This document shows, piece by piece, positions 1 to 64,000 of a stretch of DNA of 64,000 nt. The translations under genes were made by a program, and so were the position numbers. The notes under the pieces are model-generated. The model did no database searches. It was not told the DNA's origin and saw nothing but the letters and a program-made list of their open reading frames with translations. The DNA is from Pollutimonas nitritireducens (GTDB taxonomy: Bacteria > Pseudomonadota > Gammaproteobacteria > Burkholderiales > Burkholderiaceae_B), in the NCBI RefSeq assembly GCF_002849615.1, contig NZ_PDNV01000013.1, positions 62,001 through 126,000 on the forward strand, read 5' to 3'. Every line of letters begins with the position of its first letter. Position 1 is the stretch's first letter.

Positions 1-1469
1 ACTGGGCCGCCATCGATCCGAATACCATAGAGCGCATTGAAATCGTGCGCGGTGCGGCCAGCAGCCTGTATGGATCCGACGCCATCGGCGGCGTGGTGAA
101 CATCATCACGAAGAAACCGGATGGCGATCGGCCGCTCGCCGCCTGGGGCAGTGTCGGCTACGGCTCTTACGATACCTTCAAGTCCAGCGCCGGCATTTCG
201 GGCGCGCAGGACGGCTGGGACTATGCCCTGTCCAGCAGCATGGCGGACAGCAGTGGCTTCAACGCCACCAACCCGGACAATATCTACAGTTATCACCCGG
301 ATCGGGACGGCTACCGGCAGCACTCCTTGTCGGGCTCTTTGGGCTACACCTGGAAGCGAGGCCACCATGTCGGGCTCACGGCCTATAACGGCTATATGAA
401 TGGCGACTACGATGCGGGCGAGTATACAAGCCCGGCATACGGCATTACGCGTCAGCAGGCCTATACCCTGACCAGCACGGACGATATCACCGACTACTGG
501 CAAAGCATTCTACGCTTTGGCCTGAGCAAAGAGTACGTGGAGAACCGCGCCTACGATTCACACTACAGCAGCCTGCAGCGTTCGTATACCTGGCAGAACA
601 ATATCCAGCTGACCGATAGCCAGCGGATTTCAACCGTTCTTGAGCGCCTCGAAGAGCGCCCGGCACATTCGTCATCCAGCTATTCGGTCAATCGCCGCGA
701 CACGAACTCGGCGGGCCTGGTCTACCGCGGCGACTTCTCAGCCCATCATCTTCAGGCCAGCGTACGCAATGACAATATTTCAGGTTACGGCAATCAGGCC
801 ACAGGCGGACTGGCCTATGACTACGATTTGAATGAGCGATGGAGCATAGGTGTGGCCGGCAATACCGGCTTTCGTGCGCCGACATTTTCAGATCTTTACA
901 GCCCCTACGCGCCCAATCCGGACCTGCAGCCCGAGAAGTCCCGGAATCTGGAATTCAATCTTCGTTATGTAACGGACACTACCCGGCTGGGCCTTGTCGC
1001 CTACCAGAACAAGATACGCGACCTGATCACGCTAGACCCCAACCGGAACTGGGCAGCGTACAACATCGATACGGCGACCATACGGGGCGTGACCCTTACC
1101 GGCGAACATGATTTTGGCGACACCTCCTTGCGCGCCAGTGCCGATTTCATGAATCCGCGCGACGATGCCAGCGGCAAGCAATTGCGCTGGCGAGCCCGAC
1201 AGGTTTACCGCGCCAGCGTGGACCATCGCTTCGACGCCGTAACAGTGGGGGCCGAGTACCAGTTCACCGGAAAGCGCTACGACGATGCCGGCAACCAGAT
1301 CAGCCTGGGCGGATATGGCCTGCTCGGCCTGACCGCGGGATACGATTTCAGCAAGGCCGTCGGCGTCCAGGTGCGCTGGAATAATATTCTGGGCAAGGAC
1401 TACACCAATGCTTACGGCTACAACATGCCCGGCTCCAATGTGTTCGTGAATGTTTCTTTCAGGATGTAG
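1..1469 (+). CDS. btuB: TonB-dependent receptor, BtuB-like (5' end missing)
   Basis: Outer-membrane beta-barrel receptor that takes up its ligand with TonB energy. The reading frame is open from base 3, so the signal peptide, TonB box and first part of the plug lie outside the window. The visible N-terminus holds the end of the plug, with the typical ERIEIVRG, SSLYGSDAIGGVVNI pattern, followed by a barrel rich in alternating aromatic and polar residues. It ends VNVSFRM, with the usual aromatic residue near the C-terminus. The next gene encodes a cobalamin-type binding protein only 4 bases downstream, which favours vitamin B12 or another corrinoid as ligand. A different metal chelate remains possible because the substrate-specific region is not diagnostic by eye. 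A cobalamin riboswitch would be expected upstream of the window but cannot be seen. Confidence 0.82.
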   Translation, partial: WAAIDPNTIERIEIVRGAASSLYGSDAIGGVVNIITKKPDGDRPLAAWGSVGYGSYDTFKSSAGISGAQDGWDYALSSSMADSSGFNATNPDNIYSYHPDRDGYRQHSLSGSLGYTWKRGHHVGLTAYNGYMNGDYDAGEYTSPAYGITRQQAYTLTSTDDITDYWQSILRFGLSKEYVENRAYDSHYSSLQRSYTWQNNIQLTDSQRISTVLERLEERPAHSSSSYSVNRRDTNSAGLVYRGDFSAHHLQASVRNDNISGYGNQATGGLAYDYDLNERWSIGVAGNTGFRAPTFSDLYSPYAPNPDLQPEKSRNLEFNLRYVTDTTRLGLVAYQNKIRDLITLDPNRNWAAYNIDTATIRGVTLTGEHDFGDTSLRASADFMNPRDDASGKQLRWRARQVYRASVDHRFDAVTVGAEYQFTGKRYDDAGNQISLGGYGLLGLTAGYDFSKAVGVQVRWNNILGKDYTNAYGYNMPGSNVFVNVSFRM

Positions 1470-1473
1470 TCAA

Positions 1474-2421
1474 TTGACGGCTCAGGCGGGGGAGCAGATT
1501 AAGGTCGCGGCGCGAAGCCGGGCTATTGTTCCGCTAATGCATGCCTGCAGCTTGGCAGCGTTGGCGGCCCTCACTGCGCTTGCATTCAATGCTCCAGCAG
1601 CGGCGGCCGGAGACACAGCGACGGCGAACGCGACGGCGAACGCGACGGCGCATGCGGCGCCTGTGCGCGCCATCACGCTGACTCCGCACATCACGGAGCT
1701 CATCTTTGCGGCCGGCGCGGGTGACCGCATCGTCGCCACCGTGACCAGCAGCGACTACCCCGCCACTGCTCTTGCCATTCCACGGATCGGCGACGGTGTG
1801 AACATCAGCATAGAGAAGGCCTTGTCGTTCCGTCCCGACCTGGTGGTGGCGTGGCAGGCATCTGCCGCCGCGGTCACGCTGGCACCAGCCATGGCCCGGC
1901 TGCACATACCGCTGCTCTATTCCGCGCCCCGCAGCCTCGCCGACATTCCTGGGGAAGTCAGGCGTTTCGGCGCCCTATTCGAGACGCAAGGCATTGCCGA
2001 GACGGCTGCCCAGGAACTGAGCATACGCCTGCAGGGGCTGGAAACCCGGTACGCCGGGCGTGAACGCGTTGCCGTCTTCATGGAGATCGGAGCCAATCCG
2101 GTCTACACACTCGGCAACGATCCCTTGCTCAATGACGCCCTGCGCATTTGCGGGGCACACAACGTCTACGCCGACGCTTTCATCGCTGCACCGCAGGTCA
2201 GCGCCGAAAGCGTCCTGGTGGCGCAACCCGCGGTCATCATTACGTCGGCGATCGATCACGAAGCGCTACAGGCCGCCACCGCGCGCTGGGCCGCGCTGCG
2301 CCTGCCGGCCGCCCTGAAGGGCCATGTTTACGGGATAGATCCTGACAAGCTATTCCGCCCAGGCCCCCGCCTGATCGACGCGGTTGAAGAACTCTGTCGA
2401 TACATCGATAAATCACGCTAG
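1474..2421 (+). CDS. btuF: Cobalamin-binding periplasmic protein, BtuF-like
   Basis: Helical-backbone periplasmic receptor expected to deliver corrinoid to an inner-membrane BtuCD importer. The mature part begins near VRAITLTPHITELIFAAGAG, typical of BtuF/FecB-type proteins, and ends with a DKLFRPGPRLIDAVEEL segment also typical of the family. Start choice: TTG at 1474 has AGGA at 1461-1464 nine bases upstream and gives a signal peptide with basic residues before the hydrophobic core. ATG 1450 overlaps the receptor gene, and ATG 1537 would remove the basic n-region. The signal-peptide junction carries a 12-bp tandem repeat. Neither btuC nor btuD follows; thiG comes next after a 221-bp spacer, so the transporter must be encoded elsewhere. 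Confidence 0.8.
   Translation: MTAQAGEQIKVAARSRAIVPLMHACSLAALAALTALAFNAPAAAAGDTATANATANATAHAAPVRAITLTPHITELIFAAGAGDRIVATVTSSDYPATALAIPRIGDGVNISIEKALSFRPDLVVAWQASAAAVTLAPAMARLHIPLLYSAPRSLADIPGEVRRFGALFETQGIAETAAQELSIRLQGLETRYAGRERVAVFMEIGANPVYTLGNDPLLNDALRICGAHNVYADAFIAAPQVSAESVLVAQPAVIITSAIDHEALQAATARWAALRLPAALKGHVYGIDPDKLFRPGPRLIDAVEELCRYIDKSR
1618..1653 (+). repeat. 12-bp in-frame tandem repeat in btuF
   Basis: Three units of GCGACGGCGAAC (1618-1629, 1630-1641, and 1642-1653 with CAT at the end) encode an Ala/Thr/Asn-rich stretch just after the signal peptide. The unit is a multiple of three, so copy-number change would alter linker length without shifting the frame. Confidence 0.85.
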
Positions 2422-2642
2422 ACATAATGGTCGCTCGTCAGGCGGTGGCGGCGCGTCTCCTGTATTGTGGATTGGATCCTCTTGCGAGGGCGCCGAGCCA
2501 CATGCGGCGGCGCCGAAGTTGAGCATTCGAATTAGCCCAACAGCACGCCAGCATCGTAAATGGATTATGCTTTTACATAGGACTCGCACAGCCCAACGCG
2601 AATATCGTCGTCGTTGCGGTCTACCCACCCGCGCATAGAACC

Positions 2643-3440
2643 ATGAACCAAACAGACACCCTTACCATTGCAGGTCGCACGTTTACTTCACGCCTACTCG
2701 TGGGCACCGGAAAGTATAAAGATTTCGAGGAAACCCGCCAGGCCATTGACGCCAGCGGTGCGCAGATCGTGACCGTTGCCATACGCCGCACCAACATCGG
2801 CCAAAATGCGGGCGAACCCAACTTGCTGGATTTCCTTCCTTTATCGCAATTCACTATCCTGCCCAATACGGCCGGCTGCTACACCTCCCAGGACGCTGTG
2901 CGTACGCTGCGCCTGGCGCGCGAGCTGCTCGACGGCCATGACCTGGTCAAGCTGGAAGTCCTGGGCGATAAAGACAATCTTTTCCCCAATATGCCCGCAA
3001 CGCTCGAAGCGGCGCGTACTCTGGTTGCCGATGGCTTCAAGGTCATGGTGTACTGCACGGACGATCCTATCCAGTGCCGCATGCTCGAAGACATCGGTTG
3101 CGTCGCCATCATGCCGCTGGCCTCGCTGATCGGCTCCGGCATGGGCATCCTGAACCCCTGGAATCTCCGCCTGGTCATCGATCAGTCCAAGGTCCCCGTG
3201 CTGGTGGACGCGGGCGTCGGTACCGCCTCCGATGCGGCTGTAGCCATGGAACTGGGCTGTGATGCCATCCTGATGAATACCGCCATTGCCGGAGCCAAGA
3301 ATCCGGTCCTTATGGCCAGTGCTATGAACAAGGCGGTGCAGGCGGGACGCGAAGCCTTCCTGGCCGGCCGGGTACCGCGCAAGTTCTACAGCGCCGATCC
3401 CAGCTCGCCCACCGAAGGCTTGATCCAGTCCAAGGCCTGA
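2643..3440 (+). CDS. thiG: Thiazole synthase ThiG
   Basis: Cytoplasmic enzyme that forms the thiazole phosphate half of thiamine from deoxyxylulose 5-phosphate, dehydroglycine and ThiS-thiocarboxylate. The protein has 265 residues, normal for the family, and forms a TIM barrel. The likely Schiff-base lysine is K103 in VKLEVLGD. Further family landmarks are RRTNIGQ near residue 50, NTAGC near 75-79, the phosphate-binding [12 protein letters not shown], and [12 protein letters not shown]. ThiD starts four bases after the stop, so the two are very probably co-transcribed. The usual partner gene thiS is not found in the 221 bp upstream. No TPP riboswitch core was recognised in that spacer. Confidence 0.97.
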
Positions 3441-3444
3441 CCCC

Positions 3445-4263
3445 ATGATCCCGAATACCCTTACCATCGCCGGCGTAGATCCGTCCGGCGGTGCTGGCAT
3501 ACTGGCCGACATCAAGGCCATGAGCGCGCTGGGCGCGTACGGCACAGCCGTGGTCGCGGCGCTAACTGCGCAAAATACCCAGGGCGTCACTGCCATCTCG
3601 GCGGTTCCGCATGAATTCGTCACCGCGCAAATCGATACCTTGTTCGCCGATGTGCGGATCGACGCAGTGAAAATCGGCATGCTGGGACAGAAGCTGGTGA
3701 CGCGCGCCGTTGCGGAGCGCATGGAGCACTGGAGGCCCACCCACCTCGTGCTGGACCCGGTCATGGTGGCCAAAAGCGGTGACCATCTGCTGGAACGCGC
3801 CGCGGTCAATGAATTGCGCGACAGCCTGTTGCCGCAGGCCACCATGCTTACCCCCAACCTGCCCGAGGCCGGCGTGTTGCTAGGATCCAGCTCCGCGGAT
3901 TCCGTGCGCGAGATGCGTCGCGTGGCTGAAAAATTGCGCCGCCTGCTGGACGATCGCGGCGAGCGCTGGGTGTTTCTTAAAGGCGGCCATCTTCCAGGCA
4001 ATGACACCATCGACATCCTTCACGATGGCGACCGCATGATCGAACTTCCCGGAACCCGCATCATTACACCCAACACGCATGGCACCGGCTGTACGTTGTC
4101 GGCCGCCCTGGCTGCATTGCTGCCCCAGGTCAACGACGTGCCGGAAGCGGCAAAGCGCGCCAAGGCGTATCTGGTGGCGGCTATCGCCCGCTCGGGCGAG
4201 CTCAGTGTAGGCAGCGGACATGGCCCGGTGCAGCACTTTCACGCATGGTGGCCGGCGCCCTGA
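3445..4263 (+). CDS. thiD: Hydroxymethylpyrimidine/phosphomethylpyrimidine kinase ThiD
   Basis: Ribokinase-fold enzyme that phosphorylates HMP and HMP-phosphate to HMP-pyrophosphate, the pyrimidine half of thiamine. The protein has 272 residues, close to the family norm. The N-terminus TIAGVDPSGGAGILADIK is the typical substrate-binding segment, DPVMVAKSGD lies mid-protein, and NTHGTGCTLSAALAA contains the catalytic GTGC anion hole. It follows thiG by four bases, so both thiamine precursors would be made from one transcript. ThiE, which joins the two halves, is not in this window. Confidence 0.97.
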   Translation: MIPNTLTIAGVDPSGGAGILADIKAMSALGAYGTAVVAALTAQNTQGVTAISAVPHEFVTAQIDTLFADVRIDAVKIGMLGQKLVTRAVAERMEHWRPTHLVLDPVMVAKSGDHLLERAAVNELRDSLLPQATMLTPNLPEAGVLLGSSSADSVREMRRVAEKLRRLLDDRGERWVFLKGGHLPGNDTIDILHDGDRMIELPGTRIITPNTHGTGCTLSAALAALLPQVNDVPEAAKRAKAYLVAAIARSGELSVGSGHGPVQHFHAWWPAP

Positions 4264-4380
4264 AGCCGGGCCATTCGTCCAAATGGGCTATAGTACATAC
4301 CATCGGCGCCCGCGGCGTATGGCACGCGCAGGCCATCCGGCATACAATTTATTACCCTTTTGTTTTTCTCTATAGAAGCT

Positions 4381-5061
4381 ATGAACGTCACTGCGCTTTC
4401 AGAAATCGAACAAGCCCGGTTCAATATGGTCGAACAACAAATCCGACCGTGGGAAGTGCTTGATTTCAAGGTCCTGCAAGCCCTTTTCGAAGTACGCCGC
4501 GAACGTTTCGTGCCCGCGCCCATGCAGGCCCTGGCCTTCTCCGACGTCGAATTGCCGCTCATCATCAACTCGGTGGACACGCGCGAGACCATGCTTTCGC
4601 CCAAGGTGGAAGCCCGGCTCGCACAGGAACTGCAACTTAAACCTACCGACTGCATACTCGAAATCGGCACGGGTTCGGGCTATCAGGCGGCACTGCTATC
4701 CAGATTGGCCCAGCAAATCACCAGCGTCGAAGTCGACAGCCGGTTGGCTGCATTTGCGCTGCAAAACCTGCAACGCAACCATATCGACAACGTTACGGTT
4801 GAAACTGGCGACGCGCACGCAGGCTGGGGCACCACCGAATACGATGCCATCCTGCTGACTGGTTCCGTCCCTGCCGTACCCGACGCACTGAAGTATCAGT
4901 TGCGCATAGGCGGGCGCCTGGTCGTGGTCGTGGGCCAGAGCCCGGTCATGACGGCCTGTCGCATCACGCGCACCAGCGCCGCCAGCTTCGACACAAAGTA
5001 CTTGTTCGACACGGTCATCAAGCCGCTGCGCGGCGCAACAGTGTCCCAGTTCAAATTCTAG
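4381..5061 (+). CDS. Protein-L-isoaspartate O-methyltransferase-like protein
   Basis: Cytoplasmic SAM-dependent methyltransferase of the PCMT family, 226 residues. The N-terminal MVEQQIRPWEVLD and the SAM-binding ILEIGTGSGYQAALL (motif I) place it in the family, and the central region keeps the expected VEVDSRLA acidic loop. Start choice: ATG 4381 begins the conserved N-terminus; the in-frame TTG at 4360 would only add seven residues. A TolC-family gene starts one base after its stop. Members next to tolC are often annotated only as PCMT-like, and isoaspartate repair itself is inferred, not shown. Confidence 0.88.
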   Translation: MNVTALSEIEQARFNMVEQQIRPWEVLDFKVLQALFEVRRERFVPAPMQALAFSDVELPLIINSVDTRETMLSPKVEARLAQELQLKPTDCILEIGTGSGYQAALLSRLAQQITSVEVDSRLAAFALQNLQRNHIDNVTVETGDAHAGWGTTEYDAILLTGSVPAVPDALKYQLRIGGRLVVVVGQSPVMTACRITRTSAASFDTKYLFDTVIKPLRGATVSQFKF

Positions 5062-5062
5062 A

Positions 5063-6427
<1,365 letters not shown>

Positions 6428-6446
6428 CTGCGCGTCACACGACGCA

Positions 6447-6475
6447 AACGCGGCACCGTTCAAGGGTGCCGCGTT
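6447..6475. terminator. Bidirectional terminator-like hairpin between tolC and rfaE2
   Basis: Perfect 11-bp stem AACGCGGCACC / GGTGCCGCGTT with a 7-base loop. It lies between the convergent tolC and heptose adenylyltransferase genes. The T-tract is weak on both strands. Confidence 0.6.
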
Positions 6476-6491
6476 CGCAAGCCGGCAATGT

Positions 6492-6974
6492 TCAGCCGCG
6501 TATCTTGTTCAACAAGCGCGTGGTTGAGCGTTCGAACTCGAAAGGAATAGCCACGGCCCTGCCGCCCCAGCTCTTGACGCTGGCGGTTTCAGGAAGGGTG
6601 TCCATGTCGTAGTCGCCTCCCTTCACGATCAGGTCGGGTCGCAACTGTTCGATAAGGCTTTGCGGCGTATCTTCGCTGAAGTCAGTCACCACCGACACGC
6701 AAGCCAGTGCGGCAATCAGGGCAGCACGATCAGCCAGTGTGTTGAGCGGGCGGTCCGCCCCCTTGCCCAGGCGGCGCACCGAATCGTCGGTGTTGAGCGC
6801 CACGATAAGGGTGGCGCCCAGTTGCGCCGCCTGATCCAGGTAAGTGGCATGGCCGCGATGCAGGATATCGAACACCCCGTTGGTGAAGACCAGCGGACGC
6901 GCAAGGCGTCCGCTCTGGACGGCGGCTATGCACGCGTCACGCGTGAGTATCTTGGACTCGAAGCGCGTTGCCAT
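6492..6974 (-). CDS. rfaE2: D-glycero-beta-D-manno-heptose 1-phosphate adenylyltransferase
   Basis: Cytoplasmic enzyme that makes ADP-heptose for the LPS inner core. It corresponds to the C-terminal half of the bifunctional E. coli HldE. The protein has 160 residues, with the cytidylyltransferase-type motif NGVFDILHRGHATYLDQA (HxGH) and KGGDYD further on. The start at 6974 is set by TAATG coupling: the stop of the upstream ferritin-like gene shares one base with this ATG. A longer in-frame opening upstream would only read into that gene. The kinase half (HldA-like) is not in the window, so the two activities are on separate proteins, as is common in betaproteobacteria. Confidence 0.93.
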   Translation of the reverse strand: MATRFESKILTRDACIAAVQSGRLARPLVFTNGVFDILHRGHATYLDQAAQLGATLIVALNTDDSVRRLGKGADRPLNTLADRAALIAALACVSVVTDFSEDTPQSLIEQLRPDLIVKGGDYDMDTLPETASVKSWGGRAVAIPFEFERSTTRLLNKIRG

Positions 6975-7825
6975 TATGCCGGCGTGGCGTCCTTGATCAG
7001 CGCCTTGCGGTACCGGTTCAGGTCTTGAACCGTGTTGAAGCTGGTTTCCATCAGCAACGACATATTGTGCAGAATGCGCGAGCTGACCTTGCCTTCCCAT
7101 TCCTTGTCGAAGTGGATCTGGTTATCGAGCCAATTCTCGAGCCAACCGGGCGACGGCAGCTTGGACTGAACCGTATCGAGCGGGTACATGTCTTTATTGA
7201 CGTGCAGGTTGGTGGGGTGCAAGGCCTGCGGTGTACGATGCGCCGACGCCATCAAGACGCCGATCTTGGCGAAGGCCATGCGGGCGCTGGCGCCGAATTC
7301 CTTGCTTTGGTTCAAGAGCGCGCGCTTCATGTAGCGCAGGTAAGCACCCGCATGACGCGCCTCGTCTTGCGCAATGATCTTGTAGATGGATTTAATGACC
7401 GGCTCGGTATGCCAGTCGGAGGCGCGACGATACCAATGGTTCAGGCGCACTTCACCGCAGAAATGCAGCATCAGTGTTTCCATGGCCGGTGCCGGGTCGA
7501 ATTCGAAGCGCACTTTATGCAGCTCTTCTTCGGTCGGCACGAGTTCGGGCCGGAAACGGCGCAAGTATTCGATAAGGGCCAGCGAATGCTTTTGTTCCTC
7601 GAAGAACCATATGGACATGAACGCGCAAAAATCGCTGTCGTCACGGTTGTCGCGCAGGAACATTTCCGTTGCCGGCAACGCCGCCCACTCGGTGATGGCG
7701 TTCATTTTGATGGTATACGCCTGGTCGTCTGTCAGCTTGGTGCCGTCAAACTCGTCCCAAGGGATATCGGTGCCCATGTTCCAGCGTACCGCTTCCATTG
7801 ATTTGAACAATTCAGGATAAAGCAT
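6974..7825 (-). CDS. Ferritin-like di-iron family protein
   Basis: Predicted soluble four-helix-bundle protein of 283 residues. It contains two carboxylate/histidine sets consistent with a di-iron site: FFEEQKHSLALIEYL (ExxH-type) and IAQDEARHAGAYLRYM (ExxRH), separated by about 90 residues. This arrangement fits the ferritin-like superfamily that includes acyl-ACP desaturases. Start choice: ATG 7825 has an AGAGAG purine tract upstream; the ATG at 7861 lies inside ubiB. It sits 11 bases after ubiB and is coupled to rfaE2 by TAATG. Oxidase, hydroxylase and iron-storage roles all remain open; the substrate is unknown. Confidence 0.75.
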   Translation of the reverse strand: MLYPELFKSMEAVRWNMGTDIPWDEFDGTKLTDDQAYTIKMNAITEWAALPATEMFLRDNRDDSDFCAFMSIWFFEEQKHSLALIEYLRRFRPELVPTEEELHKVRFEFDPAPAMETLMLHFCGEVRLNHWYRRASDWHTEPVIKSIYKIIAQDEARHAGAYLRYMKRALLNQSKEFGASARMAFAKIGVLMASAHRTPQALHPTNLHVNKDMYPLDTVQSKLPSPGWLENWLDNQIHFDKEWEGKVSSRILHNMSLLMETSFNTVQDLNRYRKALIKDATPA

Positions 7826-7836
7826 GGGAATCTCTC

Positions 7837-9396
7837 TTAAATATGACGCGTAAGCGCCCAAATGGCCACACCCAAGGCCACCGCCACGACGGCCGTCAGC
7901 ACCGTCAAAAGCCGATTCGTCTGTTGCTGGGCCAGACGAAGGCGCTCAAGCTCCAAGTTTAACCTAGGCCCGGTGTCCGGCCTGTTAAGGTTCGTGTACA
8001 CCAGCCGCGGTATCTGGGGCAGGATCTGTGCCCACTGGCTGGCTTCTTTGTTGAGGCGCTTGCGCAGGCCGGGAAGACCTATGCGCTCGTGCATCCAATT
8101 CTCTAGGTAAGGCTTGGCGGTCTGCCATAGATCCAGGTTGGGATCCAGTTCGCGCCCCATGCCCTCGACATTCAGCAATGTTTTCTGCAGCAGCACCAAT
8201 TGAGGCTGGATCTCGACATTGAACCGGCGCGAGGTCTGGAACAAGCGTAACAGCACCTGTCCCAGTGATATCTCGGACAGCGGACGATCGAAATAAGGCT
8301 CGCAAACCGCACGCACCGCGCCTTCGAGGTCTTCTTCCCGTGTCGTTGCGGGAACCCAGCCCGACTCGATATGCAGTTGCGCCACCCGACGGTAATCGCG
8401 CTGGAAGAAAGCCAGGAAGTTCTGCGCAAGATAGTTTTTGTCGAATTCGGACAGCGAGCCGACAATACCGAAATCCAGCGCAATGTACCGGCCCAGCGTT
8501 TCGGGTGCATCCGACACGTAGATATTACCTGGATGCATATCGGCATGGAAGAAGCCGTCGGCAAAAACCTGGGTGAAGAAAATTTCCACGCCGGTGCGGG
8601 CCAGTGCCTTTATGTCGATATTGGCCGCCTGCAGTCGCTGGATCTGGCTGACCGGAATGCCGCGCATGCGCTCCATGGTGAACACTGTCGTGGCGCAGTA
8701 TTCCCAGACGACTTCGGGCACCATGAGCAAGCCGTCCCTGTTCGTATCGGGGCCAAAGTTGCGCCGCAGCTGGCTGCAATTGGACGCCTCGCGAATAAGG
8801 TCGAGTTCGTCATGCAGGTAGATATCAAATTCGGCAACGACCTGGCGCGGCTTCAGCCGGCGCGCATCGGCAGCCAGGCGTTCCACCAGCCCAGCCAGTG
8901 CGCGCATCAGGGTGACGTCTTTTTCGATCACCTCCCGCATGCCTGGACGCAACACTTTGACGGCAACCTCGCGGCCGTCGTGCAATACGGCAAAGTGCAC
9001 TTGGGCAATGGAGGCCGACGCAACAGGATCGGCTTCGAAGTGCTTGAACAGGGTATGAGGCGACGCGCCCAGGGCGGCTTCGATGAGCGCGGCAGACTGG
9101 TCCGAAGGGAATGGCGGTACGCGGTCCTGCAGCAGCGCAAGCTCGATGGCGATATCCAGAGGGATCAGATCGCGACGCGTGGATAGCACTTGTCCGAACT
9201 TGACGAAGATGGGACCCAAGGATTCAAGCGCCACCCGCAGCCGTACGCCGCGGGCCATTTTGGGTTTGCGTCCCAGGCGGACGATACGCAACAAACCGTA
9301 GGCAATGGGATGCTTGATGCCGGAAAGTACCAGGTCGTCGAGCCGGTAGCGCAAAGCAATGATGATGATATGTATGAGCCGAAAGAAGGTAAACAT
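7837..9396 (-). CDS. ubiB: Ubiquinone biosynthesis accessory kinase-like ATPase UbiB
   Basis: Atypical protein-kinase-like (ABC1/ADCK) protein needed for ubiquinone synthesis, acting at the inner membrane. The protein has 519 residues. The family KxGQ motif appears as [16 protein letters not shown] near residue 65. The invariant lysine region is [11 protein letters not shown], the catalytic loop is HADMHPGNI, and the metal-binding segment is LDFGIVGSL. One or two hydrophobic helices at the extreme C-terminus ([20 protein letters not shown]) anchor it. It lies two bases after ubiJ, in the cluster that also holds ubiE, so role and context agree. Confidence 0.97.
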
Positions 9397-9398
9397 GC

Positions 9399-10022
9399 TC
9401 AGCCCTTGCGCAAAGGGCTGGCGAGCCTGGCCACCCTGGCATCAAGCTGGTCCAGTCTTGTGGACATCGCCCGCAGCAGCGCGGTGTTGTCCTCGAAAGC
9501 CGGCCGGCTTGCCATCATGCCGCTTTCATGGACTAAAAACTCGCTGATATTGCCGGCCAGGCGTTCCGCCGAAGATTGCACGCCGGCGGCGATATTCCTT
9601 CCGGTTTGCAGCAGGCGCCGTGCTGCGACGTCGCCAAGTACCCTGGACAGATCATCTTCGACGTCCCACCGCAGGTCGCGCGCCAGGTCTGAAACCAGAT
9701 GCGCCAACCCCGCGTCGCCTTCAATATGCAACAGCTCGGTCAGCAGCGATGGATCGCCGGCGCGCAGCACCGCGGGCAACTGCGCCATCTTGCCGGCCGG
9801 TATCGTAAGCGTGACATCGGGCACGATGGCCGGGTCGGACGATTGCACCAATCCGCCTGCCCGCACCGTCAGGCTCGTCTTGATGCTGCCCACGATGAAA
9901 CGTGCCGTTTTGCCAGCATGGCGGCTTAACCGGTCTCGCGCCCAGTCTTCGCGCTGCAGCAGCGTGTTGAGCATGCGCGCGTGGATTGCCGCTGGAGCAA
10001 GGAAAGAAGGCAAAGAAAGCAT
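9399..10022 (-). CDS. ubiJ: Ubiquinone biosynthesis accessory factor UbiJ (SCP2 domain)
   Basis: SCP2-fold lipid-binding protein thought to hold ubiquinone intermediates in the soluble Ubi complex. From ATG 10022 the protein has 207 residues: an SCP2-like domain with the strand pattern [16 protein letters not shown] and [10 protein letters not shown], then a C-terminal region ending in a short coiled segment ([19 protein letters not shown]). An open frame continues upstream to 10145, but the extra residues are low-complexity and cross the terminator-side spacer, so the internal ATG is preferred. UbiB follows by two bases and ubiE is upstream, matching the ubiE-ubiJ-ubiB order of E. coli apart from the inserted Tim44-like gene. 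Confidence 0.9.
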
Positions 10023-10143
10023 GTCGATGGTTTGCGGCAAAGCCGGATCAGGTAAGCGTGTAAGGCAAGAACTCAAGTTTAACGGTTTTACGTGAACACA
10101 ACCCTGGGAACAGACGAGGAGCGCGGTGCCGGCGCACGATGAC

Positions 10144-10173
10144 AAAGGGGCACCATTGCGGTGCCCCTTTTTT
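10144..10173. terminator. Intrinsic terminator between Tim44-like gene and ubiJ
   Basis: Perfect 11-bp stem AAAGGGGCACC / GGTGCCCCTTT with loop ATTGC. The longest T-run (six) is on the plus strand. On the minus strand, in which the flanking genes are read, the stem ends CCCCTTTG, so termination there is probably partial. Confidence 0.75.
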
Positions 10174-10197
10174 ACGACTTATGTCTTTATCGCACGC

Positions 10198-11202
10198 TTA
10201 GCTAGCGTACTCGACCGGAATCTGCTGAATACCGGCCAACAGCCAACCTTCGTTGTCGCCTTTGTACAAGTTCCAGACTTCTTCGAAGCGGAAGGCTTCG
10301 GCTTCCTTGGCTTCGCGCAGCATGCCTGAATAGCGCACGCTAGCAAGGTGGCCGCCCGAAACCGCTTCAATGCCCAGGAGTTCGGCGTTAAGCAATACCA
10401 CCTGGGTTTCATTGCCTTCACTGCGTGCCAGGATTTCCGGCTTGACTTCGGCAATGAGATCATCGGTCATGTATTCGCGCAGCTTATCGAGATCGCCACT
10501 GTCCCACACCTGCTGGATTTCGATGAACTGTTTCTTGGCATTGGCCAGGAAAGCGGAACTATCGAAGTCGCCGGGAATGAACCACTTGTCGTCCACCGGC
10601 GGTGCAGGAACTGCAGCGACAGCGGCTGCCGTCGCGGCCGACGTTGCGGCGGTAGTCGACGCGGAGGCAGGCTGGCTGGACTCGCGCCAGGTGTTCTGCG
10701 ACTGAGTTCCTTGCGACTGCGAGTGCTGGCGATGCAGGGGACCAGGCGCGCCACCGGCTGCGGCTTGCTGCGTGGCCGGACGGGCGGCGCCGCCGCGCAG
10801 CTTGCGAACAATGAAGATCACGGCAAAAACAAGCAGGCCGATGAGCAACAGGCTGGACATCATTTCAAGAAACGCGCCGGACAAGCCCATGCTGGACAAC
10901 AGTGCGGCAATACCGAGGCCGGCTGCTATGCCCGCGATGGGACCCAGAAAGCGCGACATGCCGCTTTTGGCGGCCGTGCCCGCTGCCGCCGCGCCAGCGG
11001 CGGGCGCCGCATTGCGGGTCATGTTGTTAGTGGCAGGCGGCGTAACGGCCTGGCGTTGTTGCGTCACATTGGACGACTGGCGGCCGAAGCTCTTGCCTCC
11101 GCCCGCACGGCGCGCTTCGGCGTCGAAGGACACCGAAAGCATTGCGCCGGCCGAGACGACCATTAGCGCAATGGCGATAAACCGTGAAAACCCATGGGTC
11201 AT
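10198..11202 (-). CDS. Tim44-like domain membrane-associated protein
   Basis: Predicted inner-membrane or periplasmic-facing protein of 334 residues. It has a signal-like hydrophobic N-terminus (residues 8-28), a Gly/Ser/Gln-rich linker, two hydrophobic stretches (about 90-112 and 114-136, the second IGLLVFAVIFIVRKL), an Ala-rich low-complexity segment, and a C-terminal Tim44-like domain (about 200-334; DKWFIPGDFD to VWNLYK). The fold is related to the membrane-anchoring part of mitochondrial Tim44. Its place between ubiE and ubiJ/ubiB suggests a link to membrane-attached ubiquinone synthesis, but that is inference from position only. Confidence 0.85.
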   Translation of the reverse strand: MTHGFSRFIAIALMVVSAGAMLSVSFDAEARRAGGGKSFGRQSSNVTQQRQAVTPPATNNMTRNAAPAAGAAAAGTAAKSGMSRFLGPIAGIAAGLGIAALLSSMGLSGAFLEMMSSLLLIGLLVFAVIFIVRKLRGGAARPATQQAAAGGAPGPLHRQHSQSQGTQSQNTWRESSQPASASTTAATSAATAAAVAAVPAPPVDDKWFIPGDFDSSAFLANAKKQFIEIQQVWDSGDLDKLREYMTDDLIAEVKPEILARSEGNETQVVLLNAELLGIEAVSGGHLASVRYSGMLREAKEAEAFRFEEVWNLYKGDNEGWLLAGIQQIPVEYAS

Positions 11203-11396
11203 GTAGTGCTCCTGTAGTGTGGCGCCAGACGAGCGCCACCGAAATATAGATTTCGTCGTGATGAATTCAGTGCCAGCAATAATCTTACTGGAACCTGAAC
11301 GTTAGCATAAATTAAGACGCGGCAACACCTAAAAAGTTTCGTCGCGCAAGAAGAAAACCCCTTGCGGAGCAACAATCGTGCATGCTGCGGGGCGTA

Positions 11397-12185
11397 TCAG
11401 CCCAGGTTGACGCCTTCATGCAAAGCGACCATGCCAGCGCTAAGATTGAAATAGCGCACCCGCGACAGACCGGCGGTTTCGAGCATGCCCGCCAGTGTTG
11501 CCTGATCGGGGTGCATGCGTATGGATTCGGCCAGATAACGGTAGCTTTCTTCGTCGCCGGCCACTTTCTTGCCCAACCACGGAAGGATATTGAAGGAATA
11601 CCAATCGTAGGCAGGCGCCAGCGGCTTGGCCACGCGAGAGAATTCCAGCACCAGCAATTTGCCGCCCGGCTTCAGCACGCGCCGCATTTCAGCAAGCGCG
11701 CGGTCTTTGTGCGTCATGTTGCGTAAACCGAAAGCAACACTTACGCGGTCGAAATACCCTGATGGATAGGGCAATTTTTCGGCGTCGCATACCGCGGTGG
11801 GAATAAGCATGCCACTGTCGGTGAGGCGATCGCGCCCCACCCTGAGCATGGAATCATTGATATCGGTAAGCCAGACTTCCCCCGATGGCCCAGCCCTCTT
11901 GGCAAATGCGCGGGCAAGGTCGCCCGTACCGCCCGCGATATCGAGTACCTTCATGCCGGGGCGTACGTCGGCGCGGCCTATGGTGAATGCCTTCCAGACC
12001 CGATGCAGACCGACCGACATGAGGTCGTTCATGATGTCGTAACGACTGGCCACCGAGTGGAAAACCTCGGCGACCTTGCCCGCCTTTTCCTTTTCGCCTA
12101 CGGTCTTGAAACCGAAATGCGTGCTGGCTTCGGCGGACGAAGCAGATGGGCCGTTGTCGGGTGCAGGAGTACGGGTATTTTGCAT
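11397..12185 (-). CDS. ubiE: Ubiquinone/menaquinone methyltransferase UbiE
   Basis: SAM-dependent C-methyltransferase of ubiquinone synthesis. From ATG 12185 the protein has 262 residues. Family landmarks are [28 protein letters not shown] (SAM-binding motif I), [13 protein letters not shown] and VLEFSRV. An upstream in-frame ATG at 12206 adds only seven residues. It heads the minus-strand ubiquinone cluster and is divergent from phoB across 154 bp. It is separated from the Tim44-like gene by 194 bp that contain no gene. Confidence 0.97.
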
Positions 12186-12339
12186 GGTTCGATTATCGTA
12201 CAACATTTCTGTCTGCCCTCAAGGCGAAAAACCTTGGAAGAACGTGACGGTTTTCACAAACCTGAAATATTGGCGCCATATTATGCCTGGTATGCGTTTT
12301 TCCTGAACTATCATTCATCTTCAATACTGACCAGACCCT

Positions 12340-13041
12340 ATGAGCACCACCATACTAGTTGTAGAGGACGAGCCGGCCATCCAGGAACTGATCGCGGTGA
12401 ACCTATCGTTCGCCGGTCACAAGGTGCTGCGCGCCTTCGATGCCGAGCAGGCTCAAACATTGATCCGCGCCGAGCTGCCCGACCTCATCGTCCTGGATTG
12501 GATGCTGCCCGGCGCCTCCGGCATTACGCTGGCGCGGCAATTGCGGTCCGATGAACGCACACGCCAGGTCCCGGTCATCATGCTTACCGCCAAGGGCGCC
12601 GAGCATGACAAGATCGAGGGACTTGAGGCCGGTGCGGACGATTACATCACCAAGCCGTTTTCGCCCAAGGAACTGATGGCGCGCATCAAGGCGGTATTGC
12701 GCCGGCGCGCTCCCCAGCTTACCGACGACCTGATTCAAATCGGCACCTTGTTCCTGGACCCTGCAACGCACCGGGTCAGGGGCGGAGAAATATCGTTGAC
12801 CGTCGGTCCGACCGAGTTCCGCCTGCTACACTTTTTCATGACGCACACCGAGCGCGTCTTTTCGCGGGCCCAATTGCTGGACCAGGTCTGGGGCGATCAC
12901 GTCTTCGTCGAGGAACGCACGGTGGATGTACATATACGGCGCCTGCGCAAAGCACTGGAACCCAGCCAGCACGAGAACCATATCGAGACCGTGCGCGGCG
13001 CAGGCTATCGGTTCACTGCCCAGCCACTCAAATTCGCGTAG
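12340..13041 (+). CDS. phoB: Phosphate regulon response regulator PhoB
   Basis: OmpR-type transcription factor of 233 residues: a receiver domain (VVEDEPAIQELI acidic pocket, phosphoacceptor Asp in DLIVLDWMLPG, conserved Lys in TKPFSPKEL) followed by a winged-helix DNA-binding domain (EERTVDVHIRRLRKAL recognition region). PhoR follows 47 bp downstream, as expected for the phosphate-sensing pair. An 18-base stretch at 12308-12325 matches the Pho box at roughly 13 of 18 positions but lies only 14 bases before the ATG, so autoregulation is not claimed from it. No clear Shine-Dalgarno sequence precedes the ATG. Confidence 0.96.
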   Translation: MSTTILVVEDEPAIQELIAVNLSFAGHKVLRAFDAEQAQTLIRAELPDLIVLDWMLPGASGITLARQLRSDERTRQVPVIMLTAKGAEHDKIEGLEAGADDYITKPFSPKELMARIKAVLRRRAPQLTDDLIQIGTLFLDPATHRVRGGEISLTVGPTEFRLLHFFMTHTERVFSRAQLLDQVWGDHVFVEERTVDVHIRRLRKALEPSQHENHIETVRGAGYRFTAQPLKFA

Positions 13042-13088
13042 CCTGCCCACCCTAAGCACCCACCACAGCCCCTTGAAACCTTGCATAA

Positions 13089-14387
13089 ATGACTAAGACA
13101 TTGATAACCATAGGTATATGGGCGGTATTGGGGTGGTTGGCGGGTTCTTGGCTAGGCGTAGGCACCGGCTGGGGAGTATTCGCTTTCGGTCTGCTTCTGA
13201 TGATAGTGGTCAGCGGCCTGCAGCTGTCACGCATATCGAACTGGGTCAGGGATATCGAGGCGCCGCCGCCGCCCTCTGTCGGGCCCTGGGATGTAGTGCT
13301 GGCGCCCATATACCGCAAGCTGCGCCAGGACAAGAAGGCAATCGAAGAGCTGACCCGCCAGGTGGATAGCATCATGCTGGCCGCCGAGGCCTTGCCCGAC
13401 GGCGCCATCACGCTGAACGAGTCCATGCTATTGACCTGGTGCAACCAGACGGCCTGCGACCATATCGGCCTGCAGCTGGAAAAGGATCGCAACCACAGCA
13501 TCTTCAACATACTGCGCGCTCCGGAATTCAACCGGTATGCCCGCCAACCCTCCTGGCCCGGACCCGTATTGCTGCATCTCCAGAAGGATGGCCAGGAAAA
13601 ATCCTTGCTAGTCCAATTGACGCCATACGGCGTGGGCCAATTCCTGATCGTCACGCGCGATGTCACCCAGGTCGAAAAGCTGGAAACCACGCGCAAGGAC
13701 TTCGTAGCCAATGTGTCACATGAACTGCGCACGCCGCTGACCGTATTGTCCGGTTTCCTTGAAACCATGCGCGACATGCCCGCCGACTCGCTGAGCGCGG
13801 AACAGAAAGAGCGCTATCAGAACATGATGCTGGAACAGGCCCACCGCATGCAGGCAATCGTGGCCGACCTGCTGACCCTGTCCACGCTGGAGTCCGCGCC
13901 CACGGCCAGCGGCGAACCTGTGCGCATGAGTACCGTCATTCACGAAGCGCTCCAGCAAGCGCAAATACTGTCCAACGGCCAGCATGTCTTTGTCGAGAAT
14001 ATCGCCGCCGATCTGTGCATCACCGGCATGGAAACCGAATTGGCGTCGGCGGTGTCCAATCTTCTGACCAATGCCATCCGCTACACCCCCAAGGATGGCA
14101 CGATCACGGTAAGCTGGTATCGCACCGAAAGCGGCCACGCCTGCTACTCGGTGCAGGACACTGGAATTGGGATTGCATCGCACGATATTCCACGCCTGAC
14201 CGAGCGCTTTTACCGGGTGGACCGGGGCCGTTCGCGCGCCACCGGCGGTACAGGCCTGGGCCTGGCTATTACCAAGCATGTGGCCATGCGCCACAACGCC
14301 GAACTCACCATACACAGCCGCCTGGGAGCGGGCAGTATTTTCTCTGTGGCATTCCCTCCAGGCCGGGTCAGTATCGAGGAGGCGTAG
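13089..14387 (+). CDS. phoR: Phosphate regulon sensor histidine kinase PhoR
   Basis: Inner-membrane histidine kinase, 432 residues. Two hydrophobic helices lie within the first 40 residues with almost no periplasmic loop, as in E. coli PhoR. A linker and PAS domain (about 95-190) follow, then HisKA with the phosphorylated His211 in SHELRTPLTVLSGF, then a HATPase domain with N-box LLTNAIRYTP, DTGIGIA and GGTGLGLAITKH. The absence of a periplasmic sensor domain fits control through the Pst transporter and PhoU, neither of which is in this window. Confidence 0.96.
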   Translation: MTKTLITIGIWAVLGWLAGSWLGVGTGWGVFAFGLLLMIVVSGLQLSRISNWVRDIEAPPPPSVGPWDVVLAPIYRKLRQDKKAIEELTRQVDSIMLAAEALPDGAITLNESMLLTWCNQTACDHIGLQLEKDRNHSIFNILRAPEFNRYARQPSWPGPVLLHLQKDGQEKSLLVQLTPYGVGQFLIVTRDVTQVEKLETTRKDFVANVSHELRTPLTVLSGFLETMRDMPADSLSAEQKERYQNMMLEQAHRMQAIVADLLTLSTLESAPTASGEPVRMSTVIHEALQQAQILSNGQHVFVENIAADLCITGMETELASAVSNLLTNAIRYTPKDGTITVSWYRTESGHACYSVQDTGIGIASHDIPRLTERFYRVDRGRSRATGGTGLGLAITKHVAMRHNAELTIHSRLGAGSIFSVAFPPGRVSIEEA

Positions 14388-14460
14388 GCAGCCCTGTCAT
14401 TCGCAGCAATGTTTGTGGAAATACCATTAAAATGGCCGCTGACCTCATACGGAGCCTCTG

Positions 14461-14889
14461 ATGTCGCAAACCACCATTCCCCCATTCCACCTTGCATTCC
14501 CCGTACGCGACCTGGCCGAGGCTCGCGCATTTTATGGTGAATTGCTGGGCTGTCCCGAAGGCCGTTCATCCAATGAATGGGTCGATTTCAATTTCTTCGG
14601 CCACCAGATCGTCACGCATCTGTCCCCCGATGAATGTGGCAGTACTGTCACCAACAATGTGGACGACCATAACGTTCCCGTACGCCACTTCGGCGCCGTG
14701 CTCGACATGAACGTCTGGGAAGCGCTGGCCGACAAACTCAAGGCTGCGGGCACCAAGTTCGTCATCGAACCCTATGTGCGCTTCAAGGGCGAAGTCGGCG
14801 AGCAAGCCACCATGTTCTTCCTGGATCCCTCGGGCAATGCGCTGGAGTTCAAGGCATTCAAGAATATTGAATCCCTGTTTGCCAAATAA
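14461..14889 (+). CDS. VOC-fold (glyoxalase/dioxygenase superfamily) protein
   Basis: Small soluble metal-dependent protein, 142 residues, single VOC module pair. HLAFPVRDLAEARAFYGELLGC is the standard first strand-helix unit, and FFLDPSGNALEFKAFKN is the second-half signature with the metal-binding Glu. Such proteins include glyoxalases, ring-cleavage dioxygenases and antibiotic-binding proteins, so the substrate cannot be told. It is 14 bases ahead of pxpB, so a shared transcript with the oxoproline genes is likely. Confidence 0.85.
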   Translation: MSQTTIPPFHLAFPVRDLAEARAFYGELLGCPEGRSSNEWVDFNFFGHQIVTHLSPDECGSTVTNNVDDHNVPVRHFGAVLDMNVWEALADKLKAAGTKFVIEPYVRFKGEVGEQATMFFLDPSGNALEFKAFKNIESLFAK

Positions 14890-14903
14890 GGACGCCGCAA
14901 CGC

Positions 14904-15638
14904 ATGTCCTGCCTCTCCCCTGAAGGTTCCCGTGCCTGGGAAATCGTACCGCAAGGCGATCGCAGCCTGGTGCTGGTCTTCGGGGACGAGGTCGACATCG
15001 AAATCGGCCGGCGGTGCATCACCGCCGCTGCCGCGCTGCGCGGCGCCCGCATCAAGGGAATCAGCGACATCGTCCCAACGTTCAATTCGGTCGCGTTGCA
15101 CTATCAACCCCGCCTGTTCGGGGCCAGCACGAGCTTCAGGCACCTGGCCGGTGAAATCGATAAAGTATTGGAACAGACATTCGCCCAGGATGCCCCGGCG
15201 CCCACCCCTGCCCGGCAAATAGACATTCCCGTATGCTATGGCGACGTATATGGGCCCGATCTGGCCCACGTGGCACAACACTGCCAGCTTACGCAAGACG
15301 AGGTGATGCGCCTGCACAGTGAAACCCCGGCCTACGTGTTCATGCTGGGATTCGCACCGGGCGCACCGTATATCGGCATGCACGACCCGCGGCTCGCCAT
15401 CGGTCGGCGCAGTACCCCGCGCACCGACGTACCCGCCGGTTCGGTGGCCATCGCCAATTTGCAGACCATGATCTACCCCAACATGAGCCCGGGCGGCTGG
15501 CATATCATCGGCGCAACACCGCTGGTGCTGTTCGACCCGCTCGAAGATCCGCCCACCTTGCTGGCGCCCGGCGATACCGTCAGGTTCATTCCCATCAGCG
15601 CCGAGGAATTCCTTGCAGCGCGGCACGAGCGCACATGA
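14904..15638 (+). CDS. pxpB: 5-oxoprolinase subunit PxpB (KipI/DUF213 family)
   Basis: Part of the ATP-dependent 5-oxoprolinase PxpABC, which opens pyroglutamate to glutamate. The protein has 244 residues, with a cyclophilin-like C-terminal domain. Characteristic segments are PVCYGDVYGPDLAHVA, FMLGFAPGAPYIG, and TPRTDVPAGSVAIAN, with the closing GGWHIIGATP. Its ATG precedes pxpC with a 4-base overlap, so the two are translationally coupled. The third subunit, PxpA, is not adjacent. Confidence 0.95.
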   Translation: MSCLSPEGSRAWEIVPQGDRSLVLVFGDEVDIEIGRRCITAAAALRGARIKGISDIVPTFNSVALHYQPRLFGASTSFRHLAGEIDKVLEQTFAQDAPAPTPARQIDIPVCYGDVYGPDLAHVAQHCQLTQDEVMRLHSETPAYVFMLGFAPGAPYIGMHDPRLAIGRRSTPRTDVPAGSVAIANLQTMIYPNMSPGGWHIIGATPLVLFDPLEDPPTLLAPGDTVRFIPISAEEFLAARHERT

Positions 15639-16624
15639 GCATTACCGTTATAAAGCCCGGCTTGTTGTCCAGCTTCCAGGACCTCGGCCGATTCGGTCAT
15701 CAGCACCTGGGCGTGCCGGCAAGCGGCGCCATGGACAGCCGGGCTCATCGACTTGCCAATTTGCTCGCAGGCAATACTGAAAACGAAGCCACGCTGGAAA
15801 TTACACTGGTCGGCCCGACCCTGCGCTTCGACGCGCCGGGCTGCATTGCCATCAGCGGAGCTCACCTGAGTCCCACGCTGAATAACGAACCGATACCCAA
15901 TAACCGGCCCCTTATCGTCCGTGCCGGCGACATCCTTGCATTTGGCGCCCGGAGCGCCGGGTTGCGCTCCTATATCGCCTGGAATGGCGGCATTGCACTG
16001 CCTTCGGTACTGGGCAGCCGCAGCACTTACCTGCGCGGCGGCTTCGGTGGCTTCCATGGGCGGGCGCTGCGAAAAGGCGATGTGCTGAATATGCTGTCCA
16101 CACTGGACGCGGGCGTACTCGACGACCTGGAGCACGAACTCTGGAAGATCAAGGTGTATCTGCCGGCAATTCTGGGCCTGGTGCCAAGGACCGGAATACG
16201 CGTCATGCGCGGCGCACACACCGGCTTGTTCACCGACGCCTCGATCGCCGACTTTTTTGCCGGCGACTACCGGATCGGCCCTCAATCCGAACGCATGGGC
16301 TACCGCCTGCAGGGCCCCCAGCTGTCGTTGAAAAGCAGCACCCAGCTGCTGTCGGAGGCCACCAGTTTTGGCAGCATACAGGTCCCCCCGGACGGCAACC
16401 CGATCGTGCTGATGGCCGACCGCCAGACCACCGGCGGCTACGCGAAGATAGGGCATGTAGCCACAGTAGACCTACCCAGCATAGCGCAATGCATGCCGGG
16501 AGAAACCTTGCGCTTTACAGAAATTGCACTGTCCCAGGCTCAACAGCTTGATGGCCAACGGGAAGACGCATTCGGGCGTCTGCACCAGACGCTTGCCCCA
16601 CTGCGCGCGCTCTTCGAGCGCTAA
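15635..16624 (+). CDS. pxpC: 5-oxoprolinase subunit PxpC (biotin-dependent carboxylase-like, KipA)
   Basis: Second cyclophilin-like subunit of PxpABC, 329 residues. Landmarks are PGLLSSFQDLGRFGHQHLGVPASGAMD at the N-terminus (seen as two adjoining motifs), AWNGGIALPSVLGSRSTYLRGGFGG, and the C-terminal ILMADRQTTGGYAKIG-type strand (VLMADRQTTGGY). The start overlaps the pxpB stop (ATGA). Its last bases overlap the convergent ilvA stop by four bases. Older annotations call this family urea amidolyase-related or allophanate hydrolase subunit 2; the 5-oxoprolinase role is the better supported one when pxpB is present. Confidence 0.95.
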   Translation: MSITVIKPGLLSSFQDLGRFGHQHLGVPASGAMDSRAHRLANLLAGNTENEATLEITLVGPTLRFDAPGCIAISGAHLSPTLNNEPIPNNRPLIVRAGDILAFGARSAGLRSYIAWNGGIALPSVLGSRSTYLRGGFGGFHGRALRKGDVLNMLSTLDAGVLDDLEHELWKIKVYLPAILGLVPRTGIRVMRGAHTGLFTDASIADFFAGDYRIGPQSERMGYRLQGPQLSLKSSTQLLSEATSFGSIQVPPDGNPIVLMADRQTTGGYAKIGHVATVDLPSIAQCMPGETLRFTEIALSQAQQLDGQREDAFGRLHQTLAPLRALFER

Positions 16625-18129
16625 AGGAACAACTGGTAGGCGGGATTCTCGGATTCATTCCAGTAAGGATAGCCCAGGCCGTCCAGGAAAGTCCTGAATT
16701 CCTTCTTGTCCGCGGGCGGCACCTGTATGCCCACCAGGATGCGGCCGTAGTCGTCGCCTTGATTGCGATAATGGAACAGGCTGATGTTCCAGTCCGGACT
16801 CATGGCGCCCAGAAATTTGATCAAGGCGCCGGGTCGCTCGGGGAATTCGAAACGGAACAGCAGCTCGTGCTCGGCCAGTGCCGAGCGCCCACCCACCATA
16901 TAGCGCAAATGAGTCTTGGCCATTTCGTTGCCAGTCAGATCCAAAGTGGGAAAGCCCTTCTTGCGAAAGCTGTTGGCCAGCTTATCTGGCTCCGCCGCCG
17001 AACTGATCTGCAGGCCCACGAACACATGCGCCTGCTCCGCATCGGAAATGCGATAGTTGAATTCGGTCACGCTGCGATTGCCCACCGCCTCGCAAAGGCG
17101 CAGGAAACTGCCTCGCTTTTCCGGCAACGTCAGCGCAAACAGGGCCTCGCGGGCCTCGCCCACGTCGGCGCGTTCGGCCACGAAACGCAGCCGGTCGAAA
17201 TTCATGTTGGCGCCACAGGTGACGGCCACCAGCGTCTTGCCCTTCCACTTGTGCTCCGCGGCATAACGCTTGGCGCCTGCCAGGGCAAGGGCTCCGGCCG
17301 GCTCCAGCACGCTGCGCGTGTCCTGGAACACGTCCTTGATGCCCGCGCAGATGGCGTCCGTATCGACCAGTACAAAGTCGTCGACGTATTTCCGCGTGAG
17401 CTTGAAGGTTTCGGCACCCACCTGCTTGACGGCCGTGCCATCCGAAAACAGGCCAACATCGGTGAGTGTGATGCGCCGACCGGCCTTGATGCTGCGCACC
17501 ATGGCGTCTGAATCGAACGTCTGCACGCCGATGACCATGGTCTCTGGCCGCAACTGCTTGATATAGGCCGCCACACCGGAAATCAGGCCACCGCCGCCTA
17601 TTGCCACGAAGACAGCATCAATGTGCCCGCTATGCTGGCGCAGGATTTCCATGCCCACCGTACCCTGGCCCGCAATCACATCGGGGTCGTCAAAGGGATG
17701 AACGAAGGTCAGCTTCTCTTTTTTTTCCAGTTCCCTGGCATGTGCGTGCGCGTCGGAAAAACTATCGCCGAACAGCACCACTTCGCCACCAAAACCACGC
17801 ACCGCATCAATCTTGACACTAGGCGTGGTGACCGGCATGACGATGACGGCGCGACAGCCCAGGCGCTTGGCCGACAAGGCGACGCCCTGGGCATGATTGC
17901 CCGCCGAGGCCGCAATCACACCACGTTTCAGGTCTGCAGGGCTGAGATTGGCCATCTTGTTATACGCCCCGCGCAGCTTGAAACTGAACACCGGTTGCGT
18001 ATCTTCGCGCTTCAACAGAATCTTGTTATCAATTCGAGCCGAGATCAAGGGAGCAAAATCCAGGGGTGACTCGATAGCGACGTCGTAAACCTTGGAGTTC
18101 AGGATGCGCTTAAGATAATCTGTTGACAT
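16621..18129 (-). CDS. ilvA: Biosynthetic threonine ammonia-lyase IlvA
   Basis: PLP enzyme that deaminates threonine to 2-oxobutanoate, the first step toward isoleucine. The protein has 502 residues from ATG 18129: catalytic domain with PLP lysine in FSFKLRGAYNKM, SAGNHAQGVA, and the glycine loop AIGGGGLISG; then two C-terminal ACT-like regulatory domains (about 325-410 and 420-502) with the ERPGALIKFLGAM motif. The two ACT-like domains mark it as the isoleucine-regulated biosynthetic form. In-frame codons upstream to 18186 have no family similarity. Confidence 0.97.
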   Translation of the reverse strand: MSTDYLKRILNSKVYDVAIESPLDFAPLISARIDNKILLKREDTQPVFSFKLRGAYNKMANLSPADLKRGVIAASAGNHAQGVALSAKRLGCRAVIVMPVTTPSVKIDAVRGFGGEVVLFGDSFSDAHAHARELEKKEKLTFVHPFDDPDVIAGQGTVGMEILRQHSGHIDAVFVAIGGGGLISGVAAYIKQLRPETMVIGVQTFDSDAMVRSIKAGRRITLTDVGLFSDGTAVKQVGAETFKLTRKYVDDFVLVDTDAICAGIKDVFQDTRSVLEPAGALALAGAKRYAAEHKWKGKTLVAVTCGANMNFDRLRFVAERADVGEAREALFALTLPEKRGSFLRLCEAVGNRSVTEFNYRISDAEQAHVFVGLQISSAAEPDKLANSFRKKGFPTLDLTGNEMAKTHLRYMVGGRSALAEHELLFRFEFPERPGALIKFLGAMSPDWNISLFHYRNQGDDYGRILVGIQVPPADKKEFRTFLDGLGYPYWNESENPAYQLFL

Positions 18130-18230
18130 GGAAAAAGAAGTGGTCCATAGGTAAACAAGCAGAATACCATAGCACCCGCGACACATCGGTACAGGCGCGA
18201 ACCGGCATTTCAGCGATACACTATCGCGCT

Positions 18231-18752
18231 ATGGAAGCAATGTTGCATTCGTCAATACACTGGCTGCTCCTTACGCTTGCCTTGCCAAGCGTAGGGCTCA
18301 GTGCCATTTTCATCGTCAGCATCATCTCCGCAACCCTGCTTCCCCTGGGTTCCGAACCGGCCGTCTTCGGATTCGTGAAGATTGCGCCCGACATGTTCTG
18401 GCCCGCCATCCTCGTGGCCACCCTGGGCAACACCACGGGCGGGGCCATCAGCTACGGCATGGGCCTGGGTGCTGAGAAAGCCTACGAACGCTGGCGCGAG
18501 AAACATCCGGAAAAGCATCATCACAAGGCCGGCGGCCGATGGCATGACTACATCAGCTACTGGCTGCACCGACTGGGTCCGCCCGTACTGTTTTTCTCAT
18601 GGGTCCCGATTATTGGCGATCTGCTGTGCGCAGTGGCAGGGTGGTTGCGCATTCCCTTCTGGCCCAGCGTGGCCTATATGGCACTCGGAAAGTTCATGCG
18701 CTACGCCATCATGACGGCGGCGCTCATTTGGTTTTTCCCCGGAAAAGTCTGA
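18231..18752 (+). CDS. YqaA family (SNARE-associated/DedA-related) inner membrane protein
   Basis: Small polytopic membrane protein of 173 residues with four or five hydrophobic helices. Family-like segments are FIVSIISATLLPLGSEP, VATLGNTTGGAISYGMG, and RLGPPVLFFSWVPIIGD, which match the YqaA/DedA pattern of re-entrant loops with a conserved Arg or Pro. DedA relatives are involved in lipid carrier recycling and envelope integrity; a precise role for YqaA is not established. ATG 18231 is preferred to the longer opening at 18123, which would overlap the start region of ilvA. Confidence 0.85.
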   Translation: MEAMLHSSIHWLLLTLALPSVGLSAIFIVSIISATLLPLGSEPAVFGFVKIAPDMFWPAILVATLGNTTGGAISYGMGLGAEKAYERWREKHPEKHHHKAGGRWHDYISYWLHRLGPPVLFFSWVPIIGDLLCAVAGWLRIPFWPSVAYMALGKFMRYAIMTAALIWFFPGKV

Positions 18753-18822
18753 ACCGTTTGGTCTAAACCTGTCCTTATCCCTTACACTGTGTATTTAAGA
18801 GCCACACTCTTTTTCCCCACAC

Positions 18823-21800
18823 ATGAACGCCCCCATAGCCAGCCAATTACTCGCCGCCACGCTCCCACTTTCGGCGACCACGCGTCTGCGTGAAATTCCC
18901 TACAACTACACGTCGTATTCCGACCGTGAAATTGTCTTGCGCCTGTTGGGGGCCGAAGCGTGGCAAATGCTTTCCGAACTTCGCGACGAACGCCGCACCG
19001 GTCGTTCCGCCCGCATGCTGTTCGAAGTACTGGGCGATATCTGGGTGGTGCGGCGCAATCCCTACCTGCTCGACGACCTGCTCGACAACCCCAAGCGGCA
19101 GAACCTGCTCATCCAGGCGCTGAACCACCGGCTGGGCGAAGTAGACAACCGGCGCGACAACAGCATGGCCGAACGCGACAGCAAAGTGGCCCGCCTGCTG
19201 GCTGCGGCGCGCACCGCCGTCGCCGAATTCGAAGAAGAGTTTTCCCGTACCCGCGATCTGCGCAAAAAGGCAGTTCGCACGCTGTCGCGCATCACCGCCA
19301 AAGACAACATCAAGTTCGACGGGCTGTCGCGCGTCTCGCACGTCACCGACGCCACCGACTGGCGTGTCGAATACCCCTTCCTGGTTCTCACGCCCGACAC
19401 GGAAAACGAAATGGCCGCCCTGGTGCGCGCCTGTATCGAGCTCGAGCTGACCATCATCCCGCGTGGGGGCGGCACCGGCTACACGGGCGGCGCCATTCCC
19501 CTCACCTGGCGCTCGGCCGTCATCAATACCGAAAAGCTGGACACCCTGGGCGCGGTCGAAGTCTCGCAGCTGCCTGGCGTCACCGACCCGGTGCGCACCA
19601 TACACACCGGCGCGGGCGTCGTCACGCGCCGCATTGCCGAAGCTGCCGAAGCTGCGGGTTATGTATTCGCCGTCGACCCCACATCCGCCGACGCCTCGTG
19701 CGCGGGCGGAAACGTCGCCATGAATGCCGGCGGCAAGAAAGCCGTGCTGTGGGGCACCGCCCTGGACAACCTGGCCGGCTGGCGTATGGTCGATCCCGAC
19801 GGCAATTGGCTGGATGTCACCCGCCTGGATCACAACATGGGCAAGATCCACGACGCGGCCCAGGCACGGTTCCTGTTGCAGTGGTCCGACGGCAAGGCGT
19901 TGCCGGGTGCCGTGCCCTTGCGCCACGAAACCCTGGTCATTGACGGCTCGCGTTTCCGAAAGGCCGGGCTGGGCAAGGATGTTACCGACAAATTCCTGTC
20001 CGGTCTGCCCGGGGTTCAGAAAGAAGGCTGTGACGGTCTGATTACCTCGGCGCGATGGGTGCTGCACCGCATGCCCGCCCATACGCGCACCGTCTGCATG
20101 GAATTCTTCGGCCAGGCGCGTGACGCCGTGCCGTCCATCGTCGAGGTCAAAGACTACCTCGACGGGCCGGGTCGCGCACGCGGCGCCATTCTGGCCGGCC
20201 TGGAACACCTGGACGAGCGCTACCTGCGCGCCGTGGGCTATGCCACCAAAAGCAAGCGCGGCGGTCTGCCCAAAATGGTTCTCATTGGCGATATCGTGGG
20301 CGATGATGCCGACGCCGTGGCCGTCGCCGCCAGCGAAGTCGTACGCATCGCCAACACCCGCCATGGCGAAGGCTTCGTTGCGGTCAGTCCAGAAGCCCGC
20401 AAGAAATTCTGGCTCGATCGTGCCCGCACTGCCGCGATTGCACGCCATACCAATGCGTTCAAGATCAATGAAGACGTCGTCATCCCCCTGAATCGCATGG
20501 GCGAATACACCGACGCCATCGAACGCATCAACATCGAACTGTCCACACGCAACAAGCTGCGCCTGCTCGACAAGCTGGAAGACTTCCTCAATGGCGATCT
20601 GCCCATCGGCAAGATCGAAGACCATGACGACGCCGAACACACGCGCGCGGAAATCCTGGCCGGCCGCACACAGGACGCCATAGCCACCATCCAGGCCGTG
20701 CGCCGGCGCTGGACATGGCTGCTGGAAAACATGGATGCGCCGCTCGCCCAGAACCTGGGCGTATTCAGCTCCCTGGGCATGGACGAACTGGCGCCCATGC
20801 TCGCCCAGCGCCTGGCCGACCAGGCGCACGCCCGCGTGTTCGACGTAGTCCAGGACCGCAGCATACGCGTGTCCTGGAAGACCGAAGTCCGCGCCCTGAT
20901 GGAACGCTATTTCGCCGGCGCCGATTGCGCCGCCGTCCTGGCCGAGCTGCAGGCCATCCACGACCGCGTGCTGAAAGGACGCGTATTCGTGGCGCTGCAC
21001 ATGCACGCCGGCGACGGCAATGTGCACACCAACATTCCAGTCAACTCCGACGACTATGAAATGCTGCGCGAAGCCAACGAGGCCGTGGCGCGTATCATGC
21101 AGATCGCCCGCGACCTGGACGGCGTGATCTCCGGCGAACACGGCATTGGGCTGACCAAATACGAATACCTTACGCAGGAAGAGCTGCAACCCTTCCAGGA
21201 CTACAAGCAGCGCATCGACCCCGAGGGCCGCTTCAACAAGGGCAAGCTCATGCCCGGCGCCGACCTGCGCCATGCCTGGACGCCCAGCTTCAACCTGCTG
21301 GGCCACGAATCGCTGATCATGCAGCGCAGTGAAATCGGCTCCATTTCCAACGCCATCAAAGACTGCCTGCGTTGCGGCAAGTGCAAGCCGGTGTGTGCCA
21401 CCCACGTGCCGCGCGCCAACCTGCTGTATTCGCCTCGCAACAAGATACTGGCCACCTCCTTGCTGATCGAAGCCTTCCTGTACGAAGAGCAGACCCGGCG
21501 CGGTGTCAGCCTGAAGCACTGGGAAGAATTCGAAGACGTCGCCGACCACTGCACCGTCTGCCACAAATGCTACAATCCCTGTCCGGTCGACATCGACTTT
21601 GGCGACGTCTCCATGGAAATGCGCGCCCTGCTGCGCGGCATGGGCAAGAAATCGTTCAATCCCGGCACGACCGCCGCCATGTTCTTCCTGAATGCCAAAG
21701 ATCCACGCGTCATCAAGGCGACGCGCACGGCCATGATAGACATCGGCTACAAGGCACAACGCCTGGCCCATGACGTTCTCGCCCTGCCCGCCCGCAAACA

Positions 21801-22764
21801 GGTTGCCGCGCCACCGGCCACCGTGGGCAAGGCCCCGATGCGCGAACAGGTGATTCACTTCATCAACAAGAAAATGCCCGGCGGCCTGCCCAAACAGACT
21901 GCCCGCAAGCTGCTCGACATCGAAGATGCCGACTACGTCCCCATCATCCGCAATCCGGCCGCCACCTCAGCCGAAACCGAAGCCGTCTTCTATTTCCCCG
22001 GCTGCGGTTCCGAGCGCCTGTTTTCCCAGGTCGGTCTGGCCACCCAGGCCATGCTGTGGCATGCTGGCGTACAAACCGTGCTGCCGCCCGGCTACCTATG
22101 CTGCGGCTACCCCCAGCGCGGCAACGGCATGACCGACAAAGCCGAAAAAATCATCACCGACAACCGCGTCCTGTTCCACCGCATGGCCACCACGCTGAAC
22201 TACCTCGACATCAAAACCGTCGTCGTCAGCTGCGGCACCTGCTATGACCAGCTGGCCGGCTATGAATTCGAAAAAATATTCCCCGGATGCCGCCTTATAG
22301 ACATCCATGAATACCTGCTGGAAAAAGGCATAGAGATTCACGGCGTGCAAGGCGTGCGCTACATGTACCACGACCCCTGCCACAGTCCCATGAAACTGCA
22401 GGAACCCATGAAAACGGTCAAGGCGCTGGTGGGCGACACCGCCATCAAAGCCGACCGATGCTGCGGCGAATCCGGCACCCTGGCCGTATCGCGCCCCGAC
22501 ATCTCCACCCAGATACGCTTTCGCAAGCAAGAGGAACTGGCCAAGAACACCGCCACCATACGCGCCGACGGCTTCGAGGGTGAAGTGAAAATCCTCACGT
22601 CCTGTCCGTCCTGCCTGCAAGGCCTCGCGCGCTTCGAGGGCGACACCGGCATGGACGCCGACTACATCGTCGTGGAAATGGCCCGCCACATCCTGGGTCC
22701 CGACTGGATGCAAGATTACGTGCGCGACGCCAACGCAGGGGGCATCGAGCGGGTGCTGGTATAG
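18823..22764 (+). CDS. FAD-linked oxidoreductase / iron-sulfur (CCG) fusion, DUF3683-containing
   Basis: Large 1313-residue cytoplasmic or membrane-associated dehydrogenase. In order: a DUF3683-like N-terminal domain (about 1-180), a PCMH-type FAD-binding domain ([15 protein letters not shown] near 215), an FAD-oxidase C-terminal domain ([12 protein letters not shown] near 727 and [13 protein letters not shown] near 772), two 4Fe-4S motifs ([11 protein letters not shown] near 848-858; [12 protein letters not shown] near 910), and two CCG cysteine domains ([29 protein letters not shown]). The plan matches D-2-hydroxyacid (lactate or glycolate-type) dehydrogenases in which GlpC/LldE-like electron carriers are fused to the flavoprotein. 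The electron acceptor is probably quinone; the substrate is not certain. Confidence 0.9.
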
Positions 22765-22773
22765 CTGACGCTT

Positions 22774-22798
22774 CATAGCGAGATCACCTTTCGCTATG
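22774..22798. terminator. Hairpin after the FAD/FeS oxidoreductase gene
   Basis: Perfect 8-bp stem CATAGCGA / TCGCTATG with a 9-base loop, ten bases after the stop codon. No T-tract follows, so it may act as a weak terminator, an RNA-stabilising end, or a protein-binding palindrome. The rest of the spacer to 22914 holds no recognisable gene. Confidence 0.5.
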
Positions 22799-22914
22799 TC
22801 GCACAACCCGGTGTGAGTTCGTGTTGCCGCAAGAGAAGATTGGCAGCAGGCCGATCATCCGGGCCTTGGCCGACCTGGCCACGTCGCCCACGGTATCTTC
22901 GTCCAGACTCTTGC

Positions 22915-23814
22915 TTACCGAGCGCCGCCAATTAACTTTCGCCCGCCATATTCAGCAAGCCCTATCCCCGCCAGGATCATCATCAAGGCAGCCGCGTGAT
23001 AAACGTGAAATACCTCTCCGAGTAGAGTGACCGCCAGCAATGCGCCCCAAACGGGCAGCAGGTTGATGAACAGGCCAGCCCGATTGGCCCCGATCAGCTC
23101 GACAGCCCGAATGTAGAAGACCTGTCCCAAAAAAGTCGGGAATATGACGATATAAACAATCGTGGACCAACCCCGCAGATCCGGGAACACGGTCGCCCCT
23201 TGCGCCATTTCAAACATCAGCAAAGGCACAGACGCCAATGTTGCCCCGAGGCAGAGAATGAACATCAAACTAGTCCAGTGCACCTGGGGCTTGCTACGTA
23301 GCGCAGCGGTATAGACACCATAGGAGATGATCGCGACAAGCATAAGCGCATCACCAACATTGATGTTCAGAGCAATCAAATCAGCGAAGTCACCCCGCAC
23401 AGCGATGACGATCACCCCTACAAAAGAAATCAAGAATCCTACCGCCTGCGCCCGGCCGATGCGGCTGCCAAACAAAATGAAGCTGGCGCAAAATACGAAC
23501 AGCGGCATGCCCCCTTGCAAAATGCTGGTATTGATAGCGGTGGTATAGACCAATGCGTAATAGAGCGCGACGCTGAAACCGGTGAAACCCATCGCCCCCA
23601 GCAATAACAAATAGACCAGCCGTGACCGGATCACCGGCCAATCTGCAGCGATCTGTTGTCTCTTGAAGAAATACAGTGCCACCATCACGCTTGCCCAGCG
23701 AATAGTGACAAGAACCATGGGCGAGACATGCCCGACCGCCAACTTTCCCGCGATCGAATTACCCGCCCAGAACAGTGTTGTTAATGCGAGAAGCGCATAG
23801 GCTTTATAAATCAC
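22915..23814 (-). CDS. DMT-superfamily transporter (EamA family)
   Basis: Inner-membrane protein of 299 residues with about ten hydrophobic helices arranged as two EamA repeats (first about 5-135, second about 150-290). The opening ALTTLFWAGNSIAGKLA and YALVYTTAINTSILQGGMPLFV are typical. Members export amino acids or other small metabolites; the substrate cannot be predicted here. The surrounding DNA is visibly poorer in GC than the neighbouring genes, and the gene is isolated: a hairpin lies on the 3' side and a large palindromic repeat on the 5' side. It may be a later arrival than the flanking housekeeping genes. Confidence 0.9.
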   Translation of the reverse strand: MIYKAYALLALTTLFWAGNSIAGKLAVGHVSPMVLVTIRWASVMVALYFFKRQQIAADWPVIRSRLVYLLLLGAMGFTGFSVALYYALVYTTAINTSILQGGMPLFVFCASFILFGSRIGRAQAVGFLISFVGVIVIAVRGDFADLIALNINVGDALMLVAIISYGVYTAALRSKPQVHWTSLMFILCLGATLASVPLLMFEMAQGATVFPDLRGWSTIVYIVIFPTFLGQVFYIRAVELIGANRAGLFINLLPVWGALLAVTLLGEVFHVYHAAALMMILAGIGLAEYGGRKLIGGAR

Positions 23815-24284
23815 AGCAGCCGCTACTTAGTAATAAACGGGCAAAAGATAAATGGATATCAGATAAACGACAACGACAACCTTCATTTTCTTTCTTCATT
23901 GGCTTCGTCGTCCGATATCCACATCTGCAAGGCGCCGGTGGCCGCTGCGGGCCAGGCGAAATTTGAGCGCGCCCTGCGGTCGGCCTGGATCGGGGATACA
24001 AGCCCGCGCTGTCCGAGCGGGACGCTTACGGACAGCCAGTGGCTGTCCGTTCCGCGAGTTCGCGGGCGCCCCGATCCGGGCCGACCGCAGGGTCTGCCCC
24101 GGCGAAGCACGGGGCCGCAGCGATATTGAGCAGGGTCCGCAGCGGCCACCGGCGCCGGATAAAGAACCGGAAAACGACAACTCCAGCGCCACTTAAGAGT
24201 CGAAATAGACGGCTTCATTAAAAATCGCCCCCAGCTTAAACCGCCGGCCAGCAACATTAAGCACCCGCCAAAATCACAAGATCC
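23815..24284. other. Gene-free spacer between the EamA gene and apt
   Basis: This 470-bp stretch contains AT-rich DNA next to the EamA start, a 226-bp GC-rich nested palindrome (23931-24156), and AT-rich DNA before the apt stop. Open frames on both strands across the palindrome are by-products of its composition and symmetry. Confidence 0.8.
23931..24156 (+). repeat. Nested palindromic element, copy 1
   Basis: The outer 20-bp arms (23931-23950 and 24137-24156) are perfectly complementary. Inside, 24-bp arms (23972-23995 and 24069-24092) pair with one mismatch. A 6-bp stem CCCGCG / CGCGGG (24003-24008, 24061-24066) follows, and inside it the conserved blocks CTGTCCGAGC (24009-24018) and GCGAGTT (24054-24060) bracket a perfect 11-bp hairpin (24028-24050). 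The blocks recur in the copies near 33 kb while the stems differ but stay paired. Function is unknown; it resembles a REP/BIME-type intergenic repeat, a small-element terminus or a structured RNA. Confidence 0.85.
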
Positions 24285-24830
24285 TTAATCCCCTTCGAAC
24301 GAGCAAACCGTATAAATATCCAACCCGGTTTCTTTCAGCGCCGTCGACCCGCCCAAATAAGGCAAATCGATAATCGCCGCCGCTTCCACCACATTCGCTC
24401 CAAGACGCTGCAGCAACTTCGACGCCGCCACCATCGTACCGCCGGTCGCGATCAAGTCATCGATCAGCAACACCCGCTGGCCAGGACGCACCGAATCCGT
24501 ATGCATTTCAACCGTGGCATTTCCATACTCCAGCGAATACTCTTCCGCCACCGTATCGAAAGGCAACTTTCCCTTCTTGCGCACCGGCACGAACCCCAAA
24601 TTCAGCTCATACGCCAGCACCGAACCCAGGATAAAGCCACGTGCATCCACCCCCGCAACCAGATCCAGGCGTTGCCGCATATACCGGTATACGAATAAAT
24701 CGATAAGTACCCGGAACGAACGCGGATCCTGGAGCACAGGCGTGATATCGCGAAAGGTTATGCCAGGCTTCGGCCAATTGGGAACGCTACGAATCGCTTT
24801 GCGAACGTGGTCGGCAGGATCAATATGCAT
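24285..24830 (-). CDS. apt: Adenine phosphoribosyltransferase
   Basis: Purine salvage enzyme that converts adenine and PRPP to AMP. The protein has 181 residues from ATG 24830, the usual length. The PRPP-binding motif is [14 protein letters not shown], and the adenine-side segments are [15 protein letters not shown] and [10 protein letters not shown]. An open frame extends to 24947, but the added residues have no family similarity. It is divergent from kdsD across about 220 bp. Confidence 0.96.
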
Positions 24831-25050
24831 GTGTTTTCGCCAAGACTGTAAAAACTGAAAAGAAGACAGCCCCCATTTTCGCATGCGCACCGGCATGCTG
24901 GAGCCAGCCATAACTATACGCGGCCCCTGCATCGTGGGATTCCACAATCTGCGCTTTTACAAATAAACCACATAAGCACGCGGTGCAAGTCACCCATGCC
25001 TCGCAATCATCGTCGGTACACAGCCATGGATGTACGTTTAAAATCACCGC

Positions 25051-26052
25051 ATGGATAAAACAACTACCACCGTAACGACCACCCCGACAGGCGAAACGTT
25101 GGCCTCCGCGCACCGCACTTTCGCCATCGAGATTGCCGCGCTGCAGGCGCTGGACGCCTCCCTGGACGACACATTCCGCCAGGCCGTCTCCATGCTGCTA
25201 GACTGCCAGGGCCGCGTCGTGGTCACCGGTATTGGAAAATCCGGGCATATTGCCCGCAAGATCGCCGCAACCCTGGCCTCCACCGGCACGCCCGCGTTCT
25301 TCATGCACGGCGCCGAAGCCGTCCATGGCGACCTGGGCATGCTCACCCGCCAGGACATCGTCCTGGCCATCTCCTATTCCGGCGCCGGCCAGGAACTGCT
25401 CACCGTCCTGTCCGTGGCCAAGCGTATGGGCGCGGCCATGATCTCCATCACCGGCTATCCCGAGTCCGAGCTCGCACGCAACGCCGACCTGCACCTGAAC
25501 GCCCACGTCGCACAAGAAGCCTGCCCCTTGAACCTGGCCCCCACGGCCAGCACCACCGCCGCCCTGGTGCTGGGCGACGCGCTCGCCGTCGCCTGCCTAG
25601 AGGCGCGCGGATTCAGTCGCGAAGACTTCGCGCGCTCCCACCCAGGCGGAGCACTCGGGCGGCGCCTGCTTACCTTCGTGCGCGATGTCATGCGCCAGGG
25701 CAGCGCACTGCCCATCGTGACAGTCGATACCAAGGTCCCCGACGCGCTGGTCGAAATGTCGGCCAAAGGCATGGGCATGACCATAGTCGTGGACGACAAG
25801 CAGGCACCGGTGGGAATTTTCACCGATGGTGACCTGCGCCGCCTGATTGCACGCCACGGCGACATCCGCCTGCTGACCGTAGCCGACGGCATGAGCCGCA
25901 ATCCGAAGAGCGTGCCGCCCGGAGCGCTGGCCATCGAGGCAGCCACGCTCATGGATGCGGGCCGCCTGAACCAGATGCTCGTGCTCGACGATACCGGGCT
26001 ATTATTAGGTGCTTTACATATGCATGACCTGCTCGCTGCCAAGGTCATCTAG
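25051..26052 (+). CDS. kdsD: Arabinose-5-phosphate isomerase KdsD (KpsF/GutQ family)
   Basis: Converts ribulose 5-phosphate to arabinose 5-phosphate, the first committed sugar for Kdo of LPS. The protein has 333 residues: an SIS domain (GIGKSGHIARKIAATLAS, ISYSGAGQELL) followed by two CBS domains (about 205-333; GIFTDGDLRRLI). It heads the gene set kdsD-kdsC-lptC-lptA-lptB, the same order as in E. coli. The ATG at 25051 begins the family N-terminus after a short variable segment. Confidence 0.96.
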   Translation: MDKTTTTVTTTPTGETLASAHRTFAIEIAALQALDASLDDTFRQAVSMLLDCQGRVVVTGIGKSGHIARKIAATLASTGTPAFFMHGAEAVHGDLGMLTRQDIVLAISYSGAGQELLTVLSVAKRMGAAMISITGYPESELARNADLHLNAHVAQEACPLNLAPTASTTAALVLGDALAVACLEARGFSREDFARSHPGGALGRRLLTFVRDVMRQGSALPIVTVDTKVPDALVEMSAKGMGMTIVVDDKQAPVGIFTDGDLRRLIARHGDIRLLTVADGMSRNPKSVPPGALAIEAATLMDAGRLNQMLVLDDTGLLLGALHMHDLLAAKVI

Positions 26053-26067
26053 AACCCGCGTGCCCAA

Positions 26068-26667
26068 ATGAACTTTCCCACCATTTCACATCCCGTCGAA
26101 GCACTCATCCTGGCCAAGATCGCGCCCGCGGTAATCGAGCGTGCGCGCCAGGTCCGCGTTATGGTCTTTGACGTCGACGGCGTACTGACCGACGGCTGCC
26201 TCTGGTATGGGGAACACGGTGAACTCATGAAGCGATTCAACGCCCTGGACGGCCATGGCCTGCGCCTGCTGCGGGAAAGCGGCATAACGGTCGCCCTGAT
26301 CACGGGCCGCGAAGGCCCAATACTGGCGCGTCGTGCCGCCGAGCTGGGCATAGCGCTGGTCCAGCAAGGCGTGCGCGACAAATCGCAGGCCGTTACAGCA
26401 CTTGCCCGCGAGCAAGGATGCTCCCTCAGCGAAGTGGGCTATATGGGTGACGACATCATCGACCTGCCGGCGCTGCAGCGCGTGGGGTTTGCCGCCAGCG
26501 TGCCGAACGCCCCCGCGTATATCTCACAGCTGGCGCACTGGATCTCTACCAAGCCGGGCGGGTCGGGCGCCGCGCGCGAATGCTGCGATGTCATCCTGGC
26601 CGCCCAGGGCCGCCTTGGCGCGTTCCTTAACCCCGGAGCCATGTTGATGAGTGGCGCCATCCAGTAA
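26068..26667 (+). CDS. kdsC: Kdo-8-phosphate phosphatase KdsC
   Basis: HAD-superfamily phosphatase that releases Kdo from Kdo 8-phosphate. The protein has 199 residues without a cap domain, typical of KdsC. The nucleophile motif is VFDVDGVLTDG, motif II lies in ALITGRE, and motif IV is YMGDDIIDLPAL. It is 15 bases after kdsD and five bases before lptC, so it is part of the same transcription unit. Confidence 0.96.
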   Translation: MNFPTISHPVEALILAKIAPAVIERARQVRVMVFDVDGVLTDGCLWYGEHGELMKRFNALDGHGLRLLRESGITVALITGREGPILARRAAELGIALVQQGVRDKSQAVTALAREQGCSLSEVGYMGDDIIDLPALQRVGFAASVPNAPAYISQLAHWISTKPGGSGAARECCDVILAAQGRLGAFLNPGAMLMSGAIQ

Positions 26668-26671
26668 GGCC

Positions 26672-27286
26672 ATGAAAGAACGCGCCCCCGCCCTTATTGC
26701 TGTTGGCTTGCTGATCGCCCTGGTGTTCGGCACCTTCTGGGCGGCCGACTATGCGCAACGGGCCATTGCCATCGACCCGCCGCGACGCATCACGCACGAA
26801 CCCGATTCCTGGGCCGACAATTTCATCATGATACGTACCGACCCGGGCGGCGTTGCCATCAACCGCATGGAAGGCACTTATATGCAACATTTTCCGGATA
26901 ACGACTCCTACGAGATCACTAATGCAAAAGCCATAGGACAGCAACCGAATTCGCCGATTACCATAGGCACGTCCGACAAAGCCGTCATGGATCAGAACGG
27001 CGAGCGCATCATCATGACGGGCAATGCTCATGTACACCGCATGCCGGGTGAAGACAGGGCCGCGATGGACGTCAAGAGCGAAGTCCTTACCATCAGGCCG
27101 GATGACAATATATTATTCACCGATCAACCGGCACTGGTAGTCAATGGCAATTCGACCATGAACGGCAAAGGAATGCATTACGATAACAATACCCGCCAGT
27201 TGCAAGTCTTTTCCGCGACCGACGTAAAAATATCCGGTCAAGATGCCCGGCCAGGCTCCTCCACCAAACCTGAGACGACAAAATAA
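26672..27286 (+). CDS. lptC: LPS export protein LptC
   Basis: Bitopic inner-membrane protein that passes LPS from the LptBFG transporter to LptA. The protein has 204 residues: one N-terminal transmembrane helix (about 8-25), then a periplasmic beta-jellyroll with repeated DxxA-type strands (NGERIIMTGNAHVHR, SEVLTIRPDDNILFT). Start choice: ATG 26672 is five bases after the kdsC stop; the in-frame GTG at 26651 lies inside kdsC. LptA begins five bases downstream. Confidence 0.93.
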   Translation: MKERAPALIAVGLLIALVFGTFWAADYAQRAIAIDPPRRITHEPDSWADNFIMIRTDPGGVAINRMEGTYMQHFPDNDSYEITNAKAIGQQPNSPITIGTSDKAVMDQNGERIIMTGNAHVHRMPGEDRAAMDVKSEVLTIRPDDNILFTDQPALVVNGNSTMNGKGMHYDNNTRQLQVFSATDVKISGQDARPGSSTKPETTK

Positions 27287-27291
27287 AAACC

Positions 27292-27942
27292 ATGAACCTT
27301 AAGCGACCTATTTCCTTTGCCGCCTGGCTGATCGCATTCGTGCTGGCGGGTGTTGCCGGCACGGCGCACGCCCAGGCGGCGGCTAAAGCGCCGTCCCAGC
27401 AGTCCACGCCCGCTGCGGGCGCATCGGCTACCCCGCCCGCCGAAGAACCCGATACTCTGATACTGTCGGATACCCTGAATTACGATGACATCAAGAAAGA
27501 AAGTGTCTTCACGGGCAACGTCATCATGACGCGCGGCCTCATGACCCTGCAGTCGGACAAGCTCACGATGCGCGAAGATGCGCAAGGCTTCCAGTTCGGC
27601 ACCGCCACCGTCGAACCGGGCAAGCTTGTATTCATACGCGAAGAAAACCCCGAGAAGTTCGAAGTCCTTGAAGCACGTGGCATACGCGCCGAATACGACG
27701 GCAAGAAAGAGCAGATCGAAATGATAGGCCAGGCCGTGGTCACGCGCTACATCTGCGGCAAGGCCTTCGACAACGTCAAGGGCGAGCGCGTCATCTACCA
27801 CCAGAACAGCGGCACCTACCAGGCCTACGGCGGCGCCAACTCCGCGGCCGCGGGCGGCAGGGTGCGCTCGATGGCCCGGCCCCAGGCCAAGGCCGACGCC
27901 GCTGCCGCGGAGTGCCGCGAAAAGTCGGCACCGCGCAAATAA
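27292..27942 (+). CDS. lptA: LPS transport periplasmic protein LptA
   Basis: Periplasmic bridge protein that carries LPS toward the outer membrane. The protein has 216 residues. The N-terminus is a signal peptide (cleavage expected near TAHAQA), followed by an Ala/Pro-rich linker. The OstA-like beta-jellyroll core includes [20 protein letters not shown] (split over two strands) and [17 protein letters not shown]. The tail after about residue 190 is Ala-rich and probably disordered. Confidence 0.93.
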
Positions 27943-28003
27943 TTACGCCGCTACGCAGTCCGCTTGCGCCCCGGTCTTACCTGCTATCAGAAAGTACCCG
28001 TTT

Positions 28004-28798
28004 ATGTTTTCTTCGAATAAGCCGGCCTCCGGCGGAACCCGCTCTCCCAGCGCCGCGGCCGGCAGCCTGCACGCCACGGGGCTGCGCAAGTCCTACGGCA
28101 AGCGTACCGTCGTGCACGACGTCTCGCTGTCGGTCGACAGCGGCGAAGTCGTAGGATTGCTCGGGCCCAACGGCGCGGGCAAAACCACCAGTTTCTACAT
28201 GATCGTGGGCATCATTCCCACCGATGCCGGGCGTATCGAAATCGACGGAAAACCTATTACCAGCATGCCCATGCACAAGCGGGCGCGCATGGGCTTGTCC
28301 TATCTGCCCCAAGACGCGTCGGTGTTCCGGCGGCTTACAGTCGAAGAAAACATCCGAGCCGTGCTCGAACTCCAGCTGGACGACGCGGGCAGGCCGCTGA
28401 CCTCCGCGGTCATCGGCGAACACCTCGAATCGCTCATCGACGAGTTGCAGATCGGTCATATCCGGCGCAATACCGCCATATCTCTATCGGGCGGCGAGCG
28501 GCGCCGGGTAGAGATCGCCCGTGCCCTGGCGACGCATCCACGCTTCATCCTTCTTGACGAACCCTTTGCTGGCGTGGACCCCATCGCCGTCATCGAAATC
28601 CAGCGCATCGTCCACTTTCTGAAGAGCCGAAATATCGGCGTGCTGATAACCGACCACAACGTCCGGGAAACCCTTGGAATTTGCGATCGCGCCTATATCA
28701 TCAGCGAAGGCAAGGTGCTGATCAACGGCCACCCCAATGAAATCATCGACAACGAGGCCGTACGCAAGGTTTACCTGGGCAAGAACTTCAAAATGTAG
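28004..28798 (+). CDS. lptB: LPS export ATPase LptB
   Basis: Cytoplasmic ABC ATPase that drives LPS extraction by LptFG. The protein has 264 residues. It carries Walker [14 protein letters not shown], the signature [15 protein letters not shown], Walker [14 protein letters not shown], and the switch histidine in [11 protein letters not shown]. The N-terminus has about 20 extra Ser/Gly-rich residues before the ABC fold. LptF and lptG are not nearby, as is usual. The expected next gene, rpoN, is missing; hpf follows after 151 bp. Confidence 0.96.
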
Positions 28799-28832
28799 GC
28801 GGACGCATCACCCCTCTGTTGATCTGGCGCAC

Positions 28833-28860
28833 TTGATTTACTCTGCATAATCTATACACT
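28833..28860 (+). promoter_or_regulatory. Predicted sigma-70 promoter for hpf
   Basis: The -35 TTGATT (28833-28838) and -10 TACACT (28855-28860) are 16 bases apart, in AT-rich DNA between lptB and hpf. This would let hpf be expressed apart from the lpt genes. Confidence 0.5.
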
Positions 28861-28949
28861 GAAATCATTAACAACGCATTACAAGGAGAACCATCACAAC
28901 CCTGAACGCGCATACCGCGCACCCCTCATTTCTGCAAGGAGATCACAAT

Positions 28950-29279
28950 ATGAACCTGAGTCTTACTGGCCGTCACCTAGAAGTCACTCCCGCTATACGC
29001 GAGTACGTATTGAACAAAATGGCACGCATCACGCGGCATTTTGACAGCGTTATCGACACCCAGGTCATTCTCTCGATCGAGCGTCTCAATCACACCGCCG
29101 AAATCACCATGCGCGTGCCTGGAAAAGACATCCACTGCGCTGCCGTCGACGAAAACCTCTATGCAGCCATCGACTTGCTTGCCGACAAAATAGACCGGCA
29201 GGTCATCAAGTATAAGTCCAAGGTGCAAGACCACGCTCACGAGCCTGTCAAGCGGCAAGAAATTCCTGCCGTGGAATAA
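28950..29279 (+). CDS. hpf: Ribosome hibernation-promoting factor HPF (short form)
   Basis: Small protein that binds the 30S decoding site and inactivates ribosomes in stationary phase. The protein has 109 residues, with the family N-terminus LSLTGRHLEVTPAIREYV and the helix YAAIDLLADKIDRQVIKYKSK. The long-form dimerisation tail is absent. A strong AAGGAG (28938-28943) precedes the ATG. A second AAGGAG 57 bases further upstream faces a continuous open frame with no standard start codon. In E. coli the equivalent gene follows rpoN. Confidence 0.95.
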   Translation: MNLSLTGRHLEVTPAIREYVLNKMARITRHFDSVIDTQVILSIERLNHTAEITMRVPGKDIHCAAVDENLYAAIDLLADKIDRQVIKYKSKVQDHAHEPVKRQEIPAVE

Positions 29280-29356
29280 TCCCACCCGGCTTTACGCGCG
29301 CCCTGGCCGGCCCTGCCGCGCCTACCCTGACTAGCGCCTCGTAAACCTGGCAAACT

Positions 29357-29385
29357 GGCCTCAATCGCCGCAAGTGATTGGGGCC
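29357..29385 (+). terminator. Terminator-like hairpin between hpf and ptsN
   Basis: A 10-bp stem GGCCTCAATC / GATTGGGGCC (one G-T wobble) with a 9-base loop, followed by a short T-rich stretch. It could reduce read-through from hpf into ptsN. Confidence 0.55.
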
Positions 29386-29399
29386 TTGGTTATCCTGCT

Positions 29400-29429
29400 T
29401 TGTATGGCGGCACCCAAACCCCATATAAT
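29400..29429 (+). promoter_or_regulatory. Predicted sigma-70 promoter ending at the ptsN start
   Basis: TTGTAT (29400-29405) and a perfect -10 TATAAT (29424-29429) with an 18-base spacer. The expected transcription start is near 29436-29437, the A of the ptsN ATG. Confidence 0.5.
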
Positions 29430-29436
29430 AACCCTC

Positions 29437-29916
29437 ATGAACTTAATGTCGCGTATCTTGCCGCTGTCGAACGTTGTGCTTGATTTGCCTGCCACCAGCA
29501 AGAAAAGAGCCTTCGAACAAGCCGGCCTGCTCTTCGAAAATCAACACGGAATAGCCCGCACGGCAGTTTTCCAAAGCCTTATTGCCCGCGAAAGGCTCGG
29601 CTCCACAGCGCTCGGCCATCACGTGGCAGTACCGCACGGCCGCATCAAGGACCTCAAAGAGCCTTGTGCCGCGTTTATTCGGCTGGCCGACCCGGTGCGC
29701 TTCGACGCCACCGACGGACGCCTGGCCAGCCTGTTGTTCATACTGCTGGTACCCGAAACGGCCACACAAACGCACCTAGACCTGCTGGCCGAGATCGCCA
29801 AGCTCATGTCCGACCCCAAGCTGCGGCAAACGCTGTCCACCGAAACCGATCCCGCCGCCGTCCACAGGCTTCTTACCACTTCGCCGCCTGAGGCCATCCA
29901 TGCTGACCATACATGA
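29437..29916 (+). CDS. ptsN: Nitrogen-PTS EIIA component PtsN
   Basis: Regulatory phosphoacceptor of the nitrogen phosphotransferase system, 159 residues from ATG 29437. The active-site histidine is His67 in GHHVAVPHGRIKDLKEP. The open frame extends to 29374, but those codons include the promoter-like sequence and have no family similarity. No Shine-Dalgarno sequence precedes the ATG. The 3' end overlaps hprK by 17 bases. In E. coli PtsN controls potassium transport, and it needs PtsP and NPr, which are not in the window. Confidence 0.95.
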   Translation: MNLMSRILPLSNVVLDLPATSKKRAFEQAGLLFENQHGIARTAVFQSLIARERLGSTALGHHVAVPHGRIKDLKEPCAAFIRLADPVRFDATDGRLASLLFILLVPETATQTHLDLLAEIAKLMSDPKLRQTLSTETDPAAVHRLLTTSPPEAIHADHT

Positions 29917-30829
29917 GCTCGTCAGTGACAACGCGGACAAGATCCCGTTCACCTGGATCGCCGGCGCCGATTCGGCCAACCGCCTCATACCCGACGTAGG
30001 CATGTCGGGCGCCGACCTGGTGGGTCACCTGAATCTCATCCACCCGGCGCGCATCCAGGTGTTCGGCGCGGAAGAACTCTCTTACTACACACGGTTCGAG
30101 ATCAAACGGCGCGTTCACCACCTGGAAGATCTCGTCACCGGCGGCGTGCCAGCCATACTCATAGCCGATGGCATGTCTCCGCCCGACGACCTGCGCGACT
30201 TCTGCAACCAGCAAAATATCCCCTTGCTGTCGACCACCATAGAAGCGGCCCAGCTCATCGATCTGCTGCGCATCTACCTGGGCAAGCGGCTGGCGCCGAA
30301 AACCACCGTGCATGGCGTGTTCATGGACGTACTGGGGGTGGGCGTGCTCATTACGGGCGAGTCCGGACTGGGAAAAAGCGAACTCGCCCTTGAACTGATT
30401 TCACGCGGCCACGGTCTGGTGGCCGACGACGCGGTCGAACTTTCGCGCACGGCGCCCAACATGATCGAGGGCCACTGCCCGCCTCTGTTGCAGAACCTGC
30501 TGGAAGTCCGCGGCCTGGGCCTGCTGGATATACGCACCATTTTCGGCGAAACATCAGTGCGCCGGAAAATGAAGCTCAATCTGTTGGTACACCTCATCCG
30601 CTCGACCCCCGATGCCTTCGAACGCCTGCCGGTCCAGGATCAAACCGAAGACATTCTGGGCATACCAATACGCCGCGTCATGCTGCAGGTGGCAGCCGGG
30701 CGCAATCTGGCCGTACTCGTCGAAGCCGCGGTGCGCAACACCATACTTGCCTTGCGCGGCATCGACACCATGGGCGAATTCATCGAGCGCCAGGCCCTGG
30801 CCATCATGGAAAGCAGTCGTCGCGAATAA
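29900..30829 (+). CDS. hprK: HPr kinase/phosphorylase
   Basis: Bifunctional enzyme that phosphorylates or dephosphorylates a serine of HPr. The protein has 309 residues: an N-terminal domain (about 1-130), then the kinase domain with Walker A GESGLGKSELALEL near 155 and the HprK signature EVRGLGLLDIRTIFG near 200. The start overlaps ptsN by 17 bases, so translation is probably coupled. In betaproteobacteria without carbohydrate PTS transporters, the pair HprK/PtsN is thought to serve regulation, not sugar uptake. Confidence 0.96.
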   Translation: MLTIHELVSDNADKIPFTWIAGADSANRLIPDVGMSGADLVGHLNLIHPARIQVFGAEELSYYTRFEIKRRVHHLEDLVTGGVPAILIADGMSPPDDLRDFCNQQNIPLLSTTIEAAQLIDLLRIYLGKRLAPKTTVHGVFMDVLGVGVLITGESGLGKSELALELISRGHGLVADDAVELSRTAPNMIEGHCPPLLQNLLEVRGLGLLDIRTIFGETSVRRKMKLNLLVHLIRSTPDAFERLPVQDQTEDILGIPIRRVMLQVAAGRNLAVLVEAAVRNTILALRGIDTMGEFIERQALAIMESSRRE

Positions 30830-30923
30830 ACCAGGCCCAGCCGCGTTGCGGCTTGCTTTATTCTTCAAATACCTGGGACGCAGACCACTCACTGCATCCT
30901 TCAACGTGGAACCCCCCATCGTC

Positions 30924-31796
30924 ATGTTGAACATCGTCCTGATCACAGGAATCTCCGGCTCCGGTAAATCGGTTGCACTGCGCTTGCTTGAAGACGCGGG
31001 CTACACCTGTGTCGACAACCTGCCCGTGCGGTTTCTGCACGATTTCATCGCCAGCACGCGCGAAAGCGGCCTGGAGCGTGTTGCCGTGTCCATCGATGTG
31101 CGTTCACCCGGCGAAATCAATGAGCTACCCGATGTGATCACCGGCCTACGGTCTATGGGAACCGCATTCCGGGTCATTTTCCTGGATGCCAACGACCACA
31201 CCCTGCAGCAGCGCTATTCCGAGTCGCGGCGCCGCCATCCCCTGACCAACCGGTTGCAGGCTGGCGGGAAATCGCCTTCCCTGCAAGAATGCATCGATAC
31301 CGAACGCGAAATGCTGGCGCCACTGCGCGAGCAGGAACACGTAATCGACACCTCTGACCTGACGCCCGGACAGCTGCGCGCCTGGGTACGCGACTTGGTC
31401 CAGGCCGACCGCGCGCCTGTCGTGCTGACCTTTGAATCGTTCGCCTACAAGCGCGGCGTGCCAGGCGACGCCGACTTGGTGTTCGATGTGCGGTGCCTGC
31501 CGAACCCTCATTACGACAGTGCCTTGCGCCCGTTGACCGGACGTGACGAACCCGTTGCCAAATGGCTGGGGCAATTCGGCAGCGTTGAAACCATGATTGA
31601 AGACATTGCCGGATTCATTCGGCGCTGGTTGCCACTTTATATGCAAGATACCCGCAACTACCTCACAGTGGCCATCGGTTGCACGGGCGGCAAGCACCGA
31701 TCAGTCTACGTCACCGAGCAGCTTGCCCAGCGCTTTGCCGATCATTCTCCCCTGCTGATCAGGCACCGCAACCAGCCGCCCCCCGATACGCCATGA
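30924..31796 (+). CDS. rapZ: RNase adapter protein RapZ
   Basis: P-loop protein that in enterobacteria presents the sRNA GlmZ to RNase E and so tunes glucosamine-6-phosphate synthesis. The protein has 290 residues from ATG 30924, the normal length. Walker A is GISGSGKSVALRLLED. C-terminal landmarks are FESFAYKRGVPGDADLVFDVR and the GCTGGKHRSVYVTEQL loop. A much longer frame opens at 30612, but it overlaps hprK and has no family similarity. The stop overlaps the rlpA start (ATGA). Confidence 0.95.
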   Translation: MLNIVLITGISGSGKSVALRLLEDAGYTCVDNLPVRFLHDFIASTRESGLERVAVSIDVRSPGEINELPDVITGLRSMGTAFRVIFLDANDHTLQQRYSESRRRHPLTNRLQAGGKSPSLQECIDTEREMLAPLREQEHVIDTSDLTPGQLRAWVRDLVQADRAPVVLTFESFAYKRGVPGDADLVFDVRCLPNPHYDSALRPLTGRDEPVAKWLGQFGSVETMIEDIAGFIRRWLPLYMQDTRNYLTVAIGCTGGKHRSVYVTEQLAQRFADHSPLLIRHRNQPPPDTP

Positions 31797-32908
31797 CATC
31801 ACCACGCTACCTGATCCCCCTTGCCCTATGCATCATTCTCGCCATACTTGCCGGCTGCTCCACGCCCAAGACTGGAACCAAGGTCGGCAGCAGCAGCGGC
31901 GCCACACGCGGTGGCGGCTACTACAAGGATGACGGACCCGGCTCGAACATCCCGCCCGGCATCGAGAACATCCCCGACGCCGTTCCCCAGGTCGAACCCC
32001 ATTCCCCGTCCAACTTCCGGCCTTATGTTGTATTTGGCAAAAAGTACGTTCCAGTCAGCGATGAAAAGCCCTTTCGCCAGGAAGGCACGGCATCCTGGTA
32101 CGGACGCAAGTTTCACGGCAAAAAAACCGCCAATGGCGAAACCTACGATATGTACGCCATGTCGGCAGCCCACCCGACATTGCCCATACCCAGCTATGCG
32201 CGCGTCACCCATGCCAAGACCGGGAATTCCGTGATTGTGCGCGTCAATGATCGAGGGCCGTTCCATAGCAGCCGCATCATCGATGTCTCCTACGTGGCGG
32301 CGGCCAAGCTGGGCCTGATAGGCCCCGGCAGCGGCCAGGTCATCGTCGAGGCCATTACCAACGACGATATACGGAATACGCGTATGGCCAGTGCACCGGC
32401 CGCGCCCCGGACGACACAGGTCAGCGTAGCGCAGCCTGTCGAGGCCCGAGAGGCACCGTCGAGGATCGCCGCAAACAAGCAGCCGCTGCCCGATGCGCTA
32501 GAGGTACTTCGGCTCAGCGAGGCTAAACCTGCAGCAGCTCAATCCACAAGCGCCCGACCTGGCGTAGCCCAACCTGACGCGCTGCAAGCGCTCCTGACCG
32601 ATGATCGGATCGGCCACATCTCCGCGGCCAGCACAGGCACTCAGGCCCAGATGGCGCAGTCCCCGTCCAGCCCAGGACAGATCTATCTTCAATTCGGCGC
32701 GTTCAGTGCCCCGCACACCGCCAATGGCCTGGCTCAGAAAATCAACCAGCAAATCAGCCATGTCGAAAGCCGACCGGCCAGGATACGCACTGCCAATGAA
32801 CTGTATAAAGTTCAGATAGGTCCTTATTCTTCGCGCACCGAGGCTGTGAATGCGGCCTTCCGCATCCGTGAAGTCACGGGCATGCAAGCCACGCTTGCCT
32901 TGAGCTAG
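31793..32908 (+). CDS. rlpA: Septal lipoprotein RlpA with DPBB and SPOR domains
   Basis: Outer-membrane lipoprotein that acts on septal peptidoglycan; relatives are lytic transglycosylases for denuded glycan strands. From ATG 31793 it has 371 residues: a signal peptide with lipobox LAGC (Cys near 22), a double-psi beta-barrel domain (about 95-185; GTASWYGRKFHGKKTANGE, VRVNDRGPF), a variable Ala/Pro/Gln linker, and a C-terminal SPOR domain (about 295-371; YLQFGAFSAPHTANGLAQKI, KVQIGPYSSRTEA). The SPOR domain should target it to division sites. It shares four bases with the end of rapZ and is the last gene of the plus-strand run. Confidence 0.95.
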   Translation: MTSPRYLIPLALCIILAILAGCSTPKTGTKVGSSSGATRGGGYYKDDGPGSNIPPGIENIPDAVPQVEPHSPSNFRPYVVFGKKYVPVSDEKPFRQEGTASWYGRKFHGKKTANGETYDMYAMSAAHPTLPIPSYARVTHAKTGNSVIVRVNDRGPFHSSRIIDVSYVAAAKLGLIGPGSGQVIVEAITNDDIRNTRMASAPAAPRTTQVSVAQPVEAREAPSRIAANKQPLPDALEVLRLSEAKPAAAQSTSARPGVAQPDALQALLTDDRIGHISAASTGTQAQMAQSPSSPGQIYLQFGAFSAPHTANGLAQKINQQISHVESRPARIRTANELYKVQIGPYSSRTEAVNAAFRIREVTGMQATLALS

Positions 32909-32945
32909 AAGTTTTTCGACGCTGCCCGGCTTCGATGACGTTGCC

Positions 32946-33123
32946 CGGGGTGGGTGGGGGCAGTCCGGCGGCGTGCTTGTTTCCGCGTCTGCCTCGTCCA
33001 GCCGGGCGTCGGCCGAACTCCCTGCGCTTCGCTCCGGTCAGACAACGGCCGACGACACCCCCCGGCTTCCCTTCGTCAGCCCGCGGCGCACGCCTACACG
33101 CCGCACTGCCCCCACCCACCCCG
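32946..33123 (-). repeat. Nested palindromic element, copy 2 (inverted)
   Basis: The outer arms are 32946-32964 and 33105-33123 (19 bp, perfect), extended by GCGGCGTG / CACGCCGC (32968-32975, 33097-33104). The inner stem GTCGGCCG / CGGCCGAC lies at 33008-33015 and 33046-33053. Read on the minus strand, the inner stem encloses TTGTCTGACC (33036-33045) and GAGTT (33016-33020), the same blocks in the same order as in copies 1 and 3. The stem sequence is unrelated to that of the other copies. Confidence 0.8.
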
Positions 33124-33330
33124 TACAACTGCGCAATAAGAAACTTGCCGGCCTTACACTGGCAAGCGCAGGCAATCCGTGGTGAAAAATTTCTGGCCGA
33201 GAGGGATGCAAATGGTCCTTGGCCAGGCCCACCGCGTTGATCGTACCGGTCTATCTCTAGAAGTGTGGAATCCGTGGTTGGCTTGGCGTACACGATGGTT
33301 AGCACGCTCGTCCAAGCCTCGCTCCTGCAA

Positions 33331-33556
33331 AAAGGTGGGTGTGTCGGGGACTGTGCAGGCGCCTCGCGCACGCCGTTTCGGTCAGTCCCATCGAGGAGGC
33401 AAGACCGCGGCTGTCTGAGCCCGGCGGGTGTCGGGCCACTGGCCCGACCGGGCGAGTTCCGCGGTCGCCTCGATGGGGCTGGCCGAAACGGGTACCCGTG
33501 GCAACGCCACGGGCGTAGCGCGTGAAGCCGAAACAGGCCGCGACACACCCGCCTTT
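33331..33556 (+). repeat. Nested palindromic element, copy 3
   Basis: The outer arms 33331-33346 and 33541-33556 pair at 15 of 16 positions. The next arms, CCGTTTCGG through ATCGAGG and its partner CCTCGAT through CCGAAACGG, pair with two mismatches. A CCGCGG / CCGCGG stem (33405-33410, 33459-33464) encloses CTGTCTGAGC (33411-33420), a perfect 9-bp hairpin (33430-33448) and GCGAGTT (33452-33458). A further 8-bp hairpin CCCGTGGC / GCCACGGG lies at 33495-33513. It is the same length as copy 1 (226 bp). Confidence 0.85.
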
Positions 33557-33561
33557 CTTAA

Positions 33562-33621
33562 GAACGAATAGCCGACCCAATGAACGAATAGCCGTCCCAA
33601 TGAACGAATAACCGTCCCCAA
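33562..33621 (+). repeat. 20-bp direct repeat, three tandem units
   Basis: Units GAACGAATAGCCGACCCAAT (33562-33581), the same with one change (33582-33601), and a third with three or more changes (33602-33621). They lie six bases beyond the right end of palindromic copy 3. Confidence 0.9.
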
Positions 33622-33667
33622 CGCCTCCGCGCTGCAGCGAGCCGCATAAGCACCTCGACCAAAAATC

Positions 33668-34600
33668 CTAGCCCGTCTTCTGACGCCCCAGCGCCAAAGC
33701 GTATAAAGTATCCCGCGGCATTCCCGTGACTTTGGCAGCCACCTTGGTCGCATCCCGCAATGACATGGTCTCCAGCAAAGCGTCCAGCAATACCAAGGCC
33801 GACGGATCGACATCTTCCGTAGCCCGGGCGTTGTCGGCTTCATGCACGATCAGCACAAATTCCCCCTGGCTGCGATGGGCATCCCCGGCCAGCCACGCCG
33901 CCGCATCGGCCAGCGGCATGGTGACCACCTGCTCGAAGCGCTTGGTCAATTCGCGCGCGATTGTCAATTTGCGCAAAGGCCCGCAAACCTGCAGCATGTC
34001 CTTCACGGCAGCGGCCAGTCGATGGGGCGATTCGAACATCACGATAGGCGCTGGCACGGCGCACCAGCGCTGCAACCACTTCTGGCGGGCACCGGCCTTG
34101 GGCGGCATGAAACCGGCAAACACATAGGCCGGATTCTCGTCCGACGTAACGCCGCTGGCCATCAGCGCCGCAATGACCGCGCTGGCGCCTGGAATGGCAA
34201 TCACGCCATAACCCGCCTCGCGTGCGGCGCGCACGATGCGGGCTCCCGGGTCGCTGACTGCCGGAGCCCCCGCATCTGACACCAGCGCCACCCGTTCCCC
34301 GCGCGACAAACGATCGACGATCGCCTGAGCCGCCTCGGCTTCGTTATGCCGATGTGCCGCAATCAGAGGCGTGCTGACGCCCCAGGCATCCATCAGCGGC
34401 CGGCTTGCGCGCGTGTCTTCGGCGGCGATCACGTCACAGCGGGCCAGCGTCTGCCAGGCCCGCAAACTGAGATCGCCCAGGTTTCCTATGGGCGTTGCCA
34501 CGACATAGAGCGTGGCGGCGGGCCAGTGCTGCGCGTCCACCCGTTCGGTGAGACGTTTCCATGTCGTAGGCGTATCTGAAAAATCGGGTGTTTCACTCAT
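33668..34600 (-). CDS. rsmI: 16S rRNA (cytidine1402-2'-O)-methyltransferase RsmI
   Basis: Methylates the ribose of C1402 in the ribosomal P site. The protein has 310 residues from ATG 34600, somewhat longer than the E. coli enzyme because of about 25 N-terminal residues. Tetrapyrrole methylase-fold landmarks are LYVVATPIGNLGDLSLRA, AAEDTRASRPLM, VSDAGAPAVSDPG and IPGASAVIAALMASG. The frame remains open to 34840, but that part lies antisense to yraN. It is divergent from yraN across only 33 bp. Confidence 0.95.
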   Translation of the reverse strand: MSETPDFSDTPTTWKRLTERVDAQHWPAATLYVVATPIGNLGDLSLRAWQTLARCDVIAAEDTRASRPLMDAWGVSTPLIAAHRHNEAEAAQAIVDRLSRGERVALVSDAGAPAVSDPGARIVRAAREAGYGVIAIPGASAVIAALMASGVTSDENPAYVFAGFMPPKAGARQKWLQRWCAVPAPIVMFESPHRLAAAVKDMLQVCGPLRKLTIARELTKRFEQVVTMPLADAAAWLAGDAHRSQGEFVLIVHEADNARATEDVDPSALVLLDALLETMSLRDATKVAAKVTGMPRDTLYALALGRQKTG

Positions 34601-34633
34601 ACTGGGAAACAAAGCCTTTAGAAGGATAAAAAG

Positions 34634-35137
34634 ATGGACCCTGAACAACGCCTGTATGACCTGGCGCAAGCCGCGCAGAAGGTGGCCCTGCGCAAGCGAC
34701 GGCGCATCGAACGCCGCAAAATCCGGGAAGCAATGCTGGCGCCGGAAACCGGCGCTGAACGACCGCAACCGCGGCGTTCGCCGACGCAGAAAGCGGGCCA
34801 CCAGGGCGAGGAACAGGCCCGCCGGCATCTGCAGGCCCATGGCCTGATCATAGTAAGCCGAAACCTGGCGGCCAAGACCGGCGAAATCGACCTGGTGGCG
34901 CTGGAAGGCGACATACTAGTGTTTATCGAGGTCCGCCAAAGGCACACGCAGCAATACGGCGGCGCGGCCGCCAGTGTAAACCGGGACAAGCAGCGCCGCC
35001 TTATTCATACTGCACAGTATTTCCTGCCACGACTGACCCTGCGCTACTGCGGTGGTGTTACACCCGCCTGCCGCTTCGACGTAGTCAGCCTGGAACCCGC
35101 GGGCCTGGTTTGGACAAAGGCCGCATTTACCCTGTAG
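34634..35137 (+). CDS. yraN: UPF0102 / YraN family endonuclease-like protein
   Basis: Predicted small nuclease-fold protein of 167 residues. The C-terminal 115 residues carry the family core GEIDLVALEGDILVFIEVRQR, which resembles a PD-(D/E)xK active site, and the preceding GHQGEEQARRHLQAHGL. The first 50 residues are a basic, Arg/Lys-rich extension not present in short family members. An AAGG motif precedes the ATG. The order rsmI - yraN - diaA - dolP is conserved with E. coli apart from strand of rsmI and absence of lpoA. The biochemical role is unknown. Confidence 0.9.
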   Translation: MDPEQRLYDLAQAAQKVALRKRRRIERRKIREAMLAPETGAERPQPRRSPTQKAGHQGEEQARRHLQAHGLIIVSRNLAAKTGEIDLVALEGDILVFIEVRQRHTQQYGGAAASVNRDKQRRLIHTAQYFLPRLTLRYCGGVTPACRFDVVSLEPAGLVWTKAAFTL

Positions 35138-35215
35138 TCGCGCCGCATCGCTTCGCGTCACATGCGTGACAGAAGATTACTTCCGTTCACGAATTTTGCA
35201 TTCGAACATGAGATA

Positions 35216-35818
35216 ATGGTGAGTATGGACATGACCTCTCACATGACGTCGCATTTCAACGACGCTATCGACGCTTTCAAAGTCAGCGCGCGCGAACTTG
35301 CCGCGCCCTTGTCCGCTTCCGTAGACCTGGTCTTCGGCTCGCTGGCCAATAACGGCAAGATCCTCGCTTGCGGTAATGGCGGCTCGGCGGCCGACGCGCA
35401 GCACTTTATCGCCGAACTCGTCGGCCGCTTCGAACGCGACCGCCTGCCACTGGGCGGCGTGGCGCTCAATACCGACACCTCCATCATGACCGCCGTCGGC
35501 AACGACTACGGATTCGACGCTATTTTTGAACGCCAGGTCATTGCATTGGGCCAGCCGGGCGATGTCCTGGTGGCCATATCCACCAGCGGCAATTCCGCAA
35601 ACGTCATCCGGGCCATTGAAGCCGCACACGATCGCGAAATGCCGGTCATCGCGCTCACAGGGAAAGGCGGCGGAAAAATCAGCGAAATCCTGTTCGACAC
35701 CGATATCCATTTATGCGTTCCGCACGACCGCACCATGCGCATCCAGGAAGTACATATCGTGCTGCTGCACGCCTTGTGCGACGGTATCGACGCGCTATTA
35801 CTAGGAGACACGCTTTAA
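35216..35818 (+). CDS. diaA: SIS-domain protein, DiaA/GmhA-like
   Basis: Sugar isomerase-fold protein of 200 residues. Landmarks are CGNGGSAADAQHFIAELVGRFE, ISTSGNSANVIRAIEAA, and the C-terminal HIVLLHALCDGID. Two paralogous functions share this fold: DiaA, which binds DnaA and times replication initiation, and GmhA, sedoheptulose-7-phosphate isomerase for heptose synthesis. Position between yraN and dolP matches diaA of E. coli, but a GmhA role is not excluded since no other gmhA is seen. Several in-frame ATGs (35216, 35225, 35231) are possible; 35216 is taken. It ends TAATG, coupling it to dolP. Confidence 0.85.
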   Translation: MVSMDMTSHMTSHFNDAIDAFKVSARELAAPLSASVDLVFGSLANNGKILACGNGGSAADAQHFIAELVGRFERDRLPLGGVALNTDTSIMTAVGNDYGFDAIFERQVIALGQPGDVLVAISTSGNSANVIRAIEAAHDREMPVIALTGKGGGKISEILFDTDIHLCVPHDRTMRIQEVHIVLLHALCDGIDALLLGDTL

Positions 35819-36540
35819 TGTCTACACCACAACGCGCTCCACGCCTAATGCTGGCCACCCTTGCCCTGGCCGGCATCACCGCCCTATCGGGCTGCGGATT
35901 GCTGGTGGTGGGCGGAACCGCCGCCACCACCGCCTCGGTTGCCACTGACCGGCGCACAACCGGTGAACAGGTCGAAGACCAGGCCATCGAAATGAAAGTG
36001 GCCGCCGAAATGCGCAAGCTGTTCCCCGGCGACAATGCACGAGTCAATGTCACGTCCTACGGTGGCATTGTGCTGCTGACGGGCGATATTCCCGTCGGCC
36101 AGGACAAAGAGCGGGCAACCGCCGTGGCCAAGCAGGTCGAGAAAGTCAAAAACGTTGTCAACGAGCTTCGCGCCGGCGAGGTCACTCCCATCAGCGTCCG
36201 AAGCAATGACACCTGGCTCACCTCCAAGGTGAAAGCCACGCTCATCAACACCAAGGGCGTCCCCACGCGAACCATCAATGTCACCACAGAACGCGGCATT
36301 GTTTATCTTCTCGGCAGGGTCACCGCCGCCGAAGGGCAAATGGCGGGCACCGCGGCGTCCGGGGTCAGCGGCGTGAACAAGGTAGTAAAATTATTCGAGA
36401 TCGTTCCGGCATCAAGCATCAACGAACCCATCGCAGCGCCGGCAGCCCCCGTGCAAAGCGGCGGTTCCACCTCCTCGCCGTCACAGCCCGCCGGTGCTGG
36501 TAGCGGCGCCGGCGGCGTAGAAACCATGCCGGTTCAATAA
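35818..36540 (+). CDS. dolP: Outer-membrane BON-domain lipoprotein DolP-like
   Basis: Lipoprotein of 240 residues with two BON domains. The signal peptide ends in the lipobox LSGC (Cys near 26). The BON domains (about 55-125 and 130-200) carry the pattern VNVTSYGGIVLLTGDI and INVTTERGIVYLLGRV. The C-terminal 40 residues are a Gly/Ser/Pro-rich tail longer than in E. coli DolP. The E. coli protein supports outer-membrane barrier function and BAM activity. The start shares one base with the upstream stop codon. Confidence 0.92.
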   Translation: MSTPQRAPRLMLATLALAGITALSGCGLLVVGGTAATTASVATDRRTTGEQVEDQAIEMKVAAEMRKLFPGDNARVNVTSYGGIVLLTGDIPVGQDKERATAVAKQVEKVKNVVNELRAGEVTPISVRSNDTWLTSKVKATLINTKGVPTRTINVTTERGIVYLLGRVTAAEGQMAGTAASGVSGVNKVVKLFEIVPASSINEPIAAPAAPVQSGGSTSSPSQPAGAGSGAGGVETMPVQ

Positions 36541-36554
36541 ACAGGCATGGTCGA

Positions 36555-37052
36555 ATGAACATGAAAAAAGCGCTCATAGGCATCGTCGTCGTGCTTGCCC
36601 TGGCAGGGGCGGGCATTTGGCAATTCGCGGGCTCGGCCAAAACGGTGCCCGACCTTACTTTCACGTCGTTGACGGGCGAAAAGATCACCACGCAAGATCT
36701 GCGGGGCAAGGTGGTGCTGGTCAAGTTCTGGGCAACCAGCTGTGTCACGTGCATTGCACAAATGCCCGATACCATACAGAACCATATCGACTTATCGCCA
36801 AAGGGCTTCGAGACCATCGCCGTTGCCATGCAATACGACCCGCCCAATTACGTCAAGAACTACGCCGACACGCGCAAGCTGCCATTTACCGTGGCCATCG
36901 ACTCGCAAGGCGACATTGCCAAGGCTTTTGGCGATGTAAAACTGACCCCCACCACTTTCCTGATCGACAAGGAAGGCCACATCATCAAGCGTTACCTCGG
37001 CAATTACGATAAAGCCGCTTTCCTGAGCACCGTCAACAAGGCGCTCGGGTAA
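36555..37052 (+). CDS. TlpA/ResA-like membrane-anchored thiol-disulfide protein
   Basis: Thioredoxin-fold protein of 165 residues tethered by one N-terminal helix (about 5-23), with the catalytic domain in the periplasm. The active site is CVTC (Cys63 and Cys66) in FWATSCVTCIAQMP. The cis-proline region is TPTTFLID. The CVTC middle residues differ from the CEPC or CPPC common in ResA/TlpA, so the redox potential may differ. Family roles include cytochrome c maturation and disulfide reduction; no cytochrome assembly gene is nearby. A terminator follows. Confidence 0.9.
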   Translation: MNMKKALIGIVVVLALAGAGIWQFAGSAKTVPDLTFTSLTGEKITTQDLRGKVVLVKFWATSCVTCIAQMPDTIQNHIDLSPKGFETIAVAMQYDPPNYVKNYADTRKLPFTVAIDSQGDIAKAFGDVKLTPTTFLIDKEGHIIKRYLGNYDKAAFLSTVNKALG

Positions 37053-37096
37053 GTTGGGCAGCCAGTCGGGCCCATATGGCCAGTTTCATATTCAGC

Positions 37097-37125
37097 ACCC
37101 GGGAATGCCCAGCATCCCGGGTTTT
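37097..37125 (+). terminator. Intrinsic terminator after the thioredoxin-like gene
   Basis: 8-bp stem ACCCGGGA / TCCCGGGT with a 10-base loop and a TTTT run at its end. Confidence 0.75.
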
Positions 37126-37159
37126 GCACATCTAACGGGCCAGCAAGCCCCAACCTTGA

Positions 37160-38068
<909 letters not shown>

Positions 38069-38073
38069 GCGCC

Positions 38074-38886
38074 ATGCGGGCACTTCGAACCGTTGTTGCG
38101 TCGCATCGCCCGTCGGCTCCGGCGGGCGCCGCCGGTGCGACGGGCTCAGCCCAGACAGTCTGGCTCTTCGATCTGGACAATACGCTGCACGACTGCTCCA
38201 AGGGCATATTCGGCGCCATCGACGCGGCCATGGCCCAGGCCGTGGCCACGACGCTGGATATCGACATGGACGCGGCCAACGTGCTGCGCAAGACCTACTG
38301 GAAGCGCTACGGCGCTACGGTAATCGGCATGGCGCGCCATCATGACGTGGACGCTGGCGCCTTTCTCGAACTGAGCCACAACTTCGACATCGCCCCGCTG
38401 GTGCATTGTGAAAACGGCCTGTCGCGCAAGCTGCATCTGTTGAAAGGCCGAAAAATCGTCCTGACCAACGCGCCCTTGAAGTATGCCCGCGAGGTGCTCA
38501 AGACACTGGGCATCCTGCATCATTTCGAAGGCCTGTGGGCCATCGATCACATGCGGCTGCAAGGACACATGCGCCCCAAACCGTCAGCGGCGCTTATGCG
38601 GCAGATCGTGGCCCGGCTGCGGGTGCCGGCCAGCCAGGTGGTTCTGGTGGAAGACACATTGCGCAACCTGAAAACCGCCCGCCAGGTCGGCATGCGCACC
38701 GTGCATATCTTTCATCCGGGCACGCCTTTTTCCAGCCTGCACAAAGGCCGCGGCCAATATGTGGATGTGCGCGTCAACTCTGTCGGAAAACTGCTGTCCG
38801 GCCGGCATCAGCTAGGCCATCGCGGTCGCCCGTTGCGTCGCCACCTTGGCGATGCCCACATACCGGGCATGCCGGATCACGCTTAA
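38074..38886 (+). CDS. HAD-family pyrimidine 5'-nucleotidase-like hydrolase
   Basis: Soluble phosphatase of 270 residues of the SDT1/YjjG-like HAD class. Motif I is WLFDLDNTLHD, motif II KIVLTNAP, motif III lysine in RPKPSAALM, motif IV VVLVEDTLRNLKTA. Members dephosphorylate nucleotide monophosphates. ATG 38074 follows the argB stop closely. The last 113 bp overlap the end of the convergent moeB gene; the overlapped tail (LSGRHQLGHRGRPLRRHLG onward) is unlike the family and may be a lineage-specific extension. Confidence 0.87.
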   Translation: MRALRTVVASHRPSAPAGAAGATGSAQTVWLFDLDNTLHDCSKGIFGAIDAAMAQAVATTLDIDMDAANVLRKTYWKRYGATVIGMARHHDVDAGAFLELSHNFDIAPLVHCENGLSRKLHLLKGRKIVLTNAPLKYAREVLKTLGILHHFEGLWAIDHMRLQGHMRPKPSAALMRQIVARLRVPASQVVLVEDTLRNLKTARQVGMRTVHIFHPGTPFSSLHKGRGQYVDVRVNSVGKLLSGRHQLGHRGRPLRRHLGDAHIPGMPDHA

Positions 38887-39598
38887 AGCGTATGGTGTTC
38901 CATTGCATGGTCAGCGCGTCCAGGCACAGCATGCGCCCGACCAGCGGCTCGCCCATGCCGGTCAATACCTTGATGGCCTCGGCGGCCTGTGTGCTCCCCA
39001 CGATGCCCACCAGGGGCGCCAGCACGCCGGTGGTGGCGCAGCGCAGCTCTTCCACGTCGTCGGCTTCGGGAAACAGGCAGTGATAGCAGGGCGCGTCATC
39101 GTGCCGCAAATCAAAGACGCTGATCTGCCCGGCAAACCGTATGGCCGCGCCTGATACCAGGGGCTTGCGATGCGCCACGCACGCCCGGTTGACCGCGTGC
39201 CGGGTGGCAAAGTTGTCGCAGCAATCAAGGACCAGGTCCACAGCCGCCACCTGCTCGGCCAGATCGTGGTCGTCCAGGCGACGCACCAGAGCCTGCACCT
39301 GAATCTCGGGATTCAACGCTGCCAGGGTCTTCTTGCCGGATTCGGCCTTGAACGCGCCTATGCGGTCGGTGGTATGCAGGATTTGCCGCTGAAGATTGCC
39401 CAGATCGACCTCGTCGTCGTCGGCCAGCACGATATGCCCCACCCCCGATGACGCCATGTAGAACGCGGCTGGCGATCCCAGCCCGCCCGCCCCGACAATG
39501 AGCACCCGGGCCGCGAGCAGGCGCTCCTGGGCTTCGATGCCGAACTCGTCCAGCAGGATATGCCTGGCATAGCGCAACAACTGCTGGTCGTCCATCAT
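38774..39598 (-). CDS. moeB: Sulfur-carrier adenylyltransferase MoeB/ThiF family
   Basis: E1-like enzyme that adenylates the C-terminus of a small sulfur carrier (MoaD or ThiS). The protein has 274 residues. The ATP-binding motif is VLIVGAGGLGSPAAFYM, followed by DDDEVDLGNLQRQILH. Zinc-binding Cys pairs are CYHCLF and CPVCGH, and the catalytic-loop cysteine is in LRCATTGVLAPLVG. A rhodanese domain is absent, so this is the short form. MoeB and ThiF cannot be separated by sequence inspection; one protein may serve both pathways, relevant because thiG is in the window. It starts four bases inside the end of ctpA. Confidence 0.92.
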   Translation of the reverse strand: MMDDQQLLRYARHILLDEFGIEAQERLLAARVLIVGAGGLGSPAAFYMASSGVGHIVLADDDEVDLGNLQRQILHTTDRIGAFKAESGKKTLAALNPEIQVQALVRRLDDHDLAEQVAAVDLVLDCCDNFATRHAVNRACVAHRKPLVSGAAIRFAGQISVFDLRHDDAPCYHCLFPEADDVEELRCATTGVLAPLVGIVGSTQAAEAIKVLTGMGEPLVGRMLCLDALTMQWNTIRFKRDPACPVCGHRQGGDATGDRDGLADAGRTAVFRQS

Positions 39599-41148
39599 GG
39601 TGTCTTGATCAGGCCGTCCGGTGTGATTCTGTAACGCTCCAGCTGGCTCTCATTCGGATTCACTGGGCTTTTTTTTTCAGCGGCTGGCGCAGTCTTGCTG
39701 GCCGGTGAAATGATTTTTTCGGGGATGCCAGGCTCGCCGGATTTGGCCGTTTCACTGGCCTTTCCGGCTTTCAGCGCCAGCGAGGGATCTGTCTTTTTGA
39801 CAGGCCGCCCCTCGAGGAAATTGATTGCCTGCTTCAGCTGATAGTCGTCGGCGCCCCCGAACTCGAACATTTTAGGTTCGATCTTGTCTTCTTCGGCGGC
39901 GGACTTGGCAGCTGCTACTTCGGCCTGTGCACCATTGACCAGGTGCCTTTGCAGGTCGACTTCGCGCGGCAGGCGGAACAAGTCCCCCTGCGCGGTGTCA
40001 TCGACCTCGATGTCGGGCTCGACGCCCGTCACCTGGATGGAACGGCCGGCCGGTGTGTAATAACGCGCGGTGGTCAGCTTGATGCCGGTGTCTTCGCTAA
40101 GCGGCAACACACTTTGCACCGAGCCTTTGCCGAACGTGCGATTGCCTATGACCTTGGCCCGCTTGTGATCCTGCAGGGCGCCCGCCACGATTTCGGATGC
40201 GGACGCGGAGCCGACGTTGACCAGCACCACCATGGGTACCGTTTTGCTCCAGGGAGCGATATTGGCCAGGGAATCGGACGGACCGCCGTTCAGGAACCCG
40301 CGCATGTAGTCGGACGGCTTGGCGAAGTATTCGCGATTGGACGATGGCACGCGGCCTTTGGTGGATACGACCAGCACGTTGGGTTGCAGGAAGGCCGACG
40401 ACACGCCGATGGCGCTATCGAGCAAGCCGCCAGGGTCGTTGCGAAGGTCGAGCACCAGCGCTTTCGGGGGCGCCTTGGCGCCCAATGCTGTCAGCTGCGT
40501 GGCCAAGTCGGACGCGGTGCGCTCCTGGAATTGCGCAATACGTATGTATGCAATGTTGTCGTCCAGCATCTTGCTGCGCACGCTACGCACCTTGATCAGG
40601 TCGCGCACGACGGTGACAACCACGGGTTTGTCGCGGCCCTGGCGCATGATGGTCAGGATGATGGACGTTTGCGGTTCGCCGCGCATCAGCTTGATGGCGT
40701 CGTTGAGCGTCATGCCCTTGGTGGGCTTGCCGTCGATGTGGGTGATCAGGTCGCCGCTGAGTATGCCGGCGCGCGCCGCGGGCGTGTCTTCGATTGGCGC
40801 AATGACCTTGGGCATGCCGTCTTCGCTGCCGATTTCAATGCCGAGCCCGCCGAAGCCGCCCTGGGTGATGGCTTCCATTTCCTTGAACGCCTCGGCATCC
40901 AGGTAGGTGGAATGCGGGTCAAGGTCGGCGAACATGCCCTTGATGGCGTCGCCGATCAGCTGCTGGTCGCCCACGGGCTCGACGTAGCTGCTTTTTATGG
41001 CCGCGAACACATTGGCGAACTGCTGGAGTTCTTTAAGCGGCAAGGGTTCGCCGCGTTGCGCGGCTGCCGTTATACCCAGGCTGATCAGAACGCCGCCAAG
41101 CGCGCCCGCCACTACCAACCCAAAACCGCCAAACCTGCGAGCGCTCAT
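39595..41148 (-). CDS. ctpA: Carboxyl-terminal processing protease CtpA (S41)
   Basis: Periplasmic serine protease with an N-terminal signal/anchor helix (about 5-27), a PDZ domain (about 90-170; GGFGGLGIEIG, AGILSGDLITHIDG), and the S41 catalytic core with serine in VNVGSASASEIVAGAL and the lysine about 25 residues later in FGKGSVQ. A Lys/Ala/Pro-rich tail of about 90 residues follows. From ATG 41148 it has 517 residues; a GGGA tract lies at suitable distance, whereas ATG 41154 would add two residues. Its neighbour envC encodes a murein hydrolase activator, and proteases of this type control such factors in other bacteria. Confidence 0.95.
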   Translation of the reverse strand: MSARRFGGFGLVVAGALGGVLISLGITAAAQRGEPLPLKELQQFANVFAAIKSSYVEPVGDQQLIGDAIKGMFADLDPHSTYLDAEAFKEMEAITQGGFGGLGIEIGSEDGMPKVIAPIEDTPAARAGILSGDLITHIDGKPTKGMTLNDAIKLMRGEPQTSIILTIMRQGRDKPVVVTVVRDLIKVRSVRSKMLDDNIAYIRIAQFQERTASDLATQLTALGAKAPPKALVLDLRNDPGGLLDSAIGVSSAFLQPNVLVVSTKGRVPSSNREYFAKPSDYMRGFLNGGPSDSLANIAPWSKTVPMVVLVNVGSASASEIVAGALQDHKRAKVIGNRTFGKGSVQSVLPLSEDTGIKLTTARYYTPAGRSIQVTGVEPDIEVDDTAQGDLFRLPREVDLQRHLVNGAQAEVAAAKSAAEEDKIEPKMFEFGGADDYQLKQAINFLEGRPVKKTDPSLALKAGKASETAKSGEPGIPEKIISPASKTAPAAEKKSPVNPNESQLERYRITPDGLIKTP

Positions 41149-41237
41149 GCACATTCCCGAATTAATTGAACTGAAATTACCGCCGCCACAACCCCGCAGG
41201 GTGTCATATCAACGTCGTTATACAAATAGTACCGAAT

Positions 41238-42722
41238 TTACTGACGTAACCAAAGCAGCGGATTCACCGGCGTGCCCTGGTGCCGGATTTCAAAGTATAG
41301 ACCCGAGTCCACCTGCCCGCCCGTGGCGCCCACCGTCGCGATCGTGTCACCAGTATCGACGATGTCGCCTACACGTTTCAATAGGCTCTGGTTATGGCCA
41401 TAGACACTAAGGTACTTGGCACCGTGATCCACGATGATCAGGTTGCCGAACCCCCCCAGCCAATTGGCATAGACGACCCGTCCCGGCGCAATAACGCGCA
41501 CCTTGGTGCCTTCGGGCGAACGCAGCACAATGCCGCGCCATAGCCCGCCCTCGGGCCGTTCTGCACCGAAACGCCCCAGCACGTCGCTGCTGCGCACCGG
41601 ATACGGCGCGCCCCGCTTCAGTCCAGAAAAACCGCCGGGTGGCGCCAACTGCGGTTGCGCAATGCCGGGCGCGGATCCCTTTATGGATTCCGTACCCAGG
41701 TTTTCCGGTGGCGGCGTGGGCTTGGGCGGCGGGCGGGCTGCCGCCTCTTCGGCGGCCCGAGCCTCGGCACGGGCACGTTCCACTTGCAGCCTGGCTCTTT
41801 CCGCCTCTTTTTCGTCCTGCAGGCGTCGTGCGCGCTCTTGGGCCGCCCTGGCGTCCTGCTCGGCCTTGCGAGCCGTCGCACGTGCACGTTCGAGTTCACG
41901 GCGCCGCTCCAGCGCCGCCTGCCTGACCTGTTCAGCTTTGCGCGCCTCGTCGGCCTTGCGTTTTTCCTCGGCTAACCGCGCTTCCTCGGCCTGGCGGGCA
42001 ATGGCTTTTTCCAGACCCTCGACCAGATCGCCCAGGCGCTGGTCGTTACGCTGCAGGCGCTCGGCCTGGTTGCGCTGTTCTTTCAATGCACCGCTGATGC
42101 GCTCGAGCACTTTCTCGCGCTCGGTTTTCTGCTCTTCCAGCGCCTCTTTTTGCTTGGCTGTATCTTTTTCAAGGCGCACCAGTTCTTTCTGATGCGCTTC
42201 GGAGCTGGCCTGCAACACGGCAAGCTCATCCAGGGCTTGGCGCACGGCGCGCACGGCCTCGGCCTGCGCCTTGGAGATATAGCCCAGATAACTGAGGTCG
42301 CGTCCGATGGTTTGCGGATCGTCGCCCGACAGCAATGCCGTCCAGGGCGACAGACCGCTGGCGTACTGCGCCCGCAGCTGGTCGCCCAGTTCCTGCTGGC
42401 GCGTCCCCAGCTGCTTTTTCTGCTTCGCGATTTGCGTCGCCAGCTTTTTCAGTTCGAGCTCGACGCGATCCTGACGCCCAGCCAGTTCCGTCAATTGGCG
42501 ATTGGTGGACGAAATCGCCGATTCGGATTCCTTCAGATCGTTGGCCGCATCCCGACGCGAGGATTCCTGGCTGTCGATTTCCTTTTGCAGCGCCTGGATG
42601 CGCGCGCGCAATTCGGACTGCTGTTTCCTGGCCTCGGCCTGCTTCTGCGCAAGCGTGGGCTCGGCCGAACAGGCGATTCCCGCCCACAAGGCCAGTACAA
42701 CAGAACCGAACGCACGTCGCAT
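41238..42722 (-). CDS. envC: Murein hydrolase activator EnvC-like (degenerate LytM)
   Basis: Periplasmic protein of 494 residues: signal peptide, long coiled coil (about 25-330; many Gln/Glu/Arg/Ala heptads), a Pro-rich linker, and a C-terminal LytM/M23 fold (about 385-494; PEGTKVRVIAPGRVVYANW, HGAKYLSVYGHNQSLL, GLYFEIRHQGTPVNPLLWL). The usual catalytic HxxxD of active M23 peptidases is not present where expected (GLWRGIVLRSPEG), so it should activate amidases and not cut peptidoglycan itself, as EnvC does with AmiA/AmiB. It is one base from the end of gpmA and upstream of ctpA, all on the same strand. Confidence 0.93.
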   Translation of the reverse strand: MRRAFGSVVLALWAGIACSAEPTLAQKQAEARKQQSELRARIQALQKEIDSQESSRRDAANDLKESESAISSTNRQLTELAGRQDRVELELKKLATQIAKQKKQLGTRQQELGDQLRAQYASGLSPWTALLSGDDPQTIGRDLSYLGYISKAQAEAVRAVRQALDELAVLQASSEAHQKELVRLEKDTAKQKEALEEQKTEREKVLERISGALKEQRNQAERLQRNDQRLGDLVEGLEKAIARQAEEARLAEEKRKADEARKAEQVRQAALERRRELERARATARKAEQDARAAQERARRLQDEKEAERARLQVERARAEARAAEEAAARPPPKPTPPPENLGTESIKGSAPGIAQPQLAPPGGFSGLKRGAPYPVRSSDVLGRFGAERPEGGLWRGIVLRSPEGTKVRVIAPGRVVYANWLGGFGNLIIVDHGAKYLSVYGHNQSLLKRVGDIVDTGDTIATVGATGGQVDSGLYFEIRHQGTPVNPLLWLRQ

Positions 42723-42723
42723 G

Positions 42724-43476
42724 CTATTCCTTGGACGCCTTGCCCTGATTGGCCACGGCAGCCATTGCCGCTTCGATCTCGGCCGGGTCGCCCAGATAGT
42801 AGTGGCGTATCGGGCGCAAGTCGTCGTCCAGTTCGTACACCAGGGGCTGACCCGTAGGTATATTCATGTGGACAATGTCTTCGTCAGATATGCCGTCCAG
42901 ATGCTTGATGAGCGCGCGCAGGCTGTTGCCATGCGCGGACACCAGCACCCGGCGGCCGGCCCGGATGGCGGGCGCGATGGATTCATTCCAGAAAGGCAAC
43001 ACGCGTTCCACCGTGTCGGCCAGGCATTCGGTGGCGGGCAGCTTGTCGGCGGCGATTTTGGCATAGCGGCGGTCGAAACGCGGATGACGCGGATCATCGT
43101 AGGCCAGCGGTTCGGGTGCAATGGCATAGGCCCGACGCCAGATCAGTACTTGTTCATCGCCAAACTTCTGCGCCGTCTCGGCTTTGTTCAGGCCCTGCAA
43201 GGCGCCGTAATGGCGTTCGTTCAGGCGCCAGCTAAGACCCGTGGGGGTATGCATGGCATCCATGGCGTCCAGTGCGATCCACAACGTGCGGATGGCGCGT
43301 TTGAGGACCGAGCAATACGCCAGGTCGAACTCAAACCCCTTTTGCTTGAGCAGCTCGCCGGCCAGCCTGGCCTGTTCGCGTCCGGTTTCAGTCAGGTCGA
43401 CGTCGGTCCAGCCGGTGAATCGGTTTTCGAGATTCCACTGGCTCTCGCCGTGTCGCATCAGAACAAGTTTATGCAT
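42724..43476 (-). CDS. gpmA: 2,3-bisphosphoglycerate-dependent phosphoglycerate mutase
   Basis: Glycolytic enzyme that interconverts 3- and 2-phosphoglycerate, 250 residues. The phosphohistidine is His9 in [12 protein letters not shown]. Further landmarks are [28 protein letters not shown] and [19 protein letters not shown]. It is one base from envC, so the three minus-strand genes gpmA-envC-ctpA are probably one operon. Its promoter region is shared divergently with the rhodanese gene. Confidence 0.97.
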
Positions 43477-43495
43477 AAGAAAAAACGCCTAAAAG

Positions 43496-43521
43496 TTGAA
43501 ATTCGCTGTCCATTTTATAAT
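43496..43521 (+). promoter_or_regulatory. Predicted promoter for the rhodanese-grxC-secB-gpsA genes
   Basis: TTGAAA (43496-43501) and a perfect -10 TATAAT (43516-43521), with a short 14-base spacer, in the divergent region to gpmA. Confidence 0.4.
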
Positions 43522-43565
43522 CGTCTGATTCTGTCCTTTTTCCAAGGACATATTCGGGATATATC

Positions 43566-43976
43566 GTGGACTTTTTTCTAGATCAGAACAACCTTATTGT
43601 CATATTCGTTGCCATCGCGTCGGGCGTCATGCTGTTGTTGCCCAGCATACTGAAAGGTGGCGGAAAATCCGTCAGCGTGCAGGAAGCCGTGCAGCTGGTC
43701 AACCACAAGCAAGGCACTTTCCTGGACATACGCAGCGCAGATGCCTTCAAGACCGCAAGCATACCGCAGGCGCGCAATTTGCCGGCCGCCGATGTAACGA
43801 ACAAGCTGGGCACCTTGCCCAAGAACAAGCCTATCATCGTCGTATGCGACCAGGGCCGGGAGTCCGCGAGAATTGCGGGCTCCTTGCGCAAACAGGGCTA
43901 CGAAGAAGCCGTCAGCCTTGCCGGCGGCTTGCAGGCATGGATCAAAGACGGCCTGCCCTTGTCCAAGAAATCCTGA
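43566..43976 (+). CDS. Membrane-anchored rhodanese-like protein (YibN-like)
   Basis: Single-domain rhodanese of 136 residues with an N-terminal transmembrane helix (about 10-28). The active-site cysteine is Cys94 in VVCDQGRESARIAG. The start is GTG at 43566. The run rhodanese - grxC - secB - gpsA matches the yibN-grxC-secB-gpsA order in enterobacteria. Sulfurtransferase activity is likely, but the physiological acceptor is unknown. Confidence 0.9.
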   Translation: MDFFLDQNNLIVIFVAIASGVMLLLPSILKGGGKSVSVQEAVQLVNHKQGTFLDIRSADAFKTASIPQARNLPAADVTNKLGTLPKNKPIIVVCDQGRESARIAGSLRKQGYEEAVSLAGGLQAWIKDGLPLSKKS

Positions 43977-44006
43977 TCGCTTGTTTTTTCATCCCTAGGA
44001 ATCATC

Positions 44007-44264
44007 ATGGCAACCGTAACAATGTACAGTACCGGCGTATGTCCATACTGCGTCCGTGCCGAAATGCTGCTCAAGCAGCGCGGCGTGACCGAAATCGAAA
44101 AAATCCGCATCGACCTGAACCCCGAACAGCGCGCCATCATGATGGAACGCACCGGCCGGCGTACGGTGCCCCAGATCTATATTGGCGACACGCATGTGGG
44201 CGGCTACGACGACCTGGCAGCGCTGGATCGCGCCGACGGCCTGATGCCCCTGCTTACCGCCTGA
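44007..44264 (+). CDS. grxC: Glutaredoxin 3
   Basis: Small dithiol glutaredoxin, 85 residues, that reduces disulfides with glutathione. The active site is CPYC (Cys12 and Cys15). The glutathione-binding TVPQIYIG and GGYDDL motifs are present. Located 30 bp after the rhodanese gene and 44 bp before secB. Confidence 0.96.
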
Positions 44265-44308
44265 TATTCATGGCAATCCATTAATCCACACCCCTTTCAG
44301 GAAACACT

Positions 44309-44830
44309 ATGGCCGACCAGAACCAAAACAGCCACGGCAACGAAGACAGCCAGGACCCCAGCTTCAGCCTGCAGCGCACCTACGTCAAAGACCTGTCGCT
44401 CGAAATGCCCAATGCACCGCAGATCTTCCTGGAACAGGAAAGCCCCACCGTCGAAGTGTCGATCAACGTCGGCGGCCAGCGCCTTGCCGAGACCGTCTAC
44501 GAAGCCACCGTAACGGCCACGGTCACCACGCGCGTCGGCGACAAGGTCCTGTACCTGGTCGAAGCCACGCAAGCCGGTATTTTCGAAGCGGCCAACATTC
44601 CAGCCGACCAGCTGGATCCGCTCATCGGCATCGTGTGCCCCACCATGCTCTATCCCTACCTGCGTGCCAACATGGCCGATGCCATCACGCGTACGTCGCT
44701 GCCGCCACTGCACCTGGCCGAGGTCAACTTCCAGGGCTTGTACGAACAGCGCATCGCCCAGTTGGCCGAAGAACAGAAGGGCCAGCCGGACTCCGGCCTG
44801 ATCCTTCCTCCCGGCATGACCCGCCAGTAA
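44309..44830 (+). CDS. secB: Protein-export chaperone SecB
   Basis: Tetrameric cytoplasmic chaperone that keeps preproteins unfolded and hands them to SecA. The protein has 173 residues, with the family pattern [29 protein letters not shown], and [12 protein letters not shown]-type helix ([14 protein letters not shown]). The N-terminal 15 residues and the C-terminal tail are variable. GpsA follows after eight bases. Confidence 0.97.
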
Positions 44831-44838
44831 GGCTGCAC

Positions 44839-45969
44839 ATGAGCGCTTCAACCCAGCGTACTCGCGTGGCGGTACTCGGCGCGGGCAGCTGGGGCACGGC
44901 GCTCGCGGCACTGGCCTGTTCGCAGGCCGACACCCTTATCTGGGCGCGCGATCCGGCAGTCGCACTGGAACTGAATCAGCAGCACCGCAACGCGCGCTAT
45001 CTGCCCGACATCGCCCTGCCCGGCACCCTGCGCGCCACGTCAAGGCTGCAGGAAGCCATCGAACACGTATGCGCAGACGACGTCGAACACGGCTTGATCA
45101 TCCTCGGCGTGCCCGTGGCGGGTCTGCATGATGCCTGCACGCAGATCGCCGCCGCGCTGGACAGGCGTCGCGGTACGCGTTGTGACGCGCATGCCGGAAC
45201 ACCTGGCGACGCGCCGTCCAGCGCGCGTTGCGAGGCGCTTTGCGGGGAACGCATTACCATCATCTGGACCTGCAAGGGCTTCCAGCACGAAACCGGTTTG
45301 CTGCCCCACCAGATCGCACAGAATGCGCTTTCCCAATGGCCGGAGCTGAACCTGGGCGTACTCTCGGGCCCGTCCTTCGCCCACGAGGTCGCACAGGGGC
45401 TTCCCGTTGCCCTTACCCTGGCAACCCTCGGGCCGCAGCACGAGAACGCCGCATCCGACGTTCTGGCCGCCCTGCACGGCACGAATGCCCGTATCTATAC
45501 CAGCACAGATGTCATCGGCGTGGAAGTCGGCGGAGCATTGAAGAACATCATGGCCATCGCCTGCGGCATTTCCGACGGCCTGGGTCTGGGCACCAATGCG
45601 CGCGCCGCGCTCATAACCCGGGGCCTTGCGGAGATGCAGCGCCTGGGGCTCGCCCTGGGCGGGCAGCCCGAGACGTTCGCTGGCTTGACCGGCCTGGGCG
45701 ACCTGGTACTTACCGCCACCGGCGCGCTGTCGCGCAACCGCCAGGTGGGGTTGGCCATAGGCCAGGGCCAGACACTGGACCAGATACTGGCGGGCGGCGT
45801 CACGGCAGAAGGCGTGCGCTGCGCACGCGCAGCTCGCGACCTGGGCCGCCTGCACAATGTGGATTTACCCATCACCGCCGCCGTCTGCGGCGTACTTTTT
45901 GACGGTCTCGCTCCGCGCGAAGCCGTATCCAGCTTGCTCGCGCGCGAAGCCCGCGCCGAAGCGGCCTGA
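44839..45969 (+). CDS. gpsA: Glycerol-3-phosphate dehydrogenase (NAD(P)+) GpsA
   Basis: Makes sn-glycerol 3-phosphate for phospholipids. From ATG 44839 the protein has 376 residues; the E. coli enzyme has 339. The Rossmann motif is [14 protein letters not shown], the catalytic-lysine region [17 protein letters not shown], and the substrate-side motif [14 protein letters not shown]. The extra length is mostly an Arg/Ala/Cys-containing insertion at about residues 107-135, between the VPVAG strand and [10 protein letters not shown]. The longer frame to 44635 is out-of-context and overlaps secB. Confidence 0.95.
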
Positions 45970-45994
45970 CGCCTATCTCAACAAGGAAATCCCG

Positions 45995-46996
45995 ATGACT
46001 GGCTTTTCAACGATGCGACGCCATTTGAATTTGTCCGTGCTCAGCCTGGCCACACTCGGTGCGCTGCTGCTTGCGCCGGCTGCGGGCGCCGCCGACTGGC
46101 CCAGCCGACCCGTGCAGTTGGTCGTCCCCTTCCCGGCGGGTTCCTCGCCAGACACACTGGCGCGCGCGATTGCAGAGCCTTTGGCCAAAGACCTGGGCCA
46201 GCCAGTGGTCGTGGAAAACAAGCCGGGCGCCGGCGGCAATATCGGCACGCGCCACGCCAGCAAAGCCAAGCCCGACGGCTACACCTTGCTGCTGACGATC
46301 AATGGGCCCATGGTCACCGCGCCCACGCTCTACAAGAACTCGCTGGGATACGACCCGCTGACCGACCTGGATCCCATCAGCCTGGTGGGCACCAGCCCCA
46401 ACGTGCTGGTCGTGCCCAAAGACTCGCCGGCCAAGAATCTGAAGGAATTCGTGCAACTGGTCAAAGACCAGCCGGGTGCGCTGAACTACGGCACCGTAGG
46501 CCCTGGAAGCTCATCGCATTTGGGCATGGCCATGCTGGAACAGGAAGCCGGCATCACGCTGCAGCAGATTCCGTACACCGGTTTTCCGCAAATCACCACG
46601 TCCATCATTGCCGGCGACATCCAGGCCGGGTTCATGGTGCCGGGCGTAGCCATGCCGCAAGTCAATGCCGGGAAGATGCGCGCGCTGGCCATTACCAGCC
46701 TGGAAAGCAGCGAACTGCTGCCCGGCGTCCCGACCATGGCATCGCAAGGTTATCCGGGCTTCGAATCGATTTCCTGGGATGCTATCTTCGTACCCGCCGG
46801 CACGCCGGTCGATATCGTGGGGCGCCTGAACACGTCTATAACCAAGATATTGGCGATGCCCGATGTGAAGCAGAAAATGGCATCGCTGTACTTCACCCCG
46901 GCGCCTTCGACGCCGGCAGAACTGACGGCGATGATCAAGGCTGAGAAAACACGCTGGGATGAAGTGATTGAACGCCTGAACCTATCGCTGGATTGA
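45995..46996 (+). CDS. Bug-family tripartite tricarboxylate transporter substrate-binding protein (1)
   Basis: Periplasmic receptor of 333 residues: signal peptide (about 1-32, cleavage near GAADWP) and a two-lobed fold with the family signature VVPFPAGSSPDTLARAIAEPL and NKPGAGGNIGT. An AAGGAA precedes ATG 45995. Bug proteins are greatly expanded in Bordetella and relatives and usually act alone, far from TctA/TctB membrane genes, as here. The ligand is unknown; carboxylates or similar anions are typical. A convergent hairpin separates it from trmL. Confidence 0.93.
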   Translation: MTGFSTMRRHLNLSVLSLATLGALLLAPAAGAADWPSRPVQLVVPFPAGSSPDTLARAIAEPLAKDLGQPVVVENKPGAGGNIGTRHASKAKPDGYTLLLTINGPMVTAPTLYKNSLGYDPLTDLDPISLVGTSPNVLVVPKDSPAKNLKEFVQLVKDQPGALNYGTVGPGSSSHLGMAMLEQEAGITLQQIPYTGFPQITTSIIAGDIQAGFMVPGVAMPQVNAGKMRALAITSLESSELLPGVPTMASQGYPGFESISWDAIFVPAGTPVDIVGRLNTSITKILAMPDVKQKMASLYFTPAPSTPAELTAMIKAEKTRWDEVIERLNLSLD

Positions 46997-47023
46997 TCTG
47001 ATTGACCTAAATCCAAGACAAGC

Positions 47024-47052
47024 CGGGTTGGGTGCCGAAGTGCCACAACCCG
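47024..47052. terminator. Hairpin between the convergent Bug gene and trmL
   Basis: 7-bp stem CGGGTTG / CAACCCG around a 15-base loop. No T-tract, so its termination efficiency is uncertain. Confidence 0.4.
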
Positions 47053-47061
47053 ACGGTTCGT

Positions 47062-47532
47062 CTACACGCTGCCCGCGAAGCCTGACTGGCGCCAGGCTTC
47101 GAATACCGTCACCGCCACGGCGTTGGACAGATTAAGGCTGCGCTGCTGGGGCATCATCGGCAGGCGCAGACGCTGTTCTGGCGGAAAGAATGCCATCTGT
47201 TCGGGCGTCATCCCGGCCGTTTCCCGGCCAAATACAAAAACGTCACCCGGCAGAAATTGAGCCTTGCCGATCAGTTGCGTGCCTTTGGTCGTCAGGGCAA
47301 ATCGCCGTTCCGGCGCCCCGCCTATTTTTTCAAACGCCAGGGCAAGATTGTCATGCACCTGCATGGTGGCCCATTCGTGATAATCCAGGCCGGCGCGCTT
47401 CATGCGCTTGTCGTCCAGCTCGAAGCCCAGGGGTCGAACCAGGTGCAGACTGGCGCCGGTGTTGGCCGCCAGCCGGATCACATTGCCGGTATTCGGTGGG
47501 ATTTCAGGCGAGACAAGAACGATATGAAACAT
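47062..47532 (-). CDS. trmL: tRNA (cytidine/uridine34-2'-O)-methyltransferase TrmL
   Basis: SPOUT-class methyltransferase acting on the wobble nucleotide of leucine tRNAs. The protein has 156 residues, with landmarks PEIPPNTGNVIRLAANTG, FGRETAGM, and the C-terminal knot PMMPQQRSLNLSNAVAVTVFEA. The amidohydrolase gene is upstream on the same strand (15-base gap). Confidence 0.95.
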   Translation of the reverse strand: MFHIVLVSPEIPPNTGNVIRLAANTGASLHLVRPLGFELDDKRMKRAGLDYHEWATMQVHDNLALAFEKIGGAPERRFALTTKGTQLIGKAQFLPGDVFVFGRETAGMTPEQMAFFPPEQRLRLPMMPQQRSLNLSNAVAVTVFEAWRQSGFAGSV

Positions 47533-47547
47533 GCGCGGCAGGGCCGA

Positions 47548-48411
47548 TCAGGAACGCGCGGTCCAGGCAACCAGATCGGTCACCAGGTTCTTGAACAGCT
47601 CGCGCAATACCGGGTAACCCCCGGTAGGTCGCAGCGTGATTTCGTCCATGTACAGCTTGCGATTGACTTCCAGCTGCAAACTATGACGGTTATTGGCCGG
47701 GTCGCCATAGCGGCGAACCAGTTCCACGCCTTTGTACGGCGCGTTGATGGAGACTTCGTAGCCGCGTTCACGCAGCCATGCGCCTACGAATTCGCGAAAT
47801 TCAGGGGCGCTGGTGGTGCCGTCGCGATCGCCCAGGACAAAGTCGGGGTGCACCAGGCCAGGCGTGTCGGTGGCATAGGCCCCGGCAACGCTGGGCATGG
47901 AGTGGCAGTTGATATGCCAGACTTTGCCGTGCTTTGCATGGACGGCGTCCAGCGTTTGCTTGACGGCGCCATGGTATGGCTTCCAGCACGCGTCGATACG
48001 GTGCCGGACTTCATCGATGGACAGCTTGCGGTCGTACAGCGGCGTGCCGTCGTCCAGCATGCGCCAGATCAGACCCTTGCCCAGGCGTACCTTGGGCGAA
48101 TCGGGTACCGGTTCAGGCCACGGCGCGTCGAGCAGCAGCGCGTCGATTTCTTCTTCACTGCGGTTGGCGTCTATGTAGGCACGCGGAAAGCGCGCCTCGA
48201 CCAGAGGAACGCCCAGCGCCGGGGCATCGCCCCAGAGATCGGCGACCCAGGTATCTTCAGCGGTACGCAGCACACCCGCCGGCACCGCGGAATCGAAATC
48301 CGGCGGATAGGTCGTGCCGCTGTGCGGCGAATCCAGTACCAATGCTGCCGGACTGGATTCCGGCATATGGAGCCGGTACGAAAGAGGATGGGTGTGCGTG
48401 TGCAACGTCAT
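47548..48411 (-). CDS. N-formylglutamate amidohydrolase
   Basis: Zinc hydrolase of 287 residues of the HutG/DUF-type family that releases glutamate from N-formylglutamate, the last step of one histidine degradation route. Landmarks are VLDSPHSGTTYPPDF, PRAYIDANRSEEEID, and the zinc-histidine region VWHINCHSMPS. It lies between a Bug receptor and trmL on the same strand, with no other hut genes. The Bug receptor 27 bases upstream may import its substrate; this is inferred from position. Confidence 0.87.
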   Translation of the reverse strand: MTLHTHTHPLSYRLHMPESSPAALVLDSPHSGTTYPPDFDSAVPAGVLRTAEDTWVADLWGDAPALGVPLVEARFPRAYIDANRSEEEIDALLLDAPWPEPVPDSPKVRLGKGLIWRMLDDGTPLYDRKLSIDEVRHRIDACWKPYHGAVKQTLDAVHAKHGKVWHINCHSMPSVAGAYATDTPGLVHPDFVLGDRDGTTSAPEFREFVGAWLRERGYEVSINAPYKGVELVRRYGDPANNRHSLQLEVNRKLYMDEITLRPTGGYPVLRELFKNLVTDLVAWTARS

Positions 48412-48438
48412 AGTGAACCAGATACGGTAAAGAAAGGG

Positions 48439-49419
48439 TTAGTCGATGGAAATACCGGCTTGCTTGGCGACGACAGCGCTCTGGTCGATACGGTCGGAGA
48501 TTTGCTTGGCAAATTCAGCCGGCGTATTGCCGATAGGAGCCGCGCCCAGGGAAGCAAGGCGTTCGATGACCTCGGGCGACTTCAAGACCTTCACCGTGGC
48601 GGCATTGAGCTTTTCCAGGATGTCGGCAGGCAGGCCAGCTGGGGCAATAAGCCCGAACCACGAGGCATCGTTGACTTCAGGAAGGCCGACTTCGGCGAAG
48701 GTGGGGACGTCCGGCAGGGCGGCAACCCGCTGCGGCCAGGCCACGGCCAGGGCGCGCAGCTTGCCGGATTTCACGTGTGGCAGCGAGGTAGGCAGGTTGT
48801 CGAAAAAGGTGTCAACTTGTCCGGCCAAGGTATCGGTCAGTGCGGGGCCCGAACCACGATACGGCACGTGCAGCAGGTCGGTCTTGGATGCCATCTTGAA
48901 CAGTTCGCCCATCATGTTGGCGACGGATCCATGGCCTGCCGATGCGTAGCTGAGCGCGCCTGGCTCTGCCTTGGCCAGTGCCACGAATTCCTGCATGTTC
49001 TGCGCCTTCACCTTCGGATTCACCGTCACGATGTTGGGTACGGCGGCCACGTTGGTGATGGGAGTGAAGTCTTTCTTGGCGTCGAAGGGCAGCTTTTTGT
49101 AGACAGCCGGGTTGATACCGTGCGTGCTGACCGTGGCAATGCCCAGCGTGTAGCCGTCGGGCTTGGCCTTGGCAATGGCATTGCTGCCGATGGAGCCGCC
49201 CGCGCCGCCGCGGTTTTCCGCGACAACGGTCTGGCCCAGTTCAGCGGTCAGGCGTTCGGCCACGATGCGACCGACCACGTCGGTGGTGCCGCCTGCGGGA
49301 AACGGAATGATCAATGTAATAGGACGGCTGGGATAGCTTTCGGCCTGGGCGGATGCAACCATGGGCATTACTGCCAGGGCGCCGATCATAAGGCCGAGAA
49401 TACGTTTCTGGTGTCGCAT
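48439..49419 (-). CDS. Bug-family tripartite tricarboxylate transporter substrate-binding protein (2)
   Basis: Periplasmic receptor of 326 residues: signal peptide (about 1-26) and the signature IPFPAGGTTDVVGRIVAERL with NRGGAGGSIGS. An AGGAG lies nine bases upstream of the ATG at 49419. The gene is divergent from a LysR-type regulator across 176 bp that contain a good dyad operator (49487-49510). The amidohydrolase follows 27 bases downstream and is likely co-transcribed. Confidence 0.94.
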   Translation of the reverse strand: MRHQKRILGLMIGALAVMPMVASAQAESYPSRPITLIIPFPAGGTTDVVGRIVAERLTAELGQTVVAENRGGAGGSIGSNAIAKAKPDGYTLGIATVSTHGINPAVYKKLPFDAKKDFTPITNVAAVPNIVTVNPKVKAQNMQEFVALAKAEPGALSYASAGHGSVANMMGELFKMASKTDLLHVPYRGSGPALTDTLAGQVDTFFDNLPTSLPHVKSGKLRALAVAWPQRVAALPDVPTFAEVGLPEVNDASWFGLIAPAGLPADILEKLNAATVKVLKSPEVIERLASLGAAPIGNTPAEFAKQISDRIDQSAVVAKQAGISID

Positions 49420-49486
49420 GGGATGTAGCTCCTGAAGGTAAAACGGATCGTCGATGACGCCGCATGGACCGATTCTAAGTCCCGCA

Positions 49487-49510
49487 CATTGTTGCAGCGA
49501 CGTAACAATG
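49487..49510. promoter_or_regulatory. LysR-type dyad operator in the Bug/LTTR divergent region
   Basis: Perfect 7-bp arms CATTGTT / AACAATG around a 10-base spacer. It has the interrupted-dyad form with T...A typical of LysR-family regulator sites and lies between the divergent receptor and regulator genes. Confidence 0.65.
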
Positions 49511-49595
49511 GCACAAGCGAAAGAAAGTGCGTATCATATTCCTGATTGGAATACCTGAAATCCGTTGCTTTCATCGTGCACAACAAGGAATTTCT

Positions 49596-50516
49596 TTGCG
49601 TCGCCACTGTCCTTCCCTGGTTGCCCTGCAGGCTTTCGAGGCCGTTGCCTGCCACGGCAGTCTGACGCGCGCGGCGCAGTCGCTGCACATCAGTCAGGGT
49701 GCGGTCAGCAAACAGATCAAGCAACTGGAATCGTTCCTTAGTATCCCGCTTTTCCAAAGGCAACGCTACGGCCTGGAACTCACTGCCGCCGGCCAGCGCT
49801 ATCTCGAGGAAATCGCACCGGCGCTCAGCCGCATCGAAGCCGCCACGATGGACGCCATGGCGCCGCCCGTCAAGGGCGGCGTGCTGCGCATCACGTGCAT
49901 GCCCACTTTGGGCGCGAAGTGGCTCATACCAAAGCTGCCCGATTTCATGCAGCGGTGGCCCGACATCAACCTGACCTTCCTGCCCCACCGGTACGGCTAC
50001 GACTTTTCGGCGCCGCAGGTCGATGCTTCCATGCGCTTTGGCGATGGTCTCTGGCCGGATTGCCAGGCGGACTATGTCGTGGGCAGGGCTATCGTGCCCG
50101 TGGCCAAGCCGGGAATCTTTCCGGTGCCGGTGACCAGCCCCGAACAGCTTGCCGCCATGCCGCTGTTGCAGCACGTGTCGGCGCCGCATGCATGGCACGA
50201 TTGGATGCACGCCGTGGCGGCCCACCCCAAGCAACTGAATACAGGCCCCAGCTTCGACCAGTTTTCGCTATTGACCGAAGCCGCCATTGCCGGCCTGGGC
50301 GTAGCCCTGATACCTGCGTGCCTGATCGAAGAAGAGCTGCGCAGCGGCAAGCTGGAACAGGTCTACGACATGGCCATCCTGGATCGCCAGGGCTACTACC
50401 TGTGCTACCCGCCCGATCGCGCCCAATTACCGGAACTGCTGGTATTTCGCGCGTGGCTCCGGGAACAGGGCCTGGAAAACCAGACGCGCATGCGGCTGGC
50501 CGTCATGCATCATTGA
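49596..50516 (+). CDS. LysR-family transcriptional regulator
   Basis: Transcription factor of 306 residues, GcvA-like subgroup. The winged helix is SLVALQAFEAVACHGSLTRAA with the recognition helix SQGAVSKQIKQLESFL; the effector-binding domain fills about residues 90-295. Start choice: TTG 49596 has AAGGAA at 49585-49590 five bases upstream and begins at the usual R-R-H-x-P-S-L position; the GTG at 49527 has no such site. It is divergent from the second Bug gene, which it probably controls. The 3' end overlaps comF by seven bases. Confidence 0.9.
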   Translation: MRRHCPSLVALQAFEAVACHGSLTRAAQSLHISQGAVSKQIKQLESFLSIPLFQRQRYGLELTAAGQRYLEEIAPALSRIEAATMDAMAPPVKGGVLRITCMPTLGAKWLIPKLPDFMQRWPDINLTFLPHRYGYDFSAPQVDASMRFGDGLWPDCQADYVVGRAIVPVAKPGIFPVPVTSPEQLAAMPLLQHVSAPHAWHDWMHAVAAHPKQLNTGPSFDQFSLLTEAAIAGLGVALIPACLIEEELRSGKLEQVYDMAILDRQGYYLCYPPDRAQLPELLVFRAWLREQGLENQTRMRLAVMHH

Positions 50517-51304
50517 CCGGGCGGCTTCGGGCCTGGATACGGCGTGCGCGCCAACACCAGCCCATACACGGCCGCCGCCCCCACCGCCTTGAACTGCTGC
50601 GCGATACGATGCAAGGTGCTGCCTGTGGTCAAAACATCGTCGACCACGGCGATGGCGGCGCCATCGACACGCCGGGGACAGTCATACAGGTGCTGCACAC
50701 TGGCGGCGCGTTCAAGCCGGGTAAGGTGAGTCTGGCGCCCGCCTTCCCGGGCACGAAGCAGCAAGCCTGGCTGGCAGTCCATATGAAGCTCGCGCGCCAG
50801 GCCGCGGGCAATTTCCGCCGCCGGATTGAAGCCTCGCGCCAGTATGGAGGCCTTGCTGGCGGGTACGGGCACCAATAGGGCGTTTTCGGGCAAACGGGGC
50901 GCCTTGTCGCGCACCGTCTCGGCCAGCATGCCTGCCAGCATGACAGCGCTGGTAAAGCGCCGACCCACTTTCAAGTGATGGATCAACAAATCGCCGGGCG
51001 GCGCGTAATCGAAGGCGGCAATGATGCGGTCGAACGCTGGCGGGCGGGCGGCGCAATCGGCACAAACGCCTTGGTCCGCCAACGCCAGGCAGCAGATCGG
51101 GCAGCGCGTCGTGTCAGAATTCATTGAACGCAAGACCGCGGCATGGCAGAACCGGCACAGCGAACCGCCACGGGCGCCGCCCTGGCACAAGCCGCAAGCA
51201 CTGGGTATGCGCGCCAGGCACGCCCGGCCCGCCAGCTTGAGCCGGCGGCGCATTCCCGCAAGACGGGCATGCCCGGACTCGCACCGCGCGGACAGATCGG
51301 CCAT
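50510..51304 (-). CDS. ComF-family phosphoribosyltransferase-like protein
   Basis: Protein of 264 residues related to ComFC of natural competence. The N-terminal part carries cysteine pairs for zinc (CGLCQG, CRFC, CPIC, CADC) and the C-terminal part a PRPP-type motif AIAVVDDVLTTGSTLH. A conserved central segment is LLVPVPASKASILARGFNPA. In other bacteria the family is required for DNA uptake, but it is also kept in species with no known competence. It is divergent from a methyltransferase gene. Confidence 0.9.
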   Translation of the reverse strand: MADLSARCESGHARLAGMRRRLKLAGRACLARIPSACGLCQGGARGGSLCRFCHAAVLRSMNSDTTRCPICCLALADQGVCADCAARPPAFDRIIAAFDYAPPGDLLIHHLKVGRRFTSAVMLAGMLAETVRDKAPRLPENALLVPVPASKASILARGFNPAAEIARGLARELHMDCQPGLLLRAREGGRQTHLTRLERAASVQHLYDCPRRVDGAAIAVVDDVLTTGSTLHRIAQQFKAVGAAAVYGLVLARTPYPGPKPPGQ

Positions 51305-51409
51305 AATAGATCCCTGATTACAATTTCGTTGCGCATGGCGAGTATCGCGGCGGCGCCCTTTCGGTATCTCAGCACGTTCCAGTTCCCTATTCCATACCTT
51401 TGCCCATAA

Positions 51410-52381
51410 ATGTCACAGCCTCCTTCACTGCGTGTAAGTTCAGACCATGTCCGCCAACAGTTCGCCCGGCGCAGTCCGCTGGACACTGCCCAATTCCTGT
51501 ACGGTGAAATCGCGCAACGGATGCTGCAGCGCTTAAGCTATATACGGATACAGCCGGTCTCCGTGCTGGATGCCGGCTGCGGGGCAGGTCATGCGCTTGA
51601 ACCCTTGCGCGGCCGTTATCCTGAAATGCATTACAAAGGCCTGGACAACTGCGCGCCATTGCTGGACGCGGCGCGTCAGCGCTTCCAGGCCAAGCCGGGC
51701 TTCTGGCACAAATTGCGCAACAAGCCGACGTCGCCGGCCGAATTCATCCAGGCCGACATGGCCGAATCCGGCCTGCCCCCGGAAAGCCTGGACCTGGTCT
51801 GGTCCAACATGGCCCTGCACTGGCATCCCGAACCCCACCAGGTATTGAGCGAATGGCGGCGCATCCTGAAGCCGGGCGCCCTGGTCATGTTTTCCTGCCT
51901 TGGCCCCGGTTCGCTTGCCGAAGTGCGCCGCGCCATTGTCGACGCCGACCTGCTCACCACGACGCCGCAGTATGTAGACATGCACGACTTCGGCGACCTG
52001 CTGATCGAACGTGGTTTTTCCGACCCGGTCATGGACCAGGAAATTCTTACCCTTACGTATCGCACCCCCGAAAAACTCTTGGAAGATATCCAGGCCCTGG
52101 GCGGCAATCCCAGCCTGGACCGCAAGCGCGGCCTGTCCGGTCAGCAATGGAAGCACAGGCTGCTGGACGCGCTGGAAAGCCAGCGCCAGCTGGACGGCAC
52201 CATCCACCTGACCATGGAAGTGGCCTATGGCCATGCCTGGCGCTCGGCCGGCGTGCGCGGCAGACCCGGCGAAACGCGGATCTCGGTGGGGTCGATAGGC
52301 CGCCCTGCGGGGCAGCCCTTCGCGGCCGGCCCCGGCAATAAGACGGGGCCTACCGTCAGGCCCCGCAAAACAGACGAATAA
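51410..52381 (+). CDS. BioC-like SAM-dependent methyltransferase
   Basis: Class I methyltransferase of 323 residues. SAM-binding motif I is VLDAGCGAGHALEPL, motif II-like DLVWSNMALHWHPEP, and the post-motif III segment RRILKPGALVMFSCLGPGSL. The closest named family is malonyl-ACP O-methyltransferase BioC; no bio gene is nearby, so this is tentative. The last 45 residues (after about 278) are Gly/Pro/Arg-rich and contain a transcript hairpin, so they may be a lineage-specific tail. Confidence 0.8.
   Translation: MSQPPSLRVSSDHVRQQFARRSPLDTAQFLYGEIAQRMLQRLSYIRIQPVSVLDAGCGAGHALEPLRGRYPEMHYKGLDNCAPLLDAARQRFQAKPGFWHKLRNKPTSPAEFIQADMAESGLPPESLDLVWSNMALHWHPEPHQVLSEWRRILKPGALVMFSCLGPGSLAEVRRAIVDADLLTTTPQYVDMHDFGDLLIERGFSDPVMDQEILTLTYRTPEKLLEDIQALGGNPSLDRKRGLSGQQWKHRLLDALESQRQLDGTIHLTMEVAYGHAWRSAGVRGRPGETRISVGSIGRPAGQPFAAGPGNKTGPTVRPRKTDE
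52344..52365 (+). terminator. Hairpin within the 3' end of the methyltransferase gene
   Basis: 8-bp stem CGGGGCCT / AGGCCCCG with a 6-base loop, 14 bases before the stop codon TAA and followed by GCAAAA. It lacks a T-tract and lies in coding sequence. Confidence 0.4.
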
Positions 52382-52421
52382 TGACGATCAGAACGCCAGA
52401 CTGATACCCTGGCGCGGGCCT

Positions 52422-53120
52422 TCAGGACGCAAGATTCTTCTTGCGTGACGACTCGATTCCCAGCTGCTTGAGCTTGCGGTACAAATGCGTGCGCTCCAGG
52501 CCGGTTTTTTCGGACACGCGCGTCATGCTGTGATTTTCGCGGCCAAGGTGATATTCGAAATAGATGCGCTCGAATTCGTCTCGCGCATCGCGCAAAGGCT
52601 GGTCCAGCGAGATGCTGCCCAACAGCGAATGATTCGGTTCAGGCGCGATATCGGCTACCGCCATGACCGGACTGCTGGTGACCAGGGGCTGGTTTGCCTC
52701 GAAGGCATGGCGTTCAACAGGCATGCGCGCATTAGTGACTTGCGATCCCCTTACCACCGGCCGCGCCAGACCCGCCGCCACCGTTTTCAGCAGCTTCTGC
52801 AGCGTAATGGGCTTTTCAAGAAAATCCACCGCGCCGATGCGCGTCGCCTCGACCGCGGTATCGACCGTAGCGTGCCCGCTCATCATGATCACCGGCATAT
52901 CGAGCAAGCCTTGCGAGCTCCATTCCTTCAGCAAGCTGACACCGTCGGTGTCGGGCATCCAAATATCCAGCAGGACAAGGTCCGGCCGTGCGCGCAAACG
53001 CGCCGCGCGCGCCTGCGCGGCGTTTTCAGCAAGTTCTATTGTGTGTCCTTCGTCGTAAAGAATCTCGGACAAGAGCTCACGGATACCAATTTCGTCGTCA
53101 ACAACCAGGATTCTGGCCAT
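52422..53120 (-). CDS. NtrX-like response regulator lacking the AAA+ domain
   Basis: Protein of 232 residues. The receiver domain (1-120) has the acidic pair VVDDE, phosphoacceptor Asp52 in LLDIWMPDTDG and Lys103 in FLEKPITL. A linker of about 65 residues without motifs follows, then a C-terminal Fis-type helix-turn-helix (about 180-232; SEKTGLERTHLYRKLKQLGI). Usual NtrX proteins are about 450 residues with a central sigma-54 AAA+ ATPase (GAFTGA); that domain is absent here and there is no sign of a broken frame. Co-oriented with and 14 bases after the ntrY-like kinase, so a functional pair. Likely a plain DNA-binding regulator with sigma-70 RNA polymerase. Confidence 0.9.
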   Translation of the reverse strand: MARILVVDDEIGIRELLSEILYDEGHTIELAENAAQARAARLRARPDLVLLDIWMPDTDGVSLLKEWSSQGLLDMPVIMMSGHATVDTAVEATRIGAVDFLEKPITLQKLLKTVAAGLARPVVRGSQVTNARMPVERHAFEANQPLVTSSPVMAVADIAPEPNHSLLGSISLDQPLRDARDEFERIYFEYHLGRENHSMTRVSEKTGLERTHLYRKLKQLGIESSRKKNLAS

Positions 53121-53134
53121 AAAGCGTCACCTAC

Positions 53135-55519
53135 CTATTTTTTCGCATTATCGTTCCCTTGCGTAGCTACGTCCAGCGACGCAGCATCGACAAGGCGCGT
53201 CAAGAGGATGGAAATGCGAGCTCCCCCTTCACGGCGGTTGGAAATGTCTATTCGTCCGCCATGCTCCTCGATGATCTTCTTAACTATAGCAAGTCCCAGT
53301 CCGGTGCCGGTCGCCTTGGTGGTGACATAAGGCTCGAACACACGTGCCAACACTTGCGGTGCAAAACCGGGACCATTATCGGACACCGTAAGACGCACTG
53401 CCAAATGCTCGGCGCCGTCGTCGGTTCCTGTCTTGGTCAACCTAGTCTGCACATAAATGCGCGCGTCGGCAAGTGGATGGCTTAGAAGGGCCGCATCACG
53501 CGCATTGGCAAGCAGATTATGAATCACCTGGCGCAACTGCGTCATGTCGCCTTCGATGGCCGGCACCTCGGGATCAAACTCCACGGCGATGGGTACGCTC
53601 CCGCCCGCTTCACGAACCGCCCCGCCGGCGGGATCCCAACCATACAAGCCCAGCACTTCGCCGATCAGGTTGTTGATATTGATCTGCTGCATCTGTGCCG
53701 GCGGTGTGCGCGCATACTCGCGAAAATCGTCCACCATTTTCTTGAGCGAGGCCACCTGGTTCACGATGGTATTCGTCGAACGGGTCAGAATTGCCGAATC
53801 GGTTTCATTCAGGTGCCCGGCCAATTTCATGGCAAGGCGCTCGGCCGATAATTGAATGGGCGTCAGCGGATTCTTGATTTCGTGCGCCAGCCGTCGCGCG
53901 ACCTCGCCCCAGGCCACGGTGCGATTGGCCGAAATCACTTCGCTGATATCGTCGAACACCACCAGGTAGCCGTTGCCGCGCCCGTCCACGCTCAGATGCG
54001 TGCCGCGCGCCAGCAAGGTCACGATGTGTTTCTTGGTTTCGTTGTCGACGGCCGCCTCGAGCTCCAGCTCGAACTGCTGTTGCCAGTACAGCTTTTCCGA
54101 GCCCACCGCGGTATGCGCGGCAAATGCCTGCCGTATCAGCTGCGACAACGCAAAGGCGCCGTCCACGGTTTCAAGCGGACGGCCTTTCACCGAGCGCAGG
54201 TCGACGCGAAGTATGCTCTGCGCGCCCTGGTTGAACATGGTCACGCGGAACATCTCGTCGAAGACCAGCACACCCGACGAAAGATTGCTGAGCACCGATT
54301 CGAGATACACGTTCGATCGCTCAAGCTGCTGGCGGTTGTTCTCGACCATATGCCGCGCCTCGTCCAGTTGACGCGTCATGGCGTTGAACGAACGCGTCAG
54401 TTGGCCGATCTCGTCTTTCTCCGGCGGTTCTGGCAGCGGCCGGTAGTCGCCCACGCCCACGGCCTGCGTGCCGGCCGCAAGCGTCAGCAAGGGCCGCACC
54501 AGCCGCCTGGACACCCCCAGGGCCACCGCCACCGCCGCGAACACCGCAAAGATCAGTGCCAGGGTCAGGGTGATGCCATACAGCTTGCGCAGCCCCAGGC
54601 GCGACAGGGCCAGTTCCTGGTAATCGCGAAAGCCCTGCTGCACCTGGTTGGCATTGCGCGCAATCTGGTCGGGCACCGGTTGGATGACCTGCAGCCAGCG
54701 CGTGTCTGAGGCCACACCCAGCGTGGTCGTCAGCCGGTCGGGCGTGACGATCGGCGTGACGACCCGCAAGTGCAGGCCGGTATCATCCGGCGCGTCGGGA
54801 TCGGTGCCGGCGGTACGGATTTCGTCCGTCTCGGCGGCGGAGTAGCCGCGGGAAACCCGCAACTGGTTCATCACGCTGGATGGCGGGAGATCGGGCAGCA
54901 ATTGTCCATAGGCGGCCGATGAAAACGCCACCAGCCGGCCATTGCCGGTAAACACCAGCGCTTCGGATACATCACTGCCTTCGCGCAGGCGGGTGATGGC
55001 CATGGCCATATCGGCATCGCTGCCACTGCCCAGGCGGTTGGCCATATCCCTGGCGCGTGAATTCAAGTCGGCAAGTTGTGAATCGAGCGCGGCCCGGCCA
55101 AGGTTGAGTCCTGCCTCCAGCGCGCTGTCGACCCGCACGTTGAACCAGGATTCGATGGACTTGGACATGAATTGCACGGACAGTACGTAAATGAAGGCGC
55201 CGGGCAATACCCCGATCAGCGTGAAATACAAGGCGAAGCGGGCAGTAAGGCGGGCGCCGAACTGGCGCCGGCGTATTTGTCGCAGCAGCCGCGCGGCCAG
55301 TATGGCCACCCACGAAATCAGCGCGACGGCCAGTATGCCGTTGAGTATCAGCAAGGCTTCGTATTGCTGGGCATACCGCGACGCATTGCCGGTGGACCAC
55401 ACCAGCAATGCGAGCAGCGCCAGCGCGCTGCATGCAGCGACGAACAGGGCCACCCGCAAGCCCCAGCGTACTAAGGTCGGGGCTCGTCGAGCGAGATTGA
55501 AAAAGTGAAATTTTTCCAT
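53135..55519 (-). CDS. NtrY-like membrane sensor histidine kinase
   Basis: Kinase of 794 residues. Hydrophobic helices near 15-40, 50-75 and 95-115, a large extracytoplasmic segment (about 120-310), another helix near 320-345, a HAMP domain (SRRLVRPLLTLAAGTQA, FNAMTRQLDEAR), a PAS-like domain (about 410-510), HisKA with His546 in ARRLAHEIKNPLTPIQ, and a HATPase domain ending GTGLGLAIVKKIIEEHGG. Start choice: ATG 55519; ATG 55537 adds six residues. It overlaps the end of the DUF4390 gene by 49 bases. The order rsmB - DUF4390 - ntrY - ntrX is a betaproteobacterial arrangement. Stimulus unknown. Confidence 0.93.
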   Translation of the reverse strand: MEKFHFFNLARRAPTLVRWGLRVALFVAACSALALLALLVWSTGNASRYAQQYEALLILNGILAVALISWVAILAARLLRQIRRRQFGARLTARFALYFTLIGVLPGAFIYVLSVQFMSKSIESWFNVRVDSALEAGLNLGRAALDSQLADLNSRARDMANRLGSGSDADMAMAITRLREGSDVSEALVFTGNGRLVAFSSAAYGQLLPDLPPSSVMNQLRVSRGYSAAETDEIRTAGTDPDAPDDTGLHLRVVTPIVTPDRLTTTLGVASDTRWLQVIQPVPDQIARNANQVQQGFRDYQELALSRLGLRKLYGITLTLALIFAVFAAVAVALGVSRRLVRPLLTLAAGTQAVGVGDYRPLPEPPEKDEIGQLTRSFNAMTRQLDEARHMVENNRQQLERSNVYLESVLSNLSSGVLVFDEMFRVTMFNQGAQSILRVDLRSVKGRPLETVDGAFALSQLIRQAFAAHTAVGSEKLYWQQQFELELEAAVDNETKKHIVTLLARGTHLSVDGRGNGYLVVFDDISEVISANRTVAWGEVARRLAHEIKNPLTPIQLSAERLAMKLAGHLNETDSAILTRSTNTIVNQVASLKKMVDDFREYARTPPAQMQQININNLIGEVLGLYGWDPAGGAVREAGGSVPIAVEFDPEVPAIEGDMTQLRQVIHNLLANARDAALLSHPLADARIYVQTRLTKTGTDDGAEHLAVRLTVSDNGPGFAPQVLARVFEPYVTTKATGTGLGLAIVKKIIEEHGGRIDISNRREGGARISILLTRLVDAASLDVATQGNDNAKK

Positions 55520-56052
55520 GGGGTAGCAAGAGACCACGCACTGCTGTTAAAGGCATCGACCTGAAATGGGCGTGCCAGCAGCGATGTGTTCAGACGCAAT
55601 CGCAGCTTTCCTTCGTAGAGCTCATCGGTTTCCAGGTCCTTGATATCGGCCACGGCCCAGCCGCGTATATTGCGCAGCAACGACAGGGCATCGTCCAGCG
55701 ACGACTCGGGCAAGGACAAATCACCCGACCCCACGCGCCACTGGCGGGTCAGGGCGTTGTAGACCACGCGCCAGGTTTTTTGTTCGCTGATCACTGCCTT
55801 GTCGAACCACCACCAGCGCTTGGACACGACTTCCAGGTCGGCGGTGAAATAAATGGGAACCCCCTTCTGCGCGGCGTTACGCAGATCGCCACTGACGGCG
55901 AATTCAATGTCGGCGTCGATATACAACTTGCCCTCGCGCACGATGGGTTCAACGCGCGCCACGCGCTCGGCTTGCGGCTGCGCGCTGGTGTCAACGACGG
56001 CGACCAGCGACAGACACAGGAATACAGACAGCAAGAGTCGTAGCATTACCAC
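55471..56052 (-). CDS. DUF4390 family exported protein
   Basis: Protein of 193 residues with a hydrophobic N-terminal signal peptide (about 1-24, end near TSAQPQ). The rest looks like a beta-rich periplasmic domain; the family pattern includes GKLYIDADIEFAVSGDLRNA and RWWWFDKAV. Function unknown. It lies between rsmB and ntrY, overlapping ntrY by 49 bases, and may modulate the sensor, which is only inferred from constant neighbourhood. Confidence 0.85.
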   Translation of the reverse strand: MVMLRLLLSVFLCLSLVAVVDTSAQPQAERVARVEPIVREGKLYIDADIEFAVSGDLRNAAQKGVPIYFTADLEVVSKRWWWFDKAVISEQKTWRVVYNALTRQWRVGSGDLSLPESSLDDALSLLRNIRGWAVADIKDLETDELYEGKLRLRLNTSLLARPFQVDAFNSSAWSLATPWKNFTFSISLDEPRP

Positions 56053-56099
56053 TCAGCGATACCCTATAAGAGGAAAATCCATCCGTTATTTTTGACGAC

Positions 56100-57458
56100 T
56101 CATGTTTTCTTGGCAAACAAGGCGTAGAAAAAACCGTCGCAAGACAGCAATGGGTCTTTCGCCAACGGCAGCAACTGTCCCGGCGCGCGTTTGCGAACCG
56201 CGTCCGCGTGGCGTTCCGTGAAGTGCGACGCCTGTTGTTCGCCTTCCTGGGGAAAGATGGAGCATGTTGCATACAGCAAATGCCCTCCCGGCTTCACAGT
56301 GTGCCACAAGGCGTCGACGATGCCGGCCTGCAAGGCCGCTGTACTGGCAATGTCGGTCTCGCGGCGCAACCAGCGGATATCCGGATGGCGGCGCACCACC
56401 CCCGATGCGGTGCACGGCACGTCGGCCAATACTGCATCAAAATGGCGCCCGTCCCACCATGCGTCCAGATCCATGGCATCCGCACAGCGCAGGCTTACAT
56501 TGGCGCCGCCCAGGCCCAGGCGTTGAAGATTCTGTTCGACCCGTTCCAGTCGCAATGCGTCGGAATCCAGTGCCAGCAGCTCAATGTCGGCGCGCTCCAG
56601 CAAATGAGCCATCTTGCCGCCCGGCGCGGCGCAGGCGTCCAACACGCGCATGCCGGGTTCAATGGGAAGCAGCTGTGCGGCCTGCTGGGCGGCAAGGTCC
56701 TGCACCGACCACCAGCCCTGCTCGAATCCCGGCACCGACTGGACCGGACGTGGCGTGGAAAGAACAATCGCCCCCGGGGCGGGCGACAGGGCCTGAATGC
56801 CGGCCGCATCCAGTTCGACAAGCATCTTTTCGACCGACGAACGCCTGGCATTCACCCGCAGCGTCATAGGGCCGGGACGGTTGGCGGCCGACAACAGTTC
56901 CTGCCATTGAGCCGGGTAAGCACGGCGCACCTGGGCGATCCACCACTTGGGATGATTGAAAACCGCTACCGGGTTTTGCCGGGCCTGGGCTAAAATAGCG
57001 CTTCTTTCCCGAATAAAGCCCCTTAGTGTCGCGTTGAGCAAGCCTTTATAGGACTGCATCTTGCGTTGGCCCGCCACGGCATTTACCGCCTGGTCCACCA
57101 CCGTATGCACGGCGTAAACGGGTACATCGCGGCGCGCAACGTGGTCGGGCGACGCCTCGTCGGCAAATTCCACCGCGGCATCCAGCAATGCCAACGACAC
57201 CAGCAGCACGGCGTCGAACAGGGCATTGGGCGGCGTGCGTTGCACCAGTATCTGTTTTATTTCACGCACCAGTCCCAGGCGCCGCATTACATGAAACGCA
57301 ATGGCCTGGCTGGCGGCGCGCAGTGGCGCAGGGGTGGTCGCAAGGCTGTCGGTCAACGATGCGCCGGCCAACACGGCTTGCACGTTTTGCGCGCTGGCCA
57401 GGATGGTGTCGGACAAGGTTACGGAGTTACGAAGAGGTTGGGAAGAAATATCGGTCAC
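56100..57458 (-). CDS. rsmB: 16S rRNA (cytosine967-C5)-methyltransferase RsmB
   Basis: rRNA methyltransferase with an N-terminal NusB-like RNA-binding domain (about 20-150) and a C-terminal Rossmann methyltransferase domain. Landmarks are VLDACAAPGGKMAHLLE (SAM), VLADVPCTASGVVRRHPDIRW (first catalytic cysteine) and LLYATCSIFPQEGEQQ (second). Start choice: GTG 57458 (V-T-D-I-S-S) gives 452 residues; the frame is open to 57527, but those codons lie in the spacer to rimO. Divergent from rimO. Confidence 0.94.
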   Translation of the reverse strand: MTDISSQPLRNSVTLSDTILASAQNVQAVLAGASLTDSLATTPAPLRAASQAIAFHVMRRLGLVREIKQILVQRTPPNALFDAVLLVSLALLDAAVEFADEASPDHVARRDVPVYAVHTVVDQAVNAVAGQRKMQSYKGLLNATLRGFIRERSAILAQARQNPVAVFNHPKWWIAQVRRAYPAQWQELLSAANRPGPMTLRVNARRSSVEKMLVELDAAGIQALSPAPGAIVLSTPRPVQSVPGFEQGWWSVQDLAAQQAAQLLPIEPGMRVLDACAAPGGKMAHLLERADIELLALDSDALRLERVEQNLQRLGLGGANVSLRCADAMDLDAWWDGRHFDAVLADVPCTASGVVRRHPDIRWLRRETDIASTAALQAGIVDALWHTVKPGGHLLYATCSIFPQEGEQQASHFTERHADAVRKRAPGQLLPLAKDPLLSCDGFFYALFAKKT

Positions 57459-57590
57459 AAGGCAAAGACCTAAACAGGATTTGCTCTCGACTTTATCATC
57501 AATTGGCCAATGGCCCCGCGGCAGCACCCCCTGAAGCCGCTAAAATTCTTTTTCTTTATCGAGCCTGCGGCTCAACGAGGTTATACATAC

Positions 57591-58904
57591 ATGAGTTCCC
57601 CAAAAGTCGGCTTTGTCAGTCTGGGATGCCCCAAAGCGTTGGTTGACTCCGAACGCATTCTGACGCAACTGCGCACTGAAGGCTATATCATCACGCCCGA
57701 TTACGACAATGCCGACGTCGTGGTGGTCAACACCTGCGGCTTCATCGACAGCGCCAAGGCCGAATCGCTGGATGCCATCGGCGAAGCCATAGCCGAGAAC
57801 GGCAAGGTCATCGTCACCGGCTGCATGGGTGTCGACGAATCGCTGATCCGTGAAATCCACCCGGCGGTGCTTTCCGTGACCGGCCCGCAGCAGTACGAGC
57901 AAGTGGTGCGCGCCGTGCACGAAGCCGCGCCGCCAAATCTTAATCACGACCCGTATATCGACCTGGTGCCGCCCCAGGGCATCAAGCTGACCCCGCGCCA
58001 CTACGCCTATCTGAAAATATCCGAAGGATGCAACCACCGCTGCAGCTTCTGCATTATTCCGTCGATGCGCGGCGACCTGGTCAGCCGCCCGATCGGCGAC
58101 GTCATGGGCGAAGCCGAGCGCCTGGTCAAGGCCGGCGTCAAGGAACTGCTGGTCATCTCACAGGACACCAGCGCCTATGGCGTGGACGTCAAGTTCCGCA
58201 GCGGTTTCTGGAACGGCCGTCCCATCAAGACCCACATGACGCAGCTTAGCGAAGCCTTGTCCGAATTCGGCGTATGGACGCGGCTGCACTACGTCTATCC
58301 CTATCCGCATGTGGACGAAATCATTCCCCTGATGGCCGACGGCAAGATTTTGCCCTATCTGGACATCCCCTTCCAGCATGCCAGCCCCCGGATCCTGAAA
58401 CTCATGAAGCGCCCGGCCTTCGAAGATCGCACCATGGCGCGCATCAAGCGCTGGCGCGAAGCCTGTCCGGACTTGACCCTGCGCTCAACCTTCATCGTGG
58501 GATTCCCTGGCGAAACCGAAGAAGAATTCCAGTACCTGCTGGACTGGATGACCGAGGCTCAGCTGGACCGCGTGGGCTGCTTCCAGTACTCACCCGTGCA
58601 GGGCGCGCGGGCCAACGACCTGCCCGACCACGTGCCGGACGAGGTCAAGCAGGAACGCTGGGACCGCTTCATGGCACACCAGCAGGCCATTTCCACGGCC
58701 CGCCTGGCGCAGAAAGTCGGCCGCGACATCGACGTATTGATCGATGAAGTCAATGAAGACGGCGCCATCGGACGATCCAGCGCCGATGCACCCGAAATCG
58801 ACGGCAATGTCTTCGTGGATAGCGAACGCGTGCTCAAGCCCGGCGACATGGTGCGCGCACGCGTCACTGATTCGGACGAGTACGACCTGTATGCCAAGGC
58901 CTGA
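57591..58904 (+). CDS. rimO: Ribosomal protein S12 methylthiotransferase RimO
   Basis: Radical SAM enzyme that adds a methylthio group to an aspartate of S12. From ATG 57591 it has 437 residues: UPF0004 domain ([34 protein letters not shown]), radical SAM domain with the cluster motif [15 protein letters not shown], and a C-terminal TRAM domain. The cysteine set of the N-terminal auxiliary cluster is complete. The frame extends to 57510, but the start above has the family N-terminus [10 protein letters not shown]. Confidence 0.97.
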
Positions 58905-58944
58905 GGGGCAGTGCCATGTGGCATCGCCTTACACGCTGGAAACC

Positions 58945-60216
58945 ATGAAAACTGCCAACAATACGCCCGCGCTCAATCCCACGCGCTTATGGGAGCGCGT
59001 CGATGCCCTTGCCCAATACACCGTCGCCGGCCAGCCCTGGACACGCCGCGCCTTTTCCGACCTGTTCCTGCAAGCAAGGGCCTGGCTGACCACGCAATTC
59101 GAAGCCGCCGGGCTGACCGTTCACCTGGATGCCGCCGGTAACCTGGTGGGACGGCGCGAAGGCCGCAACCCCAACGCCAAGCCCATCGTCACCGGATCAC
59201 ATTGCGATACCGTCCTGAGCGGCGGGCGCTTTGACGGCATCATAGGCGTGCTCGCCGGCATCGAAGTCGCTCACGCCCTGCACGAACAAGGCGTCATCCT
59301 GGACCACCCCTTCGAAGTCATCGACTTCCTGTCCGAAGAACCCAGCGACTACGGCATTTCCTGCGTCGGCAGCCGTGCGATCGCCGGGCTGCTGGACGAA
59401 ACCATGCTGAATGCGCGCGACCAAACAGGTGAAACGCTGGCCGCGGGCATAGCACGCGTGGGCGGTAACCCTCCCGCGCTGTCCATGCCCTTGCGCCCCA
59501 CCGGCAGCACGGCCGCATTCGTCGAACTGCACATCGAACAGGGGCCGGTGCTCGAAACCAAGGGCTTGCCCATTGGCATCGTCACGAATATCGTCGGCAT
59601 CCGGCGTTACAAGGTCATGATCGACGGCCAGCCCGACCATGCCGGCACCACGCCCATGAACATCCGCCGCGATGCGCTGGTGGGCGCGGCCCGCGTCATC
59701 GAAGTCGTCAATGGCCATGCACGCAGCATGCTGGACGGCCCGGACTATGTCGTGGCAACCATCGGACACCTGGTGCTTACGCCCAATGCGTCGAACGCGG
59801 TGCCCGGCCATGTCGAGATGATGCTGGAAGTGCGCAGCGACAGCCCGGCCGTCCTGCGAACCTTTGCCGACGACGTCATGTCGGGGGTACGCGACAGGGT
59901 CGAATCCCTGGGCTTGCAGCTGGTCTGCACACAAGTCAGTGATTCCCTGCCGACCCACTGCACACCCTTCATGGTGGACCTGATCGAACAAGCCGCCACA
60001 AACCTGGGTTATGCCTGCCTGCGCATGCCCAGCGGCGCCGGGCACGATGCCGTCTACCTGGCCAAGACAGGTCCCATGGGGATGATTTTCATACCCTGCC
60101 TGAAAGGTCGCAGCCACTGTCCCGAAGAATGGATAGAACCCCGGCAACTGCTGGACGGCACACGCGTCCTCTATGAAACCGTAATGGCGCTGGACCGCAG
60201 CCTGCCGGTGAACTGA
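58945..60216 (+). CDS. M20-family amidase (hydantoinase/carbamoylase type)
   Basis: Zinc- or manganese-dependent hydrolase of 423 residues. The metal-binding motifs GSHCDTVLSGGRFDGIIGVLAG, FLSEEPSDYGIS and HIEQGPVLE match N-carbamoyl-L-amino-acid amidohydrolase, allantoate amidohydrolase or ureidoglycine-type enzymes. The dimerisation domain lies near residues 215-330. No hydantoinase or ureide gene is adjacent, so the substrate is open. It ends one base from the convergent LuxR-type gene. Confidence 0.9.
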   Translation: MKTANNTPALNPTRLWERVDALAQYTVAGQPWTRRAFSDLFLQARAWLTTQFEAAGLTVHLDAAGNLVGRREGRNPNAKPIVTGSHCDTVLSGGRFDGIIGVLAGIEVAHALHEQGVILDHPFEVIDFLSEEPSDYGISCVGSRAIAGLLDETMLNARDQTGETLAAGIARVGGNPPALSMPLRPTGSTAAFVELHIEQGPVLETKGLPIGIVTNIVGIRRYKVMIDGQPDHAGTTPMNIRRDALVGAARVIEVVNGHARSMLDGPDYVVATIGHLVLTPNASNAVPGHVEMMLEVRSDSPAVLRTFADDVMSGVRDRVESLGLQLVCTQVSDSLPTHCTPFMVDLIEQAATNLGYACLRMPSGAGHDAVYLAKTGPMGMIFIPCLKGRSHCPEEWIEPRQLLDGTRVLYETVMALDRSLPVN

Positions 60217-60217
60217 A

Positions 60218-61021
60218 TTAGTCCCCCGGCTGCCCCAGCTCGAGGGAACCCTGGGGCGGCGTCCACCCCAGCCCAGCCCCACGGGATCTGGCCACATAAA
60301 CCGCGGCATTTCGATTATGCACATCCAGGCGCTGATATAAGCCTTCTGTGTGCGCCTTCGTGGTGGCCACGGTGATATTCAAGCGGCGCGCGATGGTTTT
60401 CAAGGCATCGCCGCGGGCCAACAGCACCAGGACCTCATACTGCCGTGGCGTGAGTCCCAGCAACGACGACTCGTCGCGCGCCGCCGCCGGCAAGCAATCC
60501 GGTACATCCGGGGTCGGATCGATGGAAATCACGTCTGGCGACGATTCACTGGAGTAGACACGCGCAGGCGCTTGCAAGCGCGATGGGGGTCGGGCCGGCA
60601 ATGACACCGCGACGGCCGTTGCCAGCGGCGCCGGATCCAAAAGCCAGGGAGCCGCCTTGCATCCTGCTAGAACAGCACGGATGCGAGCCAGGAAGGTCTC
60701 GGGGGCCACCGCCTTGTCGACGAATCCGACCACGATAGGCGACAGCCCGTGCATGAACGATGGCGCCGGCTCACCGTCCAGCATAAGGATGATGCCCTTG
60801 GGCGCAAAAGCACGTTCACTGGCCAGAATAAGCGAATCACGTCTTTCGGGCGACGGTATGGACAAGAATACAAGACCGCCTTGCCTGGATTCGTCGGGCG
60901 GCTGATCCAGCGCCACGTAACCCAGCCCTTCAATCATGGAATCCAGCAACACGTGCGAGAGCAATTGCACAATTCCTGTGCGCAGCATGACATTCCGCTC
61001 TAGCACTATGATCTTTACCAT
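60218..61021 (-). CDS. LuxR/NarL-type regulator with a degenerate receiver domain
   Basis: Protein of 267 residues. The C-terminal helix-turn-helix (about 195-260) is complete: LTPRQYEVLVLLARGDALKTIARRLN and KAHTEGLYQRLDVHNR. The N-terminal 120 residues have receiver-like secondary structure, including the conserved lysine region VGFVDKAVAP, but the phosphoacceptor position reads LVFLSIPSPE (Ser in place of Asp) and the acidic pair is VLERN. Phosphorylation control is therefore doubtful. Start choice: ATG 61021 has GAGTGAG upstream; the longer frame to 61120 overlaps the spacer. It lies downstream of the autotransporter gene on the same strand. Confidence 0.87.
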   Translation of the reverse strand: MVKIIVLERNVMLRTGIVQLLSHVLLDSMIEGLGYVALDQPPDESRQGGLVFLSIPSPERRDSLILASERAFAPKGIILMLDGEPAPSFMHGLSPIVVGFVDKAVAPETFLARIRAVLAGCKAAPWLLDPAPLATAVAVSLPARPPSRLQAPARVYSSESSPDVISIDPTPDVPDCLPAAARDESSLLGLTPRQYEVLVLLARGDALKTIARRLNITVATTKAHTEGLYQRLDVHNRNAAVYVARSRGAGLGWTPPQGSLELGQPGD

Positions 61022-61154
61022 ACTCACTCTTTTGCCGCAGCCAGTAAGCTGGCGGCAACAATTAGCATAGGGGATCGTCCCTCGAACTTTGATAATAGAG
61101 ATAGATATTTGAAGTCGCAAGCGTTACGTCTGCAAACAAGGGAAAGTGCTAATA

Positions 61155-61194
61155 ACACAACACAGCCGGTCATCAAGCGCCGGCTGTGTTGTGT
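61155..61194 (-). terminator. Terminator after the autotransporter gene
   Basis: Perfect 15-bp stem ACACAACACAGCCGG / CCGGCTGTGTTGTGT with a 10-base loop, starting five bases after the stop (minus strand) and followed by TTATTAGC. Confidence 0.75.
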
Positions 61195-61198
61195 CATT

Positions 61199-63490
61199 CT
61201 AGAATGTCCAGCGAACCGTTGCCCTGGCGCCGTGATCCTGCCGGCCAGCCGAATAACGGCCCGCATAACCGACGCCCAGGCTTACCGCCTTGGTCAGATC
61301 CGCTTGCATGGAAAGCTCCATGGACCACGCCCGACGCGTCACCGGCAGCCCTTCCGACGCGAAGACAGTCTGGCGCGCGCTATCCCGAAAATACTGATGA
61401 CTGAAAGCCCGAAGGTCGCCGCCGGCATGATGCCACGCCAGTTGGCCTTGCCATTGCGCCGAACCTGCAGGCGTGTCCCACACATGGGCCGCCTGCAAAC
61501 CCAGCGTAGAGAACAGCAGCGATTGTCGGGCCGGCAATACGTGGGTCGCCGCCGCCCCGCCTGATTCCACAAAACCGTCGGTTCGACCTTGTACCCACGC
61601 CATCCGCACAAAGGGACTTATCGTTGATGCCGGCGTACCCAGCGCCTTGGCAAGCCATCGCATGGGTGCGACGATCTCGCCAAAAAGCTGCATCGTCCGC
61701 CCGCGATAGTTGCCCGAGAGCGCATCGTGCAGCCCGGCCACGGCGACTTTCCTGTGGCTGTGTATCTTGTGCCAAGTGCGCGCCAGCCCCAGCGTCACAT
61801 CTGTATTCCAGATCCGGGTGGCCAGCGCCAGACCAGCGTGCATGCTCTGGACCTTGGCATCGGCTACCGCAAGGCGACGCCGGCTTAGGCTTTGCTGCAC
61901 GCCAAGGAAACCGCCCAGCCTCACTGCAGAACTGATAGGCCGCTCCATGCCCATGACCAATCCGCCGATATCGCGTTCGTCGGCCGGCGTACCGCCTGTG
62001 GATGCGCGGTTGGCCGACGAATAGAACGCATGCGACCAGGATGGCGATGTACCCGCGTTGCGCAGCACCGCCTCACGCACGAAGCGGCTGTCTTCCAGCA
62101 AGCCTGAACGCACAGAAGCCGTCCAATTTCCCGACAACTGATTGAAAGCAACGCTGGCCTGCGGCTTGTCCATCACCACAATGCGATCATGCAACTGCTG
62201 GTTGTCTTTTTGCGGGGCCGGGGACACATTCTCATCGACCACATCCGCGACGTCATCCTCGGTCGGGGTTTCGCCGCCTTCACCCAGCGGCGTGCCGTTA
62301 CGATCCAGGCGAAGCCGCACCGTGGTGTCGTCGTAACTGAGCGTTGGCGTCAAGAAAGCCAGGTTCGTTGCCACCGACGCAAAACGCGTCCCCTGGAAAC
62401 CGTCGGTCGCCTGCAGTATTGAATAACTTGTACTGGGCTGCCAGTCACCGTCGCCGGCGCGCGTCATCACATGACCGTCCAGCAAGGCCGTACCGGCCAC
62501 CAACACCGAATCGGCCGGGCCCGCCGCCGTCGCATCCACTTCAAAAATGGCGCCGGGCTGAAACTCCAATTTTTCCGTCACGGTAAAAGCCGCCGTGTGA
62601 CCCGTGCCGCTGCCGGGCGACAACACGCCTGCTGCATGGATGATCGCCTGGCGAACCGTGCCGCTGCCCTCCAGACGCGCATTGCTGTTGACCCGCACCG
62701 TGCCAGCCAGATGCCAATCCACGTCCAGCGCGCCCTCGTTGACCGTAACGAAAGACGGGAAGCTTGCAATGCCGGTATAACGCAGCGTGCCAGGGCCAAG
62801 TTTCACGACAGGTATTGATCCCACCATATTGCCGGCCTGCACCGCCACACCCGAATCCACGCGCCATTGCACACTATCGGCCAGCGCCCATGACGCCGGG
62901 TCCGTAGACCCGTCGGGCGCCGCCGTATTGTCGCCGCGCAGATGCAATTGATTGAAAACCGTGGCGCCGGGTGCATAGCTGAGGACGCTGCCCTGGTACG
63001 CCAGCAAGGCGTTGGTGCGTTTGCCCAAGGCATCGCTGCCCGCAATATGCAGCGTACCATCGCGCAACTGGGTGTTGCCATGGAAAGTATTGAGCCCGGA
63101 CAAGGCCAACCGCCCCGGCCCCAGCTTTTCCAGGCCCGCGGTCGAGCCATTGACGCTGGACACCACCCCGCTTAAATGCAAGCCCGTATCGCCCTTTACA
63201 TGTATGGCGGCCACCGCGTCATCGATCCGTACCCCGCGCGCGGATTCAAAGCTGCCACCGATATACAAGGTGCTGTCGGACAAAAGAAAAGGCGCATCGG
63301 GGGGACCCCACTGCGCCTCGTCGTGTATCCATTCCTGCCCTGGCGATGGGGGTGACCACAAGACCCCGGACAGGAAGGCGAGCGCCGTCATCTTCTTCAT
63401 GCCACCCACCAGGGTGGCGCCTACGATCATCCTTCCATGCTTGGTACTACTGACATCCAACAGCAACAGCGGAACATTCTGAAACTTCAT
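61199..63490 (-). CDS. Autotransporter outer membrane beta-barrel protein (type Va)
   Basis: Secreted surface protein of 763 residues. In order: a long signal sequence (the hydrophobic core lies in MKKMTALAFLSGVLWS, about residues 31-50, with about 30 residues before it), a passenger of beta-helix type (about 55-440) containing autotransporter-associated strand repeats (LEKLGPGRLALSGLNTFHG, VVKLGPGTLRYTGI), an alpha-helical linker, and a 12-strand beta-barrel (about 490-763) ending in ATVRWTF, with the C-terminal phenylalanine required for BAM insertion. A GGAG lies six bases from ATG 63490. The passenger has no visible catalytic triad. Its role (adhesin or other) is unknown. Confidence 0.93.
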   Translation of the reverse strand: MKFQNVPLLLLDVSSTKHGRMIVGATLVGGMKKMTALAFLSGVLWSPPSPGQEWIHDEAQWGPPDAPFLLSDSTLYIGGSFESARGVRIDDAVAAIHVKGDTGLHLSGVVSSVNGSTAGLEKLGPGRLALSGLNTFHGNTQLRDGTLHIAGSDALGKRTNALLAYQGSVLSYAPGATVFNQLHLRGDNTAAPDGSTDPASWALADSVQWRVDSGVAVQAGNMVGSIPVVKLGPGTLRYTGIASFPSFVTVNEGALDVDWHLAGTVRVNSNARLEGSGTVRQAIIHAAGVLSPGSGTGHTAAFTVTEKLEFQPGAIFEVDATAAGPADSVLVAGTALLDGHVMTRAGDGDWQPSTSYSILQATDGFQGTRFASVATNLAFLTPTLSYDDTTVRLRLDRNGTPLGEGGETPTEDDVADVVDENVSPAPQKDNQQLHDRIVVMDKPQASVAFNQLSGNWTASVRSGLLEDSRFVREAVLRNAGTSPSWSHAFYSSANRASTGGTPADERDIGGLVMGMERPISSAVRLGGFLGVQQSLSRRRLAVADAKVQSMHAGLALATRIWNTDVTLGLARTWHKIHSHRKVAVAGLHDALSGNYRGRTMQLFGEIVAPMRWLAKALGTPASTISPFVRMAWVQGRTDGFVESGGAAATHVLPARQSLLFSTLGLQAAHVWDTPAGSAQWQGQLAWHHAGGDLRAFSHQYFRDSARQTVFASEGLPVTRRAWSMELSMQADLTKAVSLGVGYAGRYSAGRQDHGARATVRWTF

Positions 63491-63512
63491 AGCGTTCTCC
63501 GGTTGATGAATA

Positions 63513-63528
63513 TGTCACGGACGTGACA
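63513..63528. promoter_or_regulatory. Palindrome upstream of the autotransporter gene
   Basis: TGTCACG GA CGTGACA, perfect 7-bp arms with a 2-base centre, 23 bases upstream of the ATG. A second pair, GATGAAT (63505-63511) and ATTCATC (63551-63557), brackets it. Operator-like; the binding protein is unknown. Confidence 0.5.
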
Positions 63529-63605
63529 AGCCGGATTATGTAACTAAAAGATTCATCCAGTCGTGGATAACCATTTACCCGTTAAGGTTTCGCGATTCAC
63601 GTACG

Positions 63606-64000
63606 CTACCCCCAATACTTCCGATGCATGCTGAAACCACGTCGCAAGCGCAGCGGCAGCCGCGTATAGCTTTTCCCCAGCTTATAGCCAAGTATCTTCA
63701 GGAAATTATGCACGCAAGCCCTCGGCAGCCAAGCCGGGGCACGGCTCACCAGATAACGAAACTCCGACATCAGAAAGCGCTTTCCTTCGCCACCCGCTCC
63801 GCCAAATTCTCGTCCAATCCAAGCTTCATCATGGTGAAAAACGCCAATATCGAAGTAGCGTCGAAATTCTTCCAAGGGCGTGTAGTTATGCGAGTGCAAT
63901 ACTGTCGCATCCGCCACATAGGCAACCTTATGACCGGCCATCACCGCCTTTGCAGCGAAATACATGTCTTCGCTGAGTATGCTCTTCTCGGGAAAGCCCC
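63606..64000 (-). CDS. Glycosyltransferase, C-terminal part (N-terminus outside window)
   Basis: The reading frame is open to the right edge, so the gene starts outside the window and about 131 residues are visible. ILSEDMYFAAKAVMAGHKV resembles the catalytic-base segment (ED) of family 2 glycosyltransferases, rhamnosyltransferase type, followed by VLHSHNYTPLEEFRRYFDIGVFHH. The basic tail KSYTRLPLRLRRGFSMHR closes the protein. It is probably the last gene of an LPS or exopolysaccharide cluster continuing to the right. The 115-bp spacer to the autotransporter gene contains an operator-like palindrome. Confidence 0.82.
   Translation of the reverse strand, partial: GFPEKSILSEDMYFAAKAVMAGHKVAYVADATVLHSHNYTPLEEFRRYFDIGVFHHDEAWIGREFGGAGGEGKRFLMSEFRYLVSRAPAWLPRACVHNFLKILGYKLGKSYTRLPLRLRRGFSMHRKYWG

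Follow-up and report, generated by a model that had tools for sequence, protein, structure and literature searches.

A window of 64,000 nucleotides of Pollutimonas nitritireducens DNA, the whole stretch analyzed here, contains two full members and one weak member of a dispersed structured-repeat family. Exactly three places in the window match the loose pattern TGTCYGANC...GAGTT, compared with 0.06 expected, and they are the three copies located by the original prediction; none of 100 shuffles of the window reached three matches. All three copies have RNA folds far below those of dinucleotide shuffles, with none of 200 shuffles per copy reaching the observed value (Table 1). The stems named for the three copies, CCCGCG/CGCGGG, GTCGGCCG/CGGCCGAC, and CCGCGG/CCGCGG, were all located in the sequence, and the arms ATCGGGG/CCCCGAT and ATCGAGG/CCTCGAT both proved to belong to the 24-bp stem of copies 1 and 3, at its inner end. 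These two copies follow a common plan that consists of an outer stem, the 24-bp stem, an NRCAAG bulge, the P3 stem, a TGTYYGA/GAGTT internal loop, apical and side hairpins, and a 3' tail.

Table 1. Positions of the repeat copies, their parts, and associated features in the window. Fold z compares the RNA fold with dinucleotide shuffles; bits are scores against covariance model R1.
Feature	Position (strand)	Parts and remarks
Copy 1	23931..24156 (+); 23931-24167 with tail	Full stand-alone element; fold z -10.9; 173 bits to R1, copy 1 itself being among the sequences from which R1 was built
Copy 1, plan		Outer stem, 24-bp stem, internal loop, apical hairpin, side hairpin
Copy 1, outer stem, 5' arm	23931..23950 (+)	Partner arm 24137-24156
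Copy 1, 24-bp stem (P2), 5' arm	23972..23995 (+)	Partner arm 24069-24092; covariation at family level
Copy 1, bulge ATACAAG	23996..24002 (+)	Conserved; family form NRCAAG
Copy 1, P3 stem	24003..24066 (+)	CCCGCG 24003-24008 / CGCGGG 24061-24066
Copy 1, inside P3		TGTCCGA 24010-24016; apical hairpin 24029-24049; GAGTT 24056-24060
Copy 1, side hairpin (P6)	24096..24115 (+)	GCCCCGGCGAAGCACGGGGC
Copy 1, 3' tail	24159..24167 (+)	ATAAAGAAC; family form YTYAAGAAC
Copy 2	32940..33129 (-)	Weak member; fold z -7.2
Copy 2, stem	33046-33053 / 33008-33015 (-)	GTCGGCCG / CGGCCGAC; TGTCTGA 33038-33044; GAGTT 33016-33020
Copy 3	33331..33556 (+); 33331-33565 with tail	Full element; fold z -11.1; 121.5 bits to R1, a near-identical paralogue (L039) being among the R1 sequences
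Copy 3, 24-bp stem	33373-33396 / 33468-33491 (+)	
Copy 3, inside 24-bp stem		AGGCAAG 33397-33403; CCGCGG 33405-33410 / 33459-33464; TGTCTGA 33412-33418; GAGTT 33454-33458
Copy 3, side hairpin	33494..33514 (+)	ACCCGTGGCAACGCCACGGGC
Copy 3, 3' tail	33557..33565 (+)	CTTAAGAAC
Tandem units	33562..33621 (+)	Three 20-bp units, GAACGAATARCCGNCCC.., beginning at the copy 3 3' tail
MITE-like carrier of copies 2 and 3	32905..33671 (.)	CTAG, degenerate TIRs AAGTTTTTCG / CGACCAAAAATC, CTAG

Copies 2 and 3 lie at an rlpA-like/rsmI site. At the same site, genome G001 has copy 3 only, and G002, G003, and G004 have no match to either copy. Copy 2 is a reduced or weak family member: it gave no match to covariance model R1 at default settings and, with filters off, scored 13.5 bits (E 0.0067 for 1.5 kb) with a correctly placed alignment. 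The predicted family of three holds in full for copies 1 and 3 and only weakly for copy 2. The copy 2 sequence recurs in its own genome and in G001 and G002, and many of the G002 relatives read TGTTTGAGCGCAGCGAGTT on the minus strand, nearer the consensus. Copy 3 has paralogues on contigs C2 and C38 of its own genome, with 100% and 96% identity.

The three copies belong to a dispersed repeat family of about 220 letters, which is found in Alcaligenaceae and some relatives and reaches tens of copies per genome. We built R1 from 24 copies, copy 1 and L039 included; it has 174 positions, with 52 pairs. With up to 27 candidates scored per genome, R1 found matches in 37 of 101 genomes, the window's own genome counted, and in 29 of 83 genera, with differing flanks; the four single-contig genomes G044, G022, G006, and G005 gave 36, 32, 24, and 60 matches. 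A blastn search with copy 1, with up to 5 candidates scored per genome, matched 20 of 150 genomes, again counting its own. Among the matches listed, named records bearing the motif are mostly Alcaligenaceae (Pusillimonas, Pollutimonas, Parapusillimonas, Pigmentiphaga, Castellaniella, and Eoetvoesiella), and weaker R1 matches occur in Vogesella, beta proteobacterium L13, contigs of one Neisseriaceae MAG, and an Ectothiorhodospiraceae MAG. A class-wide scan, which is insensitive because just 7 candidates were scored per genome, recovered only G000 and one other of 369 genomes. Plasmid blastn searches with copy 1 and with a composite gave no match. We rejected 14 pattern matches on viral contigs, none of which matched R1 at E up to 0.1, and five non-viral pattern matches (L187, L249, L251, L256, and L257) that had no model support. 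No description of the family appears among the literature matches listed for its motif, repeats in Pusillimonas or Bordetella, and REPINs of Betaproteobacteria.

The fold of the element has been kept by evolution while most of its letters have changed. In a plain MAFFT alignment of 24 sequences (A1), on which the structure was drawn, pairing holds in 94.8% of cells, and both sides have changed in 44 of 52 pairs. The corresponding values are 95.2% and 50 of 52 for 109 distinct rows (A3), an alignment that was made to the model and leans towards it. None of 500 shuffles of either alignment reached any of five measures; the shuffles ignore relatedness, while slid controls, which retain it, paired 35-45% of cells versus about 95% for the structure itself. 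The unpaired RCAAG (of the NRCAAG bulge), TGTYYGA, and GAGTT blocks and the 3' tail YTYAAGAAC are conserved, and the unpaired asymmetric blocks rank among the most conserved parts of the element; tandem G-A pairs are possible where TGTYYGA faces GAGTT. Covarying helices around conserved unpaired blocks, as originally predicted, are therefore a property of the family. Many further copies with compensated stems were found in the same genome and in others, so that the prediction survived the refutation set for it, namely a lack of additional copies or of compensation in their stems.

Stem exchange is visible between related copies. Where G000:C6 and G001:C26 carry orthologous copies, as judged by their aligned flanking genes, a section of the long stem differs in both arms and the loops have been kept, and near-identical G044 copies differ by swapped stem blocks and whole apical hairpins, along with a few uncompensated changes. 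Such joint changes of both arms, and the exchange of apical hairpins as wholes, would also be produced by mutational palindrome correction, in which arm-to-arm template switching matches the stems without selection on the fold. The conserved asymmetric loops remain unpaired, however, so palindrome correction does not account for them, and it does not predict unequal G-U and A-C counts in the long stem (see below). We thus consider it quite improbable as an explanation of the family, although template switching may still help the stems to change quickly.

One particular strand of the element seems to be the folded one. Among 72 distinct elements, the model strand folds better than its complement in 71 under DNA parameters and in 68 under RNA parameters, and random genomic stretches show no strand lean in folding energy (29 of 72). 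Part or much of this energy difference may stem from a constant offset contributed by the fixed purine-rich loops. Counted over 58 non-redundant rows, G-U cells outnumber A-C cells by 87 to 14 in the long stem; the inner helices show no G-U excess, with 11 and 22 such cells, respectively.

We assessed the arrangement of copies from 150 of the 152 matches in the four single-contig genomes, with two G044 matches left out. Neighbors less than 1.5 kb apart form 26 pairs, 24 of which are head to head with tails outward, two direct, and none tail to tail. The remaining 98 listed copies have no listed partner at this distance, and all 34 listed for G044 are unpaired. The fetched loci also show mostly head-to-head pairs (19 of 22), a count in which L123 and L255 are the same head-to-head place entered twice, the exceptions include an antisense shadow match (L130) and a weak match (L141), and the pairs at L124, L125, and L126 recur from the 26-pair set. 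Pair partners are mostly diverged (median identity of 0.605 versus a background of 0.57, with exceptions at 0.89, 0.84, and 0.71); most pairs are therefore not fresh inverted duplications. By ORF reading, the 1-kb spacer of one pair in G024 contains an ordinary nitroreductase-like gene. An 8.3-kb stretch between two copies on G000:C11 contains metabolic genes, with no recombinase in the five proteins scanned.

The orientation of single copies follows replication. In G044, G022, and G005 taken together, the model strand lies in the nascent-lagging sense in 69 of 94 singles and in the other sense in 25 (p=6e-6), with fork direction taken from sampled GC skew, which is weak in G022, and with the four singles of G006 left out. 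The ratios by genome are 26:8, 20:4, and 23:13, respectively, and G005 alone is not significant (23/36, p=0.13). G022 starts with what reads as a dnaA-like gene, and placing the origin there gives a hand count of 19:5. This bias could reflect the survival of insertions, not insertion itself. Singles are enriched in gaps between convergent genes (39 of 83, versus 57 of 413 background gaps), and their orientation shows no preference relative to codirectional flanking genes (18 versus 16). These counts rely on a simple heuristic of GC content by codon position for gene calling and include some overlapping loci and five groups inside a called gene; groups without a called gene on one side were left out, uncounted.

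A structured noncoding RNA with a host role, for example in 3'-end processing, termination, or protein sequestration, could have multiplied in these genomes and would explain the covariation, the conserved unpaired blocks, the better RNA fold of the model strand, and the tolerance of G-U over A-C in the long stem. However, such an RNA sits poorly with an orientation that follows replication and is indifferent to codirectional genes, with the very few G-U pairs of the inner helices, and with tens of copies per genome that can be present or absent at one site. Rfam 15 likewise gave no match above the gathering score in the window, and its single match on 10 loci at E up to 5 (HOTTIP_3, 17.2 bits versus a cut-off of 50) is a chance match. 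We regard this explanation as rather unlikely, while the data on fold energy, G-U pairs, and replication bias do not by themselves separate RNA from single-stranded DNA.

The flanks of the element are asymmetric. AAGAAC occurs within 100 nt downstream of 68 of 151 distinct copies and upstream of 3, a set in which the window genus is over-represented. Tandem repeats clearly above 30 plain shuffles are present in 12 of 37 downstream flanks, one of which is mostly N, and in 6 of 37 upstream flanks. Several begin right at the tail, as does the array at copy 3, which has three units in the window versus one at the orthologous G001 copy, and they may have arisen by slippage beside a strong hairpin. 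In most of 17 aligned G044 copies, the common sequence comprises the element, about 20 nt upstream, and the tail; upstream tandem units of 25-32 nt are also common to at least five of them, and two are alike for about 45 bp past the tail.

Some copies are embedded in larger repeated units. In G002, the copy 3 sequence is listed 38 times, always next to a complete or partial copy 2 (hand count). The unit around copies 2 and 3 in the window has degenerate TIRs with CTAG on both sides; carrier-like ends with CTAG are clearer at G001:C4 and G001:C61, the flanks at G001:C7 are unequal, and several G002 copies show one end only in the stretch read. Given inverted repeats and CTAG in several copies of the window genus, the unit behaves as a MITE-like carrier, which, as judged from these sequence features, could move copies 2 and 3. 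In G036, GTAG-type repeats lie downstream of 7 of 7 and upstream of 6 of 7 copies by eye, the seven being those aligned from 20 fetched regions. Larger repeated units enclose the element in G002, in G036, and in the window, so some copies may be carried along as passengers. Extending this to the whole family, so that it is moved only by larger carriers such as TIR elements in Pollutimonas-like genomes and the GTAG repeats of G036, appears improbable, since most G044 copies share little outside the element itself and the many genera with matches have differing flanks. For stand-alone copies, no TIR or target duplication was seen by eye in the flanks of copy 1 and the G044 copies, and no exact empty site was obtained.

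The original prediction included a RAYT-type transposase among the possible movers. We searched three protein families in 31 genomes, 15 carriers and 16 non-carriers as scored by R1. PF01797 (RAYT, Y1_Tnp) is absent from 11 of 15 carriers, including G000, G036, and G044, and present in the other 4 and in 4 of 16 non-carriers, which speaks against that proposal. PF04986 (Y2 transposase, IS91-type) is present in 2 of 15 carriers and 2 of 16 non-carriers, and PF00078 (reverse transcriptase) in 10 of 15 (one below the cut-off) and 5 of 16, being absent from carriers G001, G004, G006, G020, and G029. None of the three tracks the carriers, and none can be the general mover. Clustering the ORFs of 119 loci yielded chiefly spurious frames within the element, along with ordinary genes, and the 40 largest clusters, inspected by eye, include no shared transposase. 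A mobilizing enzyme was therefore found neither among the three families nor among the skimmed ORFs shared near copies.

REPs moved by RAYT (TnpA-REP) are palindromes of 20-40 bp with a GTAG tag beside them. The present family is far longer, at about 220 nt, and has a three-way junction and a large internal loop. Its own ends consist of a long stem and YTYAAGAAC with no GTAG by eye, and the GTAG-type repeats of G036 lie farther out than the element ends. REPINs and BIMEs are REP palindromes interspersed in many copies per genome in inverted order (PMC3116915, PMC2817692); our family is likewise interspersed in many copies, and its close pairs are mostly in inverted order. A classical REPIN/BIME system driven by RAYT would explain palindrome pairs in a fixed inverted order, often between convergent genes. 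Given the absence of PF01797 from most carriers, the length, and the ends, we consider this explanation highly improbable and, for most carriers, already largely refuted, although it would regain ground if a diverged RAYT had escaped PF01797. The family behaves like a REPIN or another non-autonomous single-strand element and departs from RAYT-driven REPs in two defining features, a RAYT gene in the genome (absent from most carriers tested) and a GTAG tag next to a short palindrome.

The ends of IS200/IS605 elements likewise combine a folded strand with asymmetric signals. Our family shares this feature and a link to replication but differs in that 11 of 15 carriers have no Y1 transposase. IS608 and ISDra2 are reported to target the lagging-strand template (PMC6006769), whereas the model strand of our family tends to lie on the leading-strand template. 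CGTC-tagged REPs are dispersed palindromes of 20-40 bp with no dedicated transposase known (PMC3733652); dispersal without a known transposase is common to both, but our family is longer, and an unsystematic look noticed no CGTC at its ends. The stem-loop families Bor-1 and Bor-2 of Bordetella are described as intergenic structured repeats of 93-167 bp with RNAz-predicted structure (PMC2267715). By this description they resemble our family, which likewise occurs in Alcaligenaceae, and they may be its relatives. The likeness to MITEs lies in copies 2 and 3 with their TIR-bounded, CTAG-flanked carrier.

On balance, we favor, with somewhat better than even confidence, the view that the family consists of mobile, non-autonomous palindromes, each about 220 nt long, that are recognized as a folded single strand and are REP/REPIN-like in behavior but far larger. 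The functional object would be one self-folded strand with a long outer stem, a three-way junction, a side hairpin, the 24-bp stem, an asymmetric loop, and the tail, and this strand would probably be single-stranded DNA rather than RNA. A trans-acting enzyme would recognize the loops and tail at or near replication forks and would insert copies there, either alone or in head-to-head pairs whose tails point outward, and the stems would be free to change provided that pairing holds. A bolder version, possible but doubtful, is that the family represents a new class of mobile hairpin that is coupled to replication. Its 220-nt DNA strand, with an obligate three-way-junction fold, would be copied into the nascent lagging strand, one at a time or as tail-out pairs, and would spread through Burkholderiales, with related cores in Neisseriales, via a still-unfound enzyme or host factors alone.

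If the favored view is right, many Alcaligenaceae genomes would harbor a structured repeat family with strong covariation, signs of folded single-stranded DNA, and no known mover. A protein that binds the TGTYYGA/GAGTT loop would then be a clear search target. The family would also caution against equating strong covariation with a functional RNA, and it would offer a natural setting in which to test the effect of replication on repeat orientation.

Related units of the MITE-like carrier that holds copies 2 and 3, two of the three folding repeats of the window, occur at 38 listed places in genome G002. Tandem arrays with units of roughly 10 to 45 bp adjoin the ends of elements in the window (33562-33621) and at loci L139 and L167-L177; these units are similar inside one locus and different from locus to locus.

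Repeat-bearing stretches and their contents
Feature	Coordinates	Description
MITE-like element	32905-33671	Degenerate terminal inverted repeats, CTAG copy outside each; cargo, copies 2 and 3
Two oppositely oriented elements	L316:1850-10660 (G000:C11)	~8.3 kb of metabolic genes between

The two outer genes of the element-bracketed stretch on G000:C11, a contig of the P. nitritireducens genome, directly adjoin each other in G003 and are separated by ~7.7 kb in G004. Most of the aligned element copies in G036 (L103-L122) are bordered by GTAG-type repeats (TGTAGCGGCA..CCTTGTGG..), despite which a family search of that genome gave no match to PF01797, our RAYT marker. Two copies in G044 (L345 and L346) have ~45 bp past the tail in common and unlike 5' sides, as if part of the 3' flank had been taken along with the element.

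The core motif also occurs in Neisseriales, where the neighboring ORFs (rdgB-like and others), judged by eye from ORF clusters, seem common to L198, L244, and L290 (also L229), hinting that its position has been kept over a long time.
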